A DNA stretch of 64,000 nt from contig JAHBXV010000005.1 in NCBI GenBank assembly GCA_019636285.1, positions 1 through 64,000 on the forward strand, written 5' to 3'. Positions within the stretch are counted from its first letter, which is position 1. Every line of letters starts with the position of its first letter. The DNA is from Planctomycetaceae bacterium. Lineage in GTDB: Bacteria > Planctomycetota > Planctomycetia > Planctomycetales > Planctomycetaceae. The notes below the pieces were generated by a model. That model was given only the letters and a program-made list of their open reading frames with translations. It did not search any database and was not told the DNA's origin. Positions 1 to 64,000 of the stretch are shown here, one piece after another. The position numbers and the translations under genes were made by a program.

Positions 1-62
1 GCTTTGCCAGTGCCTTTATTGATGTTCACCTTAAAGGCGCACTGGCAGAGCCAGTGGCACCC
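1..62. repeat. Dispersed palindromic repeat, left end cut off by the window edge
   Basis: The visible part holds a partial arm GCTTTGCCAGTGC, a spacer of about 25 bases, and then GCACTGGC-AGA-GCCAGTG followed by GCACCC. The same architecture occurs at 28755-28830 (two CACTGGC/GCCAGTG hairpins flanking an unrelated spacer), and a related single hairpin lies at 22341-22363. It is non-coding and looks like an interspersed intergenic repeat of this genome. The function is unknown. Confidence 0.6.
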
Positions 63-108
63 AAAAACGCAGCCGTGACAAAACAATTGTGTTGCCAGAG
101 TCCGTGAC

Positions 109-414
109 GTGACCGACATCCGCGACCGCCGTGTCCTCTACTTCAAGGGCTACCTGTTTCTGGTGACAGGGCTCCTGGCGGGCGGGTTGCTGCTGGCTGA
201 TGCCCCCAGTTGGCGCGTCGCGATTCTGCTGGCCGTCTGCGTCTGGTCGTTCTGCCGGTTCTACTACTTCGCGTTCTACGTGATCGATCACTACATCGAT
301 CACGGTTCGCGCTACGCGGGATTGTGGGACTTCACGAAGAAGCAGCTCCGCGGAGGTCGGGCAAAACGAACCGAGTCGTCTTCCGAAGCGGATTCCTCTC
401 CCGAGCAGCATTGA
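109..414 (+). CDS. Small two-helix membrane protein, function unknown
   Basis: This 101-residue protein starts at GTG; no in-frame ATG lies nearby. Two hydrophobic stretches, roughly residues 11-30 and 36-55, are followed by an aromatic-rich segment (RFYYFAFYVIDHYIDH) and a charged, probably cytoplasmic tail rich in Arg, Lys, Ser and Glu. No enzymatic motif is visible. It lies 81 bases upstream of comM on the same strand and may share its transcript. Because its frame is short, I accept it mainly for its membrane-protein composition and for the absence of a better frame in this stretch. Confidence 0.6.
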   Translation: MTDIRDRRVLYFKGYLFLVTGLLAGGLLLADAPSWRVAILLAVCVWSFCRFYYFAFYVIDHYIDHGSRYAGLWDFTKKQLRGGRAKRTESSSEADSSPEQH

Positions 415-495
415 TTCTGCCCATTTCATCTGTATGGTAACTTTTGTTCAGTTCACGTCATCTTTCCGCAGTCATGACCGTCCGGACGTCCCCGT

Positions 496-2037
496 ATGCT
501 TGCCAAGTTCGTCACGTACTCGCTGTTGGGGATTGACGCCGTTCCCGTTGAAGTGGAAGTCGACATTTCCCCGGCTGCGATGCCCAAGACCACGCTGGTT
601 GGGCTCGCCGAAGCAGCCGTGCGGGAGAGCGTGCATCGGATCGAGCGGGCGCTGGTCAACAGCGGCTACCACCGGCCCATCGATCGCATCGTCATCAACC
701 TTTCGCCGGCCGATCTGCCCAAAGACGCCGCGTCGTTCGACCTGCCGATTGCCCTGGGGGTGCTGGTGGCGAGCGGGCAACTGGCGGCTTCGGAAAAACT
801 GACCCAGTACGCCGTCACCGGCGAGCTGGCGCTCGATGGCGTAGTCCGCCCCACTCGCGGAACCCTCTCGATGGCGTTGTCGGCTCGGGAACGGGGCCAG
901 CGCGGGCTTCTGGTGCCCGCGCAAAATGCCCGCGAGGCGTCCGTTGTCGAAGGGCTGGAAATCATCGCCGTCGGTACGTTTGCTGAAGCGGTCGGCTTCT
1001 TCAGCGATCAACTCGACCTGTCCCCCACGCCGTTCTCGTGGGACGACACGGTCGCCCAGTTCGGCCGCTACCACATCGACTACGCCGACGTGAAGGGCCA
1101 GGAAATGGCCAAGCGGGCGGTCACGGTCGCTTCGGCCGGCGGGCACCATTTGTTGATGATCGGAAGCCCTGGCACCGGGAAAACTCTCCTGGCCCAGCGG
1201 CTGGGGACCATTCTGCCCGACTTGTCCCCGGAGGAGTCGCTGGAAGTCACCCGCATCTGGTCGGCTGTCGGTCGACTCGATCGCGATCAGCCGCTCATGT
1301 TGCAGCGGCCGTTTCGCAATCCGCATCACACGATTTCGGAAGCTGGTCTTGTAGGAGGGGGCAGCATTCCCGCGCCGGGGGAGATCAGCCTGGCCCATCA
1401 TGGCGTGTTGTTTCTCGATGAACTGGCCGAGTTCAATCGGCGGACGCTGGAAGTCATGCGGCAGCCGCTCGAAGACGGGACGGTCACCATTTCCCGCGCG
1501 ATGGGCAGCCTGACCTTTCCCGCCAGCCTGATGCTGGTGGCCGCGATGAACCCATGCCCTTGCGGCTATCTGGGCGACCCCAAGCGGGCCTGCAATTGCA
1601 CGCCGCAACAGATCGAGCGTTACCTGAGCAAGCTCAGCGGCCCCCTGCTCGACCGGCTTGATATTCATATCGAAGTCCCGCCGGTTCCGTTTCGCGAACT
1701 GGCCGACAAGGCCACGGGAACCACCAGCGAGCAGATGCGGACGCAGGTGCTGCAAGCCCGCGATCGCCAGGACCAGCGGTTCGGCTCCCGCGGCCCGCGC
1801 GTGAACGGCCGCATGTCCCCGTCGCAAATCCGCAGGCACTGCGTCCTGGAACCGGACGCCGAATCGCTCCTCAAAGCGGCCATGGAACAAATGGGCCTCT
1901 CCGCCCGCGCCCACGACAAAATCCTGCGCATCGCCCGAACCATCGCCGACCTGGCCGGCCACGACCGAGTGACGGCGGAGCACCTCAGTGAGGCGATTAA
2001 TTACCGGGCGCTGGACCGCAGGTGGAAGAGCCGGTGA
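496..2037 (+). CDS. comM: ComM/YifB-family Mg-chelatase-like AAA+ ATPase
   Basis: The protein is 513 residues, the normal length for the ComM/YifB family. The N-terminal ~190 residues form the ChlI-like domain. The AAA+ core follows, with Walker A GSPGTGKT at about residues 222-229 and Walker B LFLDELAEF. A cysteine cluster typical of the family (NPCPCGYLGDPKRACNC) lies after it, and the C-terminal Mg-chelatase subdomain ends the protein. In naturally competent bacteria ComM is a hexameric helicase that helps branch migration during integration of imported DNA. A dprA gene also lies in this window (47398-48555), so part of a transformation recombination pathway may be present. It converges on the RNA-repair cluster with a 45-base gap. 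Confidence 0.95.
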   Translation: MLAKFVTYSLLGIDAVPVEVEVDISPAAMPKTTLVGLAEAAVRESVHRIERALVNSGYHRPIDRIVINLSPADLPKDAASFDLPIALGVLVASGQLAASEKLTQYAVTGELALDGVVRPTRGTLSMALSARERGQRGLLVPAQNAREASVVEGLEIIAVGTFAEAVGFFSDQLDLSPTPFSWDDTVAQFGRYHIDYADVKGQEMAKRAVTVASAGGHHLLMIGSPGTGKTLLAQRLGTILPDLSPEESLEVTRIWSAVGRLDRDQPLMLQRPFRNPHHTISEAGLVGGGSIPAPGEISLAHHGVLFLDELAEFNRRTLEVMRQPLEDGTVTISRAMGSLTFPASLMLVAAMNPCPCGYLGDPKRACNCTPQQIERYLSKLSGPLLDRLDIHIEVPPVPFRELADKATGTTSEQMRTQVLQARDRQDQRFGSRGPRVNGRMSPSQIRRHCVLEPDAESLLKAAMEQMGLSARAHDKILRIARTIADLAGHDRVTAEHLSEAINYRALDRRWKSR

Positions 2038-2082
2038 TTAATCGGCAAAACGCACAGTCAAACAATGTCTCCGTAATTGACA

Positions 2083-4680
2083 TTACAGTCTGGGATCGAC
2101 GGGCTCGCTTTCGAGCGCCAGAACGCCGAAGACGCATTCATGAACTCTGCGAAGCGGCTCGCGACGCACAAATCGTTCCAGTCCCTCAAGGCCGAGAGCA
2201 AACTCCCGCAGAGCCAGCGACCGCTTGCCACCGAGGCCACGGCTGCGCAGGCGGGGCAGGTTCTCCGCCGAGTCGTAGTCGGGACTGTAAATAATCCGCA
2301 GATACTCCTTGCCCCGGCATTTGACAGCCGGTTGCACGAGTCCCTTCTTTCCTCGCACGATCCAGTCAGCCGGTTTGACGACCATTCCTTCGCCGCCGCT
2401 TCCGGTGAGACTCGTCCACCAGTCGATCCCTGCCGCGATGCTGTCCAGATCGGTGAGGTCGATGACCTTGAAAGCTGTCGCCAGCAATAGGTCTGGATCT
2501 TCGCGACAGACTTTCGCCAGCGTCTCCATGTGCCAGACATGACTCTGATCGGTATGGACTTTTCCCTCGGTCGCCAGCAGATGAAATGGGGCGAGCTTCA
2601 GGTCACTTAGCGACTCAACAGGCCAGCAGTATTGCCGATACGCGGTCACGAATTGTTCGATGTTGTGGTGACGACCGCGAACGCGATCCAGAACGGCAGT
2701 GGCCTTCGTCTGGTCATCACCGTTCAGCCGTCCCGCGGCACGGTCGAGAACCCCGACCACTTCCGGCAATGCAGCGCTCCCAGCAGAACCGACAGCAGCG
2801 TATTGCGAGCGGAGTAACTCCTGTGCCTTAGCCGACCACGGCATCAGTTCACAATCGAGGCAGGCCCATGAAGTCTGGAATTCCTCCCAGAACCCGGCAG
2901 CCGTCATCGCCGTTCGCAGCCGTTCGAGGAACTGTGTTTCCAGTTCGGCATCGTTGAAGAAGCGTCTGCCGGTACGTGTGTAGACGATGCCCGACTCGCC
3001 TTCGACCACGCCGAAGCGGTCACGCGCCGTCGTTTCATCCCGACAAATCACCACGACGGCCCTCGATCCCATGTGCTTCTCTTCGCACACAACCCTTGGG
3101 ACACCTTGGCTGCGGAAATACGAGAATGCCTCGGCGGGATGTTCCAGCAGTCCCGGCTCATTCGACGTCTCGCAAGGCGACATCGTAGGCGGCAGATAGA
3201 TGAGCCACTTCGGATTCGCGGCAAACCGGCTCATCACTTCCAGTGCCGCGGTGGCGTTCTCCTCCCGAATCGTCACGTTCTGCTGCAGACGGGTCGAAAC
3301 AATCCGCTTTCCCAGCACATCCTCGGCATCAAGGATGTCGTCATGCACTTGTTGGGCCGACAGCGGAGCCTGTTGTTTTGCGGCGAGGAACGGTCGGGCC
3401 GGTTCGCAGTAGGTCCGTCGGGCTGGGACCGAGACGAACTCGTTCTCGGGATATCGCAGGGCGGTGAGCTTGCCGCCGAAGACGCAACCGGTATCGACGT
3501 TGACCGTTCGATTCAGCCATTCCGGTTCGGGAACCGGGGTATGGCCATAGACGACCATTGCCGAGCCACGATATTCCGCGGCCCAGTTGTATCGAACCGG
3601 CAAGCCGAACTCGTCGGTTTCGCCTGTCGTCTCGCCGTAGAGAGCAAACTCGCGGACCTTGCCCGAGCCTCTTCCCTGATAGGCTTCCTTCATCCCGGCA
3701 TGCGCGACGACCAGCTTGCCGTCATCCAGAACGTAGTGACTCACGAGTCCGTCGAGAAAGTCAGCCAACTCTTTGCAGAACGGTTCACGAATGTCGTCGG
3801 GAAGGGCTTCAATTTCGCTCCACGACTGAGCCAGACCGTGCGTCATCTCCGGATTCTTGCCGCTCAGCTTTCGCAGCAGCTTGATGTCGTGGTTACCAGG
3901 AACGCACAGAGCATTCCCGCCCGCCATCATATTCCGGGCAATGCGCACCACGTCCAGGACTCGCGGCCCGCGATCTACCAGATCGCCGACAAAAAATGCC
4001 TTACGACCAGCCGGATGGCGATAGGATACGCCGCCCCATAACGAGGAATTCTCCGCAGCAACCCGCTCGTACCCCAACTCTTCGAGCAACTGCTCAAGCT
4101 CGTCGCAGCAGCCGTGAATATCGCCGATGATGTCGAATGGACCATGCTCGTCCCGCCTGTCGTTCCAGAGCGGAACACGTTCGATGGTCGCCGCTTCGAT
4201 CTCCTCGACGGAATTCATCACGAAGATGTGCCGGAATCCCTCCCGTTTCAGGGCTTTGAGCGAGCGTCGGAGTTGTGACCGTTGTTGCTGCACGACATGC
4301 GGGCCGAACGTGCGGTCTTCCCGATCTCTGTTGCGTTCGTGACAAACCTTCTCTGGCGGATTCAGAACGATAGCCACAGGGAGGCAATGGTACTGTTTCG
4401 CTAGCTCCACCAGCGGCTTGCGGGCTTCCGGCTGCACGTTGGTGGCGTCAATCACCGTGAGGTGACCGCGAGCCAGCCGCTTGGCCGCCACAAAGTGCAG
4501 CACCTCGAACGCGTCTTTCGTCGCCGCCTGATTGTTCTCGTCATTGCTGACCAGCCCCCGGCAATAGTCCGACGACAGCACCTCGGTCGGCCGAAAGTGT
4601 TTGCGTGCGAACGTGCTTTTGCCCGACCCGCTGGGACCGATGAGAACAACAAGAGAGAGGTGGGGGATGGTGATGTTCAT
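2083..4680 (-). CDS. pnkp: Polynucleotide kinase-phosphatase-ligase Pnkp (RNA repair)
   Basis: Three modules are visible. An N-terminal P-loop kinase carries GPSGSGKS at residues 15-22. A binuclear metallophosphoesterase carries GDIHG (186-190), GDLVDRG (232-238) and GNHD (262-265). A C-terminal nucleotidyltransferase has the ligase motif EKHMGSRA with Lys535 as the likely AMP acceptor. In the studied Clostridium thermocellum enzyme these domains phosphorylate 5'-OH ends, remove 2',3'-cyclic phosphate, and form the ligase-adenylate. Sealing there needs Hen1, which is encoded two genes upstream here. I chose ATG at 4680 because it overlaps the upstream stop as ATGA, is preceded by GGGAGAAGAAAG, and gives 865 residues, close to the family length of about 870. 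A longer frame from 4764 would lie inside the upstream gene. Confidence 0.96.
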   Translation of the reverse strand: MNITIPHLSLVVLIGPSGSGKSTFARKHFRPTEVLSSDYCRGLVSNDENNQAATKDAFEVLHFVAAKRLARGHLTVIDATNVQPEARKPLVELAKQYHCLPVAIVLNPPEKVCHERNRDREDRTFGPHVVQQQRSQLRRSLKALKREGFRHIFVMNSVEEIEAATIERVPLWNDRRDEHGPFDIIGDIHGCCDELEQLLEELGYERVAAENSSLWGGVSYRHPAGRKAFFVGDLVDRGPRVLDVVRIARNMMAGGNALCVPGNHDIKLLRKLSGKNPEMTHGLAQSWSEIEALPDDIREPFCKELADFLDGLVSHYVLDDGKLVVAHAGMKEAYQGRGSGKVREFALYGETTGETDEFGLPVRYNWAAEYRGSAMVVYGHTPVPEPEWLNRTVNVDTGCVFGGKLTALRYPENEFVSVPARRTYCEPARPFLAAKQQAPLSAQQVHDDILDAEDVLGKRIVSTRLQQNVTIREENATAALEVMSRFAANPKWLIYLPPTMSPCETSNEPGLLEHPAEAFSYFRSQGVPRVVCEEKHMGSRAVVVICRDETTARDRFGVVEGESGIVYTRTGRRFFNDAELETQFLERLRTAMTAAGFWEEFQTSWACLDCELMPWSAKAQELLRSQYAAVGSAGSAALPEVVGVLDRAAGRLNGDDQTKATAVLDRVRGRHHNIEQFVTAYRQYCWPVESLSDLKLAPFHLLATEGKVHTDQSHVWHMETLAKVCREDPDLLLATAFKVIDLTDLDSIAAGIDWWTSLTGSGGEGMVVKPADWIVRGKKGLVQPAVKCRGKEYLRIIYSPDYDSAENLPRLRSRGLGGKRSLALREFALGLEGLERFVRREPLRRVHECVFGVLALESEPVDPRL

Positions 4681-5069
4681 TCTGCTTTCTTCTCCCAGAT
4701 CTCCTGCCATCTGGGAAAGGCTGATGCCCATGTCTCCGCCTCTTCTTGTGTTCGAATCCAGCATTCCTCGTTGGATTCAATTAATTCACGTACTTTGGGC
4801 TGATAAACCAGTTTCACTCGGAAGTTCTCAACCCAGCAGACATACACGGTACACGTAATGAACCGTCTTGTATGACGTTGAAGACCGATGCAGACCACGG
4901 CAGTACAAGTGCCCGGCCAACATCCGGAGATGTAAACTCTCGTTCCTCCCCGAAACTGGCGAGTGCCAACTTTGGTTTCTTCTCCACCGGGGCCGAACGG
5001 ATGTTCTCGCTTGATATTTGCGACAATGCACCAAACTCCGTTTTCGTGATTGGATGGACGTTCGGTCAT
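4677..5069 (-). CDS. Conserved-looking small protein of unknown function inside the RNA-repair cluster
   Basis: The 130-residue product starts at the ATG at 5069; a TTG five codons further upstream is possible. It contains a Gly/Arg-rich segment (GPGGEETKVGTRQFRGGT), a beta-rich centre with several Cys, and a Trp-rich C-terminal helix. I do not recognise a named domain, although the 'VANIKREHPFGPGG...FRGGTKVY'-type layout resembles stand-alone bacterial proteins found in varied contexts. It lies 48 bases after hen1 and overlaps pnkp by four bases (ATGA), so it is almost certainly cotranscribed and translationally coupled with pnkp. A role as an accessory to, or regulator of, the Pnkp/Hen1 complex is only an inference from position. 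Confidence 0.75.
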   Translation of the reverse strand: MTERPSNHENGVWCIVANIKREHPFGPGGEETKVGTRQFRGGTRVYISGCWPGTCTAVVCIGLQRHTRRFITCTVYVCWVENFRVKLVYQPKVRELIESNEECWIRTQEEAETWASAFPRWQEIWEKKAE

Positions 5070-5117
5070 TTTCACGCTATCCAACAGTTGACAGGACAGT
5101 ATGCCGCGAAGAGTGTC

Positions 5118-6569
5118 TTAGCCGCGGATTCTTTCCCGTAGACCTGCATGCTCATGGGACGCCTCCCGCTCACTTGTGGTGAAGACTCCCATCTGGGTCG
5201 GCGATCCGACCTTTTCGTCTTCCGGTCCAATCGGCAGAAATCGAACCGCGTATCCATACTGACCGGCGACTCGCATTGCCCAGTCCTGAAACTCCTGGCG
5301 GGTCCACTCGAACCGATGGTCGGCGTGTCGAAACTGGCCAGCAGGCAGCGATTCCCACATCACGTTGTATTCCCGGTTGGGAGTCGTCAGCACGACTGTC
5401 TGAGGCCGGGCGAACTCGAAGAGGGTTCGTTCCAGTGCCGACAGCCTCGGCGGATCGAGGTGTTCAATGACCTCCACGATGGCGGCGGCATCAAATCCTT
5501 CCAACCGTTTGTCCCGGTAGATCAGGGAGCCGTGGATCAATTTCAGACGCTCGGCCTGCCAGTCGGGAAGTCGATCCAGCTTCAATCGCTTTTGCGCGAT
5601 CTCCAAGGACCGAATGGAGACGTCCATGCCGACGATCTGCTCGAACTGCCGATCTTGCAGCAGTTCACGCAGCAGCTTGCCTTCACCGCAACCCAGGTCG
5701 AGAACTGTACGGGCACCACTTGCCCGCAAAGCCGCCAGGACCGCCCCGTGTCGTTGATCGTTGAGACTCAACGGCTTTTCCAGCGACTCTTCGAGTGGCG
5801 ATGGTAACTCGCTCGTCTCCGAATCGGGTTCGGTCAAGTCTTCTTCGACCAGTCGTGCCAGTGCCTCCCGATAGAGGCTGGAGCGATTCTTGAGATAGCG
5901 GCGGGTGATTTGCTCCTTCTCGGGATGTGAGGCCAGCCAGCCAGCCCCTTTTGCCAGCAGCTTCTCCAGTTCGTCATCGCCGACGAAGTAATGCTTCTCG
6001 TTGTCGAAGACCGGGATGAGGACATACAGGTGTGTCAACAGTTCTGCGAGCGTCTTCGTGCCGGTGATCGTCACCGAGTAGTAGGGGCTCTCACCCCACT
6101 CAGGAAATCGCTCATCGAGCGGATGTCGTACGGCTTCGACAGTGTAACCGAGCGGCTCGAACATCCGCTGAACGAAACCCTCGCCGCCGCGTACCGGCAG
6201 AACTTCAAGCCGGGCAGTCAGCGGGATCGGGGTTGTGACGAGTTCGGGCCGTTCCTGGCAGCGACCGCCCATCGCCGTCCTGAAGACCTGCGAAATTGCC
6301 ACGCTCAGGAAGGACGAGGCGACATAGGGACGGTCGTTGACGTAATGGCCCAGGAGAAAACTCTGGTCTCGTGTCTTGCCGCGCACCATGCCCACCGGAT
6401 CCACATCGAGCAACAAACAGGCCGTGCAACGATCCTCCGTCACCTCGGGATAGAAGACATGGGCCTGCCCGAAGCTGAGATCGAAGCTCTGGAACCGATC
6501 CGGGTGCTTATGCAGCAGAAAGCTGAGATCGGTGGCCGGTTTATGTTCCGTGGTGATGGTCAGGAGCAT
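5118..6569 (-). CDS. hen1: RNA 3'-terminal ribose 2'-O-methyltransferase Hen1
   Basis: The protein is 483 residues. The N-terminal half matches the bacterial Hen1 N-domain (starts MLLTITTEH, then LLHKHPDRFQSFDLSFG), which in the studied system activates Pnkp ligation. The C-terminal half is the SAM-dependent methyltransferase, with DLGCGEG at 291-297 and the metal ligands of the ExxEH motif (Glu366, Glu369, His370) plus a downstream His at 415 or 418. Bacterial Hen1 methylates the 2'-OH of the 3' end of a broken RNA before ligation, so the repaired junction cannot be cut again by the same ribotoxin. Nine bases separate it from the upstream gene. The start is the ATG that fits the family N-terminus. 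Confidence 0.97.
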   Translation of the reverse strand: MLLTITTEHKPATDLSFLLHKHPDRFQSFDLSFGQAHVFYPEVTEDRCTACLLLDVDPVGMVRGKTRDQSFLLGHYVNDRPYVASSFLSVAISQVFRTAMGGRCQERPELVTTPIPLTARLEVLPVRGGEGFVQRMFEPLGYTVEAVRHPLDERFPEWGESPYYSVTITGTKTLAELLTHLYVLIPVFDNEKHYFVGDDELEKLLAKGAGWLASHPEKEQITRRYLKNRSSLYREALARLVEEDLTEPDSETSELPSPLEESLEKPLSLNDQRHGAVLAALRASGARTVLDLGCGEGKLLRELLQDRQFEQIVGMDVSIRSLEIAQKRLKLDRLPDWQAERLKLIHGSLIYRDKRLEGFDAAAIVEVIEHLDPPRLSALERTLFEFARPQTVVLTTPNREYNVMWESLPAGQFRHADHRFEWTRQEFQDWAMRVAGQYGYAVRFLPIGPEDEKVGSPTQMGVFTTSEREASHEHAGLRERIRG

Positions 6570-6578
6570 GGCGCGACT

Positions 6579-7328
6579 TCACAGAGGAGTTTCTCGGTAG
6601 ATTCGATGGTCGGGAAGAAGGCGTCTATCCACCCAATCCTGCCAATCAGCATAGATCTCGGTAGCGGGATGACTTTCATTCTCTTCTACCTTTCCAGACC
6701 AAGTGAGATGAACGACGGCCAGTCGCGTTCCCCCATCAATGACAAACAGAACATCGTCGCGGTCGATACGGTTGGCAATCGCACGAGCGCAAAGCCCGTG
6801 AAGACGGTGTCGGTTGGAAAGTTCTTTCGTAAGTTCCGTGTCGAATACTTGTGCTCCATCGTCAAGACCTTGCCACGGTCGAATCCAGTGAAAGATTGCA
6901 GCAATCTGAATTGGAGAGGCTTGGCCGCCATACCTACGAAGCGCAAGAAGTGTCGATGTGTTGGGCCTGAAACACTCAATATTGAGACCAACACCGGATG
7001 TAGCAATGATTTTCCCCTGATGGATCCAGGCCGTTTCTCCACAGCCATGCACCTTTCCGTTGAATTCTGCGACATCGTAGAGAGCGAATGCCCCATCAAT
7101 ATCCGCCACGACAAATTCAAGAAGTCTGGCATCACCAGACAACAGTATGTGGCTGAGCGCCTTGAATGCTTGTAATGCAACTCCACTCCAGAACGCCATC
7201 AGAAAGATGACACCATTCTGGATCGATTCGATGGTCTCTGCATCGACCTCTGGAACAAATTGCAATTCGGCCCTCGAACGGTGCGACATTGTTGTGAGCC
7301 ATTGATAGCGATTCAATTTATCAGACAT
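6579..7328 (-). CDS. Unknown protein with a degenerate thioredoxin-like half, embedded in the RNA-repair cluster
   Basis: The protein is 249 residues with an ATG start. Residues ~30-115 read like a thioredoxin fold: a hydrophobic strand, the segment FLMAFWSGVALQAFK where WCGPC would be, then a VVADIDGAF..YDVAEF strand-helix and a TAWIHQGKII strand. The CxxC is replaced by SGVA, so redox activity is not expected. The C-terminal ~95 residues (from VFDTELTKEL, through RAIANRIDRDDVLFVIDGG and AVVHLTWSG, to YADWQDWVDRR) look like a second, separate domain that I cannot name. It follows HD-Pnk after a 34-base gap that contains a hairpin, and precedes hen1 by nine bases. The product is therefore a candidate new partner of the repair enzymes. 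The thioredoxin likeness is a judgement by eye. Confidence 0.7.
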   Translation of the reverse strand: MSDKLNRYQWLTTMSHRSRAELQFVPEVDAETIESIQNGVIFLMAFWSGVALQAFKALSHILLSGDARLLEFVVADIDGAFALYDVAEFNGKVHGCGETAWIHQGKIIATSGVGLNIECFRPNTSTLLALRRYGGQASPIQIAAIFHWIRPWQGLDDGAQVFDTELTKELSNRHRLHGLCARAIANRIDRDDVLFVIDGGTRLAVVHLTWSGKVEENESHPATEIYADWQDWVDRRLLPDHRIYRETPL

Positions 7329-7346
7329 AGTCGTACCCAGTACAAG

Positions 7347-7367
7347 TGTAAGACAATCGGTCTTACA
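7347..7367 (-). other. Perfect hairpin at the junction of the two RNA-repair modules
   Basis: TGTAAGAC pairs with GTCTTACA around a five-base loop, directly overlapping the HD-Pnk stop codon and lying before the thioredoxin-like gene. There is no good T-run after it on the minus strand, so it is more likely an attenuator, processing site or weak terminator than a full terminator. It divides the cluster into an upstream part (kinase, Thg1-like, ligase, HD-Pnk) and a downstream part (unknown, Hen1, unknown, Pnkp). Confidence 0.5.
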
Positions 7368-8484
7368 TAATGCGACATCCTTCGATCAATAGCGAATGAC
7401 ACTCCACCCACGTCGGCGGCTCGCACTTCTCGGCCAGCTTTCGGATCACCGGTTCGGGAACGGACTTGTTCCGAGCTTTGTTTTGTCGCAGCAGCGTGTC
7501 AAATGCTGGTTCCAGGTAGACGATCTCGATGCGGGCATTGTAGTCCGCGAACAGGTCGAGCCAGCGATCACGAGTGAGTCGCATCGTGTTGGTGGCGTTG
7601 AAGGCGAATGAGGTTCCGGATCGTAGAAACTCCCGACAGCGCTCCTGGGCTTCCTGGGCAACTCGTCCTTGATTGTCGGTCGGATCTACGTCGAGTTCAC
7701 CCCGTATGTCGTCTAGTGAGACAGCCGGAAGGCCAGCACGGTTGCGGGAGAGCCAGGTGTCCTTTCCGCTGCCGGGAAGGCCGGACATGAGCGTTACCGT
7801 GCAGGCGAAGTCTTCATACGGAACGTAGTGCAGGTTCGGCTTTTCCTGCCGGAAGTACGTGAAGCGAGCGTGATCCGAGGCGAAGGGATATGGCTGGTCG
7901 TAGCAGCCGGCTTCTTCCGCCATGAGCTTCCAGTAGTGCAGGTTTTCCTCAGGACGAGTCATGGCGTCGGTGTCCCGACCGCGAGTGTCCGCCAGCGCGA
8001 AGAGATACAGCAATCGATTGCTGACCAGCCACGAGAGCCGGACCACTTCATGCGTCGGCTCTTCTCGTTCAAGGAGGAACGCTGGTCGTCCGTGGTAACG
8101 AACCAATCGGGCGATCTCTTCGCGAGTCTTCAGATCACACCCTAGATCGCGCAGGACCGCACGTGCAACGTGTTCGCCTTTGATAGCATGCTTGGGCGAA
8201 CGAACGCGGCCGGTTTCGGGATCAACTTCAGTCGTCAACGGCTTGGCGACATCGTGAAACACGGCTGTGAACGTCAGAACGGTCTGCTCGTGCGGAGTGA
8301 GCGTTGACCACTCTTCCAGTTCGAGCAATTGACGGAGGACCATTTTCGTGTGGGTCCAGACATCGCCCTCCGCATGCCATTCGGCGTCTTGCGCGCAGTC
8401 TGCCATCGCCCGACACCACGACTGGGTTTCGCCCCAGGACGTGACGTCGGCCAGCGAAGACTGTTTGAGCTGTTCCCAGTTCAT
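7363..8484 (-). CDS. HD-Pnk: HD-domain phosphoesterase fused to 5'-OH polynucleotide kinase
   Basis: The protein is 373 residues. The N-terminal ~200 residues form an HD domain (His45 in VWTHTKM, FHDVAKP with His77-Asp78, and a later Asp in [10 protein letters not shown]), related to the HD domain of tRNA nucleotidyltransferases. The C-terminal part is a P-loop kinase with GLPGSGKDT at 235-243 and an SLDDIRGEL acceptor-site segment. The same architecture has been characterised as HD-Pnk from Runella slithyformis. There the HD domain removes 2',3'-cyclic, 2'- or 3'-phosphates and the kinase phosphorylates 5'-OH ends, and homologues often sit beside an ATP-dependent ligase. Here the upstream ligase gene overlaps it by four bases (ATGA), which fits a coupled heal-and-seal pair. 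Confidence 0.92.
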
Positions 8485-9224
8485 GACCAGATATCCACAT
8501 CATCCGCCAGCAGGTTGGGGACCATTTGCTGATGTTGCCAATGCGTGCTTTGCTTGATCTTCTCAACAAACTCCGGACGCACGAACTTGGCTCGGCCCGT
8601 AACGACTCCGTTTGCCTCGGTTCGCAGATACAGCCCTTCCATCAGATTGTCGGGACGATCCGTCGCCGGGTTCTCAAAGTGGCTATCGAATTGCGATGGT
8701 CCGATCAGGTCTTCAAGGTCATCTCGGCACATAGCGCCAGTGTGAACGACGGGAACCGTCTGGATTCCCGTTCCTTCGAGCAGCGCGAGCCGACATTCCA
8801 GGTCGAGAAAGACTCCCTGCTCTTTGTCATAGATATCGAACTCGTAAAAATAGTGCGTCAGCTTGCGGTAGTGGACCGAGTGCCGGGCATAGACCCATTC
8901 CCCGAACAGAATCCAGCGGTTTGCCAGCATCTCCTTCAGCACATGCCGTTTCGCCGCCGTCCACTGCTTGAACAAATCGTATTGGGGGTGCATCCCCTCC
9001 GTAATGAGGTGACCCCGACACTGCAGGACCAACTCACCTGTATTGCTAAAGTGGATGCCGACGTTCGTGCCGTCGATCTTCTCTTCGACAATCAGCGACT
9101 CGTCGGCGATAAACGCCTCGGATTCCGCCTCGCGGAGATGCTTGTCGTCATCAGTCCCCTTCGACCCAAACAGATGGGGCGTGCGGGGGTACTTGGTGAA
9201 ATCACCATAGGACGTCCCCATCAT
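8481..9224 (-). CDS. ATP-dependent RNA ligase (RNA_ligase/Rnl2-like nucleotidyltransferase)
   Basis: The protein is 247 residues and consists of the adenylyltransferase core only, with no large C-terminal domain. Visible motifs are motif I EEKIDGTN with Lys49 as the expected AMP-lysine, motif [11 protein letters not shown], motif [10 protein letters not shown] and motif [11 protein letters not shown]. Enzymes of this family join 5'-phosphate and 3'-OH RNA ends, the products of HD-Pnk. The start codon shares one base with the Thg1-like stop (TGATG), and a second ATG follows immediately. The stop overlaps the HD-Pnk start. A DNA-repair role is conceivable, but the RNA-repair neighbourhood favours RNA. 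Confidence 0.9.
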
Positions 9225-10000
9225 CAGGCTCCTTGGGTCTGAAGTTGGGAAATGAGCGACCTGACAAATTGGCCGTAATTATCTTTCATAGGCAGATCGA
9301 AGTCGGTGCGAATCCGACGCCGACGAGCCGTGACTTCTTCCTTAGTGATCGGGTTCACCGCAGGCTTATCGTACTCTTCCCAAGACAAGCCGATGCCCCG
9401 CTTCTGCCAGTTCGGGAGATCATTGAAGTTGATCCCGTATTGGAACAGCAGTTTGTTCTTCCGGCTCGCCGACAGACCCAATAGGGTTTTCGTAGCCTGC
9501 TGCTCGTTCAGACCGCTTTTCCGAAGCGTCCAATAACACCAACCGCTCAAGGCATTGCGGGCCGCATCCTCGTTCCGCCAGCGAAAGTAATCGACGACCA
9601 GGTCCGTCGTCGGTAACTGGCAAATCCGACAATCGAAACAGGCCGGCTGACCCAGCTGGAGCGAGAATTGGGCGCTCGCTTCGCCAGCCAGCGTCGAGTT
9701 GTACTTCCGCAGCTTCCGTCCGAAGAGTTCTTCTTCCAGATCGAAGAGCAATGAAATTTCGTCGCTCTCCGTATAGGCATAGACCACGCGGAAACCACAC
9801 GTCATTAGCGACTCCGTGGTGGACACCATCAGGTCACGGAAGCGCACGTCGAACGGGGCCTCAAATTGACACAAATCCTTGGTCAATCGAGTGAAGGTTC
9901 GACCATCGAGCCGGGCGACCATGAACAGGCCCGGCAGCACGCACAGATCAGCGGCGGTCTCGAAGACCCGCATCTTCTTGTCGAGATCATCAAACTTCAT
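9224..10000 (-). CDS. Thg1-like protein (3'-5' RNA polymerase / tRNA-His guanylyltransferase family)
   Basis: The 258-residue protein carries clear Thg1 signatures: [12 protein letters not shown] with the first metal Asp, [11 protein letters not shown] with the second acidic site, [16 protein letters not shown], a Cys-rich FDCRICQLP segment, [13 protein letters not shown], and [16 protein letters not shown] with WQKRG after it. Thg1 family enzymes add nucleotides to RNA 5' ends in the 3'-5' direction. Bacterial Thg1-like proteins repair 5'-truncated tRNAs in a template-dependent way. I chose ATG at 10000, preceded by GGAAAG; a TTG six codons upstream is weaker. It overlaps the upstream kinase gene by 11 bases. 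Because 3'-5' addition to a cleaved RNA needs an activated 5' end, kinase neighbours make biochemical sense. Confidence 0.93.
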
Positions 10001-10442
10001 CTTTCCGCTCCTCGACAACGAAGCCTTCTTCCGTCAGTCGGACATAAAACAACTGGTCGAATCCCTCGTCGAGCGAAGGCTGTTCAAGTTTTTTGGCTAC
10101 TGACAGGATCGCTACGTCGGGGACACGTTCGCTTTCCGGCCTTTGAGTGTTCCGCCGCAGGCAATCTTCCACCCTGGACTCGAAGTAGTAGCCACTGATC
10201 GTGTACCGCACCCGAGCCGTCTTGACGGGTTCCATGAATCTCGATCGCTCCGCTCGCGTCGGATTCGTGTTGTCGATGACGAACCGTTGGTCGGTTTCGA
10301 GGCAAATGTCGAGAATGCGAGTTTCGCGGTACCGGGTCTTCAGGAGATCAAGACTGATACGGACGTGTGAGTTGAAGAACCGTTCCTTGTAGAAGGACGA
10401 CTTTCCAGACGCCTGTAGACCAATGAAGACGACGGCCTCCAT
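9990..10442 (-). CDS. Stand-alone P-loop kinase, probably a 5'-OH polynucleotide kinase; first gene of the RNA-repair cluster
   Basis: The 150-residue product has a P-loop GLQASGKSS at residues 8-16, an ISLDLLKTR segment resembling the acceptor-binding region of T4-type polynucleotide kinases, a Walker-B-like VIDNTNPT, and an Arg-rich lid (CLRRNTQRPESERVP). The start is the ATG at 10442, with GAGGT seven bases upstream, one of the few strong ribosome sites in this cluster. The 3' end overlaps the Thg1-like gene by 11 bases. A general AAA/zeta-like small kinase is the alternative. Together with HD-Pnk and Pnkp it would be the third kinase in the same gene string. Confidence 0.8.
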   Translation of the reverse strand: MEAVVFIGLQASGKSSFYKERFFNSHVRISLDLLKTRYRETRILDICLETDQRFVIDNTNPTRAERSRFMEPVKTARVRYTISGYYFESRVEDCLRRNTQRPESERVPDVAILSVAKKLEQPSLDEGFDQLFYVRLTEEGFVVEERKDEV

Positions 10443-10471
10443 GACTTACCTCGGAGTCAATCCAAATACAA

Positions 10472-10507
10472 AGAGCCCGCTCGGTTGGCAGGAACCGGGC
10501 GGGCTCT
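10472..10507 (-). terminator. Probable intrinsic terminator between the SEC-C gene and the RNA-repair cluster
   Basis: A 15-pair stem (one wobble) with a six-base loop is centred on AGCCCGC...GCGGGCT. On the minus strand it is followed by CTTTGTATTTGG, a moderately T-rich tail. It sits about 40 bases after the SEC-C stop. If it is a true terminator, the RNA-repair promoter must lie within the ~30 bases before the kinase start or overlap the hairpin. No convincing promoter is visible there. Confidence 0.6.
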
Positions 10508-10548
10508 GGGAATTTAATCCCTGAAAGTAGTGATCCCGGTTCACGCCA

Positions 10549-10734
10549 TCAAAAGCATCCCTTCGAGAGACAGCAAGACTTGAAGCGTTTGCCGGAACCG
10601 CAGGGGCAGAGATCGTTTCTGCCGAGCTTTTCCTCCAGCAGCTTGCCGCCGTGGACAACCCGCACACCGCGCTTCACGTGCGATTCAGAGGGCCTCTCTT
10701 CAAAGCGAAAACGGGCGCGACGACGCTTGCTCAT
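10549..10734 (-). CDS. SEC-C motif mini-protein
   Basis: The 61-residue protein runs from ATG at 10734. It has a basic N-terminus ([15 protein letters not shown]) and ends in a SEC-C zinc-binding motif, [13 protein letters not shown], of the kind found at the C-terminus of SecA. Such free-standing SEC-C proteins are common; they bind zinc and may contact SecB or ribosomal partners, but the role here is unknown. The open frame extends further upstream to 11337, but only this last part has protein-like composition. Its proximity to the RNA-repair genes may be coincidental, because a terminator separates them. Confidence 0.8.
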
Positions 10735-11250
10735 CGTCTCGAAAAAATGGCTGTTCGTCGAAGAGTTGGTCGTTCGTGTGTCGCATGGCGCGCCTCCAGG
10801 TCCAGGGAAGGGTCTGCATCGGCAGACACGCCTGTTCGCGAGAGGTTCGCCGAAAAGCGGATCGAGTTGTTTACTCAGAAATTGACCTGCGCGGATGACT
10901 CTGATCGGGCGCGACCGTCGGCGAAGCATGGTTGCTCCAAACATGTGTCCGATCGACCACTCCACCGGCAGAATTGGCCGATGATTGTGACCTGTGGGAA
11001 TCGTCAGGAGGGGGGCCGTCGGGGATAGCGAATCGTTGCCTCGTGTCGCAACTGTCGGTCGATTCAAAAGATAGCGCTTGCCGCGTCCCGACTGCCCGCA
11101 GACGGGCGCACCGGAGTCTGGACTGTTGAGGGGGGCGGGTGATGGCGTAAACTGCGAGGTTGACGGTGATCTCGCCGCAGGGGCGGCGTCACCCCGTTTG
11201 CCGATGGAACGGCGAACTAGACCACCCGCAGAGCAGCTTCGCATCGGCAG
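10735..11250. other. Intergenic region between divergent SEC-C and MMPL genes
   Basis: No protein-like frame was found here. It should contain both divergent promoters. A possible sigma-70-like site for the MMPL gene is TTGAGG (11126-11131), 16 bases, TAAACT (11148-11153); this is a weak match. Confidence 0.35.
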
Positions 11251-14184
11251 ATGTCTTCCATGGATGATCGTGATCAGGCTACCAGCCGTTCCGCCTTCGC
11301 GGGCATGCTGAGTTCGCTGGCGAGACTCTCCGCCCATCGGCCCGGGATCGTCCTGTCGGTGGTCGCCGTGACCGTCATCGCGTCGATCGCCCTCACGGCG
11401 ACGTCGTTACGATTCAAGACCGATCGATCGGATCTCATCGACCCGTCGGCTCCCTTTCAGCAGCGATGGCTGAAGTTTACCGAAGACTTCGGGTATCAGT
11501 CCGACATTGTCGTGCTCGTCGAGTCGTCCGAACCCGAGTCAATCAAGCAGGTGCTCAACGAGTTGGGAGGGGTGCTCGAAAAGCGGGGCGACCTGTTCAC
11601 CAATGTCTTGTACAAGGTGGAGCCCGGCAACCTGCGAAAAAAGGGCCTGCAGTATCTGTCTCCCGACGACCTCGCCGCGGGCCTGGCACGGCTGGACGAG
11701 TACCGCCCGATTCTGACCGGTCGCTGGGATCTGGTCCGGCTGGAAAACCTGGTGCCGCTCCTGGATGCCCAGCTCAAACGGCAGGCGGAGCAGTCTCCGG
11801 GCGAAACCGAACGGTTGCTGCATCACGCCGACCGGCTGGTGGAATCGCTGTGGCGGCTGATCCGCGACAAGAACGATTTTTCCAACCCCTGGCCCGAGAT
11901 CCTGCCCGTCGACCGCAAGCTGACAGCCCAGGCGAACCAGACCGTCTACCTGCTCAACGAGACAGGAACGATGGGGTTCGTGATGGCCACTCCGGTGAAG
12001 ACCGCCGATCAGTCGTTCGAGGGGGCCACGGCGGCGATTCAGGAACTGCGGCGGCTGTCGAGGGAGTTTCAACGGAAACACGCCGACGTGCGGATTTCGC
12101 TGACGGGGATTCCCGTCCTCGAAAATGACGAAATGCGGCGCTCGCAGGAGGACATGACCTACGCGTCGCTGGCTTCGTTCGCGGGGGTGGCCATTCTGCT
12201 GCTGTTTGGATTCCGGGGGCTTCTGCATCCGCTCCTGGGACTGGGCATGCTGGCCGTCGGCATGGCTTGGGCATTCGGGTTCACCACGCTGGCGGTGGGG
12301 CACCTCAACATCCTCTCGGTTTCGTTCGCGGCCATTCTGATTGGCCTCGGCATCGACTTCGGGATTCATATTCTCGCGCGCTACCTTGAACTGCGGCACC
12401 AGGGAATGCCGCTGGGGCAAGCGCTGGTGGCAACCGTCCGCCAGATTGGTCCGGGCGTCTTGACCGGGGCCATCACGACCTCGGCGGCGTTTCTGTGCGC
12501 GGTGATGACCGAGTTTCTGGGCGTGGCGGAACTGGGGATCATCGCCGGCGGGGGAATTCTGCTGTGCGCGCTGGCGGCGTTTATCGTGTTGCCCGCCCTG
12601 ATTGCCGTGGCCGATCGCCATCGCGAACCACGAACGCTGCCGTCGCCATTCCCCTTCAAGACATGGCGAAACCTGTTGCAGCGGCACCCCCTCATGGTCC
12701 TTTGCGTGTCGCTGCTTTGCTTTTCCGTGCTGGGCTGGCAGTTTTTCGACTGGTCGACTCCCGTGCCGACGCCACGCGTTCGCTACGACCACAATCTCTT
12801 GAATTTGCAGGCTCCGGGCCTTGAATCGGTCCAGGCGCAGCGGCGGATTTTTGAAGGCTCGCGGCACAGCGTGCTGTATGCGATTTCGCTGGCCGACAGC
12901 CCCGCCGAGGCGCGCCGCCTCAAGGAACAGTTCGAGAAACTCCCGACAGTCCATCATGTGGAAGAACTAGCCACGCGACTGCCGGACTTTCCGTCGAGCC
13001 AGACGCAACTGATGGTCCAGGCGTTCTCGGCCCAGTTTTCAAAACTGCCCGAGACGCCCCCTGCTCCGGCCTCGGCGAGCCCGGTGATGGTCGGACGGCA
13101 ACTGGAATCGTTCCTGACCTGGCTCAAAACGCGCGACGACGAACTTTCGCTGCGAATCGCGGATCGGCTCGATGAGTTCCTGGGCCAGTTCAGCCAGCTT
13201 CGCCTGGTCGATCAGATGCGATTCCTGGGAGAGTTCGAGTATCGGCTGTCGTACTCGCTGCTGGCCCAGTTCCGGGCGCTCGCGGATGCGTCCGATCCCA
13301 ATCCCGTGACCATCGCGGATCTTCCGACGGCCCTGAGCGATCGCTACATCAGCGATGGGGGTCGCTGGATGCTCCAGGTCTTCCCGAAGAATCAGATCTG
13401 GGACATGGAACCGCTGGAACGCTTCGTCGCCGATGTGCGATCGGTCGACCCGGAAGTCACGGGAACCCCGCTTCAGAACTACGAAGCGGCCCGTCAGATC
13501 AAGACCAGCTACGAGATCTGCGCCGGGTACGCGCTGGCCATCACGCTGCTGCTGTTGCTCGTCGATTTCCTGGGCAGCGACCAGTTGATTCCCGCATTCC
13601 TGCCCGCCGGCATCGTGTTGCTGGCGGGGGCGATCACGATGCTGGTCCTGGAAGCGCCGCTCAGCCCGATCTGGCTGATTCTGGCCTTCACGCTCACGGT
13701 TCTGGCGGCCGCCGCCTGGATTGATCGAGGCACGGTCGCCGAAACGCTGCTGGCCATGCTGCCGCCGGTCTGCGGATTGCTGCTGACCTTCGCCGGGCTG
13801 GTTGTCTTTGACATTCCCCTCAATCCGGCGAATCTCATCATCCTGCCGCTGATTATCGGGATCGGCGTCGACAGCGGCGTTCACATTCTGCACGACTTCC
13901 ACCAGCAGAAGGGCCGCTACATTATCACGCCAAGCATCATGAACTCGATTCTGATGACGTCCTCGACGACGATGGTGGGCTTCGGCAGCATGATGCTGGC
14001 CGCGCACCGAGGTTTGTACAGCCTGGGCGCGGTCCTGACACTGGGCGTCGCGAGTTGCCTGTTTATCTCGCTGTTCACGCTGCCGGCGCTGTTGTCGATG
14101 CTGTCGGAACGACGGATGCCGGAAGCCAATCTGGTTCCTGATCAAGGCACCGCTCCCGCCTCGGACCAGGCGCGGGTTGCCTGA
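11251..14184 (+). CDS. MMPL/RND-family exporter, HpnN-like
   Basis: This 977-residue protein has the two-fold RND layout: TM1, a large periplasmic loop, five further TMs, a second TM, a second loop and the last five TMs. The first half contains [14 protein letters not shown] and the second [17 protein letters not shown], the paired TM4-like proton-relay helices with buried Asp residues. MMPL proteins of this shape export lipids; HpnN moves hopanoids to the outer membrane. No hopanoid genes are seen nearby, so the substrate is unknown. ATG at 11251 is chosen; a second ATG lies three codons later. The end is followed by a strong hairpin shared with the convergent aminotransferase. Confidence 0.88.
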
Positions 14185-14205
14185 GATTGGTGTCTGCAGA
14201 AACGA

Positions 14206-14243
14206 AATCGCCCCGGTCCAGCATGCTGCGAACCGGGGCGATT
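14206..14243. terminator. Bidirectional hairpin between convergent MMPL and aminotransferase genes
   Basis: AATCGCCCCGGT (14206-14217) pairs perfectly with ACCGGGGCGATT (14232-14243). The loop itself contains the palindrome CAGCATGCTG. The tails are only moderately T-rich. The position, 21 bases after one stop and 25 bases beyond the other, supports a terminator for both strands. Confidence 0.7.
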
Positions 14244-14267
14244 CATTGATCGAAGTAAGAGAGTCCC

Positions 14268-15503
14268 TTACGCCGCCGGAACTTGCTCCTGCTTGAGGCA
14301 TTTGCCGATCGCGCGGACGGCTTGCCGCAGGCGCTGGCTGTTTTCGACGATGGCCAGCCGCAGGTAGCCTTCTCCATCTTCCCCGAAGCCGCGGCCCGGG
14401 CTGACGGCGATGCCAGCTTCTTCCATCAGCTTCATGGAGAAGTCGATCGACCCCATTGATGCCCACGGTTCGGGGATGGGCGCCCAGACGAACATGCCGG
14501 CGCGGGGCTTTTCGACGTTCCAGCCCAGGCGGTTCAAACCGTCGACCAGCACGTCGCGGCGCTCTTCGTACTCTTTCGCGATGCTTTCGACAGCCGACTC
14601 GCAATGCCGCATGGCGACAATCGCGGCAATCTGGATGGCCTGGAAGATGCCGTAGTCGTAGTAGCCCTTGATGGTGGCGAGAGCGCGCACCATCTCGCGA
14701 TTGCCGACGCAGAAGCCGATGCGCCAGCCCGCCATGCTGAAGCCCTTGCTCATGGTCGTCAGTTCGACGCCCACGTCCTTGGCTCCCGGAGAGGCCAGGA
14801 AGCTGGGGGCCTGGTAACCGTCGTAACAGATGTCGGCGTAGGCGAAATCGCTGATGACGAGAAACTGGTACTTCTTCGCCAGCACGACCAGTTCGTCGAA
14901 AAAGCTCTGCTCGATGCAGGTGCTCGACGGGTTGTGGGGGAAGTTGACGATGACCAGCTTGGGCTTCGGATAGAGGTGTTCGCAGGTGTAAGCGATGTTT
15001 TCCAGGAATTTGTCGGGCTGCCGGACGTCCAGCGCGATCACGTTGCCGGAGGCCAGCATCACCGAATAGGCGTGAATCGGAAAGGTCGGTGCCGGAACGA
15101 TGGCCGTGTCTCCAGGCCCCATGAGCGCCAGGCACATGTGGCTGAAGCCTTCCTTCGATCCAAGGCAGGCGATGACCTCGTCATCGGGATTGAGGCGCAC
15201 GCCGTACTTGCGAAAGTAGCGCCCGGCCACTTCCTTGCGGAGGTTGAAAATCCCGTTGGCCACCGAATAGCGGTGGTTTTTGGGATCCAGGAGCGCTTCG
15301 GTCATCTTCTCGGAAATCAGGGGGTCCGGCGCGTCGGTCGGGTTCCCCATCCCGAGGTCGATGACATCGATCCCTTCCTGCCGCTTCTGGTACTTCAGCT
15401 TGTTGATTTTGCCGAACAGATACGGCGGCAGGCGTTTGAGGCGCTCGGCGACGGGAATGGTGAAGGCGGAGTCGGCAAGCGGCTTTTCGTTTTCGTTGCG
15501 CAT
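14268..15503 (-). CDS. alaC: PLP-dependent aminotransferase, AlaC-like (glutamate-pyruvate type)
   Basis: The 411-residue protein is a class I/II aminotransferase. The phosphate-contact segment is [20 protein letters not shown] is the conserved substrate-side loop, [12 protein letters not shown] holds the cofactor Asp and Tyr, and [15 protein letters not shown] contains the PLP-binding Lys. Overall wording and length match E. coli AlaC, which makes alanine from pyruvate and glutamate; relatives include LL-diaminopimelate aminotransferase and other promiscuous enzymes, so the precise substrate is uncertain. The start ATG at 15503 fits the family. A structured leader with a strong terminator lies about 150 bases upstream on the same strand. 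Confidence 0.85.
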
Positions 15504-15649
15504 GATCGAAGCTTGGGGTCATAAAAAAGGGGAGGCCGAACGAAACAATCCTTCGCCGCCGGTGGATTCTAAGCAACCATCGTGAAAGGCGCGAAGCTCG
15601 GGCGCGGAAAATTGCCTGAATCGGCCCTGTTCATCGAACGGAAAACTAC

Positions 15650-15691
15650 AAAAAAACCGGGACGACGTTCTTTTTGGGAACGTCGCCCCGG
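15650..15691 (-). terminator. Strong intrinsic terminator upstream of the alaC-like gene
   Basis: On the minus strand, CCGGGGCGACGTTC pairs with GAACGTCGTCCCGG (one mismatch) and is followed by seven T residues. This is the best-formed terminator in the window. No ordinary gene ends just before it, so it must end a short transcript or act as an attenuator about 150 bases before the alaC-like start. Confidence 0.85.
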
Positions 15692-15765
15692 CGTTGGTTC
15701 CTCGTCGGGATCGGGTGATCCGGAGACGAGACAGTGGCTGCCGAACCGCAGCCCGTCGGCAGGGC

Positions 15766-15807
15766 TCAGCGATTGCCACCCCTCTGGCGTTGACTGTCTG
15801 AATCCAC
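15766..15807 (-). CDS. Possible 13-residue leader peptide
   Basis: GTG at 15807 lies six bases after GGAGGT and encodes VDSDSQRQRGGNR before TGA. No run of one amino acid that would suggest attenuation by a specific tRNA is seen, although Gln, Arg and Gly are frequent. An alternative, longer frame starts at a GTG overlapping the ribosome site (VVEWIQTVNARG...) and reads into the terminator, which is less likely. Evidence is limited to the ribosome-site match. Confidence 0.25.
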   Translation of the reverse strand: MDSDSQRQRGGNR

Positions 15808-16206
15808 TCGACCACCTCCTTTCGGTTAAGCCACCCTGCTTCGGCTGGTCCGCCAGGGCCAGCCACCTCGCAGGCGATTGCCTGTCGCGACACGTCATCG
15901 CAACCCGATACTGCAATCATTCCCAGCGTCGCCGATTTCGACAAGATCAATCTCGGGGAGGTTCGCGAAAAAAATTCCGCGAACACTTTGACGGCCGGTG
16001 AGAACGAGGGGATTCCCGATCGGGACAAACCTGTCGAATTTGTTACGTGATCGCCCTCCCGAAGGTGCAGATTTTCGGTGTAGAACATGGTGGAGAGATC
16101 TTTCCTGTCGACATGAACTGAAGCTGAGCCTGGACGATCGCGCGTGCCGCGTCCGGCAATGAAGTGCACGCCATCCTCCCACCGTGCTCTTTTGGACCGC
16201 GCGCCG

Positions 16207-19200
16207 ATGTCGATAGTTCCCGATTGCGAAGGCGCGCACGATGCGGCTTTGGCATCCTCATCTAAACCAGCCCCGGCACGAATCTCCGAACTTGTCGCCA
16301 AGGCGGCGGAACTCCTGCCGAGCCAGGGCCCCATCACGGCGTTCGCATTCCTGAACACATTGCAGGGGCTTGAAGACCGCCCTTTTGATGATGGGCTGGT
16401 CGAAGGAGCCCATCTGTTCGGCTGCCAGCCGTACCTGCCCGAATCGAAGTTTCGAGAACACCTGGCTCGCGGCCGAATCACGGCGGACGATCTGCTGGCA
16501 GCCGTCAGCCGAGATCTGGGTTCCGACATGGCCGCGGAACCGATCGCCGGGCTCGTCTCGCGCGGGGAACTCCGGCTGAAGATGCTGGAACACCCGATTT
16601 ACAATGGCCCGCCGGCCGAGCTGCGCTGGTATATCGCCGAGACGGACGCCCTGAAACGAATTCGCGTGGACGTCTCGCCCGACATTCGCCGGCAATTCCT
16701 CGAAGCCACCGAGCGATGGACCCTGCGCGATCTTCGGGCCGATGGAGAAGCAACTCACCACACCGCGCGCGGCTTCTGCGCCGATCTGATGACTCACTTC
16801 GGCGAGTCGACGATCGAAGACTGGTCGGCAGGCGTCTGGGAGGAATTCAGCCTGCAACTGCTCTGGCGGATCGCCCGCCAGGGTGTTCACCAGGTGCATC
16901 AGCATCACGAGCAACGAGCCAAAGAGCATCGACTCGCCAACCCGGATGACCTGATGCGGCAAGTCGCCGGTGCGTCGCCGAGCGAGGCCGCCAATGACAT
17001 CCTCATCCCCTATTGTGCCGGGTTCCTCGACCAGGGCCTGGCAGCCTGGCCGCTTCCGGTGCGCCAACTCGGCTTCTATCGGGGATTCCTGCGATTGTTC
17101 GGTCGAGCGGCCGGACCATCCCCCCTCCATCGCGCGCTCGCGAGCGAGTTCGACCGTCTGGATCGCGGCAATGTTGACGTCTCGGACTGCATCGTTCAGT
17201 CGCTCCAGCAGATGGGTATTTCGCCGGAGGAAGAACGCCCCTTTCTGGTCCGATCGCTACTGGCCTTGCGCGGCTGGGCGGGAATGCTGTGGCAGGCGGA
17301 AGCGCGCGGCGATCGCATTCCGCGACCGGCACCGCCGGGAACTCTGGTCGATTATCTTGCCGTGCGGCTCGTGATCGAACGGGTGGCGCTTGTTGTTCTC
17401 GCGCGGTCCCATCTGGGCCTCAAAGACTCTCCGGTGGGGATTATCGAGCATTTGCGCCGTCATCGTCCTCCGCAGGAACCCGTTGGAGTCGAACAGCGGG
17501 CGTTTCTTGTCTTTCAAGTGGCCCAGCTCTTTGGCTGGTCGGCCGAGCGCCTCCACCAGTTGAGTGGGACGCAGTGGAGTCAGCTCCTCGAAGAACTGCA
17601 CGCGTTCGGCAGTCTTGCTCGTCGGCGGTGCTTCCAACATGCTTTTGAACGGCGACTGCGGAATGCGGCCCTGCAAGCGATCGCCACCCATCGCGAAGAG
17701 AGCGTCCCAGAGGCTGATGTACCAGTCTTTCAGGCGATGTTCTGCATCGACGCCCGCGAAGAATCCTTCCGCCGGCATCTGGAAGAAACCGAGCCTCGCT
17801 GCCAAACCTTTGGCGTTGCCGGTTTTTTCGGAGTGCCCATCTACTACCGCGGCATCCACGACGCTCACTTTGCCACCCTTTGCCCGATCGTTGTTCGTCC
17901 CAAGCACTGGCTGGTGGAAGAAGTCCTGCTGACCGATGAAGAGCGTCACCAGCGGCGGACCCGATCGCGGCGAGTGCTCGGGCAGGCTTCGCTGCAGGTG
18001 CAGCAGGGCAGCCACGGCCTGATTGCCGGGGCGCTCCTGACCGCCGGATTCGGCGTCCTGGCGTCAATTCCCTTAGTCGCGCGCGTGTTGTTTCCACAAC
18101 TCGCAGCCAGCATCCGCAGCGCTGCCAATCGGTTTGTCGAAGCGCCGCCTCAAACTCGGCTGCACATCGAGCGGATTGCGGAATCTCCAAGCCCACTTCC
18201 GGACGGAATCGGCTTTAACGTCGAGGAGATGGCTGGTTTCTGTGAGCGCCTGTTGCGCGACATCGGGCTCACCGAGGGATTTTCGCGACTGGTCTTTGTG
18301 GTGGGTCATGGTTCGTCGTGCCTTAATAATCCTCACAAGTCGTGTTACGACTGCGGGGCCTGTTCGGGAAGTGCCGGGGGGCCCAACGGACGGGCCGTGG
18401 CAATGATGATGAACGATCCGCGCGTTCGTGCCCTGCTGAACGAACGAGGCATCCCGATTCCCGAACAGACGCGGTTTGTCGGCGCTCAGCACGACACGGC
18501 GGTCGATGCCGTCCAGTTCTTCGACCTCGATCTGTTGCCCGGCACTCATCGAAACGATCTTCAAACGGCTCGGGCCACCTTGAACGAGGCGTGCGAACGA
18601 AACGCCCATGAGCGCTGCCGACGGTTCTATTCCGCCCCGCTGAACCTCTCGCCCGCGGCCGCCCACCGCCACGTCCGCGAGCGCTCCGAGGATATGGCTC
18701 AGACCCGTCCGGAGTTCGGCAACGCGACGAACGCCTATTGCATAGTGGGTCGCCGCCAACTGACGCGCGGCCTCTTTCTGGATCGCCGGTCGTTCCTGGT
18801 TTCGTACGACCCACTTTCGGACGACGAGCGGTTGACCATCCTGGAACGCATCCTGTCGGCCGTGGTTCCCGTTTGTGAGGGGATCAATCTGCAATACACA
18901 CTGGCGGCCATCGACCCGGCGGGTTGGGGGAGCGGCACGAAGCTGCCACACAACGTGACCTCGCTGCTGGGAGTCATGGACGGGGCGCGCAGCGACTTGC
19001 GGCCCGGTCTGCCATGGCAGGGAGTCGAAATTCACGAGCCGGTTCGACTGCTGTTCGTCGTCGAGGCGACAATTGCGGGGATCGAGCAGATTCTCGCGAG
19101 AAATGCGGCCATCGCTCGCATTGTAATCAACGGGTGGGTGCAGTTCGCCGTTCGTGATCCGCGCGACGCATCGCTCCATTACCTGTCACGCGGGCGGTTC

Positions 19201-19404
19201 GTTCCCTTTCAGCCGCAAGCCATTCCGCTCCCGGTCGTGCGAACGTCGCGCGACTGGTATCGCGGCAGCCGCGATCATCTTGAATTTGCCGAAATTCGCC
19301 CTGACGGTTCCACCGAGACATTTCAACCGGCGAACAAGGCCGAGTTCTGGCAGGCCGTGAACCGGCAGACGCTGACGGGCGAGGAATTCGTTCGCACCAC
19401 GTAA
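16207..19404 (+). CDS. dabA: DabA, catalytic-like subunit of the DAB inorganic carbon concentrating complex
   Basis: DUF2309 protein, 1065 residues from the ATG at 16207; an upstream GTG at 16144 or ATG at 16159 would add 21 or 16 residues. The beta-carbonic-anhydrase-like zinc site is intact: Cys513 and Asp515 in CIDAREES, His701 in VVGHGSS and Cys716 in YDCGACSG. The His-Cys spacing of 15 matches the characterised Halothiobacillus enzyme. DabA with membrane partner DabB takes up CO2 and converts it to bicarbonate, driven by a cation gradient. dabB follows after 60 bases and a third membrane subunit overlaps dabB, so this is one operon. Confidence 0.95.
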   Translation: MSIVPDCEGAHDAALASSSKPAPARISELVAKAAELLPSQGPITAFAFLNTLQGLEDRPFDDGLVEGAHLFGCQPYLPESKFREHLARGRITADDLLAAVSRDLGSDMAAEPIAGLVSRGELRLKMLEHPIYNGPPAELRWYIAETDALKRIRVDVSPDIRRQFLEATERWTLRDLRADGEATHHTARGFCADLMTHFGESTIEDWSAGVWEEFSLQLLWRIARQGVHQVHQHHEQRAKEHRLANPDDLMRQVAGASPSEAANDILIPYCAGFLDQGLAAWPLPVRQLGFYRGFLRLFGRAAGPSPLHRALASEFDRLDRGNVDVSDCIVQSLQQMGISPEEERPFLVRSLLALRGWAGMLWQAEARGDRIPRPAPPGTLVDYLAVRLVIERVALVVLARSHLGLKDSPVGIIEHLRRHRPPQEPVGVEQRAFLVFQVAQLFGWSAERLHQLSGTQWSQLLEELHAFGSLARRRCFQHAFERRLRNAALQAIATHREESVPEADVPVFQAMFCIDAREESFRRHLEETEPRCQTFGVAGFFGVPIYYRGIHDAHFATLCPIVVRPKHWLVEEVLLTDEERHQRRTRSRRVLGQASLQVQQGSHGLIAGALLTAGFGVLASIPLVARVLFPQLAASIRSAANRFVEAPPQTRLHIERIAESPSPLPDGIGFNVEEMAGFCERLLRDIGLTEGFSRLVFVVGHGSSCLNNPHKSCYDCGACSGSAGGPNGRAVAMMMNDPRVRALLNERGIPIPEQTRFVGAQHDTAVDAVQFFDLDLLPGTHRNDLQTARATLNEACERNAHERCRRFYSAPLNLSPAAAHRHVRERSEDMAQTRPEFGNATNAYCIVGRRQLTRGLFLDRRSFLVSYDPLSDDERLTILERILSAVVPVCEGINLQYTLAAIDPAGWGSGTKLPHNVTSLLGVMDGARSDLRPGLPWQGVEIHEPVRLLFVVEATIAGIEQILARNAAIARIVINGWVQFAVRDPRDASLHYLSRGRFVPFQPQAIPLPVVRTSRDWYRGSRDHLEFAEIRPDGSTETFQPANKAEFWQAVNRQTLTGEEFVRTT

Positions 19405-19464
19405 CCCTTACCACGCCAGACATTCGCTCACAGCTCACCGCGCAACTTCGGGCCTGTTGCCACC

Positions 19465-20853
19465 ATGACACTTGCAGCCGTTATTACGTTCCTCGGCATT
19501 ATCGTCGCTGTCTCGCCGCTGTCACTGGTAGTGATGATCGGCGTCCCCGCGCTCATCCGCCGGCCGGTGGGAGACGATGCGACCGTCCGCCTCGTCCAGA
19601 TCGCCACGATCCTCGGGCTGGTCGCGGCCCTCGGCATGCTCGGGATCATGCTGTCGACCGGACTGCGGCATGTTCCCGTGGAAATCGGCCATTGGGTGAC
19701 AATTCCCGGCTATCACCTGAATCTGCGTTTCATTTTCGATCGGCTCTCCGTCCCGCTGGTCGTTTTGACCTTTCTGCTGTGCGGAGTCATCAGCGCGTTC
19801 GTGTCGCGGTATATGCATCGCGAGCCGGGCGCGAATCGGTTTCATGTCTGCTATGCCTTGTTTCTGGCGGGAATGACGTTTGCCTCGGCAGCAGCCACCA
19901 TTGAAACGTTGTTTCTGGGCTGGGAACTCGTCGGGTTGTCGTCGGCGATGCTGGTGGCGTTTTACCACCAGCGAACCGGCCCCGTGCGGAATGGACTTCG
20001 TGTCTGGACAATCTATCGTATCTCCGACGCCGCCCTGCTGATGGCTTCCGTTGCCCTGCACCACCTGCATGGCGAAGGCGACCTGACGATTGCGTTGGGA
20101 AGGAACTGGCCCGACGGAGCCTCGGTTCTGACGTCCTCACAATCGCTGTGGGTAGGACTGCTGATCCTCTTAGCGGCGATGGGAAAATCGGCTCTCATTC
20201 CGTTTTCCGGCTGGTTGCCGCGAGCGATGGAAGGTCCGACGCCGTCCAGCGCCATCTTCTATGGCGCGCTGTCGGTTCATCTGGGGGCCTACCTGCTGCT
20301 GCGCGCCAGCCCGCTCCTGGATCAATCGCCGCTGCTGGCCGCGCTGGTCACCATTATCGGGCTGGCCACCGCCGCGTATGCGGCTCTCGTCGCGCGCGTT
20401 CAGACCGACATCAAATCAGCCCTCAGTTTCGCCTCGCTGACGCAGGTCGGCCTGATCGTCGCCGAGATTGGCATCGGCTTCCGCTACCTCGCGCTCATCC
20501 ATCTACTGGGGCATGCGTGCCTCAGAACCCTGCAATTTCTGCGGGCTCCCGCCTTGCTGGGCGACCGGCAAAGCCTGGAGAACGCGCTGGGCCGACGGCT
20601 TGCACCGGCGGCCGAGTTGTCGGCGGCTCAAATTGCCCGCTCGCTGGCGTGGTATCGCTGGGCGTTCGAGCGGGGATTTCTCGATCAGAGTCTTGATCGC
20701 TTCGTGGTGGAACCCGTGCTGGGAGTGTTTCGCTGGTGCGACCGCCAGGAGCGGCGGTGGGTGAAGTTCCTTGAGGGTGACGGCGATGTTGTGGGCACGG
20801 CGGCTGAACGACAGCCCGTCGCCGCGACTCCCGCGCTGGAGGATCTGCCATGA
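19465..20853 (+). CDS. dabB: DabB, NuoL/MrpA-like proton-conducting membrane subunit
   Basis: The 462-residue polytopic protein is of the Proton_antipo_M family. It keeps the TM5-type glutamate in FLGWELVGLSSAML and the TM7-type lysine in AAMGKSALIPFSGWLP, followed by AMEGPTPSSAIFYGAL. These residues are required for proton movement in complex I and Mrp subunits. In DAB complexes DabB anchors DabA and couples cation flow to CO2 hydration. The tail after the last TM is soluble. The stop overlaps the next gene as ATGA. Confidence 0.92.
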   Translation: MTLAAVITFLGIIVAVSPLSLVVMIGVPALIRRPVGDDATVRLVQIATILGLVAALGMLGIMLSTGLRHVPVEIGHWVTIPGYHLNLRFIFDRLSVPLVVLTFLLCGVISAFVSRYMHREPGANRFHVCYALFLAGMTFASAAATIETLFLGWELVGLSSAMLVAFYHQRTGPVRNGLRVWTIYRISDAALLMASVALHHLHGEGDLTIALGRNWPDGASVLTSSQSLWVGLLILLAAMGKSALIPFSGWLPRAMEGPTPSSAIFYGALSVHLGAYLLLRASPLLDQSPLLAALVTIIGLATAAYAALVARVQTDIKSALSFASLTQVGLIVAEIGIGFRYLALIHLLGHACLRTLQFLRAPALLGDRQSLENALGRRLAPAAELSAAQIARSLAWYRWAFERGFLDQSLDRFVVEPVLGVFRWCDRQERRWVKFLEGDGDVVGTAAERQPVAATPALEDLP

Positions 20854-22316
20854 GTGAACTTCACTTCCCCTGGCTGGAATTCTCCATCGCACTCCCGATT
20901 CTCGGCGCACTGATTGTTTCGCGGCTGAATGAGAGCTTCACGGCCCGCAAATGGACAGCCGTCATTTCGGGAATCACGCTGATCTCGACGATCGCGGCTT
21001 GGGAAGATCTCTACCTGGTTCACGCGACCGAAGCCGCCGACCGCTGGGACTTGAGTTCGGCTCTGCTTGGTCGACGGCTGCTGACCATCGATGAACTGAG
21101 CGCGCCGCTGCTGCCGATGGTCGCGCTCTTATTCTTTCTGACATGCATGGCGACGCCGCGGACCAAGCTGCGGCGATTTTCCTTCGCGTGGACACTGGTG
21201 GCAGAGGCCATTGCCCTGGCGACCCTGAGCTGCCGAGAACCCTGGCCGCTGATCACGTTGTTAGGCCTGGGAATTCTTCCTCCGTATCGAGAACTCCGGA
21301 ATCGGGGTCGTCCCAGCCGGGTCTATGTGCTGCATATGCTGTTGTTTCAGTCGCTTTTAATCATCGGCTGGATTGGCGTGGAAGCCGAGGGATCGGAGCA
21401 GGTTCATAGTCTGATCGCACTGGTTCCGCTACTGTTGGCGATTCTCATCCGTAGCGCTGTCTTCCCCTTTCATACCTGGGTCTTGGAACTGGCCGAGAAC
21501 AACTCGTTCGGAACCACGCTGCTATTTCTGACTCCCTTAACCTGCGCCTATGCAGCCGTCCGGCTGGTCGTCCCGATTTCGCCGGACTGGGTTCTGCGGG
21601 CAATGGGAGTGATGTCGCTCTTCACTGCCGTCTACACGGCTGGCCTTGCGCTGGTGCAGACCGATGCCCGCCGTTTGTTCTGCTATCTATTTCTCAGCCA
21701 TTCGGCGATCGTGCTGGTGGGGATGGAAATGGCGACGCCCATCGGCCTCACGGGGGGCCTGTGCGTCTGGCTCTCGACCGGACTGGCCCTGACCGGCTTC
21801 GGACTGACGCTGCGGGCACTCGAGGCCCGGTTCGGTCGGCTGACTCTTTGCCAGCACCTGGGCTATTACGAACACACCCCGACGCTGGCGATGTGCTTTC
21901 TGATTACCGGACTGGCCAGCGTAGGCTTTCCCGGCACGATCGGCTTCGTGGGGACCGAACTTCTGATCGACGGTGCCGTAGGCGTCTATCCCTCGATCGG
22001 CGTGATGGTCGTCCTCGCCTCCGCCCTGAACGGCATCGCCGTCGTCCGGGCCTATATGCTGCTCTTCGCGGGCAAACCGCACGAATCGACGATCTCGGTC
22101 CGCATCAGCACGCGCGAACGCTTCGCGGTCCTGTTACTCGTCTTTCTGCTCCTCGGCGGCGGCCTCTTACCCGGCCCCGGCGTCCAGTCGCGCCACCACG
22201 CGGCTGTTGAAATCCTCGGCAGCCGAGCCGCCCTCTGGCCGAATGCGGGACAAGATTTCGACGGTAGTGTTGATTCCGAACCGCATGCGCCAGCGGAGAG
22301 TTCGCACGAGCATTGA
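20850..22316 (+). CDS. Third, NuoM/NuoL-like membrane subunit of the dab operon
   Basis: The 488-residue polytopic protein is related to the Proton_antipo_M family and translationally coupled to dabB (ATGA). The family segment appears as LIRSAVFPFHTWVLELAE, so the usual TM7 lysine (K-S-A) is an arginine here, and the GWE motif of TM5 is not recognisable (REPWPLITLLGLG). TDARRLFCYLFLSHSAIV corresponds to the conserved TM8 helix, with Arg rather than Lys. The C-terminus is a His/Glu-rich soluble tail. It may be a structural or regulatory partner of DabAB, or an extra ion path. Two-gene dabAB is the characterised arrangement, so this third member deserves attention. Confidence 0.8.
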   Translation: MSELHFPWLEFSIALPILGALIVSRLNESFTARKWTAVISGITLISTIAAWEDLYLVHATEAADRWDLSSALLGRRLLTIDELSAPLLPMVALLFFLTCMATPRTKLRRFSFAWTLVAEAIALATLSCREPWPLITLLGLGILPPYRELRNRGRPSRVYVLHMLLFQSLLIIGWIGVEAEGSEQVHSLIALVPLLLAILIRSAVFPFHTWVLELAENNSFGTTLLFLTPLTCAYAAVRLVVPISPDWVLRAMGVMSLFTAVYTAGLALVQTDARRLFCYLFLSHSAIVLVGMEMATPIGLTGGLCVWLSTGLALTGFGLTLRALEARFGRLTLCQHLGYYEHTPTLAMCFLITGLASVGFPGTIGFVGTELLIDGAVGVYPSIGVMVVLASALNGIAVVRAYMLLFAGKPHESTISVRISTRERFAVLLLVFLLLGGGLLPGPGVQSRHHAAVEILGSRAALWPNAGQDFDGSVDSEPHAPAESSHEH

Positions 22317-22340
22317 GGATCACGTTGACTGCATTGGCGC

Positions 22341-22363
22341 GTGTGCCACGGCTCTGCGAGCCG
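22341..22363. repeat. Single palindromic repeat unit, CACGGCTC-TGC-GAGCCGTG type
   Basis: GTGCCACGGCTC-TGC-GAGCCGTG shares the GTGCCAC lead and the hairpin form of the repeats at 1-62 and 28755-28830, with a different stem sequence. It lies 24 bases after the dab operon and may also act as its transcript end. Confidence 0.45.
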
Positions 22364-22464
22364 TGTTAATCCTTCCGACCCACAAGCAAGCACCCAAAAC
22401 CGAATCGAGCCAGATCGCCCGGGCACCGACACAGGGCACGAGCCCGACCGAATGAACAAACCAA

Positions 22465-22923
22465 ATGGGACACGCGATCTCAGCATTGTTGACGCGGGCC
22501 GAGGTCTCCGTTGAGAAAGCGGCGGCGTTCGGGCTCCCGGTCATTCAGCTTCCCCAGCACATATCCATGTTGCCGCTGACGCCTGAGCATCTCGATCGAT
22601 GGTCTGAAGCGCTCGGCATCTCAGGCTTCAAGTCGGAGCGACCGCTTCTCAACGGCAACATTGCCCATCACATCGCGATTCAGATTGTCGGCGAGCAAGC
22701 CTTCGCGATCATTGAAACAGACTATTTCGGCGGTGCCGGCGATCAGGCGGCGGTTGTCTATTCTGGTGAGAAGCTGCTGATGAGCCCCACTGTGGCTACC
22801 AAAGGTCCAATCAACCAAGCGCTGCGTCTACTTGGAGTGTCGGCAGATCAAGGACACGATGAATTTGACACGATAGGACTTGGTGAATTTCGGACGTTCG
22901 AGGACTTCCGCGAAATGCTTTGA
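22465..22923 (+). CDS. Unknown small soluble protein, first of a pair
   Basis: The protein is 152 residues, acidic and without a signal peptide. The centre (NIAHHIAIQIVGEQAFAIIE) reads as two beta strands, and the C-terminus ends EFRTFEDFREML. I do not recognise the family. Size, acidity and position beside another small unknown protein and an insertion sequence resemble immunity or antitoxin-like genes of accessory regions, but no toxin partner is seen. The start is the ATG at 22465; no clear ribosome site. Confidence 0.6.
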   Translation: MGHAISALLTRAEVSVEKAAAFGLPVIQLPQHISMLPLTPEHLDRWSEALGISGFKSERPLLNGNIAHHIAIQIVGEQAFAIIETDYFGGAGDQAAVVYSGEKLLMSPTVATKGPINQALRLLGVSADQGHDEFDTIGLGEFRTFEDFREML

Positions 22924-22995
22924 CCTGGCCTCAGCGGAAATCTTTCGACGTCCAATTCCAAAGCACGTTGCCTCAGCAGATGAAGTGGGTGACCA

Positions 22996-23406
22996 ATGAG
23001 TCATGACTTTGCGTTCTGGGACAGCGATGAGCCGCTTGAAAGTGAGGCGGCGGCTGAAATCTATGCGGCGCTCATTGAAGCGGGCACAAGTCCACGGGTG
23101 CGGCCCTCCGACAAGATCGCTCTGTTGGCGCGCGAAATAGCATCACGATGGCCGCTTCCGGAGCCGGGGCTGGAGGACGACTGGCCGTTTGCGTCGCCGC
23201 CCGATGTTTCCGAGGCGCACCTGATTGTATGCATTGTGCCATCTCGGCTCTGGGACGTGTGGCCGAAGCTCGGCGAGCTTGCGAAGGCATACGAACTGGT
23301 CATGTATGACCCGCAACAGAGTCACGTCTTCCTGCCGCCGCGGCTTTCCCGCAAGCGAACAAAGGAACGGGCGAAAGCCAGGCAGCAACGACCGCCGGGT
23401 ACTTAA
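22996..23406 (+). CDS. Unknown small soluble protein, second of a pair
   Basis: The protein is 136 residues. It begins MSHDFAFWDSDEPLESEAAA, a pattern (FWDSD..L....A..IY) that recurs in bacterial proteins of unknown function often annotated near polymorphic toxin loci. A central AHLIVCIVPSRLWDVWPKL strand-helix precedes a basic C-terminal tail (RLSRKRTKERAKARQQR). It is 72 bases downstream of the previous gene and 40 bases upstream of the insertion sequence. I assign no function. Confidence 0.6.
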   Translation: MSHDFAFWDSDEPLESEAAAEIYAALIEAGTSPRVRPSDKIALLAREIASRWPLPEPGLEDDWPFASPPDVSEAHLIVCIVPSRLWDVWPKLGELAKAYELVMYDPQQSHVFLPPRLSRKRTKERAKARQQRPPGT

Positions 23407-23446
23407 CCGGTTCGGATTCTGCGCTCAGCGAACCTGACTCTGCTAG

Positions 23447-24318
23447 AGGCGGTTTCAAAACTCAGGGTGAATTAAGCTGGCGCCCTCTCGGGAGTTAGGT
23501 TAAGACGGTCATCGAAAGGAGTCTTTCGATGGCGCTCAGGGAAGTTTTACTCACGGACGCGCAATGGGCAAAGATCCAGCCGCTCTTGCCCCAGCGGCCG
23601 CGCTCATCGCGCGGCGGACGGCCACCCGCCGATGATCGGGAGTGCTTCGAGGGCATCTTGTGGGTGCTCAAGACAGGAGCCCGCTGGAAGGATCTGCCCC
23701 GCGACTTTCCATCGCCGTCAACCTGCTGGAGGCGGATGAACGAGTGGGCAGATACTGGTGTGCTGGAGGCAATCTGGACGGCGTTCCTGGATGAACTCAA
23801 TGACCAGCAACTACTGGACTGGGACGAAGTCTTCGTGGATGCGTCCTTCTCGCCGGCTAAAAAAGGGGGCTTTGCGTCGGAAAAACCAAGCGCGGAAAGG
23901 GAACCAAGTGGATGCTTCTGGTTGATGGCCAGGGTCTTCCTGTGGCATGCCGGACCGCGAGTGCTTCTCCTGCAGAGGTCACGCTGGTCGAAGACCTCGC
24001 GGCGCAAGTGACCGTCGAGGATGGGCCCGTTCCGCTTGTCGCAGACCGGGCTTACGACAGCGATCCGCACCGAGCCCGGCTTAAGGAACAAGGATTCGAT
24101 CTGGTCTGCCCGCATCGTCGCGGCCGCCAGCGACCGCCGACGCAGGACGGCCGTAAACTCCGGCGCTACAAACGCCGGTGGAAGGTCGAACGCACCATTT
24201 CCTGGCTGGGAAACTACCGTCGACTGCTGGTGCGGCACGAGTACCATATCCACATGTTCCAGGGATTTATCACGCTCGCCTGCGTGATGTTATGCCTCAA
24301 ACGGTTTTGAAACCGCCT
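23447..24318 (+). mobile_element. IS5-family insertion sequence (IS427-like), complete
   Basis: The 872-base element is bounded by 15-base perfect inverted repeats AGGCGGTTTCAAAAC, directly flanked on both sides by CTAG, the likely target duplication (palindromic, so its orientation cannot be told). It encodes one transposase in two overlapping frames. Length, frameshift and DDE layout fit the IS427 group. A related solitary end occurs at 46248-46266. Confidence 0.9.
23529..24310 (+). CDS. IS5-family DDE transposase made by -1 frameshifting
   Basis: Frame one (from 23529) carries the N-terminal helix-turn-helix part (LTDAQWAKIQPLLP, RGGRPPADDRECFEGILWVLKTGARWKDLP) and the first catalytic Asp in VFVDASF. 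The second frame carries LLVDGQGLPVACR, ADRAYDSD with the second Asp, and KVERTISWLGNYRRL with the Glu. The frames join by a -1 shift at A6G5 (23859-23869), a typical slippery run. Frame one alone would end at 24011. The ribosome site GGAG (23518-23521) lies in an 8-pair hairpin ATCGAAAG-GAGT-CTTTCGAT whose right arm runs into the start codon, so initiation is probably damped. The element looks intact and potentially active. Confidence 0.88.
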
Positions 24319-24442
24319 CTAGGAGAATTCGAGGCAGAATCTGTCTGCCTCGGTAGCAGCCGTGGCTTTTCTGGTATCATCACGCCCGGTCCCGGCGGTA
24401 GGAGCCGCTGGGTTTGATCGATGGCGCCCTCTGGTGTTTGCC

Positions 24443-25234
24443 ATGTTTCCACGACTTTCGACAATCGTGACCGCTCTCGCGTTGCTGTCCACCGTTTGTC
24501 TCGCGGGCATTCGCTCGGAAGGCAAGTACAGCGGTGTTGTTATTTTCGATCGTTGGGACGGATGCACGCTCTACAGCGGCGTTTACGTGATGTACATCTC
24601 CGAGGATGTGAAAGAGCAACTGCGAGCCGACGCCGGCAAGTGCGTGCAGATCGACGCGACGGACGTTGTGCAACCGAGAAATCCGGTCGATGGGTTGATC
24701 CGACAGTTCAAAGTTCTCGGCGCGGCTCCGGCAGCCAAGGAGTGGGAATCGCTGGACGGGTTGAAGCTCTCCGTTGTTCGTGCGTTCGAAGATGGCCATC
24801 CCCCCGAGTTCCTCATTCGAGTCGAAAACGTCGGCGACAAGCCACGCGTACTCCGCATGAATTCTCTCGCTCCGACCTTATTGAAGGGGAAGCCGACTGG
24901 CGGCAACGGCTTGAACCCTGCCGACGGACCGTCGATCGCGGCGGTCACCCGGCAATCCTTCTGGATCGATCTCGAAGGGCCCCGCATGCAGGAGTCCAGC
25001 GGGACGTGGCAATGGCGCGTCACATCGCCCGAGAAACTGAGCTCCAGCGTTTCGCTCGACCCGAAGGCAACCTTCGAACTGCGGTTGTCATTTACACTGC
25101 CGCCCGGCGAGTACGATTTCCTGGCCGGCTATGGCGGCGGCGTGCATGAAAATCAGTCCATTGCGTCGAACCGGATTGGCTTCGACGTGAGACAGGATGG
25201 GACTGCGGTGGAGGTGAAGGCGGTAAACAGATAA
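24443..25234 (+). CDS. Secreted or periplasmic protein of unknown function
   Basis: The protein is 263 residues from the ATG at 24443; a longer frame from 24362 would place the signal sequence internally. It starts MFPRLSTIVTALALLSTVCLAG, a signal peptide. Then comes a compact N-terminal domain with YSGVVIFDRWDGCTLYSGVYVMYI, and a C-terminal beta-rich domain ending in FTLPPGEYDFLAGYGGGVHE, which resembles planctomycete secreted beta-sandwich proteins. No catalytic motif is seen. It sits alone between the insertion sequence and the HEPN gene. Confidence 0.7.
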   Translation: MFPRLSTIVTALALLSTVCLAGIRSEGKYSGVVIFDRWDGCTLYSGVYVMYISEDVKEQLRADAGKCVQIDATDVVQPRNPVDGLIRQFKVLGAAPAAKEWESLDGLKLSVVRAFEDGHPPEFLIRVENVGDKPRVLRMNSLAPTLLKGKPTGGNGLNPADGPSIAAVTRQSFWIDLEGPRMQESSGTWQWRVTSPEKLSSSVSLDPKATFELRLSFTLPPGEYDFLAGYGGGVHENQSIASNRIGFDVRQDGTAVEVKAVNR

Positions 25235-25459
25235 GCCCCCTATTGGCCTATCAAATCGAGTCGCGAAGACGCGTACTGCAGCTATGTGCTTCTAGCCGAA
25301 GCCACGGCCCGCCACATTAACAACTTGCGTTCCGATTCTCTGGCTCTGGCTGGCGAATTGATTGGCTCTACGATATCGTCGAGTCACGATACAGTCCACT
25401 GAACTATTGCAACGACCCGAACAGTTCGCATTACCCGCCGTCTTCACTTCGGTGTCACT
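25235..25459. other. Intergenic region upstream of the HEPN gene
   Basis: I see no gene or clear terminator here. By eye it is more AT-rich than the flanking dab and asnS regions, like the gene that follows it. Confidence 0.4.
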
Positions 25460-26689
25460 ATGATGAACTTTGAGATGCTTGTCCTTGACCCCGGAAAAAA
25501 AACGCGTTGTGACAACGCTCTTAGTTTACTCTTTGCCCTTCGAAGTTTCTCGCGTCTTTGGCAGAAGCCCCAGCTCACTGAGGCTGACCTAACAATACGC
25601 GACCAGTCCTACTCTCTCCGAGTGTCTGACCAGGGGTCTCAATCAAGCGAACCCGCGACAAAATCACAATCTCGCGCATTTGCGATTGTTCTTGCCGGTG
25701 GCTATGAACACATTGAGCCTCTTCGGCTACCCATCGTCGAATTCATTGAGGAGCAGAAATTTGAGCATCGATATATCACCAAGGATGAAGTGTCTGGCTA
25801 TATCGCATGTGAGTTATATCCATATCTCTATCGGGTCGAGAACAGTCTTCGCGGTTACTTGACGCGATTCATGACAACACGTTTTGGCGGCACGTGGTGG
25901 AAGCTCACTGCATCGAAGGAGATGGACGAGAAAGCCAAAATGCGTAAGAAGAACGAGTTAGTGTTTGGAAAGCGCATTGACAATAGCTCCTTCCTGATAG
26001 ATTTCGACGAACTTGGAGAGTTGATATTTGAGCAAACTTCTGGCTTCTTGACCCGCGAGGATATTGAGAACCGGGTAATGCAATTGGCTGAAGACGTCGA
26101 TGCCCTGAAGGCGCTTAAGTCCGACCTGCAATCGAATTACCACAAGTTCTTCAAGAAGGCGTTTGCGGATCGCGATTTCAAGCAGAAATGGAAGGCATGG
26201 GAGTCGTTGCGGAACAAAGTTGCGCACACAAATCTGTTTACGAATGATGACTTGGTTGAAGGCAAGAAGATTGCCGCCGAGCTGATGAACATTATTTCCG
26301 ACGCTGATGAATCACCCGAGCAACCAACAGTTACCCAAGTCGAACGTGAGGCTGTACAAGAGCAGATCATCGCTCGAACCGGTTCTGAGCCATCTGTCGC
26401 TGCCGTCGCGCTTGATAACTCACTCCTAGATCTCAATGATGCACTCACTGAAGAAATCTTTCTTGAGGAATTGCACGAGCAAGAGACCTTCTATTCGGGT
26501 CTCACGAATGGCTTTGTTGGCTTGGTGCGGTTTCTTCGTTTCCATTTAACCGAACTTGGATACACAGAGGCTGAAGCTCGTAGCATGCTGAACAAGCTGC
26601 AACGCGCGAACAAAGTTGAGGTCTACTACGTAGAGAATCCATACGACAACACGACCAAGACTGCTGCGATTCGTTGCGCGACTCCATAG
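25460..26689 (+). CDS. HEPN-domain protein, possible RNase of a defence or toxin system
   Basis: The protein is 409 residues, AT-richer by eye than its neighbours. The central part resembles Swt1/ApeA-like HEPN domains: a helix LYPYLYRVENSLRGYLTRFM, an IDFDELGELIF segment, then WKAWESLRNKVAHTNLF. Arg251 and His256 in RNKVAH form the Rx4H motif that cleaves RNA in active HEPN proteins. The first ~100 residues and the C-terminal ~90 (a possible winged helix, GLVRFLRFHLTELGYTEAEARSML) are unassigned. Base composition and neighbours (insertion sequence, hicBA) suggest horizontal acquisition. A defensive or abortive-infection role is an inference; no partner nucleotidyltransferase or immunity gene is adjacent. 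Confidence 0.75.
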   Translation: MMNFEMLVLDPGKKTRCDNALSLLFALRSFSRLWQKPQLTEADLTIRDQSYSLRVSDQGSQSSEPATKSQSRAFAIVLAGGYEHIEPLRLPIVEFIEEQKFEHRYITKDEVSGYIACELYPYLYRVENSLRGYLTRFMTTRFGGTWWKLTASKEMDEKAKMRKKNELVFGKRIDNSSFLIDFDELGELIFEQTSGFLTREDIENRVMQLAEDVDALKALKSDLQSNYHKFFKKAFADRDFKQKWKAWESLRNKVAHTNLFTNDDLVEGKKIAAELMNIISDADESPEQPTVTQVEREAVQEQIIARTGSEPSVAAVALDNSLLDLNDALTEEIFLEELHEQETFYSGLTNGFVGLVRFLRFHLTELGYTEAEARSMLNKLQRANKVEVYYVENPYDNTTKTAAIRCATP

Positions 26690-26736
26690 GCTCACCTGCC
26701 CCAAGTAAACCAGATGGCCAGGGTTCTCGGCTTGCT

Positions 26737-26940
26737 CTATAGGACTACTCCGCCTCCGAAGGCGGGGGAGGCGCCATCAGTTTCAGAATGTGCCGGGCCA
26801 GTTGCTCGTTGATTTCGCGATGGCGGAACCGGCTGGGCGACTCCGGTCTCCGGGTTCCGATACCAGTCATGCTTCCCGCCATGTCGAATCAGGACGCAGC
26901 CCCATTCCTCCAGAGTGCGAATCAGATCGACACGTTTCAT
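26737..26940 (-). pseudogene. hicA: HicA-type toxin, frameshifted
   Basis: The N-terminus MKRVDLIRTLEEWGCVLIRH followed by GGKHDWYRNPETGVAQPVP is a good HicA double-stranded-RNA-binding-like domain, with the catalytic His in GGKHDWY. After residue 38 the frame changes. In the next frame the DNA continues as RHREINEQLARHILKLM, exactly the HicA C-terminal helix, ending at a TAG at 26745. One extra or two missing bases near 26820-26828 therefore break the gene. As it stands it would give a 67-residue protein with an aberrant tail. It overlaps hicB by four bases. Confidence 0.85.
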
Positions 26941-27128
26941 GGAATGACCAGCTCTTCCACGCGACGAATCTCGGGAATCGCCCCGGACGTGAGGTCGGCG
27001 TACAGATCCCGCAAGTGCTCGCGCAGATCATCCAACGTCTCGCCTTGAGTCTGGTAGTCCGGAAAGTCTTCCAGATACCCCAGCCAGACATCGCCGGCTT
27101 GCCAGACGACCACTTTCACGACATGCAT
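26937..27128 (-). CDS. hicB: HicB-type antitoxin
   Basis: The 63-residue product from ATG at 27128 has the partial RNase-H-like HicB fold: VKVVVWQAGDVWLGYLEDFP, then YQTQGETLDDLREHLRDLYA. No DNA-binding domain is attached, which is common in short HicB proteins. It precedes hicA with an ATGA overlap, the hicB-hicA order. The antitoxin appears intact although its toxin is broken. An upstream in-frame extension exists but has no protein-like character. Confidence 0.85.
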   Translation of the reverse strand: MHVVKVVVWQAGDVWLGYLEDFPDYQTQGETLDDLREHLRDLYADLTSGAIPEIRRVEELVIP

Positions 27129-27318
27129 GACCGTTTCCTTCCCGTTCGTTGCATCGGCTTGGCCCGTCGACACCACTTGATGGCCCTTGCAGCGGTTACC
27201 TGAAGCGTAACGACGGCATGATCGCTCTGGCAATTGGTGAATGATCCCGGACCAGGGGTCGATGCGACCCCCGGCTAAATGTTCCTTGGATACCATCGAG
27301 CGCGAACGTATTTCCCCG

Positions 27319-28716
<1,398 letters not shown>

Positions 28717-28754
28717 GCGGGCATCCCTGTCCGAGCTGGAGAATTCATCAGGTA

Positions 28755-28830
28755 GGGTGCCACTGGCTCCGCCAGCGCGGTTTTACAAACGGTCTAAAGA
28801 CAGCTTGCACTGGCAAAGCCAGTGGCACCC
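28755..28830. repeat. Complete dispersed palindromic repeat
   Basis: GGGTGCCACTGGC-TCC-GCCAGCG, a 25-base spacer, then GCACTGGC-AAA-GCCAGTG followed by GCACCC. The outer GGGTGCCACTGGC and GCCAGTGGCACCC arms are inverted copies of each other, so the entire 76 bases can also form one large cruciform. It is the same family as at 1-62. Confidence 0.7.
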
Positions 28831-28900
28831 CAATCGTCAGCGAAGCGCTCAATGATGGCACGTTGTCTCAAGACGATCATATCAACCGGCAGATTGTCGA

Positions 28901-29995
28901 TCAGCGCTGCACGCGACCGCCGCCGCCCCCTTTCATGAGGGCTTCGATTTCACCGCGTGAGACGTCGTTGAAGTCGCCGCGCAGGCTGTGCTTCAGGCAA
29001 CTGGCGGCCGTCGCATAGCGGATCGCGGTCTCCGGATTGGACAGTTCCGGGGTCCGCAGTGCGAAGATCAACCCGGCCGCGAACGAATCGCCCGCCCCGA
29101 CGCGATCGATCATCTGCGTGATGTCATAAGGGGCATACTGGCCAGCCGCGTCGAGCGGAGCCGAGAAGGCCCGGTCGGCGGCGGCATCGAACAGGATCGC
29201 TCCCCAGCGGTTGTGACTGGCCGAGATGCTTTCCCGCAGCGTGATCGCCACGCGCTTCAAGTTGGGGAACTGCGACACGATTTCGCGAGCAACGGCTTCG
29301 TAGCCCGAAAGCGACAGCGCTCCCGATTCGACGTCGGTATCGGGGGCGTGAATCCCCAGCACCTTGGCGGCATCTTCCTCGTTGGCGATGAGGACGTGTA
29401 CCGAAGGGAGCAGCGTTCGCATCACGCGGCCAGCGAGTTCACCCGGCTTGGTCCCCGGATCCCACCGCCACAACTTGGCGCGGAAATTGAGGTCGCAGGA
29501 AACCGTCATGCTGCGTTCGGCGGCATGTCGCGCGGCAGCAAGGGCGGAATCGGCGGCGGCCCGGCTGAGCGACGGCGTGATTCCCGTCACGTGCAGCCAG
29601 TCGGACCCCTCGAACAACTCCGCCCATGGGTAGGCATCGGGCGTGGTTAACGAGATCGACGACTGGTCGCGGTCATACGTGACGACTCCGCCGCGCTGGT
29701 TTGCCCCATTCTCGACGAAGTAAATCCCGAAGCGACCTTGGGAGACCTTCCGTATCAGATCGGTATCAACCCCCCAACCACGCATCTCGCGGATGAAGCA
29801 GTCGGTCAGCGGGTTATCCGGCAGCGACGTGCAGAAGGCGGCTTGCCCCCCCTGCCGGGCAATGGACATCGCGACGTTGGCTTCCGCTCCGCCGAAGGTG
29901 GCTTCGAGCGCGCCCGGCAAACCCTGAGAAAGTCGCTGATGACCGGGTGGCATCAGACGGATCATGACTTCACCAAATGTCGTGACTCGACTCAT
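28901..29995 (-). CDS. PfkB-family sugar kinase, 2-keto-3-deoxygluconate kinase-like
   Basis: The protein is 364 residues from the ATG at 29995; upstream in-frame starts add a 33-residue stretch without family similarity. The N-terminus FGEVMIRLMPPGHQRLSQ and GGAEANVAMSIARQGG form the ribokinase-fold substrate site. The C-terminal DRVGAGDSFAAGLIFAL contains the anion-hole GAGD and catalytic Asp. It phosphorylates a sugar acid or ketose with ATP; the RLMPPGHQRL type resembles KDG kinases, but no KDPG aldolase or dehydratase is nearby. The extreme C-terminus is Gly-rich (KGGGGGRVQR). A PfkB kinase of another sugar is the alternative. Confidence 0.85.
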   Translation of the reverse strand: MSRVTTFGEVMIRLMPPGHQRLSQGLPGALEATFGGAEANVAMSIARQGGQAAFCTSLPDNPLTDCFIREMRGWGVDTDLIRKVSQGRFGIYFVENGANQRGGVVTYDRDQSSISLTTPDAYPWAELFEGSDWLHVTGITPSLSRAAADSALAAARHAAERSMTVSCDLNFRAKLWRWDPGTKPGELAGRVMRTLLPSVHVLIANEEDAAKVLGIHAPDTDVESGALSLSGYEAVAREIVSQFPNLKRVAITLRESISASHNRWGAILFDAAADRAFSAPLDAAGQYAPYDITQMIDRVGAGDSFAAGLIFALRTPELSNPETAIRYATAASCLKHSLRGDFNDVSRGEIEALMKGGGGGRVQR

Positions 29996-30101
29996 CCCAT
30001 CGTCGCTTTCTGCTGTCCCCACCGGGGGAATGCGAATCCATGACGCCAAAAACGAATTTGAAGAACCGTGACGGCTCATCAATTGGTATGACAAACCTTT
30101 G

Positions 30102-31580
30102 TCACCATGTCGGCGATATTACGTGGCGAGCCAACGGACGTCGAGGCGGCGGCAATGCAATGTCGTCCCGATCGAGAGGGATCGGTTTCGACACACCTGC
30201 GGCGTTGCCGCCGCCCGATACCGACGATTCGAAAAACAACAATCCCTTCGGCAACCAGCCACCCGCGAGAACCAGCAGAATCATCAGCATTCGGCAGGCC
30301 GTCACGAACCGGGACGAGGGTTCGCGACTTACCGGCGGAATCTCCCAGAACAGCCGCCGCGCCAGGTCCGCGACCGGAACGAGGAAGACGGGGACCGTGA
30401 GCCCCGAGACGATCGCGCCAACCAGTAGCAGCGAGGATCGTTCGGCGATGTTGTCCCCCGCGATCGGACACAGCGCCAGGCACGCTTCCCAGATCTGTCG
30501 TAGTGCATCACCACCAACAGTCCCCGGCAGACCTGCCAACGATGCTCCCGCCAGAATCACCCCGACCGCTGCGATGGGCTGACCCAGATACCAGCCGACA
30601 AAGTCGTCGCGAAACTCGGGAAACCCGCCCCGAGGCGACGCCGGGACGACCACGATCAGGAGCATCACGGCCAGAACGTGCGCGATCATCGAGTGGAGCA
30701 CCAGATTCAGCGGGGTCGTTAGCGCCAAGCTCCCCTCGCCAGAACCCGTTCCCATGCCCGCCGCGATGGCGAGGAGCAGCCAGCCGGAGTGCGCCTGCAT
30801 CCACGCCGCCAACACGCGACGCCAGCGGGGCTGATCCAAAGTCGAAACGGCGGCGGTTCCCAACGTCCAGCCGGCAAGAACGACCAGCAGGACCGGCCAC
30901 GCCGTCGGGCCGGGGTTCATGGAACTCACGTGAAGCAACGCCAACACGCCGCACGCACGCAGCCCGATCGTGGCGCTCCAGCGAGGAATTCCAGGGCGGG
31001 CCGCGAAACGATCGACGAACGTCTGATGCCAGGGAAAGACGCCCAGCGGTTGACCAACCGCGGCCAGAACGGCAACAGCCGACAAGGCGGCCCCCGCAGG
31101 CCCCGCAGCGAGGAACGCAAGAAGCACACCCCACGCCATGAGCAGTGAACCGATCGCCCGCGACCGAATCGAGACTTTTCGTAATGCGGCTGAGTCGCAC
31201 AACACGTCGACCCAGGCGACGCACTCAAACAGAAAGACCGCTTCCCAGGCGGTCGTGGCCCGGACAGCAAGTGTTGCCACGGCGACAATCAAAATTCGAT
31301 CGCGCGGCGTGTCCGATGCTTCGTTCGGCTGGGCGGTTTCTCGTCGAGCCGCGATGAGCTCACAGCCGAGCAGAATTTCGAGCATGAGCGCGAAGCCATG
31401 TCCCGTGAAGGCCGCCGATGCGACGGGGAGGTGAAGCACTTCGCGGAGAGAGAGCAGTGCCGCTCCCGCAATGGCCAGCAGGATGAGAACAATGCGCGGC
31501 CTTGCCAGGCGCGGAGCTGAAATAGCCGACAGCGCCGCGGCCAGCAGAAGGAGCAGGGAATCCAGGGGAATGCCGAGCAT
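30102..31580 (-). CDS. Diverged NuoN/ND2-like membrane protein, orphan
   Basis: The 492-residue polytopic protein has about 14 hydrophobic segments and resembles Proton_antipo_M subunits. A TM5-type glutamate may survive in AVFLFECVAWVDVL. The usual GKSAxxPFHxWLPDAM segment reads GQPLGVFPWHQTFVDRFA, so the proton-path lysine is absent. The last ~50 residues are a soluble, Pro/Arg-rich tail. It is separated from the next ND4-like gene by six bases and clearly forms an operon with it. No other complex I, Mrp or Dab gene is adjacent. I assign no specific reaction. Confidence 0.75.
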   Translation of the reverse strand: MLGIPLDSLLLLLAAALSAISAPRLARPRIVLILLAIAGAALLSLREVLHLPVASAAFTGHGFALMLEILLGCELIAARRETAQPNEASDTPRDRILIVAVATLAVRATTAWEAVFLFECVAWVDVLCDSAALRKVSIRSRAIGSLLMAWGVLLAFLAAGPAGAALSAVAVLAAVGQPLGVFPWHQTFVDRFAARPGIPRWSATIGLRACGVLALLHVSSMNPGPTAWPVLLVVLAGWTLGTAAVSTLDQPRWRRVLAAWMQAHSGWLLLAIAAGMGTGSGEGSLALTTPLNLVLHSMIAHVLAVMLLIVVVPASPRGGFPEFRDDFVGWYLGQPIAAVGVILAGASLAGLPGTVGGDALRQIWEACLALCPIAGDNIAERSSLLLVGAIVSGLTVPVFLVPVADLARRLFWEIPPVSREPSSRFVTACRMLMILLVLAGGWLPKGLLFFESSVSGGGNAAGVSKPIPLDRDDIALPPPRRPLARHVISPTW

Positions 31581-31586
31581 CTCGGA

Positions 31587-33221
31587 TCAGCGCTCCCCCC
31601 GCCGGTCCGCCGAGGCCGGGAGCAAACCTTCGCCGACGCGCGAGAGAGTCGATGTGACGGCAGCCGGCGGTTCGGCCGATCCTCGCCATTCGCGGGCGGG
31701 AAGTCTCCACAGAATGGGGGTGACCGCGCATACAATGCCCCAGCCGATCAGGAATCTCGGAAAGACGAGGGCGTTCGTGGCGGGAACCGAGACCACCCGA
31801 TCACCGCTTCCGAACGAGACGCGCGATGGTTCAATCGGACTTTCCCCCTGCCGACCAAAGATCATGGGCTCCAGGCGCGAATCGATCTCCGGGCGGCGAA
31901 CCACTCCGCCCAGCCATTGCTGGGCGAACGACAAATTGGCCCACATCAGGACACCCCAGGCGGCGAGGACGCCGACCACCGACCATGGTCCCATCGCCAT
32001 CGAAGAACCAATCAGCACGAGGATGGCAGCAGTGCCTCCCAGCGGGGCCAATCCGGCCGCGGAGCCCAGCCCGCCCAGTAGCATCCAGGCCGTTTCGGGT
32101 CGTTCGTGGAAGAGCCCCGACCACGCGTCCAGATCGCGCCCAGGCGATTCCTGCTCAAGTCGCTCGACGGCGAGCAACGTGAGGGAGACCGCGAGCCCCG
32201 AGACCTCAAGCAGAATCCATCCCGCCAGTGCGGCAGCGGGCGACGACGAAATCAGTCCGGCAGCGGCCAGATTGCTCCAGACGAAAGCCCCGTACCCAAC
32301 CAGACGTCGAATATCGGTCTGCCCCAACGCCAACAGTGCCGCGGCCAGCGCGAGCATCACGAGGACGGGAGTGGCCAGTAGCTCCAGGCTCACAAGCTCC
32401 CCGGCAAACAGATTCGGAACGACGAGCAGCCACAAACGGGCGACCACGACCGGCTGCACGGCCACCCAGATCGCGAGCAGGCCGGGCGGGCCTTCGGAAA
32501 TGCCGCGAACCAGGCCGCCATGCCAGGGAAAACCGAAGGTCAATAGCCATGCACCAACACAGAACCCGTAAAACGCAAGCGGCGCGTGCCGGAACCAGGC
32601 GAGCGAAGCCAGTTCTCCATGCTGCATTGAGGGCCGAATTCCCGACGTCCATTCGCGGGCATCGGGCACGGCGTCGCGCACGATTCCCGGGTGGTCGAGC
32701 TGCATCCATTCATAGGTCTGCTGTACCGCGATGACCGTGATTCCCAGGATCACGACACCGCACAACGCGGGAACCGCGAATCGGACCGCCACCGGTTCGC
32801 GCGAAGAGACTTGCGTTGCCAACAGCCCGGCCGTCATCACGCATGTGGCCCCGGCGAGCGCGAGCAGCATGCCATCCAGGCGCGAGGTCAAGAGCGCGAA
32901 CAACAGGAACCCGCACAGGAAGAGCTCGCGAGACCTCGCTCCGTCCGACTCGCCGATCGCCAGCCAGGCGGCCCGGCAGGTCAGCAGGGCAACAGTCAAG
33001 ACGGGAGCGATGTTCCAGCCATCCAGGCCCAGCGATGTCCAGTGCGGTCGAGCGGCTGATAAACCTGCTCCCAGGCCGGCGTCGATTCCCGCGATGACGA
33101 GCAGCCCCGCGGCGATCGTCGCCAGCAGGGCTCCGCACCGAGACAGCCCGCGGCCGGTTCCGCCCTGACAGAAGGCCGCACCGGCCATCAGCACGCAGGC
33201 GATGAACGGCAGCCAAGGCAC
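31587..33221 (-). CDS. Diverged NuoM/ND4-like membrane protein, orphan
   Basis: The 544-residue protein starts at GTG (33221), with MPWLPFIACVLMAGAAF as TM1. The family helix-loop-helix is recognisable as LLTFGFPWHGGLVRGISEGP, matching K-S-A-x-x-P-F-H-x-W-L but lacking the lysine. LGQTDIRRLVGYGAFVWSNL corresponds to the conserved TM8 (normally with Lys), here with Arg-Arg. It is immediately upstream of the ND2-like gene. The pair could be a stripped-down ion-translocating module or a membrane scaffold for an unknown partner. Confidence 0.75.
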   Translation of the reverse strand: MPWLPFIACVLMAGAAFCQGGTGRGLSRCGALLATIAAGLLVIAGIDAGLGAGLSAARPHWTSLGLDGWNIAPVLTVALLTCRAAWLAIGESDGARSRELFLCGFLLFALLTSRLDGMLLALAGATCVMTAGLLATQVSSREPVAVRFAVPALCGVVILGITVIAVQQTYEWMQLDHPGIVRDAVPDAREWTSGIRPSMQHGELASLAWFRHAPLAFYGFCVGAWLLTFGFPWHGGLVRGISEGPPGLLAIWVAVQPVVVARLWLLVVPNLFAGELVSLELLATPVLVMLALAAALLALGQTDIRRLVGYGAFVWSNLAAAGLISSSPAAALAGWILLEVSGLAVSLTLLAVERLEQESPGRDLDAWSGLFHERPETAWMLLGGLGSAAGLAPLGGTAAILVLIGSSMAMGPWSVVGVLAAWGVLMWANLSFAQQWLGGVVRRPEIDSRLEPMIFGRQGESPIEPSRVSFGSGDRVVSVPATNALVFPRFLIGWGIVCAVTPILWRLPAREWRGSAEPPAAVTSTLSRVGEGLLPASADRRGER

Positions 33222-33511
33222 GTGAACGGCCTCCCACGGGTTTTCGACGCGTTATGACGGACATCAATTGCTTGATCGGCGAGAATTGCCGAAGTTGAAC
33301 GCCGCCGCCCCCCCGATGCAATCGTATCCACGAATTTCGACGGATTTGCTACAGTCCCTCTCGACAGGTTTTCAGGCGACTGCTAAGTTCCGCCCGTCAT
33401 CGAGATTGGGACGTCGGAGGTCGTGAGGAATGCGACTCCCGTGGCTCCCATCGGGCCAAGAAAACTCATCGGGGACACGCTTCCCGCTGGATGGGCGGAA
33501 GGGACTCTGCC

Positions 33512-34555
33512 ATGCGAACACTTTCCCAAATCTGCATCGCCGCCGGGCTGGTCTTTGGACTCGCCAATAACGGGCTGGCCGAGATCGAAGCCGTTCGCGG
33601 CAAGTCCTACCTGCTGACAAAACAGCACGGACCTTGGATGGTGATGGTCGCGAGCTTCCGCGACGTCAACGACGAGCGAAAAGTCGACGGAGGTCTCTCC
33701 GCCGAGGAAGCGGCCGGCGAGCTCGTTTACGAGCTTCGCAAGAAAGGCATCCCGGCCTACACGTTCCGCCAGGACGCTCAACTGCAATCGCTGAAAACGG
33801 TCGACCGCCTGGGACGCGACGACACGCGAATCTTTGCCGCTCAGCGGGACATGGTCTGCGTCATCGCGGGCAACTATCCCGACATTACCGACGAAACGGC
33901 CCAGAAGACGCTGAGCTGGATCAAGCGATTTCATCCGGACTTCATGCGGGACGAAAATTCCGGCGCCATCTACCGCATCACTCCCGGCCGAAAAGGGCCG
34001 CTGAGCGGAGCCTTCCTGACCGTGAATCCGATGATCGATCCCAGTGAAGTGCCTCGTGTCAAATCTGACAAGCTGCTCGTTGATTTGAATTCAAATGTCA
34101 CGAACTCTCTGGCTAATCTCAAACAGCCGTACACCCTGAAAGTGGCAACGTTCGTCGGGCGATCGAGTCTGCCGAACAGCAAATCCGAGCGAATGTCGAG
34201 CTTCGCGGGTCTGGCGGGAACTCCGCAACAAGGCGAAGTCTATGACCTCAACCGTGCCGGTGAAGACGCGGCGCAGCTTGCTAAGGCCCTTCGCGATAAG
34301 AACATCGAAGCCTATGTCTTCCACGATCATCACAAGTCGGTGGTGACAATCGGCGGGTTCGATGACCCCAGGGATCCACGCATCGCCGCCTTGGCCGAAC
34401 AGTACAAGGCCCGTCAAACCACCGATCCGACCACGCAACAGACCGTCATGGTGGCCCAGTCGCTGTCGGCCCCTGGGAACGGACGTAACGCCGCCCCACT
34501 GACCTGGATCTTCGACCCGCAGCCCGAGATTCTGCCGACACCGCGATTGCGGTAG
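33512..34555 (+). CDS. Secreted protein with two SPOR-like repeats
   Basis: The 347-residue protein is chosen from the ATG at 33512, where the signal peptide begins (MRTLSQICIAAGLVFGLANNGLA). Two copies of a beta-alpha-beta segment follow. One is WMVMVASFRDV, then AAGELVYELRKKGIPAYTF; the other is YTLKVATFVG, then AAQLAKALRDKNIEAYVFHD and VVTIGGFDDP. This is the pattern of SPOR-type peptidoglycan-binding domains. The C-terminus is Pro-rich and low in structure. It is probably periplasmic or envelope-bound; the exact ligand is unknown. A terminator follows at 34681. Confidence 0.7.
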   Translation: MRTLSQICIAAGLVFGLANNGLAEIEAVRGKSYLLTKQHGPWMVMVASFRDVNDERKVDGGLSAEEAAGELVYELRKKGIPAYTFRQDAQLQSLKTVDRLGRDDTRIFAAQRDMVCVIAGNYPDITDETAQKTLSWIKRFHPDFMRDENSGAIYRITPGRKGPLSGAFLTVNPMIDPSEVPRVKSDKLLVDLNSNVTNSLANLKQPYTLKVATFVGRSSLPNSKSERMSSFAGLAGTPQQGEVYDLNRAGEDAAQLAKALRDKNIEAYVFHDHHKSVVTIGGFDDPRDPRIAALAEQYKARQTTDPTTQQTVMVAQSLSAPGNGRNAAPLTWIFDPQPEILPTPRLR

Positions 34556-34680
34556 AAGCAGCCAGCCGCGAGCAACCAGCAACCAGCAAAAAAAGATTGG
34601 CAGGAAGTCAGGGAGTTTTAACCGCTCACGCAAGACGAGCCGATCTACAACTGAATCACGTGCGTCCCCCCCGGAAAGAG

Positions 34681-34722
34681 CGCGTCCGTCCATCCCCCCT
34701 GGCGGACGCGTTCTTTCTCTTT
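34681..34722 (+). terminator. Intrinsic terminator after the SPOR-like gene
   Basis: CGCGTCCG (34681-34688) pairs with CGGACGCG (34703-34710) around a 14-base loop and is followed by a pyrimidine run TTCTTTCTCTTTTT. It lies about 125 bases after the stop codon. Confidence 0.75.
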
Positions 34723-34925
34723 TTCCGGGTGTGCAGTGACGCGATGCGGAAATCTCATGCGTTCCGCGACAGGGTGAATTTCTCGACTTCGAGAACCCCG
34801 CGCGTTCGTCGTCCGTGGGTCGCGTCCGGGAGTTGACGAGTCGCATCAAAGCGCAATGATGGATGATCCACGAAGCCTCCTCGCCTCGACTCCGCCCGGT
34901 TTGTTCCCTCCCGCGAAAGTGTCGT
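34723..34925. other. Upstream region of the di-haem peroxidase gene
   Basis: Together with 34556-34680 this leaves about 370 bases without a gene. Apart from the terminator I see no frame or clear promoter. Confidence 0.4.
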
Positions 34926-36149
34926 ATGTCCTGCCTCCGATTATCCGTCGCCTTGATTTGTCTTGGTTCGATGGCCGTCGCCGCGGAACCGGCAAAGGTG
35001 CACCTTGCAACCGGCGAACTGCTCCAGGGGATCCCTGGAAAAGGATCGGTGACGGTCGCCGAACTCAAGAAATGGCTCGCCGATCCGGCCAATCATCAGG
35101 TTTTGCTGCCCATCCTGCCGCTCGGGCTCGATGCCGGGCAGCAAAGCCTCGTGGGACTCGACAAGAATCCCCTGACCCGCGCGAAAGTCGAACTCGGGCG
35201 TCAGCTTTACTTCGACACGCGACTCTCGTCCGACAACACCGTGAGCTGTGCCAGTTGTCATCACCCCGACGAAGGCTATGCCCGTCAGACGCGGTTCGGG
35301 GTTGGCGTGAATGGTCAGGAAGGGGGACGCAATTCCCCGACCAGCTATAACCGCATTCTCTCCGGCGCGCAGTTCTGGGACGGCCGGGCGGCGTCGCTGG
35401 AAGAACAGGCCATTGGTCCGATCGCCAACCCGATCGAAATGGCAAACACCCATGACGCCTGTATCACGACACTCAAAAAGATCCCCGGCTACGTCGTCCA
35501 ATTTGACGCCATTTTCGGCAAGAACGGTTTGACCATCGAGAACGTCGGCAAGGCGATCGCCTCGTTCGAGCGTTGTCTGGTGACGGGGCCGTCGCCCTAC
35601 GACTATGCCCTGCGGCTTGAACCCTTCGCCAAGCTGTCGGAAGACGATCTACTCGACCTCAAGGAAGACGCTCCGGAAACGTATGCACTGTACGAATCGC
35701 TGAAAAAGGCTCTCGAGGAGACCCCCTTCACCGAGTCGGCCGCGCGGGGCAAGGAGCTGTTCTTCAGCGAACGGGTCAACTGTGCCGCCTGCCATGTGGG
35801 GCCCAACCTGTCGGACGAAAAGTACCACAATCTGGGCGTGGGCTTTCCGGCCGACAAACCCGACCTTGGCCGTTACGAAGTCACGAAGAACGAGAAGGAC
35901 AAGGGGGCTTTCAAGACGCCGACGATCCGGAACGTGGCTCTGACCTCGCCCTACATGCACGACGGCAGTCAGCAGACGCTGATGGAAGTGGTCGAGCACT
36001 ACGCCAAGGGAGGAAATCCGAATCCCTGGCTGAGCGACAAGATCCGCAAGATCGACCTGACCGCCCAGGAAAAACAGGATCTCGTAGCCTACATGGAAGC
36101 CTGCACGGGAACCTTCGCGCCGGTGGAGCGAGGTCGCCTACCAGAGTAG
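34926..36149 (+). CDS. Di-haem cytochrome c peroxidase / MauG family protein, secreted
   Basis: The protein is 407 residues from the ATG at 34926, where a signal peptide (MSCLRLSVALICLGSMAVAA) begins. Two haem-binding motifs are present: CASCH in the N-terminal haem domain and CAACH in the C-terminal one. The family segments GRQLYFDTRLSSDNTVSC, GRNSPT, FWDGRAASLEEQA and FKTPTIRNVALTSPYMHDG are all present; the last follows the second haem and includes its Met/His side. Such periplasmic enzymes reduce hydrogen peroxide with electrons from cytochrome c or oxidise protein side chains. No partner gene is adjacent. Confidence 0.92.
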   Translation: MSCLRLSVALICLGSMAVAAEPAKVHLATGELLQGIPGKGSVTVAELKKWLADPANHQVLLPILPLGLDAGQQSLVGLDKNPLTRAKVELGRQLYFDTRLSSDNTVSCASCHHPDEGYARQTRFGVGVNGQEGGRNSPTSYNRILSGAQFWDGRAASLEEQAIGPIANPIEMANTHDACITTLKKIPGYVVQFDAIFGKNGLTIENVGKAIASFERCLVTGPSPYDYALRLEPFAKLSEDDLLDLKEDAPETYALYESLKKALEETPFTESAARGKELFFSERVNCAACHVGPNLSDEKYHNLGVGFPADKPDLGRYEVTKNEKDKGAFKTPTIRNVALTSPYMHDGSQQTLMEVVEHYAKGGNPNPWLSDKIRKIDLTAQEKQDLVAYMEACTGTFAPVERGRLPE

Positions 36150-36171
36150 GCCGCGCCGTCACGCCAGCAAT

Positions 36172-36213
36172 GTGGCCGGGTCTCGAGGGAGAGACGCCGG
36201 CCACTTTCATTTT
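36172..36213 (+). terminator. Intrinsic terminator after the peroxidase gene
   Basis: GTGGCCGG-GTCTC pairs with GAGAC-G-CCGGCCAC around GAGGGA, with a one-base bulge, then TTTCATTTT. It reaches into the stop codon of the convergent SpoU gene. Confidence 0.75.
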
Positions 36214-37034
36214 GCTGGTGCGCCTTCTGCGGATTCGTCATCGACCGCGAAATGATGAAGAAAGATCCCGGCGGCGATCGCAACGTTGAGCGAATCTGTC
36301 TCACCCGACATGGGGATGGTGAGTTGGCGATCACACAGAGCGATCCAGCGTTCGTCCAGGCCGGTCGCCTCGTTGCCGAACAACAGGCCGAACCGTGCGG
36401 GGCGAGTGGCATGCCGCAATGGCTCCGCCTGTGGATCGAGAATGGTCGCGGCGAGTTCGACGCCTTGCGAACGCATCAGCTTCAGGTCGTCTTCCAGCGT
36501 CTCCGCTTCCAGGATGGGGATCTTGAACGCTGCCCCCATGGAGACGCGGATCACGCGCCGTGAAAAGGGATCGCAGCTGCCGCGCCCGAGAATGACGGCG
36601 TCGACACCAAAGCCCGCCGAGATGCGGACGATAGCCCCGAGATTCTCGGGATTGTCGCAGTTCGGGCAGATCGCGAATGTCATCGTGGGCTTGGCGGTCA
36701 AATTCGCGAGCAGGTCACTCACCGTCGCGCTCACGCGACGGCGGCCGCATGCCATAACTCCCACATGAAAGTTGAAGCCGACGAGATCGCAGCCAAGTTG
36801 TTGCGGAACGACGTACGTGGGAATACCGGCGGGGACCATCGCTCCAAAATCGTCGACACGCTTCTCGGTCAGGAGCAGCGAAAGCGTTTCGAAACGACTG
36901 GCCAGAAGTCGTTCGACCGTCTTGCGACCTTCCACGATGAAGTAGTCGCCCGAGCGGACGTTGTTCATCGCTTTCACGTCGCGATAGGGCTGCAAACGCG
37001 GGTCGTCGAGCGTGTCGATGGGGATCAATGCCAT
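36207..37034 (-). CDS. SpoU/TrmH-family RNA 2'-O-methyltransferase
   Basis: The protein is 275 residues from ATG at 37034 (MALIPIDTLDDPRL). An N-terminal substrate-binding part (RSGDYFIVEGRKTVERLLAS) precedes the knotted SPOUT domain: NCDNPENLGAIVRISAGFG (motif 1), GLLFGNEATGLDERW (motif 2) and IPMSGETDSLNVAIAAGI (motif 3), which bind SAM. Family members methylate the 2'-OH of tRNA or 23S rRNA ribose; the target here cannot be told from sequence. It is convergent with the peroxidase gene. Confidence 0.92.
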   Translation of the reverse strand: MALIPIDTLDDPRLQPYRDVKAMNNVRSGDYFIVEGRKTVERLLASRFETLSLLLTEKRVDDFGAMVPAGIPTYVVPQQLGCDLVGFNFHVGVMACGRRRVSATVSDLLANLTAKPTMTFAICPNCDNPENLGAIVRISAGFGVDAVILGRGSCDPFSRRVIRVSMGAAFKIPILEAETLEDDLKLMRSQGVELAATILDPQAEPLRHATRPARFGLLFGNEATGLDERWIALCDRQLTIPMSGETDSLNVAIAAGIFLHHFAVDDESAEGAPAK

Positions 37035-37213
37035 GGTCTCGTAAACTTCACGGCCAGCGGCCTTGCAGGACGTTCCACGGCTGGTCACCGTGAACGACGA
37101 TTTGTCCCGATCGAATCACGAAATCGCGCCGGGAAGGGGAGATCATCGAAAACCTCCCGCGTCACCGCAACCCGCGATTTCGAGGAGTTGTCTGGCAACA
37201 CAGGAATCCCGAT

Positions 37214-39025
37214 ATGCGACACACACGCCGAGAGACCTTTCGCCGGTTGTTCTCCGTTCCTGGCTACTCCGTCGTCTTCGTCGCCTCGACATTCTTTGTC
37301 CCATCGGCCGACGCCGGCCCGCTCATCCTGCATCCCAAAGCCGAGCCTCTGCCGACCGAGCAGCAGGGGCCGTTCGTCACGATGGCCGACGGCGGCATCC
37401 TGTGCATCGATGCCACGCACGCCCATCGCAGTCGCGACGAGGGAAAAACGTGGGAGTCAACACCCTTGTTTCCCGGCAGCGACCAGTTTCGCGTCAGCAA
37501 CGAGCGCGCTCTCCTGAAGACACGCCGCGGCACGATCATCTCGGCCTGGATGAACCTGAACGAGCGCAACTTTACGCCGGGCTTCAAATGGGGCGGCCCG
37601 CCCGAAGAGTTCTCGCAGTGGATACTTCCCACCTACGTCAGCCGCAGTCTGGATGACGGCAAGACCTGGGAAGAACCGCAACTCCTGCAGCGCCCGTGGT
37701 GCGGCTGCATTCATTCGTTGATCGAGACAAACAATGGCCGGTTGGTGCTCGTCGGGCAGACCATCATTCCCGAGTGGCGGCATGCCACGGTGATGTACGT
37801 TTCCGATGATGACGGCGCGACATGGCAGGCGAGCAATATTCTCGACTACGGCGTCGGGCGGCATGACCACGCCGGTTCGTGCGAAGCCACCATTCTCGAA
37901 CGGCGCGACGGCTCGCTGTACGAATTGATCCGCACGGAATCCGGTTACTTCTTCGAAGCCGACTCGCGCGATGGCGGCCTGACCTGGGAGAACCTCCAGA
38001 AGTCGAGCGTCCCTTCCGTCACCTGCTGCGGACAGATGGCCCGCCTGAGCGATGGCCGGGCGGCCCTCTTATGGAATCATCCCCCGCGCTACCAGCCGAA
38101 TCATCCCGCCAGCCGCGAAGAATTGTCGATTGCCTTTTCGGATGACGACGGCCGGACGTGGACCGATCGCACCGTGATCGCGGCCCGCTACCTGAAAACT
38201 GGCGACAAGGGAGACGAACGCCGCGTGTCCTATCCCTATTTGTATGAACGCAACCCCGGCGAGTTGTGGATCACCACGATGCAGGGTGGCCTGAGGATGC
38301 GTGTGAAGACGGCTGACATTTCTGTTGGCGAGGTCGCCCCTCCCCCCACAGTCGTCTTCCTTGGCGATTCCACGACAGCCTATCGTCCCGGTGAGGTCAG
38401 CAAGGTCGTGTCGGAACGCGTCGACGCGGAATTACTCAAAACCGGATCAAGCTTGCGCATCGCCAACCGAGGTGTCGGCGGAAGTACGACCACTGCGGGA
38501 CTTGACCGACTGAAAGCCGAGATTGCTGACCTGAATGCGAAGGTGGTGGTCATTCAGTTCGGCATCAACGACTCTGCCGCGGACGTCTGGCGTACACCCC
38601 CCGAGACCACGCCACGTGTTTCCCGCGAGAAGTTCGTCGCCAACCTGCGAGACATGATCGAACAGGTTCGCGCGAACGGCGGACGCCCCATTCTGATGAC
38701 TGCCAATCCGCTCCGCTGGATCGACAAGACGCGAGAACTCTATGGAAAGCCGCCGTACGATCCGAACGCGGAAGATGGTTTCGACAAACCGTTCTTGCAG
38801 TCGTACAACGCCGCTGTTCGTGAACTGGCAGCCGAGACCAACGTCCCCCTGCTGGATGTCCATCACCTCTTTTTGAGCGCCGCCAAAGCGGAAGGGAAAC
38901 CGGTCGACGACTGGCTCCTCGACGGCACGCATCCGAATGATCGTGGTCACGAACTGATCGCGAACGCACTCGTTCCGTTACTGCGGGAAACGATTAAGTC
39001 CCCCGCGAACCGTAAGCAACAATAA
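37214..39025 (+). CDS. Secreted sialidase-like (BNR) domain fused to SGNH hydrolase
   Basis: The protein is 603 residues with an N-terminal signal (RRLFSVPGYSVVFVASTFF, then a VPSADA cleavage-like site). Residues ~40-370 form a six-bladed beta-propeller with Asp-box repeats (SRDEGKTWES, SLDDGKTWEE, SDDDGATWQA, SRDGGLTWEN, SDDDGRTWTD), as in exo-alpha-sialidases. Residues ~375-595 are an SGNH/GDSL hydrolase with FLGDSTTAY (catalytic Ser), RGVGGSTT, QFGINDS (Asn) and DGTHPNDRGH (Asp-His). The pairing suggests removal of a sugar plus an ester group from a glycan, for example O-acetylated polysaccharide. The substrate is unknown, and the propeller need not be a true sialidase. Confidence 0.85.
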   Translation: MRHTRRETFRRLFSVPGYSVVFVASTFFVPSADAGPLILHPKAEPLPTEQQGPFVTMADGGILCIDATHAHRSRDEGKTWESTPLFPGSDQFRVSNERALLKTRRGTIISAWMNLNERNFTPGFKWGGPPEEFSQWILPTYVSRSLDDGKTWEEPQLLQRPWCGCIHSLIETNNGRLVLVGQTIIPEWRHATVMYVSDDDGATWQASNILDYGVGRHDHAGSCEATILERRDGSLYELIRTESGYFFEADSRDGGLTWENLQKSSVPSVTCCGQMARLSDGRAALLWNHPPRYQPNHPASREELSIAFSDDDGRTWTDRTVIAARYLKTGDKGDERRVSYPYLYERNPGELWITTMQGGLRMRVKTADISVGEVAPPPTVVFLGDSTTAYRPGEVSKVVSERVDAELLKTGSSLRIANRGVGGSTTTAGLDRLKAEIADLNAKVVVIQFGINDSAADVWRTPPETTPRVSREKFVANLRDMIEQVRANGGRPILMTANPLRWIDKTRELYGKPPYDPNAEDGFDKPFLQSYNAAVRELAAETNVPLLDVHHLFLSAAKAEGKPVDDWLLDGTHPNDRGHELIANALVPLLRETIKSPANRKQQ

Positions 39026-39055
39026 GTCGTCAAATACGGCTTGCCACCTCAGCCC

Positions 39056-39145
39056 TTTGCCGCTTTCTCCGCGTCCTCTATGACCTCTGCGGTGAAACAG
39101 AAATTTCTTACCGCAGAGGGCGCGGAGTGCGCAGAGAAATTGCGG
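39056..39145. repeat. CTCCGCG/CGCAGAG-type intergenic repeat
   Basis: TTTCTCCGCGTCCTCT, then ACCTCTGCGGT, and after a short spacer ACCGCAGAGGGCGCGGAG plus TGCGCAGAGAAATT. The two halves are inverted relatives and could pair. Related strings occur at 45316-45343, 46354-46380 and 47362-47390, always between genes. Confidence 0.55.
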
Positions 39146-39160
39146 GAGGGATTACGCTGC

Positions 39161-42100
39161 TCAGAGTTTGTCCTGCACGAACTTCAGCCGCTCCTGCGCG
39201 TCCTTAACGTGCATTGACTGCGGGAACTCAGCAATCAGTCGTTCGTACGTGGCGGCGGCTTCTTTCCACTGCATCTGACGCTCATCGCATTTGCCCGATT
39301 GCAGCAGCGCCGCCGCCTGCCATTCGGGAAACTTGTACGACGTATAAACTTTCTGATAGGCCAGAAACGCCTGGTGCCACTGTTCCTGCAGGAAGTAGCA
39401 TTCCGCGATCAGAAACTGACTCTTGGCGGCTGTCTCCGTGCTGAAGGCGTTAGGATCGCTCAGCACGCGCTCGAATGCACGGCGTGCATCGTCGAATTTG
39501 GCCTGCTGTTTTTCGGAGCGGCCGAGAACTTCCTCCGCCTGGTAGAGGAACTTCGACTGCGGCGAACGCTGCTTGAGCCGGGCGACTTCCGACGCCACGG
39601 TCACATAGTCGCGCTCCCGGAATGCGGCTTCCGCTGCAAGCACCCAGACGCGATCGATCCAGTCGGCGTTTTCCAAAGCCGGTTCGGTCGACCGTGTCTG
39701 CAACGACGTCAACAGCTTTCGAGCGGTGGGAACATCGGCCGCGGTTTCCGGGTTGGCAAGCAGCGCCTCGGCTCTGGCGTACTCGGCATACGGGCGGTCT
39801 TCGCTTTCCGGGAACGCTTCAATCAACGCGTCGGCCCAGCGGCGGACGTCTTTCCAGTTCTGCTGCTCCAGGGCGATCACCAACAGTTGATAGACCGCTC
39901 GCTCGCGCACCGCGGAATCGCTCTTGGGCGATTCCCACAGCGCCAGGAACTCCCGGGCGGCCGGTTCCAGCTTCCCGGCGATCAGGTCGCTTTCCGCCAA
40001 GCTGAGTCTCGCATCGTCGGCCAGGTCGCTGTCGGGCGTGCGGTCGACAATCATCCGGAAGACTTCATCGGCCCGAGCGTACTGTTCGGCGTCATAGTTC
40101 AGCCGCGCCCATTCATCGAGCAGACGGTCCAGGCTCTTGGGCTGTGGGAATTTCTGAAGCAGGGCCGCATACGCCGCATCGGCTGCTGCCACGTCGCCGG
40201 ACTGCCGGTAACTGCGAGCCGCCTGCAAACCCGCCAGATAGGCATACGCCACGGGCGGATCCTGTTCGGCTCCTGTCGCCGGAGGACTGGAGGGAGCCCG
40301 CTTGCGGAATGTTTCCGAGAGCGCGACCGCCGCCCCCTTCAGGTCGCCAGCCAGTCGCAACGATTCGCCTCGGTAATAGTCGCATTCGGGGCTGAGCACA
40401 TGGTCGGGAAACTCGGCCAGCGCCTGTGCGAAGGTCTTTGCGGCTTCGGCATACAACTGCTGCTGAAATTGCGCCCACGCCAGACCCCGGAGCGCGAACG
40501 CTCGTGTGGTGGTTCCTTGAGTGGCAGGAATCAGCCGCTCGTAGAATTTTCCGGTGACGATCCAGTCGGCTCCGGTCTTGGCCCGCTTTTCATGCCACTC
40601 GGCCAGATCCAGGAGCGTGACTGACAGCTTCGGATCGCCGGGAAAGTGCATGCCCAGTCGATCGCAATGCCGCAGCGCCTCGTCCGGCTGCCCCTGCCGT
40701 GCCGCCGCGATGGCTTGCAGCGAAATCGCCTGGGTCACCCGTGGTCCGTTGGGAAGTCGAGTTTCGTACACGGCAGCCGCTTCCGCCGCCGCCTTGGGCT
40801 GGTCGATCGCGAGCTGGCATTCGCTTTCCAGGAGGAGCGCGTCGGTCAGTTCCGGGTCGGCACTGCCGTCACGCAGCGCCTTGGTCAGGTTAGCCAATGT
40901 CGCCAATGCCTGCCTGGGGTCTCCCTGCAACTGCCGAGTCAGGCCGAGGTAGTAGTCGGCCTGGAACTTGAGCGCGGGGAGTTTCGTTTCGGTGCTCACC
41001 CGGCTGAAGTCTTCGGCCGCTTTGGCCAGTTCTTCTTTCGGGCCTTCTGCCGACGCTGGCGTCCCCTGACTGATGGACTGGTTCGCCGTCGCTAGGTGCG
41101 TACGCCCCAGAAGCAGTTCCGCATAGTGCCGCAGCCCGCTCTGCGGGAACTCCTTGAGCAGTCGCGTGAGCAGCGGATCCACGAGGCTCAGCTCATTCCG
41201 CTCCAGTGCCAGTTCCGCCGCGTAGAACAGGCTGTCGGGGGCGTACTTCCCCTGTGGTTCCGCATCGACAATTTTGAGAAACCGTTCCTGCGCTTCAGCC
41301 GACTTTTTCAGCAGGCGTTCGCAGAGGGCGATCTGGAATTCAATCGCCATCGCGGTCGGGTCTTCTCCCGCAGCGGCTGCTGCATCCTTGAGACTGGCGA
41401 CCGCGGCAGGCACTTGGTCGGCGAGTTTCAGGCTGACGCCCTGCCAGTACAGCGCCTGCCGCTGCTGCCCGGCCTTCAATGCCGCCGCCTTGCCAAACTC
41501 GGTCGCGGCGGCCGCGAATTGCTTGGCTTCATAAAACGAGAAACCGGCATTCAACTGAGCGGTTGCCAGCAGCGGACTTTCGGGAAACCGCGTGATGAGA
41601 TCTTGATACGCGGCGGCGGCTTCAGCGAATTTGCCCGCATCGAATGCCTTTCCGGCGATCTGTAATTGGGCATCGGCCGCTCGCGTCCCCAGACGATTGG
41701 CGGCCAGTTCCTGATATTGTTTGAGCGCATCGTCATCCCGCTTGAGAGCCTCGAGGGCTTTCGCGCGACCGAACTTGGCGTCTTCCACATACGGACCTTC
41801 CGGCTGCGATTCGATCGCCTGATCGAACTGCGACAGAGAAGCCGTTGTTTCGCCGAGTTGCAGCAGAACGTCCCCCAGGAACAGCCGCGCCCGGTCAGCC
41901 CGCTCGTCTTTCGGGTGCGCCTTCAGAAAAGACTCGAGCTCCACCTTGGCCGCTTCACGGTCACCAAGCAGAAAGCTTGCTTCGCCGACGCGGTAGCGGG
42001 CCACGGCGATGTACTGGTTTTCGGGGTTGTCGCGGACAAAGCGGCGAAACTGATCGCGGGCCGCTTTGAAGTCGTTCTGGTTGACGAGCGAGAGCCCAAG

Positions 42101-42313
42101 GTAAAGCCGAGCCAGCGGCACCTTATCGTGAGTGGGGTACGCCTCGAGAAACTTCTGAAAGGCCTCGGTCGCCACTTTCCAGCGGCTTTGCTCAAACAGC
42201 CCCACCGCCAGTTTGAAGTCATCGCCCGGCGCATCGGCCCGGCACACGGAAGCCGCGCTAACGAGAAACACCAACAACCAGGCTGCCGAAGCGCGGAAGT
42301 GTCTGGAAAGCAT
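39161..42313 (-). CDS. Large secreted TPR-repeat protein
   Basis: The protein is 1050 residues from the ATG at 42313, where a signal peptide (LSRHFRASAAWLLVFLVSA, then ASVCRA) begins; the frame runs further upstream without similarity. Nearly all of the rest is tandem TPR-like helical hairpins of the YbgF/BamD type, e.g. AVGLFEQSRWKVATEAFQKF, YPTHDKVPLARLYLGLSL, and the recurring FP.S......L. The end reads ATYERLIAEFPQSMHVKDAQERL. Such proteins form scaffolds at the envelope; the size suggests a large assembly platform. No partner gene is identifiable from the neighbours. Confidence 0.85.
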   Translation of the reverse strand: MLSRHFRASAAWLLVFLVSAASVCRADAPGDDFKLAVGLFEQSRWKVATEAFQKFLEAYPTHDKVPLARLYLGLSLVNQNDFKAARDQFRRFVRDNPENQYIAVARYRVGEASFLLGDREAAKVELESFLKAHPKDERADRARLFLGDVLLQLGETTASLSQFDQAIESQPEGPYVEDAKFGRAKALEALKRDDDALKQYQELAANRLGTRAADAQLQIAGKAFDAGKFAEAAAAYQDLITRFPESPLLATAQLNAGFSFYEAKQFAAAATEFGKAAALKAGQQRQALYWQGVSLKLADQVPAAVASLKDAAAAAGEDPTAMAIEFQIALCERLLKKSAEAQERFLKIVDAEPQGKYAPDSLFYAAELALERNELSLVDPLLTRLLKEFPQSGLRHYAELLLGRTHLATANQSISQGTPASAEGPKEELAKAAEDFSRVSTETKLPALKFQADYYLGLTRQLQGDPRQALATLANLTKALRDGSADPELTDALLLESECQLAIDQPKAAAEAAAVYETRLPNGPRVTQAISLQAIAAARQGQPDEALRHCDRLGMHFPGDPKLSVTLLDLAEWHEKRAKTGADWIVTGKFYERLIPATQGTTTRAFALRGLAWAQFQQQLYAEAAKTFAQALAEFPDHVLSPECDYYRGESLRLAGDLKGAAVALSETFRKRAPSSPPATGAEQDPPVAYAYLAGLQAARSYRQSGDVAAADAAYAALLQKFPQPKSLDRLLDEWARLNYDAEQYARADEVFRMIVDRTPDSDLADDARLSLAESDLIAGKLEPAAREFLALWESPKSDSAVRERAVYQLLVIALEQQNWKDVRRWADALIEAFPESEDRPYAEYARAEALLANPETAADVPTARKLLTSLQTRSTEPALENADWIDRVWVLAAEAAFRERDYVTVASEVARLKQRSPQSKFLYQAEEVLGRSEKQQAKFDDARRAFERVLSDPNAFSTETAAKSQFLIAECYFLQEQWHQAFLAYQKVYTSYKFPEWQAAALLQSGKCDERQMQWKEAAATYERLIAEFPQSMHVKDAQERLKFVQDKL

Positions 42314-42604
42314 GAGCCGTTCCCAATCGCCGACTGGAAGAAGCTTCAGCCACCCCCGGTCGGTCCCTCCCCGAAATCGTTCCACAACGATGACCGGGGG
42401 CGAAAAACCCAAGGTTCTGAAGCGTGCTCGGAAGAATCCGTCATCCGGACGCCGCGGCGCGACGAATTCCCAAAATGGTAACGCTCGGCCGGTCGGATCG
42501 GCAACGGGGGACGTGTTCGAACGAAACCGGGAAGGTGCGGACGCTAAGCCGTTACCAGTTGCGCAAACCCGCCGAATCGCAACAATTGCGAAAGCGAGTC
42601 AACC
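42314..42604. other. Intergenic region between divergent TPR and L7/L12-like genes
   Basis: Presumably it contains both promoters. I see no gene and no clear consensus sites. The few bases before 42605 (GCGAGTCAACC) lack a good ribosome site. Confidence 0.4.
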
Positions 42605-43021
42605 ATGACCGATTCTGACGACAAGGCCTGGATCGCCGAGTTGACGAGCCTCATCGACAATGGCCAGAAGATCGAGGCGATTCAGAAATATCGCGAGCGG
42701 ACCGGCGTCGGGCTCGCGGAAGCCAAGTCGGCCATCGAGCAAATTGCCGACAGGATGAGCGGTGCGGGCCAACCGTTGGACAACCGGTCCGCCGTGCCAA
42801 CTGACGCGGCCGATGGCGAAGTGCTCGACCTTATGCGCTCCGGTCAGAAGATCGCCGCCATCAAACGCTACCGCGAAACACACGGCGGCGGCCTCAAAGA
42901 AGCCAAGGAAGCCGTCGAAGCCCTGGCGGCCGCCCACGGCATCGAATCCAAATCAGGCAGCGGATGCGCGGCCGTCGTCGCGTTGCTGATCCTGATCACG
43001 GGACTGGCGTGGTGGAGCTGA
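42605..43021 (+). CDS. Membrane-anchored protein with two L7/L12 C-terminal-domain-like repeats
   Basis: The protein is 138 residues. Two related units (LIDNGQKIEAIQKYRERTGVGLAEAKSAIE and LMRSGQKIAAIKRYRETHGG + GLKEAKEAVE) share the helix-turn-helix pattern of the bL12 C-terminal domain, in which GLKEAKxxVE is the elongation-factor-contact helix. The final ~20 residues (CAAVVALLILITGLAWW) form one TM helix, so the repeats face the cytoplasm or periplasm from a tail anchor. It is not a ribosomal protein: the N-terminal dimerisation domain and hinge are missing. The function is unknown. Confidence 0.8.
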   Translation: MTDSDDKAWIAELTSLIDNGQKIEAIQKYRERTGVGLAEAKSAIEQIADRMSGAGQPLDNRSAVPTDAADGEVLDLMRSGQKIAAIKRYRETHGGGLKEAKEAVEALAAAHGIESKSGSGCAAVVALLILITGLAWWS

Positions 43022-43128
43022 AATTCGAAATCCAAAACTCGAAATTCTAAGCAAAGAACCTCAAGGCAACGCGTTCGGCAGTCGCCCTGAGGTTCCCTTT
43101 AGAATTTCGTTTTTCGAATTTCGACTTT
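43022..43128. terminator. Large inverted repeat between convergent genes, probable bidirectional terminator
   Basis: The core GAACCTCA (43056-43063) pairs with TGAGGTTC (43088-43095). Around it, AT-rich arms AAATTCGAAATCC, CTCGAAATTCTAA and their near-inverse TTAGAATTTCG, CGAATTTCGA can extend the stem. It sits exactly between the L7/L12-like stop and the metG stop. The TTCGAAATTC-type arms look like a repeat of this genome. Confidence 0.65.
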
Positions 43129-43129
43129 C

Positions 43130-45181
43130 CTAATGCACTCTCATCCCCGGCTGCGCCCCGTCATCGGCTCGCAGGACGAAGATTTCCTGGCCGCCGGCTC
43201 CGGCTGCGAGGACCATGCCTTCGCTGAGGCCGAACTTCATTTTCCGGGGTGCCAAGTTGGCACACATGATGACGAGCTGGCCGACGAGGTCTTCGGGCTT
43301 GTAGACCCCCTTGATGCCCGCGAAGACGTTGCGGGTCTGGTCGCCGCCGAGGCTGAGTGTCAGTTGCAGCAGCTTGTTCGACTCCTTGACTTCCTGGCAA
43401 GCCAGCACCCGCGCGACGCGGAGGTCGACCTTCACGAAGTCGTCGATCGTGCAGTGCTCCGCCGTCAGCGGCTCCTGCTCCAGGTACTTTCCGCTGTCGG
43501 CCGGAAGAGCAGCCGGCGCGGCTTCGCTGGTGGGAGCGTCCTGTTTTCCTTCGTCAATCATCGCCTGTACCTGTGTGGGTTCAACTCGTTTCAGCATGTG
43601 TTCAAAGGCAGCGACAGCCGTGCCGATGAGGGGCTGCTGGCTGTGGTTCCAGTTGTCGATGGGCGCGTTCAACAGGCGGCCCGTCTGTTCGGCCAGTTTT
43701 GGTAGGACGGGCGCGAGGTAGACCGCGATCTGCCGGAACAGATTGAGTCCCACCGTGCAGACGTCCTGGAGACGCGTTGCCTGAGCCGGATCCTTCTTCA
43801 AGGTCCACGGCGCATTGTCTTCGATGTACCGATTGGCCCGGTCGGCAATCGCCATAATCCGCCGCATGGCGGCTGAGAAGTCGCAGTTCTCGTAATCGTT
43901 GGCGATGGCTTCAGCTTCGCTCGCCGCCTGTGCGAACAATCCACCGTCGTCGGGATACTGGGCCGACAGTCCCGTTCCCTGGACAAACTTCGCCGTGCGG
44001 CTGGCCAGGTTCACGACCTTGCCGACCAGGTCCGAGTTCACTTTGGTGATGAACTCGTCCAGGTTAAGATCGAGGTCGTCCAATCGCGAGCCGAGCTTCG
44101 AGGCATAGTAATATCGCAGGTAGGCCGGGTCGAGATGCTTCGCGTACGTCGATGCCATCACGAAGGTTCCCTTCGATTTGGACATCTTCTCGCCATCGAC
44201 CGTCAGAAAGCCGTGGATGTGGACCTTCTCGGGGAGTCGCAGCCCCGCCGTCTGCAACATGGCGGGCCAGAACAATGTATGGAAATACGTGATGTCCTTG
44301 CCGATGAAGTGATGGATCTCCCAGTTGACTTCCGGTTGGGCGGACCAGATTTCTTCGACGTTTTCGCCGACGCGCTCGCACCAGTCGGCGGTGGAGCCGA
44401 TGTAGCCGATGGGGGCGTCGAACCAGACGTACCAGTAGTTGCCGGGGCTGTCGGGAATTTCGAACCCGAAGTAGGGAGCCGGGCGGGAAATGTCCCAGTC
44501 GCGAAGCTCTTCGCCCAGGAAGTGCCCTTTCAAGTAGTTGGCGACTTCGGATTGCAGGTGTTTGCCCGACTGCGACCATTCATTGAGGAAGGCGTGCTTC
44601 TGCTCCAGCGCGACGAACAGGTGCGCGGCGGTTCGTATCTCGGGCGTGGCCCCCGACAGTGTGCTCTTCGGATTGATCAGTTCGGCCGGGCTGTAAGTGC
44701 AACCGCACTTGTCGCAACTGTCGCCGTACTGGTCGGGCGACTGGCACTTCGGGCAGGTGCCCTTCACGAATCGGTCGGCGAGAAACGTCTGTGCTTCCGG
44801 ATCGTAGAGCTGGGTGACGTCCTTTTCGACGATCAGCCCCGCCTCGCGCAGCGACTTCCAGACGCGATGACACCACTGCCGGGTCGATTCGCTGTTGGTG
44901 CTGCCGTAGTTGTCGAATTCGATGCCGAACGCGGTGAAGTCGCGCAGGTGCGCATCCCTCATGTCGGCAATCAGTTCCGCCTCCGGCCGCCCTTCCTGGC
45001 GGGCGCGGATCATGATGGCGGTGCCGTGCGTGTCGTCGGCGCAAATGTAGACGCAGCGGTTGCCGCGCAACTTCTGAAACCGCACCCACATATCGGTCTG
45101 GAGGTATTCCACCAGGTGACCGAGATGGATGTGGCCGTTGGCGTACGGCAAGGCGGACGTGACCAGAATGCGACGGCTCAT
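43130..45181 (-). CDS. metG: Methionyl-tRNA synthetase with C-terminal tRNA-binding domain
   Basis: The protein is 683 residues from ATG at 45181 ([22 protein letters not shown]); an upstream in-frame start adds 19 unlikely residues. The HIGH motif is HLGH, the zinc knuckle is [18 protein letters not shown], and KMSKSKGTF is the KMSKS loop. The C-terminal ~115 residues are the EMAP-II/Trbp111-like OB domain ([39 protein letters not shown]) that binds tRNA and promotes dimerisation. It charges initiator and elongator tRNA-Met. Confidence 0.97.
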
Positions 45182-45315
45182 GGCGCTCAGCGGCAGGTGG
45201 CAAATTCGGACCGGCAACAGGAGGGGCCAGCGATGCACACGTTCACCGCGAGACCCGTCCTTTAGACGCCACCATGTTTACACAGGTTCGCGTGCCGCGT
45301 CGAGGAGGGGAGGTT

Positions 45316-45343
45316 GCGCGCAGAGGCGCGGAGAACGCAGAGA
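45316..45343. repeat. CGCAGAG-type intergenic repeat
   Basis: GCGCGCAGAGGCGCGGAG then AACGCAGAGA. It is close to the inverse of 47362-47390. Confidence 0.5.
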
Positions 45344-45396
45344 GGGAGGAGAAGATGAAAGAGTGAGAGAGAACACTTGCGAAAGTGGCCCCGGAT

Positions 45397-46194
45397 TTAG
45401 AGGGCACCTGATTTGGCAACATCTTCGAGTGACAGGATTTCGGGCGGGAGTTCGGCGACGTCGTGGTAGCCGAAGAGTGTCAGATCGCCGTGCGACCGGT
45501 TGGTCAGATTTCGCAGGCTGTCGAGGGATCGAAGTCGCTGGATGTTGTCGTCGGCCCGTAGTGTGGCCAGTTGGCCAACCGGATGGTTTTCGTCCGTCAG
45601 TTCACCCCGCAGGTAGTAGGCATCTCCCGCGTGCAGCAGCCAGCGGCCATCTGCAGAGATGGCGACTCCACAATGGCCGTGTGTGTGGCCAAACAGCGGA
45701 ACCAGTCGAATGTCGACGTCGAGCGCGGTTCGGATCTGTCGCGTCGGCTGGCCCAGCATTTCGCTGTCGTCACGATCGTGGATGACCCAGCGCGGCTCGT
45801 GGGAGAATTGCGCCGGCCGGTAGCGCGGGTTGCCGGTGTCGAGATTCCGTTTTTCCTCCGCCGAGACATGAACATTCGCGTTGGGAAAGTCGGCGAGCCC
45901 GCCCGCATGGTCGGGGTCGCAATGGGTCAGCACGATATCGGTCACATCTCCTGGCGAGATTCCGAGGGCCTCCAATTGCCGGATCGCCGTGACCGATGGC
46001 AGAAACTGGAATCCTGCGGCGGAGATCGCTTCGCGACCGATTCGAGCCTCCGGATCGGCGATGTCCGCGAGGCCAATTCCCGTTTCAACCAGTGCGATTC
46101 CCGTCGGGGTGCGAATCAATAAGCCATGACAGCACGCCGGTGGAAACGGCGGCGCGTGCAGCCAGCCGAAATTCAAATGTTGGACGCTGAACAT
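45397..46194 (-). CDS. Metallo-beta-lactamase-fold hydrolase, lactonase-like
   Basis: The protein is 265 residues from the ATG at 46194 (MFSVQHLNFGWLHAPPFPPA). The metal-binding motif HCDPDHAGG matches HxxxDH with a further His in LFGHTHGHCGV, and a late YHD. The pattern is that of AHL-lactonase-like or similar MBL hydrolases rather than RNases or beta-lactamases. The substrate is unknown. The open frame continues upstream with a TTG start inside an insertion-sequence end at 46248-46266, so the native upstream region has probably been rearranged. Confidence 0.85.
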   Translation of the reverse strand: MFSVQHLNFGWLHAPPFPPACCHGLLIRTPTGIALVETGIGLADIADPEARIGREAISAAGFQFLPSVTAIRQLEALGISPGDVTDIVLTHCDPDHAGGLADFPNANVHVSAEEKRNLDTGNPRYRPAQFSHEPRWVIHDRDDSEMLGQPTRQIRTALDVDIRLVPLFGHTHGHCGVAISADGRWLLHAGDAYYLRGELTDENHPVGQLATLRADDNIQRLRSLDSLRNLTNRSHGDLTLFGYHDVAELPPEILSLEDVAKSGAL

Positions 46195-46247
46195 CGGATT
46201 CCAACAAAGCTTTTCGGCTGCCGCGAACAGCGCCGTGTTCCCGACTT

Positions 46248-46266
46248 CTAGAGGTGGTTTCAAAAC
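46248..46266. mobile_element. Solitary end of an IS5-type element related to the one at 23447
   Basis: CTAGAGGTGGTTTCAAAAC differs by one base from the left end (with flanking CTAG) of the complete element. No transposase or second end is near, so this is a remnant or decayed end. It lies between the hydrolase start and the SpoIIAA-like gene. Confidence 0.6.
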
Positions 46267-46353
46267 CCTCGGTACAACGGGGTTTGTCCCCGATTTCGAG
46301 ACGTTTTACACCCATCAACTACGAGCCTGTGACCTGACCGTCTCGACTTTTCT

Positions 46354-46380
46354 TCTCCGCGCCCTCTGCGTCTCCGCGCG
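46354..46380. repeat. CTCCGCG-type intergenic repeat
   Basis: TCTCCGCGCCCTCTGCG then TCTCCGCGCG. It is a member of the family at 39056, 45316 and 47362. Confidence 0.5.
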
Positions 46381-46391
46381 AAACCGGCTTT

Positions 46392-46751
46392 CTAGCCTTC
46401 CGCCAGCCAGGATTTCGCGGCTTCGATCTCGGAGACGTCAAAGTACTTCACCTTGGCCATGGTGAACGGCTTGCAGACGGAGGCCATCCACTTTTCCCAC
46501 GTCTTTTCGCCGACGAGCGCAATCCGGTTGATCTTCGTGCAATGAGTCGTCGCGAACTTCGTGTCGTCCCACAGGGCGTGCATGTCCCACCCCTTGAAGT
46601 CGTGGAACTGGGCCAGCACGTTGACCTTACCCTCTTTAGCGAGTTCGGCGTCGATCAGGGGGACGAACGTCTTGTAGTCCTCGTCGTGGAGCTTGCCACT
46701 CAGTTTGAAACCCACCACGTGCGGGGGCAGACCGGTGAGAATCTCGATCAT
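46392..46751 (-). CDS. SpoIIAA-like (STAS-fold) protein
   Basis: The protein is 119 residues from ATG at 46751 (MIEILTGLPPHVVGFKLSGK). The family pattern is VGFKLSGKLHDEDYKTFVP, a central strand VNVLAQFHDFKGW, then HCTKINRIALVGEKTWEKWM and a C-terminal FDVSEIEAAKSWL. These small proteins adopt a STAS-like fold; despite the name they are not anti-anti-sigma factors of known partners. The role here is unknown. An upstream start would add 13 residues. Confidence 0.85.
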   Translation of the reverse strand: MIEILTGLPPHVVGFKLSGKLHDEDYKTFVPLIDAELAKEGKVNVLAQFHDFKGWDMHALWDDTKFATTHCTKINRIALVGEKTWEKWMASVCKPFTMAKVKYFDVSEIEAAKSWLAEG

Positions 46752-46919
46752 GTTTCCGTCTCCAGAAAAAGGACACTTCAGGTTTTCCACATCAATTCCA
46801 ACGCGGCCACATTATTTCGCAAGTCACTCAGCGCCGCACGGGAACCGTGTGAATTTCTTGTGGGAATTCGCGATCGCAAGGGAAAAGGCTCTCCCTCCAC
46901 GCGATCTCCTCTCGCCCCC

Positions 46920-47301
46920 TCACAATCGGCGCCGGTGGCGAGGCTGATTGAGACGTCGCTCGACGACCTTCAGCGCGAACCCTCCCACGACAACCAGAAC
47001 CAGTACAACTCCAATCAGCAGCGGTAGCCAGATTCGGTTGGAAAAGTGCCATGAAATCACGGTCGGCAAGTTCGGGAGCTGCGCGAGGGAATTTCCGATA
47101 AATGCAGCCATCGCGCTTTTACGAGCACGAGAGACGCCGCGTGTATCTAACTCTTCGATTTCTTCCGGCGTCATTTCCAGAATGGATTTCGCATGCGCCC
47201 CCCGCGTACGAACTGGCGAGGATTCCCCACCCAATCCCCACCACCAATGCAGCTGCCGCAACAACGATCCACGTGACCGACTTTTCTTCGCTGGCCATCA
47301 T
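46920..47301 (-). pseudogene. Small two-helix membrane protein split by a frameshift in a C6/G6 run
   Basis: The first frame starts with ATG-ATG at 47301/47298 behind AAGGAATTC and gives MMASEEKSVTWIVVAAAALV plus VGIGWGILASSYAGG, one TM helix, but then runs into 25 residues without character and stops at 47119. The second frame continues with AHAKSILEMTPEEIEELDTR, a second TM (LPLLIGVVLVLVVVGGFAL) and a basic end at 46920. Five instead of six G residues at 47198-47203 (minus strand) would join both into one ~126-residue protein. Alternatively the second frame may start at ATG 47174 as a separate gene. It could be a real mutation, phase variation or a sequencing error. Confidence 0.5.
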
Positions 47302-47361
47302 GAATTCCTTACCAGGATTCGGACATCCGGGGGTTCTCGATCGTTGGAGAACCTCTCCCCT

Positions 47362-47390
47362 CCTCCGCGTTCTCCGCGCCTCTGCGCGCA
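47362..47390. repeat. CTCCGCG-type intergenic repeat
   Basis: CCTCCGCGTTCTCCGCG then CCTCTGCGCGCA. It abuts the dprA stop codon. Confidence 0.5.
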
Positions 47391-47397
47391 ACCCCTC

Positions 47398-48555
47398 CTA
47401 CCGCCGCGACACCTGCCCACCGGGATGGCGCGTCAACAGGCCGCGCATCTCCAAGACAGTCAGCGTGGTCAGCACGCGCGAAGTTTCCAGCCCCGATTCG
47501 CGCACGACTTCGTCGATCGCCCGTGGCTCCATCGCCAGCAGATTCAAAACGGTCCGCTCCTGATCGGAAAGTTGAAGCTCAATGGGATGGTGAACGACTT
47601 CCACCTTCTCGTTTCGCGTTTGACGCGGCACGGGACGGCTCAAGGGGCCGAGCGATTTGAGGACGTCGTCGACATCGCGCACCAGTGTGGCCCCGTCGCG
47701 AATCAGGTCGAGGCAACCCGCACTGGCATCGCTGTCGATGCGACCAGGAACCGCGAAGACTTCGCGATTCTGTTCCACCGCATGGCGGGCCGTGTGCAGG
47801 GCACCGCTCTTGCGCGAGGCTTCCACCAGAATGACCGCGAGGCTGAGTCCGGAGATAATGCGATTTCGCTGCGGAAACAGCCCCGCGACAGGGGCCTGCA
47901 ACATAGGTGATTCGGTGATGAGGGCTCCCGACCCGGCGACTTCTTCAGCCAGCTCGCGGTGTTCCGGTGGGTAGACTGTCCCCAGACCCGTGGCGCAAAC
48001 GGCGAAAGTCCGTCCCCCGGCGGAGAGCGCGCCCCGGTGAGCGGCGGCGTCGATACCTCGCGCGAGTCCGCTGACAACCGTCACTCCTGCCCGCGCCAAT
48101 CCACCTGCGAGCCGTTCGGCTGTCTGTATTCCATAGTTGGTGCAGTGCCGCGACCCCACGATTGCCACGGCGAGTGCGTCGGAAGTTCGAAGTCCTCCCT
48201 TTAAGAACAGCAGCGGCGGTGGATCGGGAATCTCCCGGAGACCCGTGGGATAGGCAGGGTCCGAAATCGCGAGCAGGTGACACCCGGCCTGCTGGACGCG
48301 CAGCCATTCCGCTTCGGCTTCGCGACGATGCCCATGAGTCTTGATGGCTGCGGCGAGTTTGGGACCGACACCGGAGACCTGCTGCAGCGAGTCGACTGGA
48401 GACTGGAGGATTTGGTCGTCGGTCCCAAATGCCGCGATGAGCTTTCGATACGTTCGCGGCCCCAGTCCCGGAACGAGCGCGAGACACAGGGCGTCCCAAG
48501 GCACATCGGCGAACCGAACCTCGGCCGTCGTCGTCATGTCCGTCGATTCGGCCAT
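47398..48555 (-). CDS. dprA: DNA-processing protein DprA
   Basis: The protein is 385 residues from ATG at 48555 (MAESTDMTTTAEV). An N-terminal helix-hairpin-helix/SAM-like part (VPGLGPRTYRKLI, SGVGPKLAAAI) is followed by the Rossmann-fold core. The core carries the family motifs VAIVGSRHCTNYGIQ, VVSGLARGIDAAAHRGAL, FPQRNRIISGLS and VFAVPGRIDSDAS. A C-terminal winged helix ends with VLTTLTVLEMRGLLTRHPGG. DprA loads RecA on incoming single-stranded DNA during transformation. comM at 496-2037 fits the same process. Confidence 0.95.
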   Translation of the reverse strand: MAESTDMTTTAEVRFADVPWDALCLALVPGLGPRTYRKLIAAFGTDDQILQSPVDSLQQVSGVGPKLAAAIKTHGHRREAEAEWLRVQQAGCHLLAISDPAYPTGLREIPDPPPLLFLKGGLRTSDALAVAIVGSRHCTNYGIQTAERLAGGLARAGVTVVSGLARGIDAAAHRGALSAGGRTFAVCATGLGTVYPPEHRELAEEVAGSGALITESPMLQAPVAGLFPQRNRIISGLSLAVILVEASRKSGALHTARHAVEQNREVFAVPGRIDSDASAGCLDLIRDGATLVRDVDDVLKSLGPLSRPVPRQTRNEKVEVVHHPIELQLSDQERTVLNLLAMEPRAIDEVVRESGLETSRVLTTLTVLEMRGLLTRHPGGQVSRR

Positions 48556-48719
48556 CGGGTGATCCCGCGAAAATCCAGGAGTGCTGGCGGCAACGCCCCT
48601 TCTGTGTACTTCTGTCGAGTCCTCATTTGCAACCAAACGGAATCGACGAGTGCCGGAAACTCGTTGCAGGCGGCAGGCTTCCGCGCACCGCCCTGGATTA
48701 TCGGGAATTCAGATAGTGC

Positions 48720-48748
48720 TTGATTTCTCTATCGCGGACCCCTACTAT
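48720..48748 (+). promoter_or_regulatory. Likely sigma-70-type promoter of the LysR gene
   Basis: TTGATT (48720-48725), 17-base spacer, TACTAT (48743-48748). It would give a leader of about 55 bases before the LysR start. The position between the divergent dprA and lysR genes is right; the match is good for the -35 and fair for the -10 element. Confidence 0.55.
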
Positions 48749-48808
48749 GCCGCATCGGTTTTGCCGATAATCTACCGTTCCCACTATTTGACTTATCAAT
48801 CCTTACTC

Positions 48809-49789
48809 ATGCAACTTCGTGATCTCGAACTGTTCTGCGAGGTCGCCGCCCAAGGGAGTATCTCCAAGGCGGCGAAGATGCATGACGTTTCGCAACCCGT
48901 TGTGAGCGAAACAGTTAAGAATCTCGAAGAATACTTCGGGATGGAGTTGTTCAACCGCGCGAAACGACCGCTGGAACCGACAGGCCCGGGTGAAGTGCTG
49001 CTTGAAGGAAGTAAGCAACTGCTGGCCAACTTTCGACGTCTCGAAGACCGGATGCTGCAACTGCGCAATAAAGTTGTCGGCCCGGTGCGCGTCGCGGCGA
49101 TCTACTCGGTTGGCCTCTTGCAGATGGACTCGTACGTCAAGCAGTTCGAGCGGCTGTACCCCGATGCCGTTCTGGAAGTGCGCTATCTGCATCCCGATGC
49201 CGTGATTCAGAAATCGATCGACGGCGAAGTCGATTTGGGGCTGTTGTCGTTCCCGCCGAAGAATCCCGATCTGGCGGTGGAAGAGTGGCACAGCCAGGAG
49301 ATGGTGGTCGTCGTCGCGCCGACCCACCGCCTTGCTTCCCGAAGCAGCTTGCAGGTGAAAGAACTCGACGGGGAAGCCACCGTCTCGTACACGCCGGAAC
49401 TGCGGATTCGCAGCGAACTCGACAAGTGGCTGCGACGGGCCGATGTGAAGGTCGAAGTTGTCCATGAATTCGACAACATCGAGAACATCAAGCGAGCCGT
49501 GGAAATTGGTTCCGGCATCGCGATTCTCCCCGCGCCCACCGTGCGGCGTGAAATCGAAATCGGTTCACTGAAATCGCTGCGTCTCGAAGACGTCCAGTGG
49601 TCGCGCCCGCTGGGGGTGATTTACCGCCGGGGGCAGCCGCTGACGGCAGCCGTCTCCCGGTTCCTGGATCTTCTGCTTCAAACTCCCGAAGCATTCGGCC
49701 CCTCCGGGTCGGCGGAGGCCGGCTCGAAACGCACCCGCGCGTCGAACGACGCGCCCCCCTCGTCGCTGCCGGTTCCGGCGGGCGGCTGA
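48809..49789 (+). CDS. LysR-family transcriptional regulator
   Basis: The protein is 326 residues from ATG at 48809 (MQLRDLELFCEVAAQG). A typical winged helix-turn-helix (GSISKAAKMHDVSQPVVSET) is followed by the periplasmic-binding-like effector domain (VRVAAIYSVGLLQMDSYVKQ, VDLGLLSFPPKN, AVEIGSGIAILPAP). The last ~25 residues are a Ser/Ala/Arg-rich tail. It is co-directional and 100 bases upstream of gltB, which suggests, as with Bacillus GltC, a role in control of glutamate synthase; this is inference. CysB/CbbR-like specificity cannot be excluded. Confidence 0.93.
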   Translation: MQLRDLELFCEVAAQGSISKAAKMHDVSQPVVSETVKNLEEYFGMELFNRAKRPLEPTGPGEVLLEGSKQLLANFRRLEDRMLQLRNKVVGPVRVAAIYSVGLLQMDSYVKQFERLYPDAVLEVRYLHPDAVIQKSIDGEVDLGLLSFPPKNPDLAVEEWHSQEMVVVVAPTHRLASRSSLQVKELDGEATVSYTPELRIRSELDKWLRRADVKVEVVHEFDNIENIKRAVEIGSGIAILPAPTVRREIEIGSLKSLRLEDVQWSRPLGVIYRRGQPLTAAVSRFLDLLLQTPEAFGPSGSAEAGSKRTRASNDAPPSSLPVPAGG

Positions 49790-49891
49790 GGAAGCCCGCT
49801 CTGTCTTCCAAGGCGGAAGCGGGCGGGCAAAGTCTCTTGAAACTCACGTTCTTTCACAATGACGATCTCTGCCAGTTTGAAGAGTCTCGCC

Positions 49892-54538
<4,647 letters not shown>

Positions 54539-54706
54539 TCGATTGAGTGGATGTTCTGAACGTCGACACGGATGTCGCCCCTTCTTTTGGGGACGGTATT
54601 TGACGGTTCTCCTGACGTAAGTGGCTTCCGTGGTCTCCGAGCGAACACACGCCGGACCGCGGTCGCCAAGCAAGTTTTCCCGTTCTCGACGAAGATTGAC
54701 ACAGCC

Positions 54707-56230
54707 ATGGGCAAGCCGACCGGATTCAAGGAGTTCAAGCGACAACTTCCGCTGGATCGACTCCCGAAACTACGGGTCCTCGACTGGAAGGAGTTCCACG
54801 AGCACCTGCCCGAGGAGGAGTTGCAGTCGCAGGGAGCCCGCTGCATGGACTGCGGCGTCCCGTTCTGTCACACGGGGACGCTCATCGCCGGGATGGCGGC
54901 GGGTTGCCCGATCAACAACCTGATTCCCGAGTGGAACGACCTGGTCTATCACGGCCACTGGCGCGAGGCGCTCGACCGGCTGCACAAGACCAACAACTTC
55001 CCGGAATTCACCGGCCGAGTGTGCCCCGCGCCGTGCGAAGGCTCGTGCGTGTTGGGCATCAACGAGCCGCCGGTCACGATCAAGAACATCGAAGTCTCAA
55101 TCATCGATCGCGGCTTTGCCGAGGGCTGGGTGGTTCCCAATCCTCCGCCGAAGCGCACCGGCAAGAAGGTGGCCGTCGTGGGTTCCGGCCCGGCTGGACT
55201 TGCCGCCGCCGCGCAGCTCAACTCGGCCGGCCATCTGGTGACCGTGTTCGAGCGAGCTGACCGTATCGGCGGCCTGTTGATGTACGGCATTCCCAATATG
55301 AAACTCGACAAACGCGAAGTCGTCGAGCGGCGCGTCAAGCTGATGGAAGCCGAGGGGATCGTCTTCAAGACCGGCGTGGAGATCGGTAAAGACATTGCCG
55401 CCGATCAGCTCAAGAAAGAGTTCGACGCGGTGGTGCTCTGCACCGGAGCGACAGTGCCGAACGACTTCTTCGCGAAGACCCCCGGCCGTCATCTGAAGGG
55501 AATCCATTTCGCGATGGAGTTCCTGCACGCGAATACCAAGAGCCTGCTCGATTCGGGTCTGGAAGACGGCAAGTACATCTCCGCCAAGGGCAAGGATGTG
55601 ATTGTCATTGGCGGTGGCGATACCGGGACCGACTGCTGCGGAACGTCCGTTCGCCACGGCTGTAACTCGCTGGTCAACTTCGAAGTCGTTCCGCAATCAC
55701 CCGCCGAGCGTGCGGCGAATAATCCCTGGCCGCAGTGGCCGAAGATTTATCGCAAAGACTATGGCCACGAAGAGGCAGCGGCTCGCTTCGACTATGCCCG
55801 CATGCCCGGCAAGACGTTGGCGGACGATCCGCGCGAGTACGCGATTCAAACCATCGAGTTCCTGGGTGACGAGAATGGCAACCTGCGGGCACTCAAAACG
55901 CAGCGGGTCGACTGGTCACAGCCGGTGGCCGGCGGCGCGATGTTTACTCCGGTTCCGGACAGCATCGAAGAGTGGCCCGCGCAGTTGTGTTTTCTGGCGC
56001 TCGGCTTTCGCGGCCCCGAAAACACGGTGGCACAACAACTGGGAGTCGAACTGGATCCCCGGTCGAACTACAAGGCCGTGCACGAAAAGTACACGACGAA
56101 CGTGCCGGGCGTCTTCGCGGCTGGTGACTGTCGTCGCGGCCAAAGCCTGATCGTCTGGGCGATCAACGAAGGCCGCGGCGTCGCCCGCGAATGCGACCGC
56201 TTTCTGATGGGTTCAACGGATCTGCCGTAG
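54707..56230 (+). CDS. gltD: Glutamate synthase, small (beta) subunit
   Basis: The protein is 507 residues from ATG at 54707 ([15 protein letters not shown]). The N-terminal 4Fe-4S domain has [23 protein letters not shown] and [15 protein letters not shown]-binding [15 protein letters not shown] and NADPH-binding [15 protein letters not shown] follow, and [19 protein letters not shown] closes the FAD site. It oxidises NAD(P)H and passes electrons to GltB. It starts 168 bases after gltB, a larger gap than usual for the pair but with no terminator visible. Confidence 0.97.
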
Positions 56231-56265
56231 ATCAATGACTCAGTGGCAGGAGGACGATTTTCATC

Positions 56266-56724
56266 ATGCGTGTCGCCCTCGGTTGCGATCATGGCGGGTT
56301 TCCACTGAAGGCGCGCGTGCTTTCGGTCGTGGCCGATTGCGCGGCGGTGACCGTTGACTGCGGCACCGATTCGAACTGCTCGGTCGATTACCCCGACTAC
56401 GCCGAGAAGGTGGGGGCGGAAATTGTCGCTGGCCGAGCTGATCGCGGCATTCTCATTTGCGGCAGCGGCGTCGGAATCAGCGTGGCGGCGAACAAGATCG
56501 TCGGGATTCGTGCCGGCGTCTGTCACGACACGTATTCCGCCCATCAGGGTGTCGAGCACGATGACATGAACGTGCTGTGTATCGGGGCAAGGATCATCGG
56601 CGAGGAACTGGCCGTCGAAATCGTGCGGGCGTTTCTGAATGCCTGCTTCACGAACGAAGAGCGGCACGTTCGCCGTCTGAACAAAGTGTTCGCGATCGAA
56701 AAGCGTGGACTGGGTGGCAACTGA
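56266..56724 (+). CDS. rpiB: Ribose-5-phosphate isomerase B
   Basis: The 152-residue protein is of the LacAB/RpiB family. [10 protein letters not shown] at the N-terminus carries the substrate phosphate-side residues. DYPDYAEKV, then [16 protein letters not shown] with the catalytic Cys, and [19 protein letters not shown] follow. It interconverts ribose-5-phosphate and ribulose-5-phosphate in the pentose phosphate pathway. It follows gltD by 35 bases and may be in the same transcript. Confidence 0.93.
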
Positions 56725-56742
56725 TCCCGACGACGTGAAACG

Positions 56743-57441
56743 TCACGTTCCACGCACGTTGCCGTACCATTCAATGTGCCGCCGCGGGCAGAAATGATAG
56801 CCCAGACTCCGGGCGAGCGGTTCGAGCCAGACACCGCGCCGCGCCAGTTCCTCGGTCGTGCGTCCCTGGGGCATCAACCAGACACGATCGGCGGGAACCA
56901 TCGGAAAGTGCTGCAACCAGCGGCGGACTTCGTCGATATCCGGCGTCTGGTCGATCACGAACTTGAGCTGAAACGGATAGTCAGAGACGAGACGGCGGAC
57001 CGTTTCGGGGACAAAGCGGTCCCGTTCGTGACGGATGTCCCAATGATTCTCGGCATGGGGCGCCGCGTTGGAGAGCTTGGGACTGATCGACATCAGATCA
57101 GCCTCGACTGGTCGATCGATCGTTCCGGCCGTCTCCACCGTAATATGGTAGCCGCGCTCCCGCAGAGTCCGTGACAAAGGAACAATTCCGGGTTGCAGCA
57201 GGGGTTCGCCGCCTGTCAGCACGACGTGGTGGCAGTCATACGACTCAATCTCTCCGACCACAGTCGCGAGGTCCACCTCGTCGCCCTTTGGCTCCCAGGA
57301 GGTATAGGGAGTGTCGCAGAACCAGCAGCGCAGGTTGCAGCCCGTGGCGCGCACGAAGACGGAACGCGTTCCGGCGAGTTCTCCCTCGCCCTGGCGCGAG
57401 CAGAAAATCTCGGCGAGATGCAGGACTGATTCGGCGGTCAT
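56743..57441 (-). CDS. queE: 7-carboxy-7-deazaguanine synthase QueE (radical SAM)
   Basis: The protein is 232 residues from ATG at 57441 (MTAESVLHLAEIFCSRQGEG). The radical SAM CX3CX2C cluster motif is in CNLRCWFCDTPYTSW. HHVVLTGGEPLLQPGIVPL is the GGE motif, then VETAGTIDR, SISPKLSN and WLMPQGRT. It converts 6-carboxy-tetrahydropterin to 7-carboxy-7-deazaguanine for queuosine or another 7-deazapurine. No other queuosine gene is in the window. An in-frame extension upstream lacks similarity. Confidence 0.95.
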   Translation of the reverse strand: MTAESVLHLAEIFCSRQGEGELAGTRSVFVRATGCNLRCWFCDTPYTSWEPKGDEVDLATVVGEIESYDCHHVVLTGGEPLLQPGIVPLSRTLRERGYHITVETAGTIDRPVEADLMSISPKLSNAAPHAENHWDIRHERDRFVPETVRRLVSDYPFQLKFVIDQTPDIDEVRRWLQHFPMVPADRVWLMPQGRTTEELARRGVWLEPLARSLGYHFCPRRHIEWYGNVRGT

Positions 57442-57834
57442 GAGATTGAAGCGGCCAGCGCTCGCCAGCCCGGCTTCGTCCAGGCCACGGCGTTCCAGCG
57501 GTCGGAATCGGGATAGTCTACCGGAATTTGTCCGCTCCCGCAGGTTCGTCGTCGAAAGCGGCAGATTCGGCCGACAGCGGTTCGCGATGGCCACTTTCTG
57601 ACGACGTTCACGCGCCCCCAGACGTCCCGACCAGCCCGTCCGGCAAGAACCTGATTTCGTGCAAACCATTTTCAGTTAAGTATTTACAAACCGAGCACGC
57701 CTCGCGAGACCAGCTTTCGTCATGCGGCTGGGCCTTCTTGACTCCTTGTCCGGTGACGACCTACGTTTCGTCCTATTGCCGGATTGCCGCCGGTCTCGGG
57801 TTTCGGCGGCGCGATCTTGCGCAAGGAGTTTGGA
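57442..57834. other. Intergenic region between divergent queE and FlgI-like genes
   Basis: No gene is visible in these 393 bases. A weak promoter-like pair TTGACT (57738-57743), 18 bases, TACGTT (57762-57767) could serve the FlgI-like gene, whose start is preceded by the clear ribosome site AAGGAG. Confidence 0.4.
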
Positions 57835-59850
57835 ATGATCCGCTCGACCGCATCCCTGTCCTGGTTGCTGGCGGCCCTGGCGGGCGTCTGCGTCCTGATT
57901 CCCGCGACGGTTTTTGGAGCCGATGATCTCGGCTTTGATGAAGACCTGGCGCGGCCGTTCGAGACGAAAGTTTCGACGCCGCTGATCGGCGAATACGTCA
58001 CTTTCGCCGGCATGAGCCCGGTCGTGCTGCAAGGATATGGACTGGTCGTGGGTCTCAATGGAACCGGGGGCGACCCGGCGCCATCGGCGGCTCGCACGGC
58101 CCTTCTGGAAGAACTGAAGCGTCTGCGGGTTTCCGATCCCAACACACTGTTGCGCTCCCCCAATACGGCGCTCGTGAAAGTGACGACGTTTTTGCCACCC
58201 GTGCACAAGGCGGGCGGCCGACTGGATGTTCTTGTCGAAGCACCACCCAATGCCGGAGTGAAGGATCTCAAGGGTGGCTGGCTGATGGAAACACTGCTCT
58301 ACGAGCAGGCCATCGTTCCCGGCAATCAGCAGATTCAGGGTTTTGCCTACGCGAAGGCGACGGGACCGATCATTGTCGGGAGTCTCAGCGAAAACTCGGG
58401 ACGCGACCCGATGCTCAACCTGCGCGGCCGAGTTCTGGGCGGCGCGGTGGTGACCAAGGAACGCGATCTGTCGGTCCACCTGCGGAACGACTTTCGGAGC
58501 GTGCGAAACTCGGCTCGTATCGCCGAAGTGATCGGGACGCGGTTTCACGGTTACGACCGTCATGGCATCAAGATTCCAATGGCGGAAGCCAAGACCGACC
58601 GGCACATCATTCTGCGAATCGACAATCGTTACCGGGATAATTACCCCCACTATTTGCAGGTGATCCGTCATCTGGCGTTTCGCGAAGACAACGTGGCTCG
58701 CCGCCTGCGGCTGCAGCAGCTTCAAAAAGAGCTGATGGAGCCGCGAACCGCCGAACGGGCATCGCTGCAACTCGAGGCGATCGGTTCCGATGCGATTCCC
58801 GTGCTGAAATCCGGGCTCAAGGCGCCAACGGTCGAGTGCCGGATCTACGCGGCCGTCGCGCTCGCCTACCTGGGCGAATCGGAATGTATCGAGACCCTTG
58901 CCAAAGCGGCCCGGGAAGAGCGGGCGTTCCGGGTCTTTGCCCTCGCCGCCATGTCCGCGATCGACGAAGCCGACACTCATCTACAGCTTCGCGATCTGAT
59001 GAGTGAATCGAGCTCCGAAACGCGCTACGGTGCTTTTCGCGCGCTCTGGACGCTCGATCGAAACGATCCGTTCATTCGCGGAATCACCATGAAGGGGGGC
59101 GGCACGAGCGCGACCAGCGAATACCTGCTGCACGTCCTGCCGACGCAGGGAGACGTACTGGCCCATGTCACGCTCCACTCGCATCCCGAGATCGTGCTGT
59201 TCGGTGAGAATCAGGAATTCCGACCGCCGCTGCTGCTGACGGCTGGCCGCCACATCATGGTCACGGCACAGGCCGGCAGCAAAACCGTTTCGCTGGCCCG
59301 GTTCGAGCCCGGCAAGCCCGACGAACGGCGGGAAGTTTCGTTACGCGTGGCCGATGTCCTGATGGCGGCCGACGAACTGGGCGCGACCTACCCGGACCTG
59401 TTCCAGATGCTGGTGGAAGCCTCGCGGCAACGCAATCTGCCCAATCGACTGGCCATTGATGCCCTGCCCACGGCTGGCCGCGTTTACCACCGTCCCGGCA
59501 CGAAGGCCGCTTCCGGCGCGCAACCGGCCCGGATTGGCAAGGAAATCTTCACTCCCAACCTCTTCCCGATGAAGACCGAGGCGGAAGACGCCAAGACGAA
59601 TTCCGATGACTCCGAATCGTCGAGCCCGATGGCCAGCATTCTTCAGACATCCGCGGAAGTCCCCGCGTCAGACACCACGGACGGCGAAAAGAACGAGTCC
59701 GCGGAAACCGTGTCGAAAGAGGAGTCCGCCCCCTCGCAACTTGGCGACCCGCCCGCTCAGACCACGCCGACTGAAGCGGAGAGTGAAAACACGTCGACGC
59801 CTCGCCGCTGGTGGCATGTCTTTGGCGGCTGGCGGAAGTCGAAGGACTAG
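57835..59850 (+). CDS. FlgI-like (flagellar P-ring type) secreted protein with repeat region
   Basis: The protein is 671 residues from the ATG at 57835, which has AAGGAG seven bases upstream and starts a signal peptide. The N-terminal part after the signal matches Flg[50 protein letters not shown] and RVLGGAVV. The C-terminal half differs from ordinary FlgI: a HEAT-like helical repeat stretch ([38 protein letters not shown]), a beta-rich part, then a Ser/Glu/Thr-rich disordered tail ending in Trp and basic residues. Flagellar FlgI is ~360 residues and forms the P-ring. No other flagellar gene is near, so a different envelope role is possible. Confidence 0.85.
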
Positions 59851-59942
59851 GAGTAGTCGCGTCGCTCTCGCAAGATTTGGTCAGTCGATCCCGGTGTTCC
59901 GGCTTCGCCGCGCGGTGCCCACTTTCGTGATCTTTGTGCCCC

Positions 59943-62900
59943 ATGCTCAAGTCGCTGGAGCTGTTTGGCTTCAAGAGCTTTGCCGACCGCACTCGATTCG
60001 ACTTCGCCGCGGGCGTGACCTGCGTCGTCGGACCGAACGGCAGCGGTAAGAGCAATGTCGTCGACGCGCTGAAGTGGATTCTGGGAGATCAATCCGCCAA
60101 GAGCCTGCGCGGCAAGGAGATGACCGACGTCATCTTCAACGGCTCGAAAAGCCGCAAGGCCAACGGCTTCGCGGAAGCCACTCTCACCTTCGACAACTCG
60201 GCCGGTCTGCTCCCCGTCGAAGCGGCCGAAGTGCAAATCGGTCGGCGCCTGTGGCGAAACGGCGACTCCGAGTATCTGCTCAATCGGTCCGCAGTCCGTC
60301 TCAAGGACATTCGCGACCTGTTTCTGGGAACGGGGGCCGGTTCGGCGGCTTACAGCATCATCGAACAGGGGCGCGTCGACCAGATTCTGCAAGCGAATCC
60401 GGTCAGCCGGCGCGCTGTCTTTGAAGAAGCCGCGGGGATCAGCCGCTTTAAGGCTCGGCGCATGGACGCGCAGCGAAAGCTGGAGCGCGTCGACCAGAAC
60501 CTCATCCGTCTGACGGACATTGTCGACGAAGTGGAAGCCCGTCTGAACGCCACGCGAAGTCAGGCCGCCAAAGCCGCCAAGTTTCGCGAGATCAGCGAGG
60601 AACTCAAAAGCTGGTGGCAGGGACTCGCCGCCGACGATTGCCGCGAATTCGATCGCGAGCTGCATGGCCTTGCCGAGCGGTTGGAGGAACTCCAGCGCCG
60701 CGATGCGGAATTGCTAACGGAACAGCGGGAGCATGATGCGCGCGCCGCGGCGATCGACGTGGATATGGCGGCGCTTGATGACCTGATTCGCGACGTCCAG
60801 AAGAGAAACACGACCAGCCGCGAGGCAATGGCCGGCGCGACGGCGACGATCGAATCGCAACGGCAGCGGCTCCATGAGACCGACACGGAAGTCGTGCGGC
60901 TGCAACGGCAACAGTTGATACTGCAACAGCGCATGGCGGATGGAGCACGGGCAATCGAACGGGAACGAGCAGCCTTGGCCGAGCTGGAGGTCGCCGCGCG
61001 AAGCCGCCTGACCGCGCTCGAAGGACGGGCCGAGGAGCTCACCCAGCTCACTCAGCGGGTGAATGAACTTCAGTCGCGGCTCGAAGGGGAACGGACCCGT
61101 CGTCTGCAATTGACTCGCGAAATCGCCGGCCTCGATCAAAGCCTCGTCTCCTGGCAGGATCGAGAATCGCTCCTCGGGCAGACCCTGGACGACCTGGACG
61201 GCCGACTGGAACCGATGCGGGAACAGCGCCGCGAAGTGGAAGAGGAAGTCCACTCGCGCCAGCTCGTGGTCCAACAGGCGACGCGAACGCTGGCGACCGC
61301 GCAGCAGGTGCTCAAGACGATTCAGGCCAAACGCGAAGAACTGCTCGTCTCGCAACGCGCGACTCAGGCCGCGCTGGCCGATGCCCGCGAGCGCCGCAGC
61401 GCGACGGTCGCGCGCCGGCTCTTGCTGGAAGACCTCGAATCCCGGCAGGAAGGGATCGGCCTCGGCGCGCGGGAAATTCTGGCCCGTGCCCGGCAATCGC
61501 GCGAGAAGCCTTGGTGCACGGTGCTGGGGCTCGCGGCCGACCTGCTGGATGTCGATCTCGAAAATGCCGCCCTGCTCGAGGTCGCGCTCGGCTCGCGTGG
61601 ACAACTGCTGGTTGTGAACGACTTCGCGGCCTGGCAGGACTATCTGTTCAAGAATCCCAACTCTCTCAGCGGACGAATCGGGTTTCTGTGCTTGTCCGGC
61701 GACACCGCCGAGATCGCTTCGCCAGACCAGGGGTTTGCTTCGTTGAAGCTACCCTTCCGCCACGGACCGGATCTGATCGCACAGCCAGGTGTCCTCCAGC
61801 GAGCCGATGGTTTGGCGCTGGACAATCAACAAGCCGGGCAACTCGCGGAAACGCTGCTGGGAGATACCTGGGTCGTCGAAACGCTCGACGTGGCCATTTC
61901 GCTGGCCGCGGGCTCCGGACGCGGTTGCCGGTTCGTCACCTTGCAGGGCGAAGTCCTGGAAGCCGATGGCAGCGTGACCGTCGGTCCCGTCCGGACCGAG
62001 GCGGCCGTGCTGTCCCGTAAAAGCGAACTCAAGCGGCTCAAGCAGCAGATTCATGCGATCGATCACGAAATCGAATCGCGTGAATCATCGCTGGCTGTCC
62101 TTTACGAAGGGCTTCGCAACCTGGAGGTCGACCTGGAGCAGGCGGCCAGTGCCGTCGATGAAACGCAGGATCTGCTCACGGAAGCTCGGGCGGCGCTCAA
62201 CAGCCAGGACCGCATTCGCGAGCAGGTGGAAAACGCGCTCGCCGATCTGACCCAGCGTCAGCAGAGTCTCACAGTGGATCTCACTGCGGCGCGGCAGGAG
62301 ATCGAACGCTGCGAACAGGGTGGTATCGCCGCGCGCGAGAAACTGACAGCTTCCGAAGAGTTGTCGCAACAGTTCACCGAAGAGTTGGCCGTTCTCAACG
62401 GGCGGTGTGCCGAGATGGAAGAGGAACGCAATCTTCACCAGGTTGACCTGGCCAAGCATGCGGAACGGACGGCCGCACTGCGAACGCAACTTGAGCGATT
62501 GGGCGAGGATCTTGAACAGCGACAACTGCAAGCAGCCGAGGGAGCGCGACGAGTCGACACCGTCCGTCAGAAACGCGATCAGATCACGCTGCAAATCCTG
62601 AACGCCCGCGCGGAATTGGACGAGCGACGGCATCACGCCGAGCAGATTGACCTGGAAGTCGTCGAACTGAACGCGCGAAAGGCCGAGGTCCGCGAGCGAC
62701 GCGGCGTGCTGTCGCGCGCGTTGTCCGAACTGCAAGCCAATCGCCGCGGCGTCAGCACGACCATCCACGAACTGGAACTGCGGCGACGCGAAGTGCTGCA
62801 AAACGTGGCCGGCCTGCGCGAGCGTCTGGAGGAAGAGTATCAGGTTGACTTGCACGAAACGGTGGCGACCGGAATTTCGGCCTATCGCATGTACCTGGAT

Positions 62901-63668
62901 GAGATACATGCCGGTTCCGACACCGAAGACGCGGAACAGGAAGCGGCGCCGCGGCTTCCGGAGAATCCGCCCTCATTCTCGGAAGCGCGAAGCGAACTCG
63001 ATGGGCGGGTTCAGCGTCTTAAGAAGAAGCTGAAACTCCTGGGAAGCGTGAATCCAGATAGTCTGGCGGAACTGGATGCTTTGGAAACTCGGTTCTCGCA
63101 GCTCAGTTCGCAGCTCAGCGACCTGGTCGAAGCCAAATCGACGCTGGAGGACATTATCCGCCGGATCAACGGGGAAAGCCGGCGGATGTTCCTCGAGACC
63201 TATGAAACCGTTCGCGCGAACTTCCAGGAGTTGTTTCGGACGGTCTTCGGCGGGGGCGAAGGTGACATCATTCTGGAAGACATGAATGACGTCCTAGAAT
63301 GCGGAATCGAAATCCAGGCCCGGCCGCCGGGCAAGGAGCTGCGGAGTCTTTCGCTGTTGTCGGGCGGCGAGAAGACGATGACGGCAATCGCGCTCATCAT
63401 GGCGATCTTCCAGGCGAAGCCGAGCCCCTTCTGCATTCTGGACGAAGTGGACGCCGCGCTGGACGAGGCAAACGTCGAACGTTTCACGAACGTGATTCGC
63501 AAGTTTCAAAATTCGACCCAGTTTATCATGATCACGCATCATAAACGCTCAATGACCGTTGGCGACGTCTTGTATGGCGTTACAATGGAAGAGTCGGGCG
63601 TCTCGAAGCGAATGGCGGTCCGCTTCGAGGATGTCGGCGAAGATGGCCGGTTCAAGTCGGCCGCATAA
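59943..63668 (+). CDS. smc: Chromosome segregation SMC ATPase
   Basis: The protein is 1241 residues from ATG at 59943 ([20 protein letters not shown]). Walker [10 protein letters not shown] is at residues ~32-40, then the Q-loop region. A first coiled coil (~170-510), the hinge (~520-690, including [20 protein letters not shown]) and a returning coiled coil precede the C-terminal head with signature [11 protein letters not shown] and Walker [16 protein letters not shown], followed by the His-loop ITHHKRSM. It forms the condensin ring with ScpA/ScpB, which are not in this window. Confidence 0.97.
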
Positions 63669-64000
63669 TCGTCACGGCGTTTATAAGCGGTGACTTCGCC
63701 TCCAGCCGGTACGCCCCGTCCGAAGACCGGACGTTATTACCGCTGTCCAATTGCGCTGGGGCACAGGACCGCTCGCCGCGCGCCTTTCGTCAAGTCAGGC
63801 AATCTGCGCGAAGATTTCACCAAAAAGACTGCGGAAATGGATTTGGGGTTGACACTCAACCCGAATCCGAGGCGGTCGTGAGTGAAACTCGTTCAAGTCC
63901 AATCGCCACTTAAGACGAAAGTATTGGTCAGACGGTTCACAACAGACCGACACGACAATCGCTGTCTGGCGAGAAATCGGGTCGCCCGACCTGGAGTGGG
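63669..64000. other. Downstream region of smc to window end
   Basis: I see no convincing gene here. A short hairpin CGTCCG-AAGAC-CGGACG near 63717-63733, followed by TTATTACC, could be a weak smc terminator. A 63-codon open frame at 63690-63881 has no protein-like features. Confidence 0.4.

Follow-up and report, generated by a model that had tools for sequence, protein, structure and literature searches.

What does a relative of FlgI, the P-ring protein of the flagellar basal body, do when its gene stands beside smc and away from flagellar genes? The 64,000-nucleotide stretch of planctomycete DNA analysed here (the window) contains such a gene. The original prediction described its product as a FlgI-like protein nearly twice normal length, located outside any flagellar locus and perhaps forming an envelope ring unrelated to flagella. 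The length and the predicted coordinates, 57835–59850, hold: the gene, which we call FlgI-HEAT, starts at an ATG at 57835, ends with a stop codon at 59848–59850 and encodes a protein ~1.7–1.8 times as long as canonical FlgI. The gene and its immediate surroundings are as follows.

57823..57828, + strand: Shine–Dalgarno-like AAGGAG, 6 bases 5′ of the ATG (sequence)
57835..59850, + strand: FlgI-HEAT gene, 671 amino acids plus stop (translation, Pfam FlgI and HEAT_2, homologues)
59934..63668, + strand: smc, the next gene 3′ of FlgI-HEAT (SMC_N at E 4.3e-69, and SMC_hinge)

The reading frame is not a chance one, because a homologue is encoded in 57 of 59 relatives and its GC content by codon position is 0.66/0.47/0.74. 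All 52 good-quality genomes among these relatives encode it, and the two relatives without it are genomes of 78–79% completeness. The FlgI-HEAT stop codon and the likely smc ATG at 59943 are separated by 92 bp. Of the two neighbours that had been predicted, smc is confirmed; the supposed queE is a divergent radical-SAM gene whose Pfam matches here are limited to Radical_SAM and Fer4_12. A promoter and terminator scan of 57500–60100 returned no promoter-like site and three terminator-like sites (2.7 expected from shuffled sequence), which has no bearing on whether FlgI-HEAT and smc are co-transcribed.

We examined the architecture of the protein by profile searches and structure prediction. The prediction had envisaged a P-ring-like sequence joined to a HEAT-like stretch and a long acidic tail; all three parts are present, but the HEAT block lies within the FlgI region and is not joined to its end. 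The protein divides into the following parts.

57835..57921, + strand: N-terminal export signal, residues 1–29, end approximate (sequence; lipobox-like Cys in most relatives, not in the window copy)
57979..58683, + strand: FlgI upper-inner-ring and outer-ring domains, residues 49–283 (VIA-align, hhalign)
58684..59070, + strand: HEAT-repeat insert, residues 284–412 (model, VIA-align, HEAT_2)
59119..59469, + strand: apparent C-terminal FlgI (lower-inner-ring-like) domain, residues ~429–545, limits approximate (VIA-align, hhalign)
59536..59565, + strand: conserved motif around R[VI]Gx5PN[LI]F, residues 568–577 (alignment)
59575..59847, + strand: disordered acidic tail, residues 581–671 (pLDDT below 50 at 585–668; charge)

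Pfam matched FlgI (PF02119) to residues 53–289 at E 6e-26, above the family cut-off (91.6 bits against 25.3) and over profile positions 4–232 of 343, and HEAT_2 to residues 321–404 of the window copy at E 1.9e-5, just under its cut-off (25.3 bits against 27.7). All 12 distant members scanned carry the FlgI match and 11 of them exceed the HEAT_2 cut-off; it is through these distant members that the family qualifies as containing HEAT repeats. The NCBIfam model for the flagellar basal body P-ring protein FlgI, PRK05303, scored 82.8 bits, below its curated cut-off of 300. Searching PDB sequences placed flagellar P-ring proteins at the top (E 5.6e-11) and matched residues ~310–410 to alphaRep and HEAT proteins.

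An AlphaFold2 model built with 30 sequences had a mean pLDDT of 81.8, with 452 residues at 90 or above and values below 50 at residues 1–33, 186–188 and 585–668. All four Foldseek matches to this model at E ≤ 0.001 were FlgI; the best, 7bgl (E 9.4e-13), extended over 503 alignment columns for a target of 306 residues and spanned the insert, the pattern that would result from an insertion with FlgI sequence on either side. VIA-align superposed model residues 49–283 on FlgI residues 20–245 (Z 15.6–16.0), and hhalign matched this upper-inner-ring and outer-ring part at E 2.1e-28; a full-profile hhalign comparison with the canonical FlgI alignment covered the N-terminal half only. The insert resembles HEAT-type alphaRep proteins (VIA-align Z up to 9.7). 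Computation supports both the FlgI fold and the HEAT insertion, and the model supports reading the HEAT block as an insert between the outer-ring and lower-inner-ring domains, not as a terminal addition. The insertion point falls between FlgI residues 244–245 and 247–248 in PDB numbering, which we take to be linked to mature numbering by a 19-residue signal peptide. In the available portion of the report on the Salmonella FlgI structure, the outer-ring domain comprises mature residues 1–11 and 160–230 and the lower-inner-ring domain residues 231–346 (PMC8298488), and the insertion point coincides with the border between the two.

The last FlgI domain also appears to be present. Modelled alone, residues 408–584 reached a pLDDT of 83.8, and VIA-align returned FlgI residues 247–365 at ranks 1, 2 and 5 (Z 5.8, 5.8 and 5.0); these matches are collinear, cover 76–85 residues at 17–21% identity and have Z scores, 5.8 included, within the range of chance. 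Alignment with 24 canonical planctomycete FlgI sequences by hhalign was collinear at columns 271–360 (E 0.0013, probability 18%). For this piece alone, Foldseek found nothing at E ≤ 0.001, and FlgI was absent from the 50 matches listed. Each comparison is weak or mixed by itself; we judge the domain to be present because VIA-align, hhalign and the whole-length Foldseek alignment agree with one another.

Pro574 of the C-terminal motif is invariant in 30 aligned FlgI-HEAT sequences. The tail carries a net charge of −14 over residues 582–657 and in the window copy, as in many members of the window's family, ends in an aromatic and basic stretch that could touch a membrane. In the same 30 sequences the HEAT region is conserved to a similar degree (mean major-residue fraction 0.64, against 0.60–0.65 in the FlgI parts), with 15 invariant positions among 129 columns, and the invariant charged residues E314, R366, E395 and R402 could fit a putative binding surface. 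Separately, the rod-facing lysines of FlgI were tried as an indicator that rod binding has been lost and proved not decisive: the K63 equivalent is lysine in 2 of 24 canonical FlgI and 2 of 30 HEAT-type sequences (proline in 23 of the 30), and the K95 equivalent is lysine or arginine in 14 of 24 and 8 of 30, respectively.

Export of FlgI-HEAT to the cell envelope is well supported, as judged from its N-terminal signals and predicted fold. Of 92 FlgI-HEAT loci, 66 show a lipobox-like pattern, compared with 2 of 24 canonical FlgI; this is a crude pattern count that includes a few doubtful matches (L040, L105) and is drawn from N-terminal stretches longer than those of canonical FlgI. In the alignment, 19 of 21 distant members share a cysteine at a single column; the window copy lacks it and has a plain signal (...VFGADD) with no lipobox. 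From the pattern and the aligned cysteine together, the ancestral form was therefore probably a lipoprotein with no need of a FlgH anchor. The lipid anchor that holds the flagellum's rings in the outer membrane comes from FlgH; by analogy, FlgI-HEAT may unite ring and anchor in one chain.

The same features would suit a simpler arrangement, in which FlgI-HEAT is an exported tether or scaffold between outer membrane and peptidoglycan that uses its FlgI domains as binding modules and forms no closed ring. The lipobox-like pattern agrees with this reading, the disordered acidic tail and HEAT arm would be suitable for it, and the FlgI outer-ring domain resembles domains related to peptidoglycan-binding folds, according to the part of the structural report available (PMC8298488). 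However, all three ring domains are apparently retained, including the lower-inner-ring domain through which subunits contact each other, and we regard an unringed tether as possible but not probable.

We then determined how widely FlgI-HEAT occurs. A profile of diverse members (A4) was run against 294 genomes of the phylum with at least 90% completeness, scoring up to four candidates per genome. The prediction had proposed a survey of relatives for the same fusion, and at this scale it is found in 105 of 294 genomes, all at E ≤ 1.6e-101; nothing falls between 1.6e-101 and 1.3e-31, the latter being the best match in the other 189 genomes, a 433-residue frame aligned in its FlgI part only. Carriers comprise 52 of 52 genomes of the window's class and 53 of 53 from eight further families (f11, f42, f46, f54, f58, f61, f63 and f66), against 0 of 189 elsewhere; every sampled genome of 16 families encodes the protein. 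The eight further families are probably Phycisphaerae. Four carriers (G059, G082, G126 and G170), each of which has a diverged copy 5′ of smc, had returned no long match to an earlier profile, A1; A4, which includes two of these four copies, finds all of them, and a copy that has diverged as far could have escaped detection among the 189 apparent non-carriers.

Phylogenetic analysis of the FlgI part separated 32 HEAT-type rows from 24 canonical FlgI sequences with branch support of 100/99, and within the HEAT-type group divided members of the window's class (97/88) from those of the other families (94/90). Computation supports one origin, and a single origin followed by mainly vertical descent is the simplest reading of this tree. 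The canonical FlgI sequences of Planctomycetota themselves form several well-separated groups in the tree, such as L146/L193/L204 and L001/L149.

FlgI-HEAT could instead belong to the pits of Planctomycetes, crateriform complexes that connect the outer membrane with the inner one. In the accessible text of one study, pits are outer-membrane complexes, at least some of them joined to the cell membrane, at ~104 per P. limnophila cell (PMC5394234). A class-wide envelope collar would suit such complexes. In the portion available of a second study, one Phycisphaerae species is described as showing no pits, and a second species is entered as 'no' in a comparison table (PMC7783415), yet the eight families that we take for Phycisphaerae all carry FlgI-HEAT. 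This distribution argues against an exclusive role in pits, and we consider membership of these complexes very unlikely.

The prediction that the protein is unrelated to flagella could be assessed directly from gene content. The window's own genome assembly (99.8% complete, 113 contigs) encodes a full-length canonical FlgI (E 1.8e-65) on a different contig from FlgI-HEAT (C1), adjoining flgH, a FlgA-type chaperone and a rod-binding protein, with FliG and FlhA encoded elsewhere. FlgI-HEAT is a second FlgI-type gene of this genome, because the genome has a separate flgA–flgH–flgI cluster, FliG and FlhA; a full flagellar gene set lacking any further flgI would have spoken for a flagellar role, and the genome does not present this case.

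INDEPENDENCE from the flagellum is supported by eight carriers with no detectable FliG, FlhA, FlgH or canonical FlgI (G148, G226, G236, G245, G260, G270, G292 and G322), three of them single-contig genomes. A flagellar P-ring protein should be encoded with flagellar genes and depend on them; FlgI-HEAT lies outside their cluster and persists in these eight genomes. FlgH was found in 6 of 22 carriers checked, the remaining 16 keeping the HEAT-type protein without it, and these six are the same six that have canonical FlgI among 21 checked. The carrier outside the 21, G188, has neither FliG among the search positives nor FlgH and is not counted among the eight, each of which was also searched for FlhA and canonical FlgI. 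Seven carriers (G003, G026, G037, G042, G054, G218 and G257) have FlhA without FlgH or canonical FlgI; such genomes would have either a motor without an LP ring or a non-flagellar export system.

A search for the FliG family gave 196 positive genomes, comprising 91 of 105 carriers and 105 of 189 non-carriers. Most carriers are thus flagellate as judged by this gene, and the flagellum and FlgI-HEAT therefore vary independently. An extra or specialised flagellar P-ring protein could be argued from the FlgI fold, the prevalence of FliG among carriers and the seven FlhA-encoding carriers without canonical FlgI, but those seven also lack FlgH, the protein is kept in the eight genomes without detectable flagellar markers, which speaks against this as its general role, and its gene is linked to smc and not to flagellar genes. 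Moreover, the flagella of non-carriers do without FlgI-HEAT, because FliG occurs in more than half of those genomes. We regard a flagellar role as highly improbable, and the prediction of a function unrelated to flagella is well supported by both the separate canonical flgI and the eight marker-less carriers.

Which gene, then, accompanies FlgI-HEAT? Neighbourhoods were counted in 92 of 101 loci (the window, 20 distant loci and the best 80 of 343 relatives), excluding nine loci shorter than 9 kb. In 85 of the 92, spanning two deep branches, smc lies directly 3′ of FlgI-HEAT on the same strand, and the arrangement holds in 16 of the 20 loci from other families. The gap from FlgI-HEAT to the first possible smc start ranges from −40 to 256 bp (median 75) over all 85 loci, and from −1 to 256 bp (median 94) in the 67 loci in which a motif fixed the position of the SMC start. 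Seven loci have no smc beside FlgI-HEAT: L072 and L103 end just past the gene, and none was seen beside L059. The pair is old and kept by selection or shared transcription, because FlgI-HEAT stands 5′ of smc so consistently, the other families included.

No other neighbour recurs as often. Judged by position and strand, most high-count clusters are shadow reading frames inside the two genes. The next most frequent real neighbour encodes HTH_17 and receiver domains and lies 3′ of smc (22 of 76 loci with room for it); no further real gene recurs in more than 20 loci. The window's own genome has it after smc (L211:7341–7913). In G037 and G042 it is the next such gene after FlgI-HEAT, with no smc between them; the Pfam assignment was made on the L184 copy (11720–12289).

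Ten carriers were profiled for smc, which was adjacent in six and elsewhere in two (G045 and G253); two had no TIGR02168 match. The six adjacent copies of FlgI-HEAT match profile A4 at 7e-69 or better. In the 1.5 kb 5′ of smc in six non-carriers (G186, G122, G199, G098, G156 and G065), A4 found no match at E ≤ 10. At E ≤ 1e-20, no TIGR02168 SMC was found in G037 or G042 (window's class, 98–99% complete; loci L184 and L185), which keep FlgI-HEAT. The FlgI-HEAT protein seems independent of SMC.

A joint role of FlgI-HEAT and SMC in FtsZ-free division, in forming the bud site or in coupling to chromosome segregation would explain why the genes are neighbours across two deep branches and would accord with the presence of FlgI-HEAT throughout lineages without FtsZ. 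However, SMC is a cytosolic protein, the two genomes without a TIGR02168 match keep the protein, and the non-carrier part of the phylum also lacks FtsZ, leaving that pattern non-discriminating. We consider such a joint role unlikely. FtsZ itself was ruled out as a discriminating partner, exceeding the cut-off in 0 of 294 phylum genomes. Four weak FtsZ-like matches lie under the cut-off (E 1e-12 to 1e-15; frames of 377–460 residues), three in family f61 (G165, G184 and G205) and one in G087.

Our preferred interpretation, which we hold to be probable, is that FlgI-HEAT is a non-flagellar, membrane-anchored collar or scaffold of the P-ring type whose HEAT arm binds a partner. The protein would be a non-flagellar FlgI paralogue, ancestral in one large branch of Planctomycetota and present in all its sampled genomes, the branch comprising the window's class and the eight families that are probably Phycisphaerae. 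It is predicted to be exported, and most members are probably anchored by an N-terminal lipid, likely in the outer membrane; since it can bear a lipid anchor itself, FlgI-HEAT would not depend on FlgH (L-ring) to keep it in place. A collar of the P-ring type, located at the peptidoglycan, is the probable product of the three FlgI domains. As all three are retained, the subunits may assemble side by side into such a collar, a proposition that we find evenly balanced, and a ring in the envelope, as originally predicted, is plausible given the three domains and N-terminal signals that fit the envelope. At the hinge between outer-ring and lower-inner-ring domains, the HEAT arm probably projects into the periplasm, where it would dock a partner; additional contacts may be tethered by the flexible tail. 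FlgI-HEAT and smc are probably expressed together, from one operon. An extended version of this model, in which a P-ring-derived, self-anchored outer-membrane ring arose a single time, earlier than the split between the two planctomycete branches, became core to envelope shaping or division without FtsZ, and is produced together with SMC to coordinate its assembly with chromosome segregation, is speculative and, taken whole, quite unlikely.

No description of FlgI-HEAT was found in the open-licence literature searched, a scope that mostly omits subscription journals. The portions available of PMC1586193, PMC12758564 and PMC12316311 do not describe it; the main text, as available, of the proteome papers PMC8567305 and PMC5287468 lacks 'flagell*' and 'P-ring', and that of the P. 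limnophila essential-gene paper PMC10632474 lacks 'SMC', 'FlgI' and 'flagell*'. The accessible part of PMC12283558 mentions neither SMC, FlgI nor P-ring. One large branch of Planctomycetota keeps FlgI-HEAT even where flagellum genes were not found, and the protein therefore probably serves another envelope structure. On this view, a major branch of bacteria seems to have recruited the bushing protein of the flagellum, or an ancestor of that protein, to a core function in its envelope, in a single early event. For experiments in a genetically tractable species the gene is a concrete target: it is conserved, its fold can be recognised, it probably includes a docking module, and smc is its regular neighbour.

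Among known systems, FlgI-HEAT is closest to canonical FlgI (PF02119; PDB 7bgl, 7cbl, 7nvg and 8z5n), with which it shares an N-terminal export signal and the order of its domains: upper inner ring, outer ring and, less securely, lower inner ring. The P-ring of Salmonella is a 26-fold ring around the rod. Unlike canonical FlgI, FlgI-HEAT has a HEAT insert of ~130 residues at the outer-ring/lower-inner-ring junction, an acidic tail and, in most members, a lipobox-like signal; its gene adjoins smc instead of flgH and flgA, is kept in genomes without detectable flagellar genes and forms a separate group in the tree. FlgH, the L-ring lipoprotein, offers a functional analogy only, in the outer-membrane lipid anchor that most FlgI-HEAT members may supply for themselves; FlgI-HEAT gave no FlgH match in a Pfam scan up to E 1. 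With HEAT proteins (PF13646 HEAT_2; alphaRep scaffolds) the insert shares its helical repeat fold, but in contrast to usual HEAT repeats, those of FlgI-HEAT are embedded in the P-ring fold of an exported protein.
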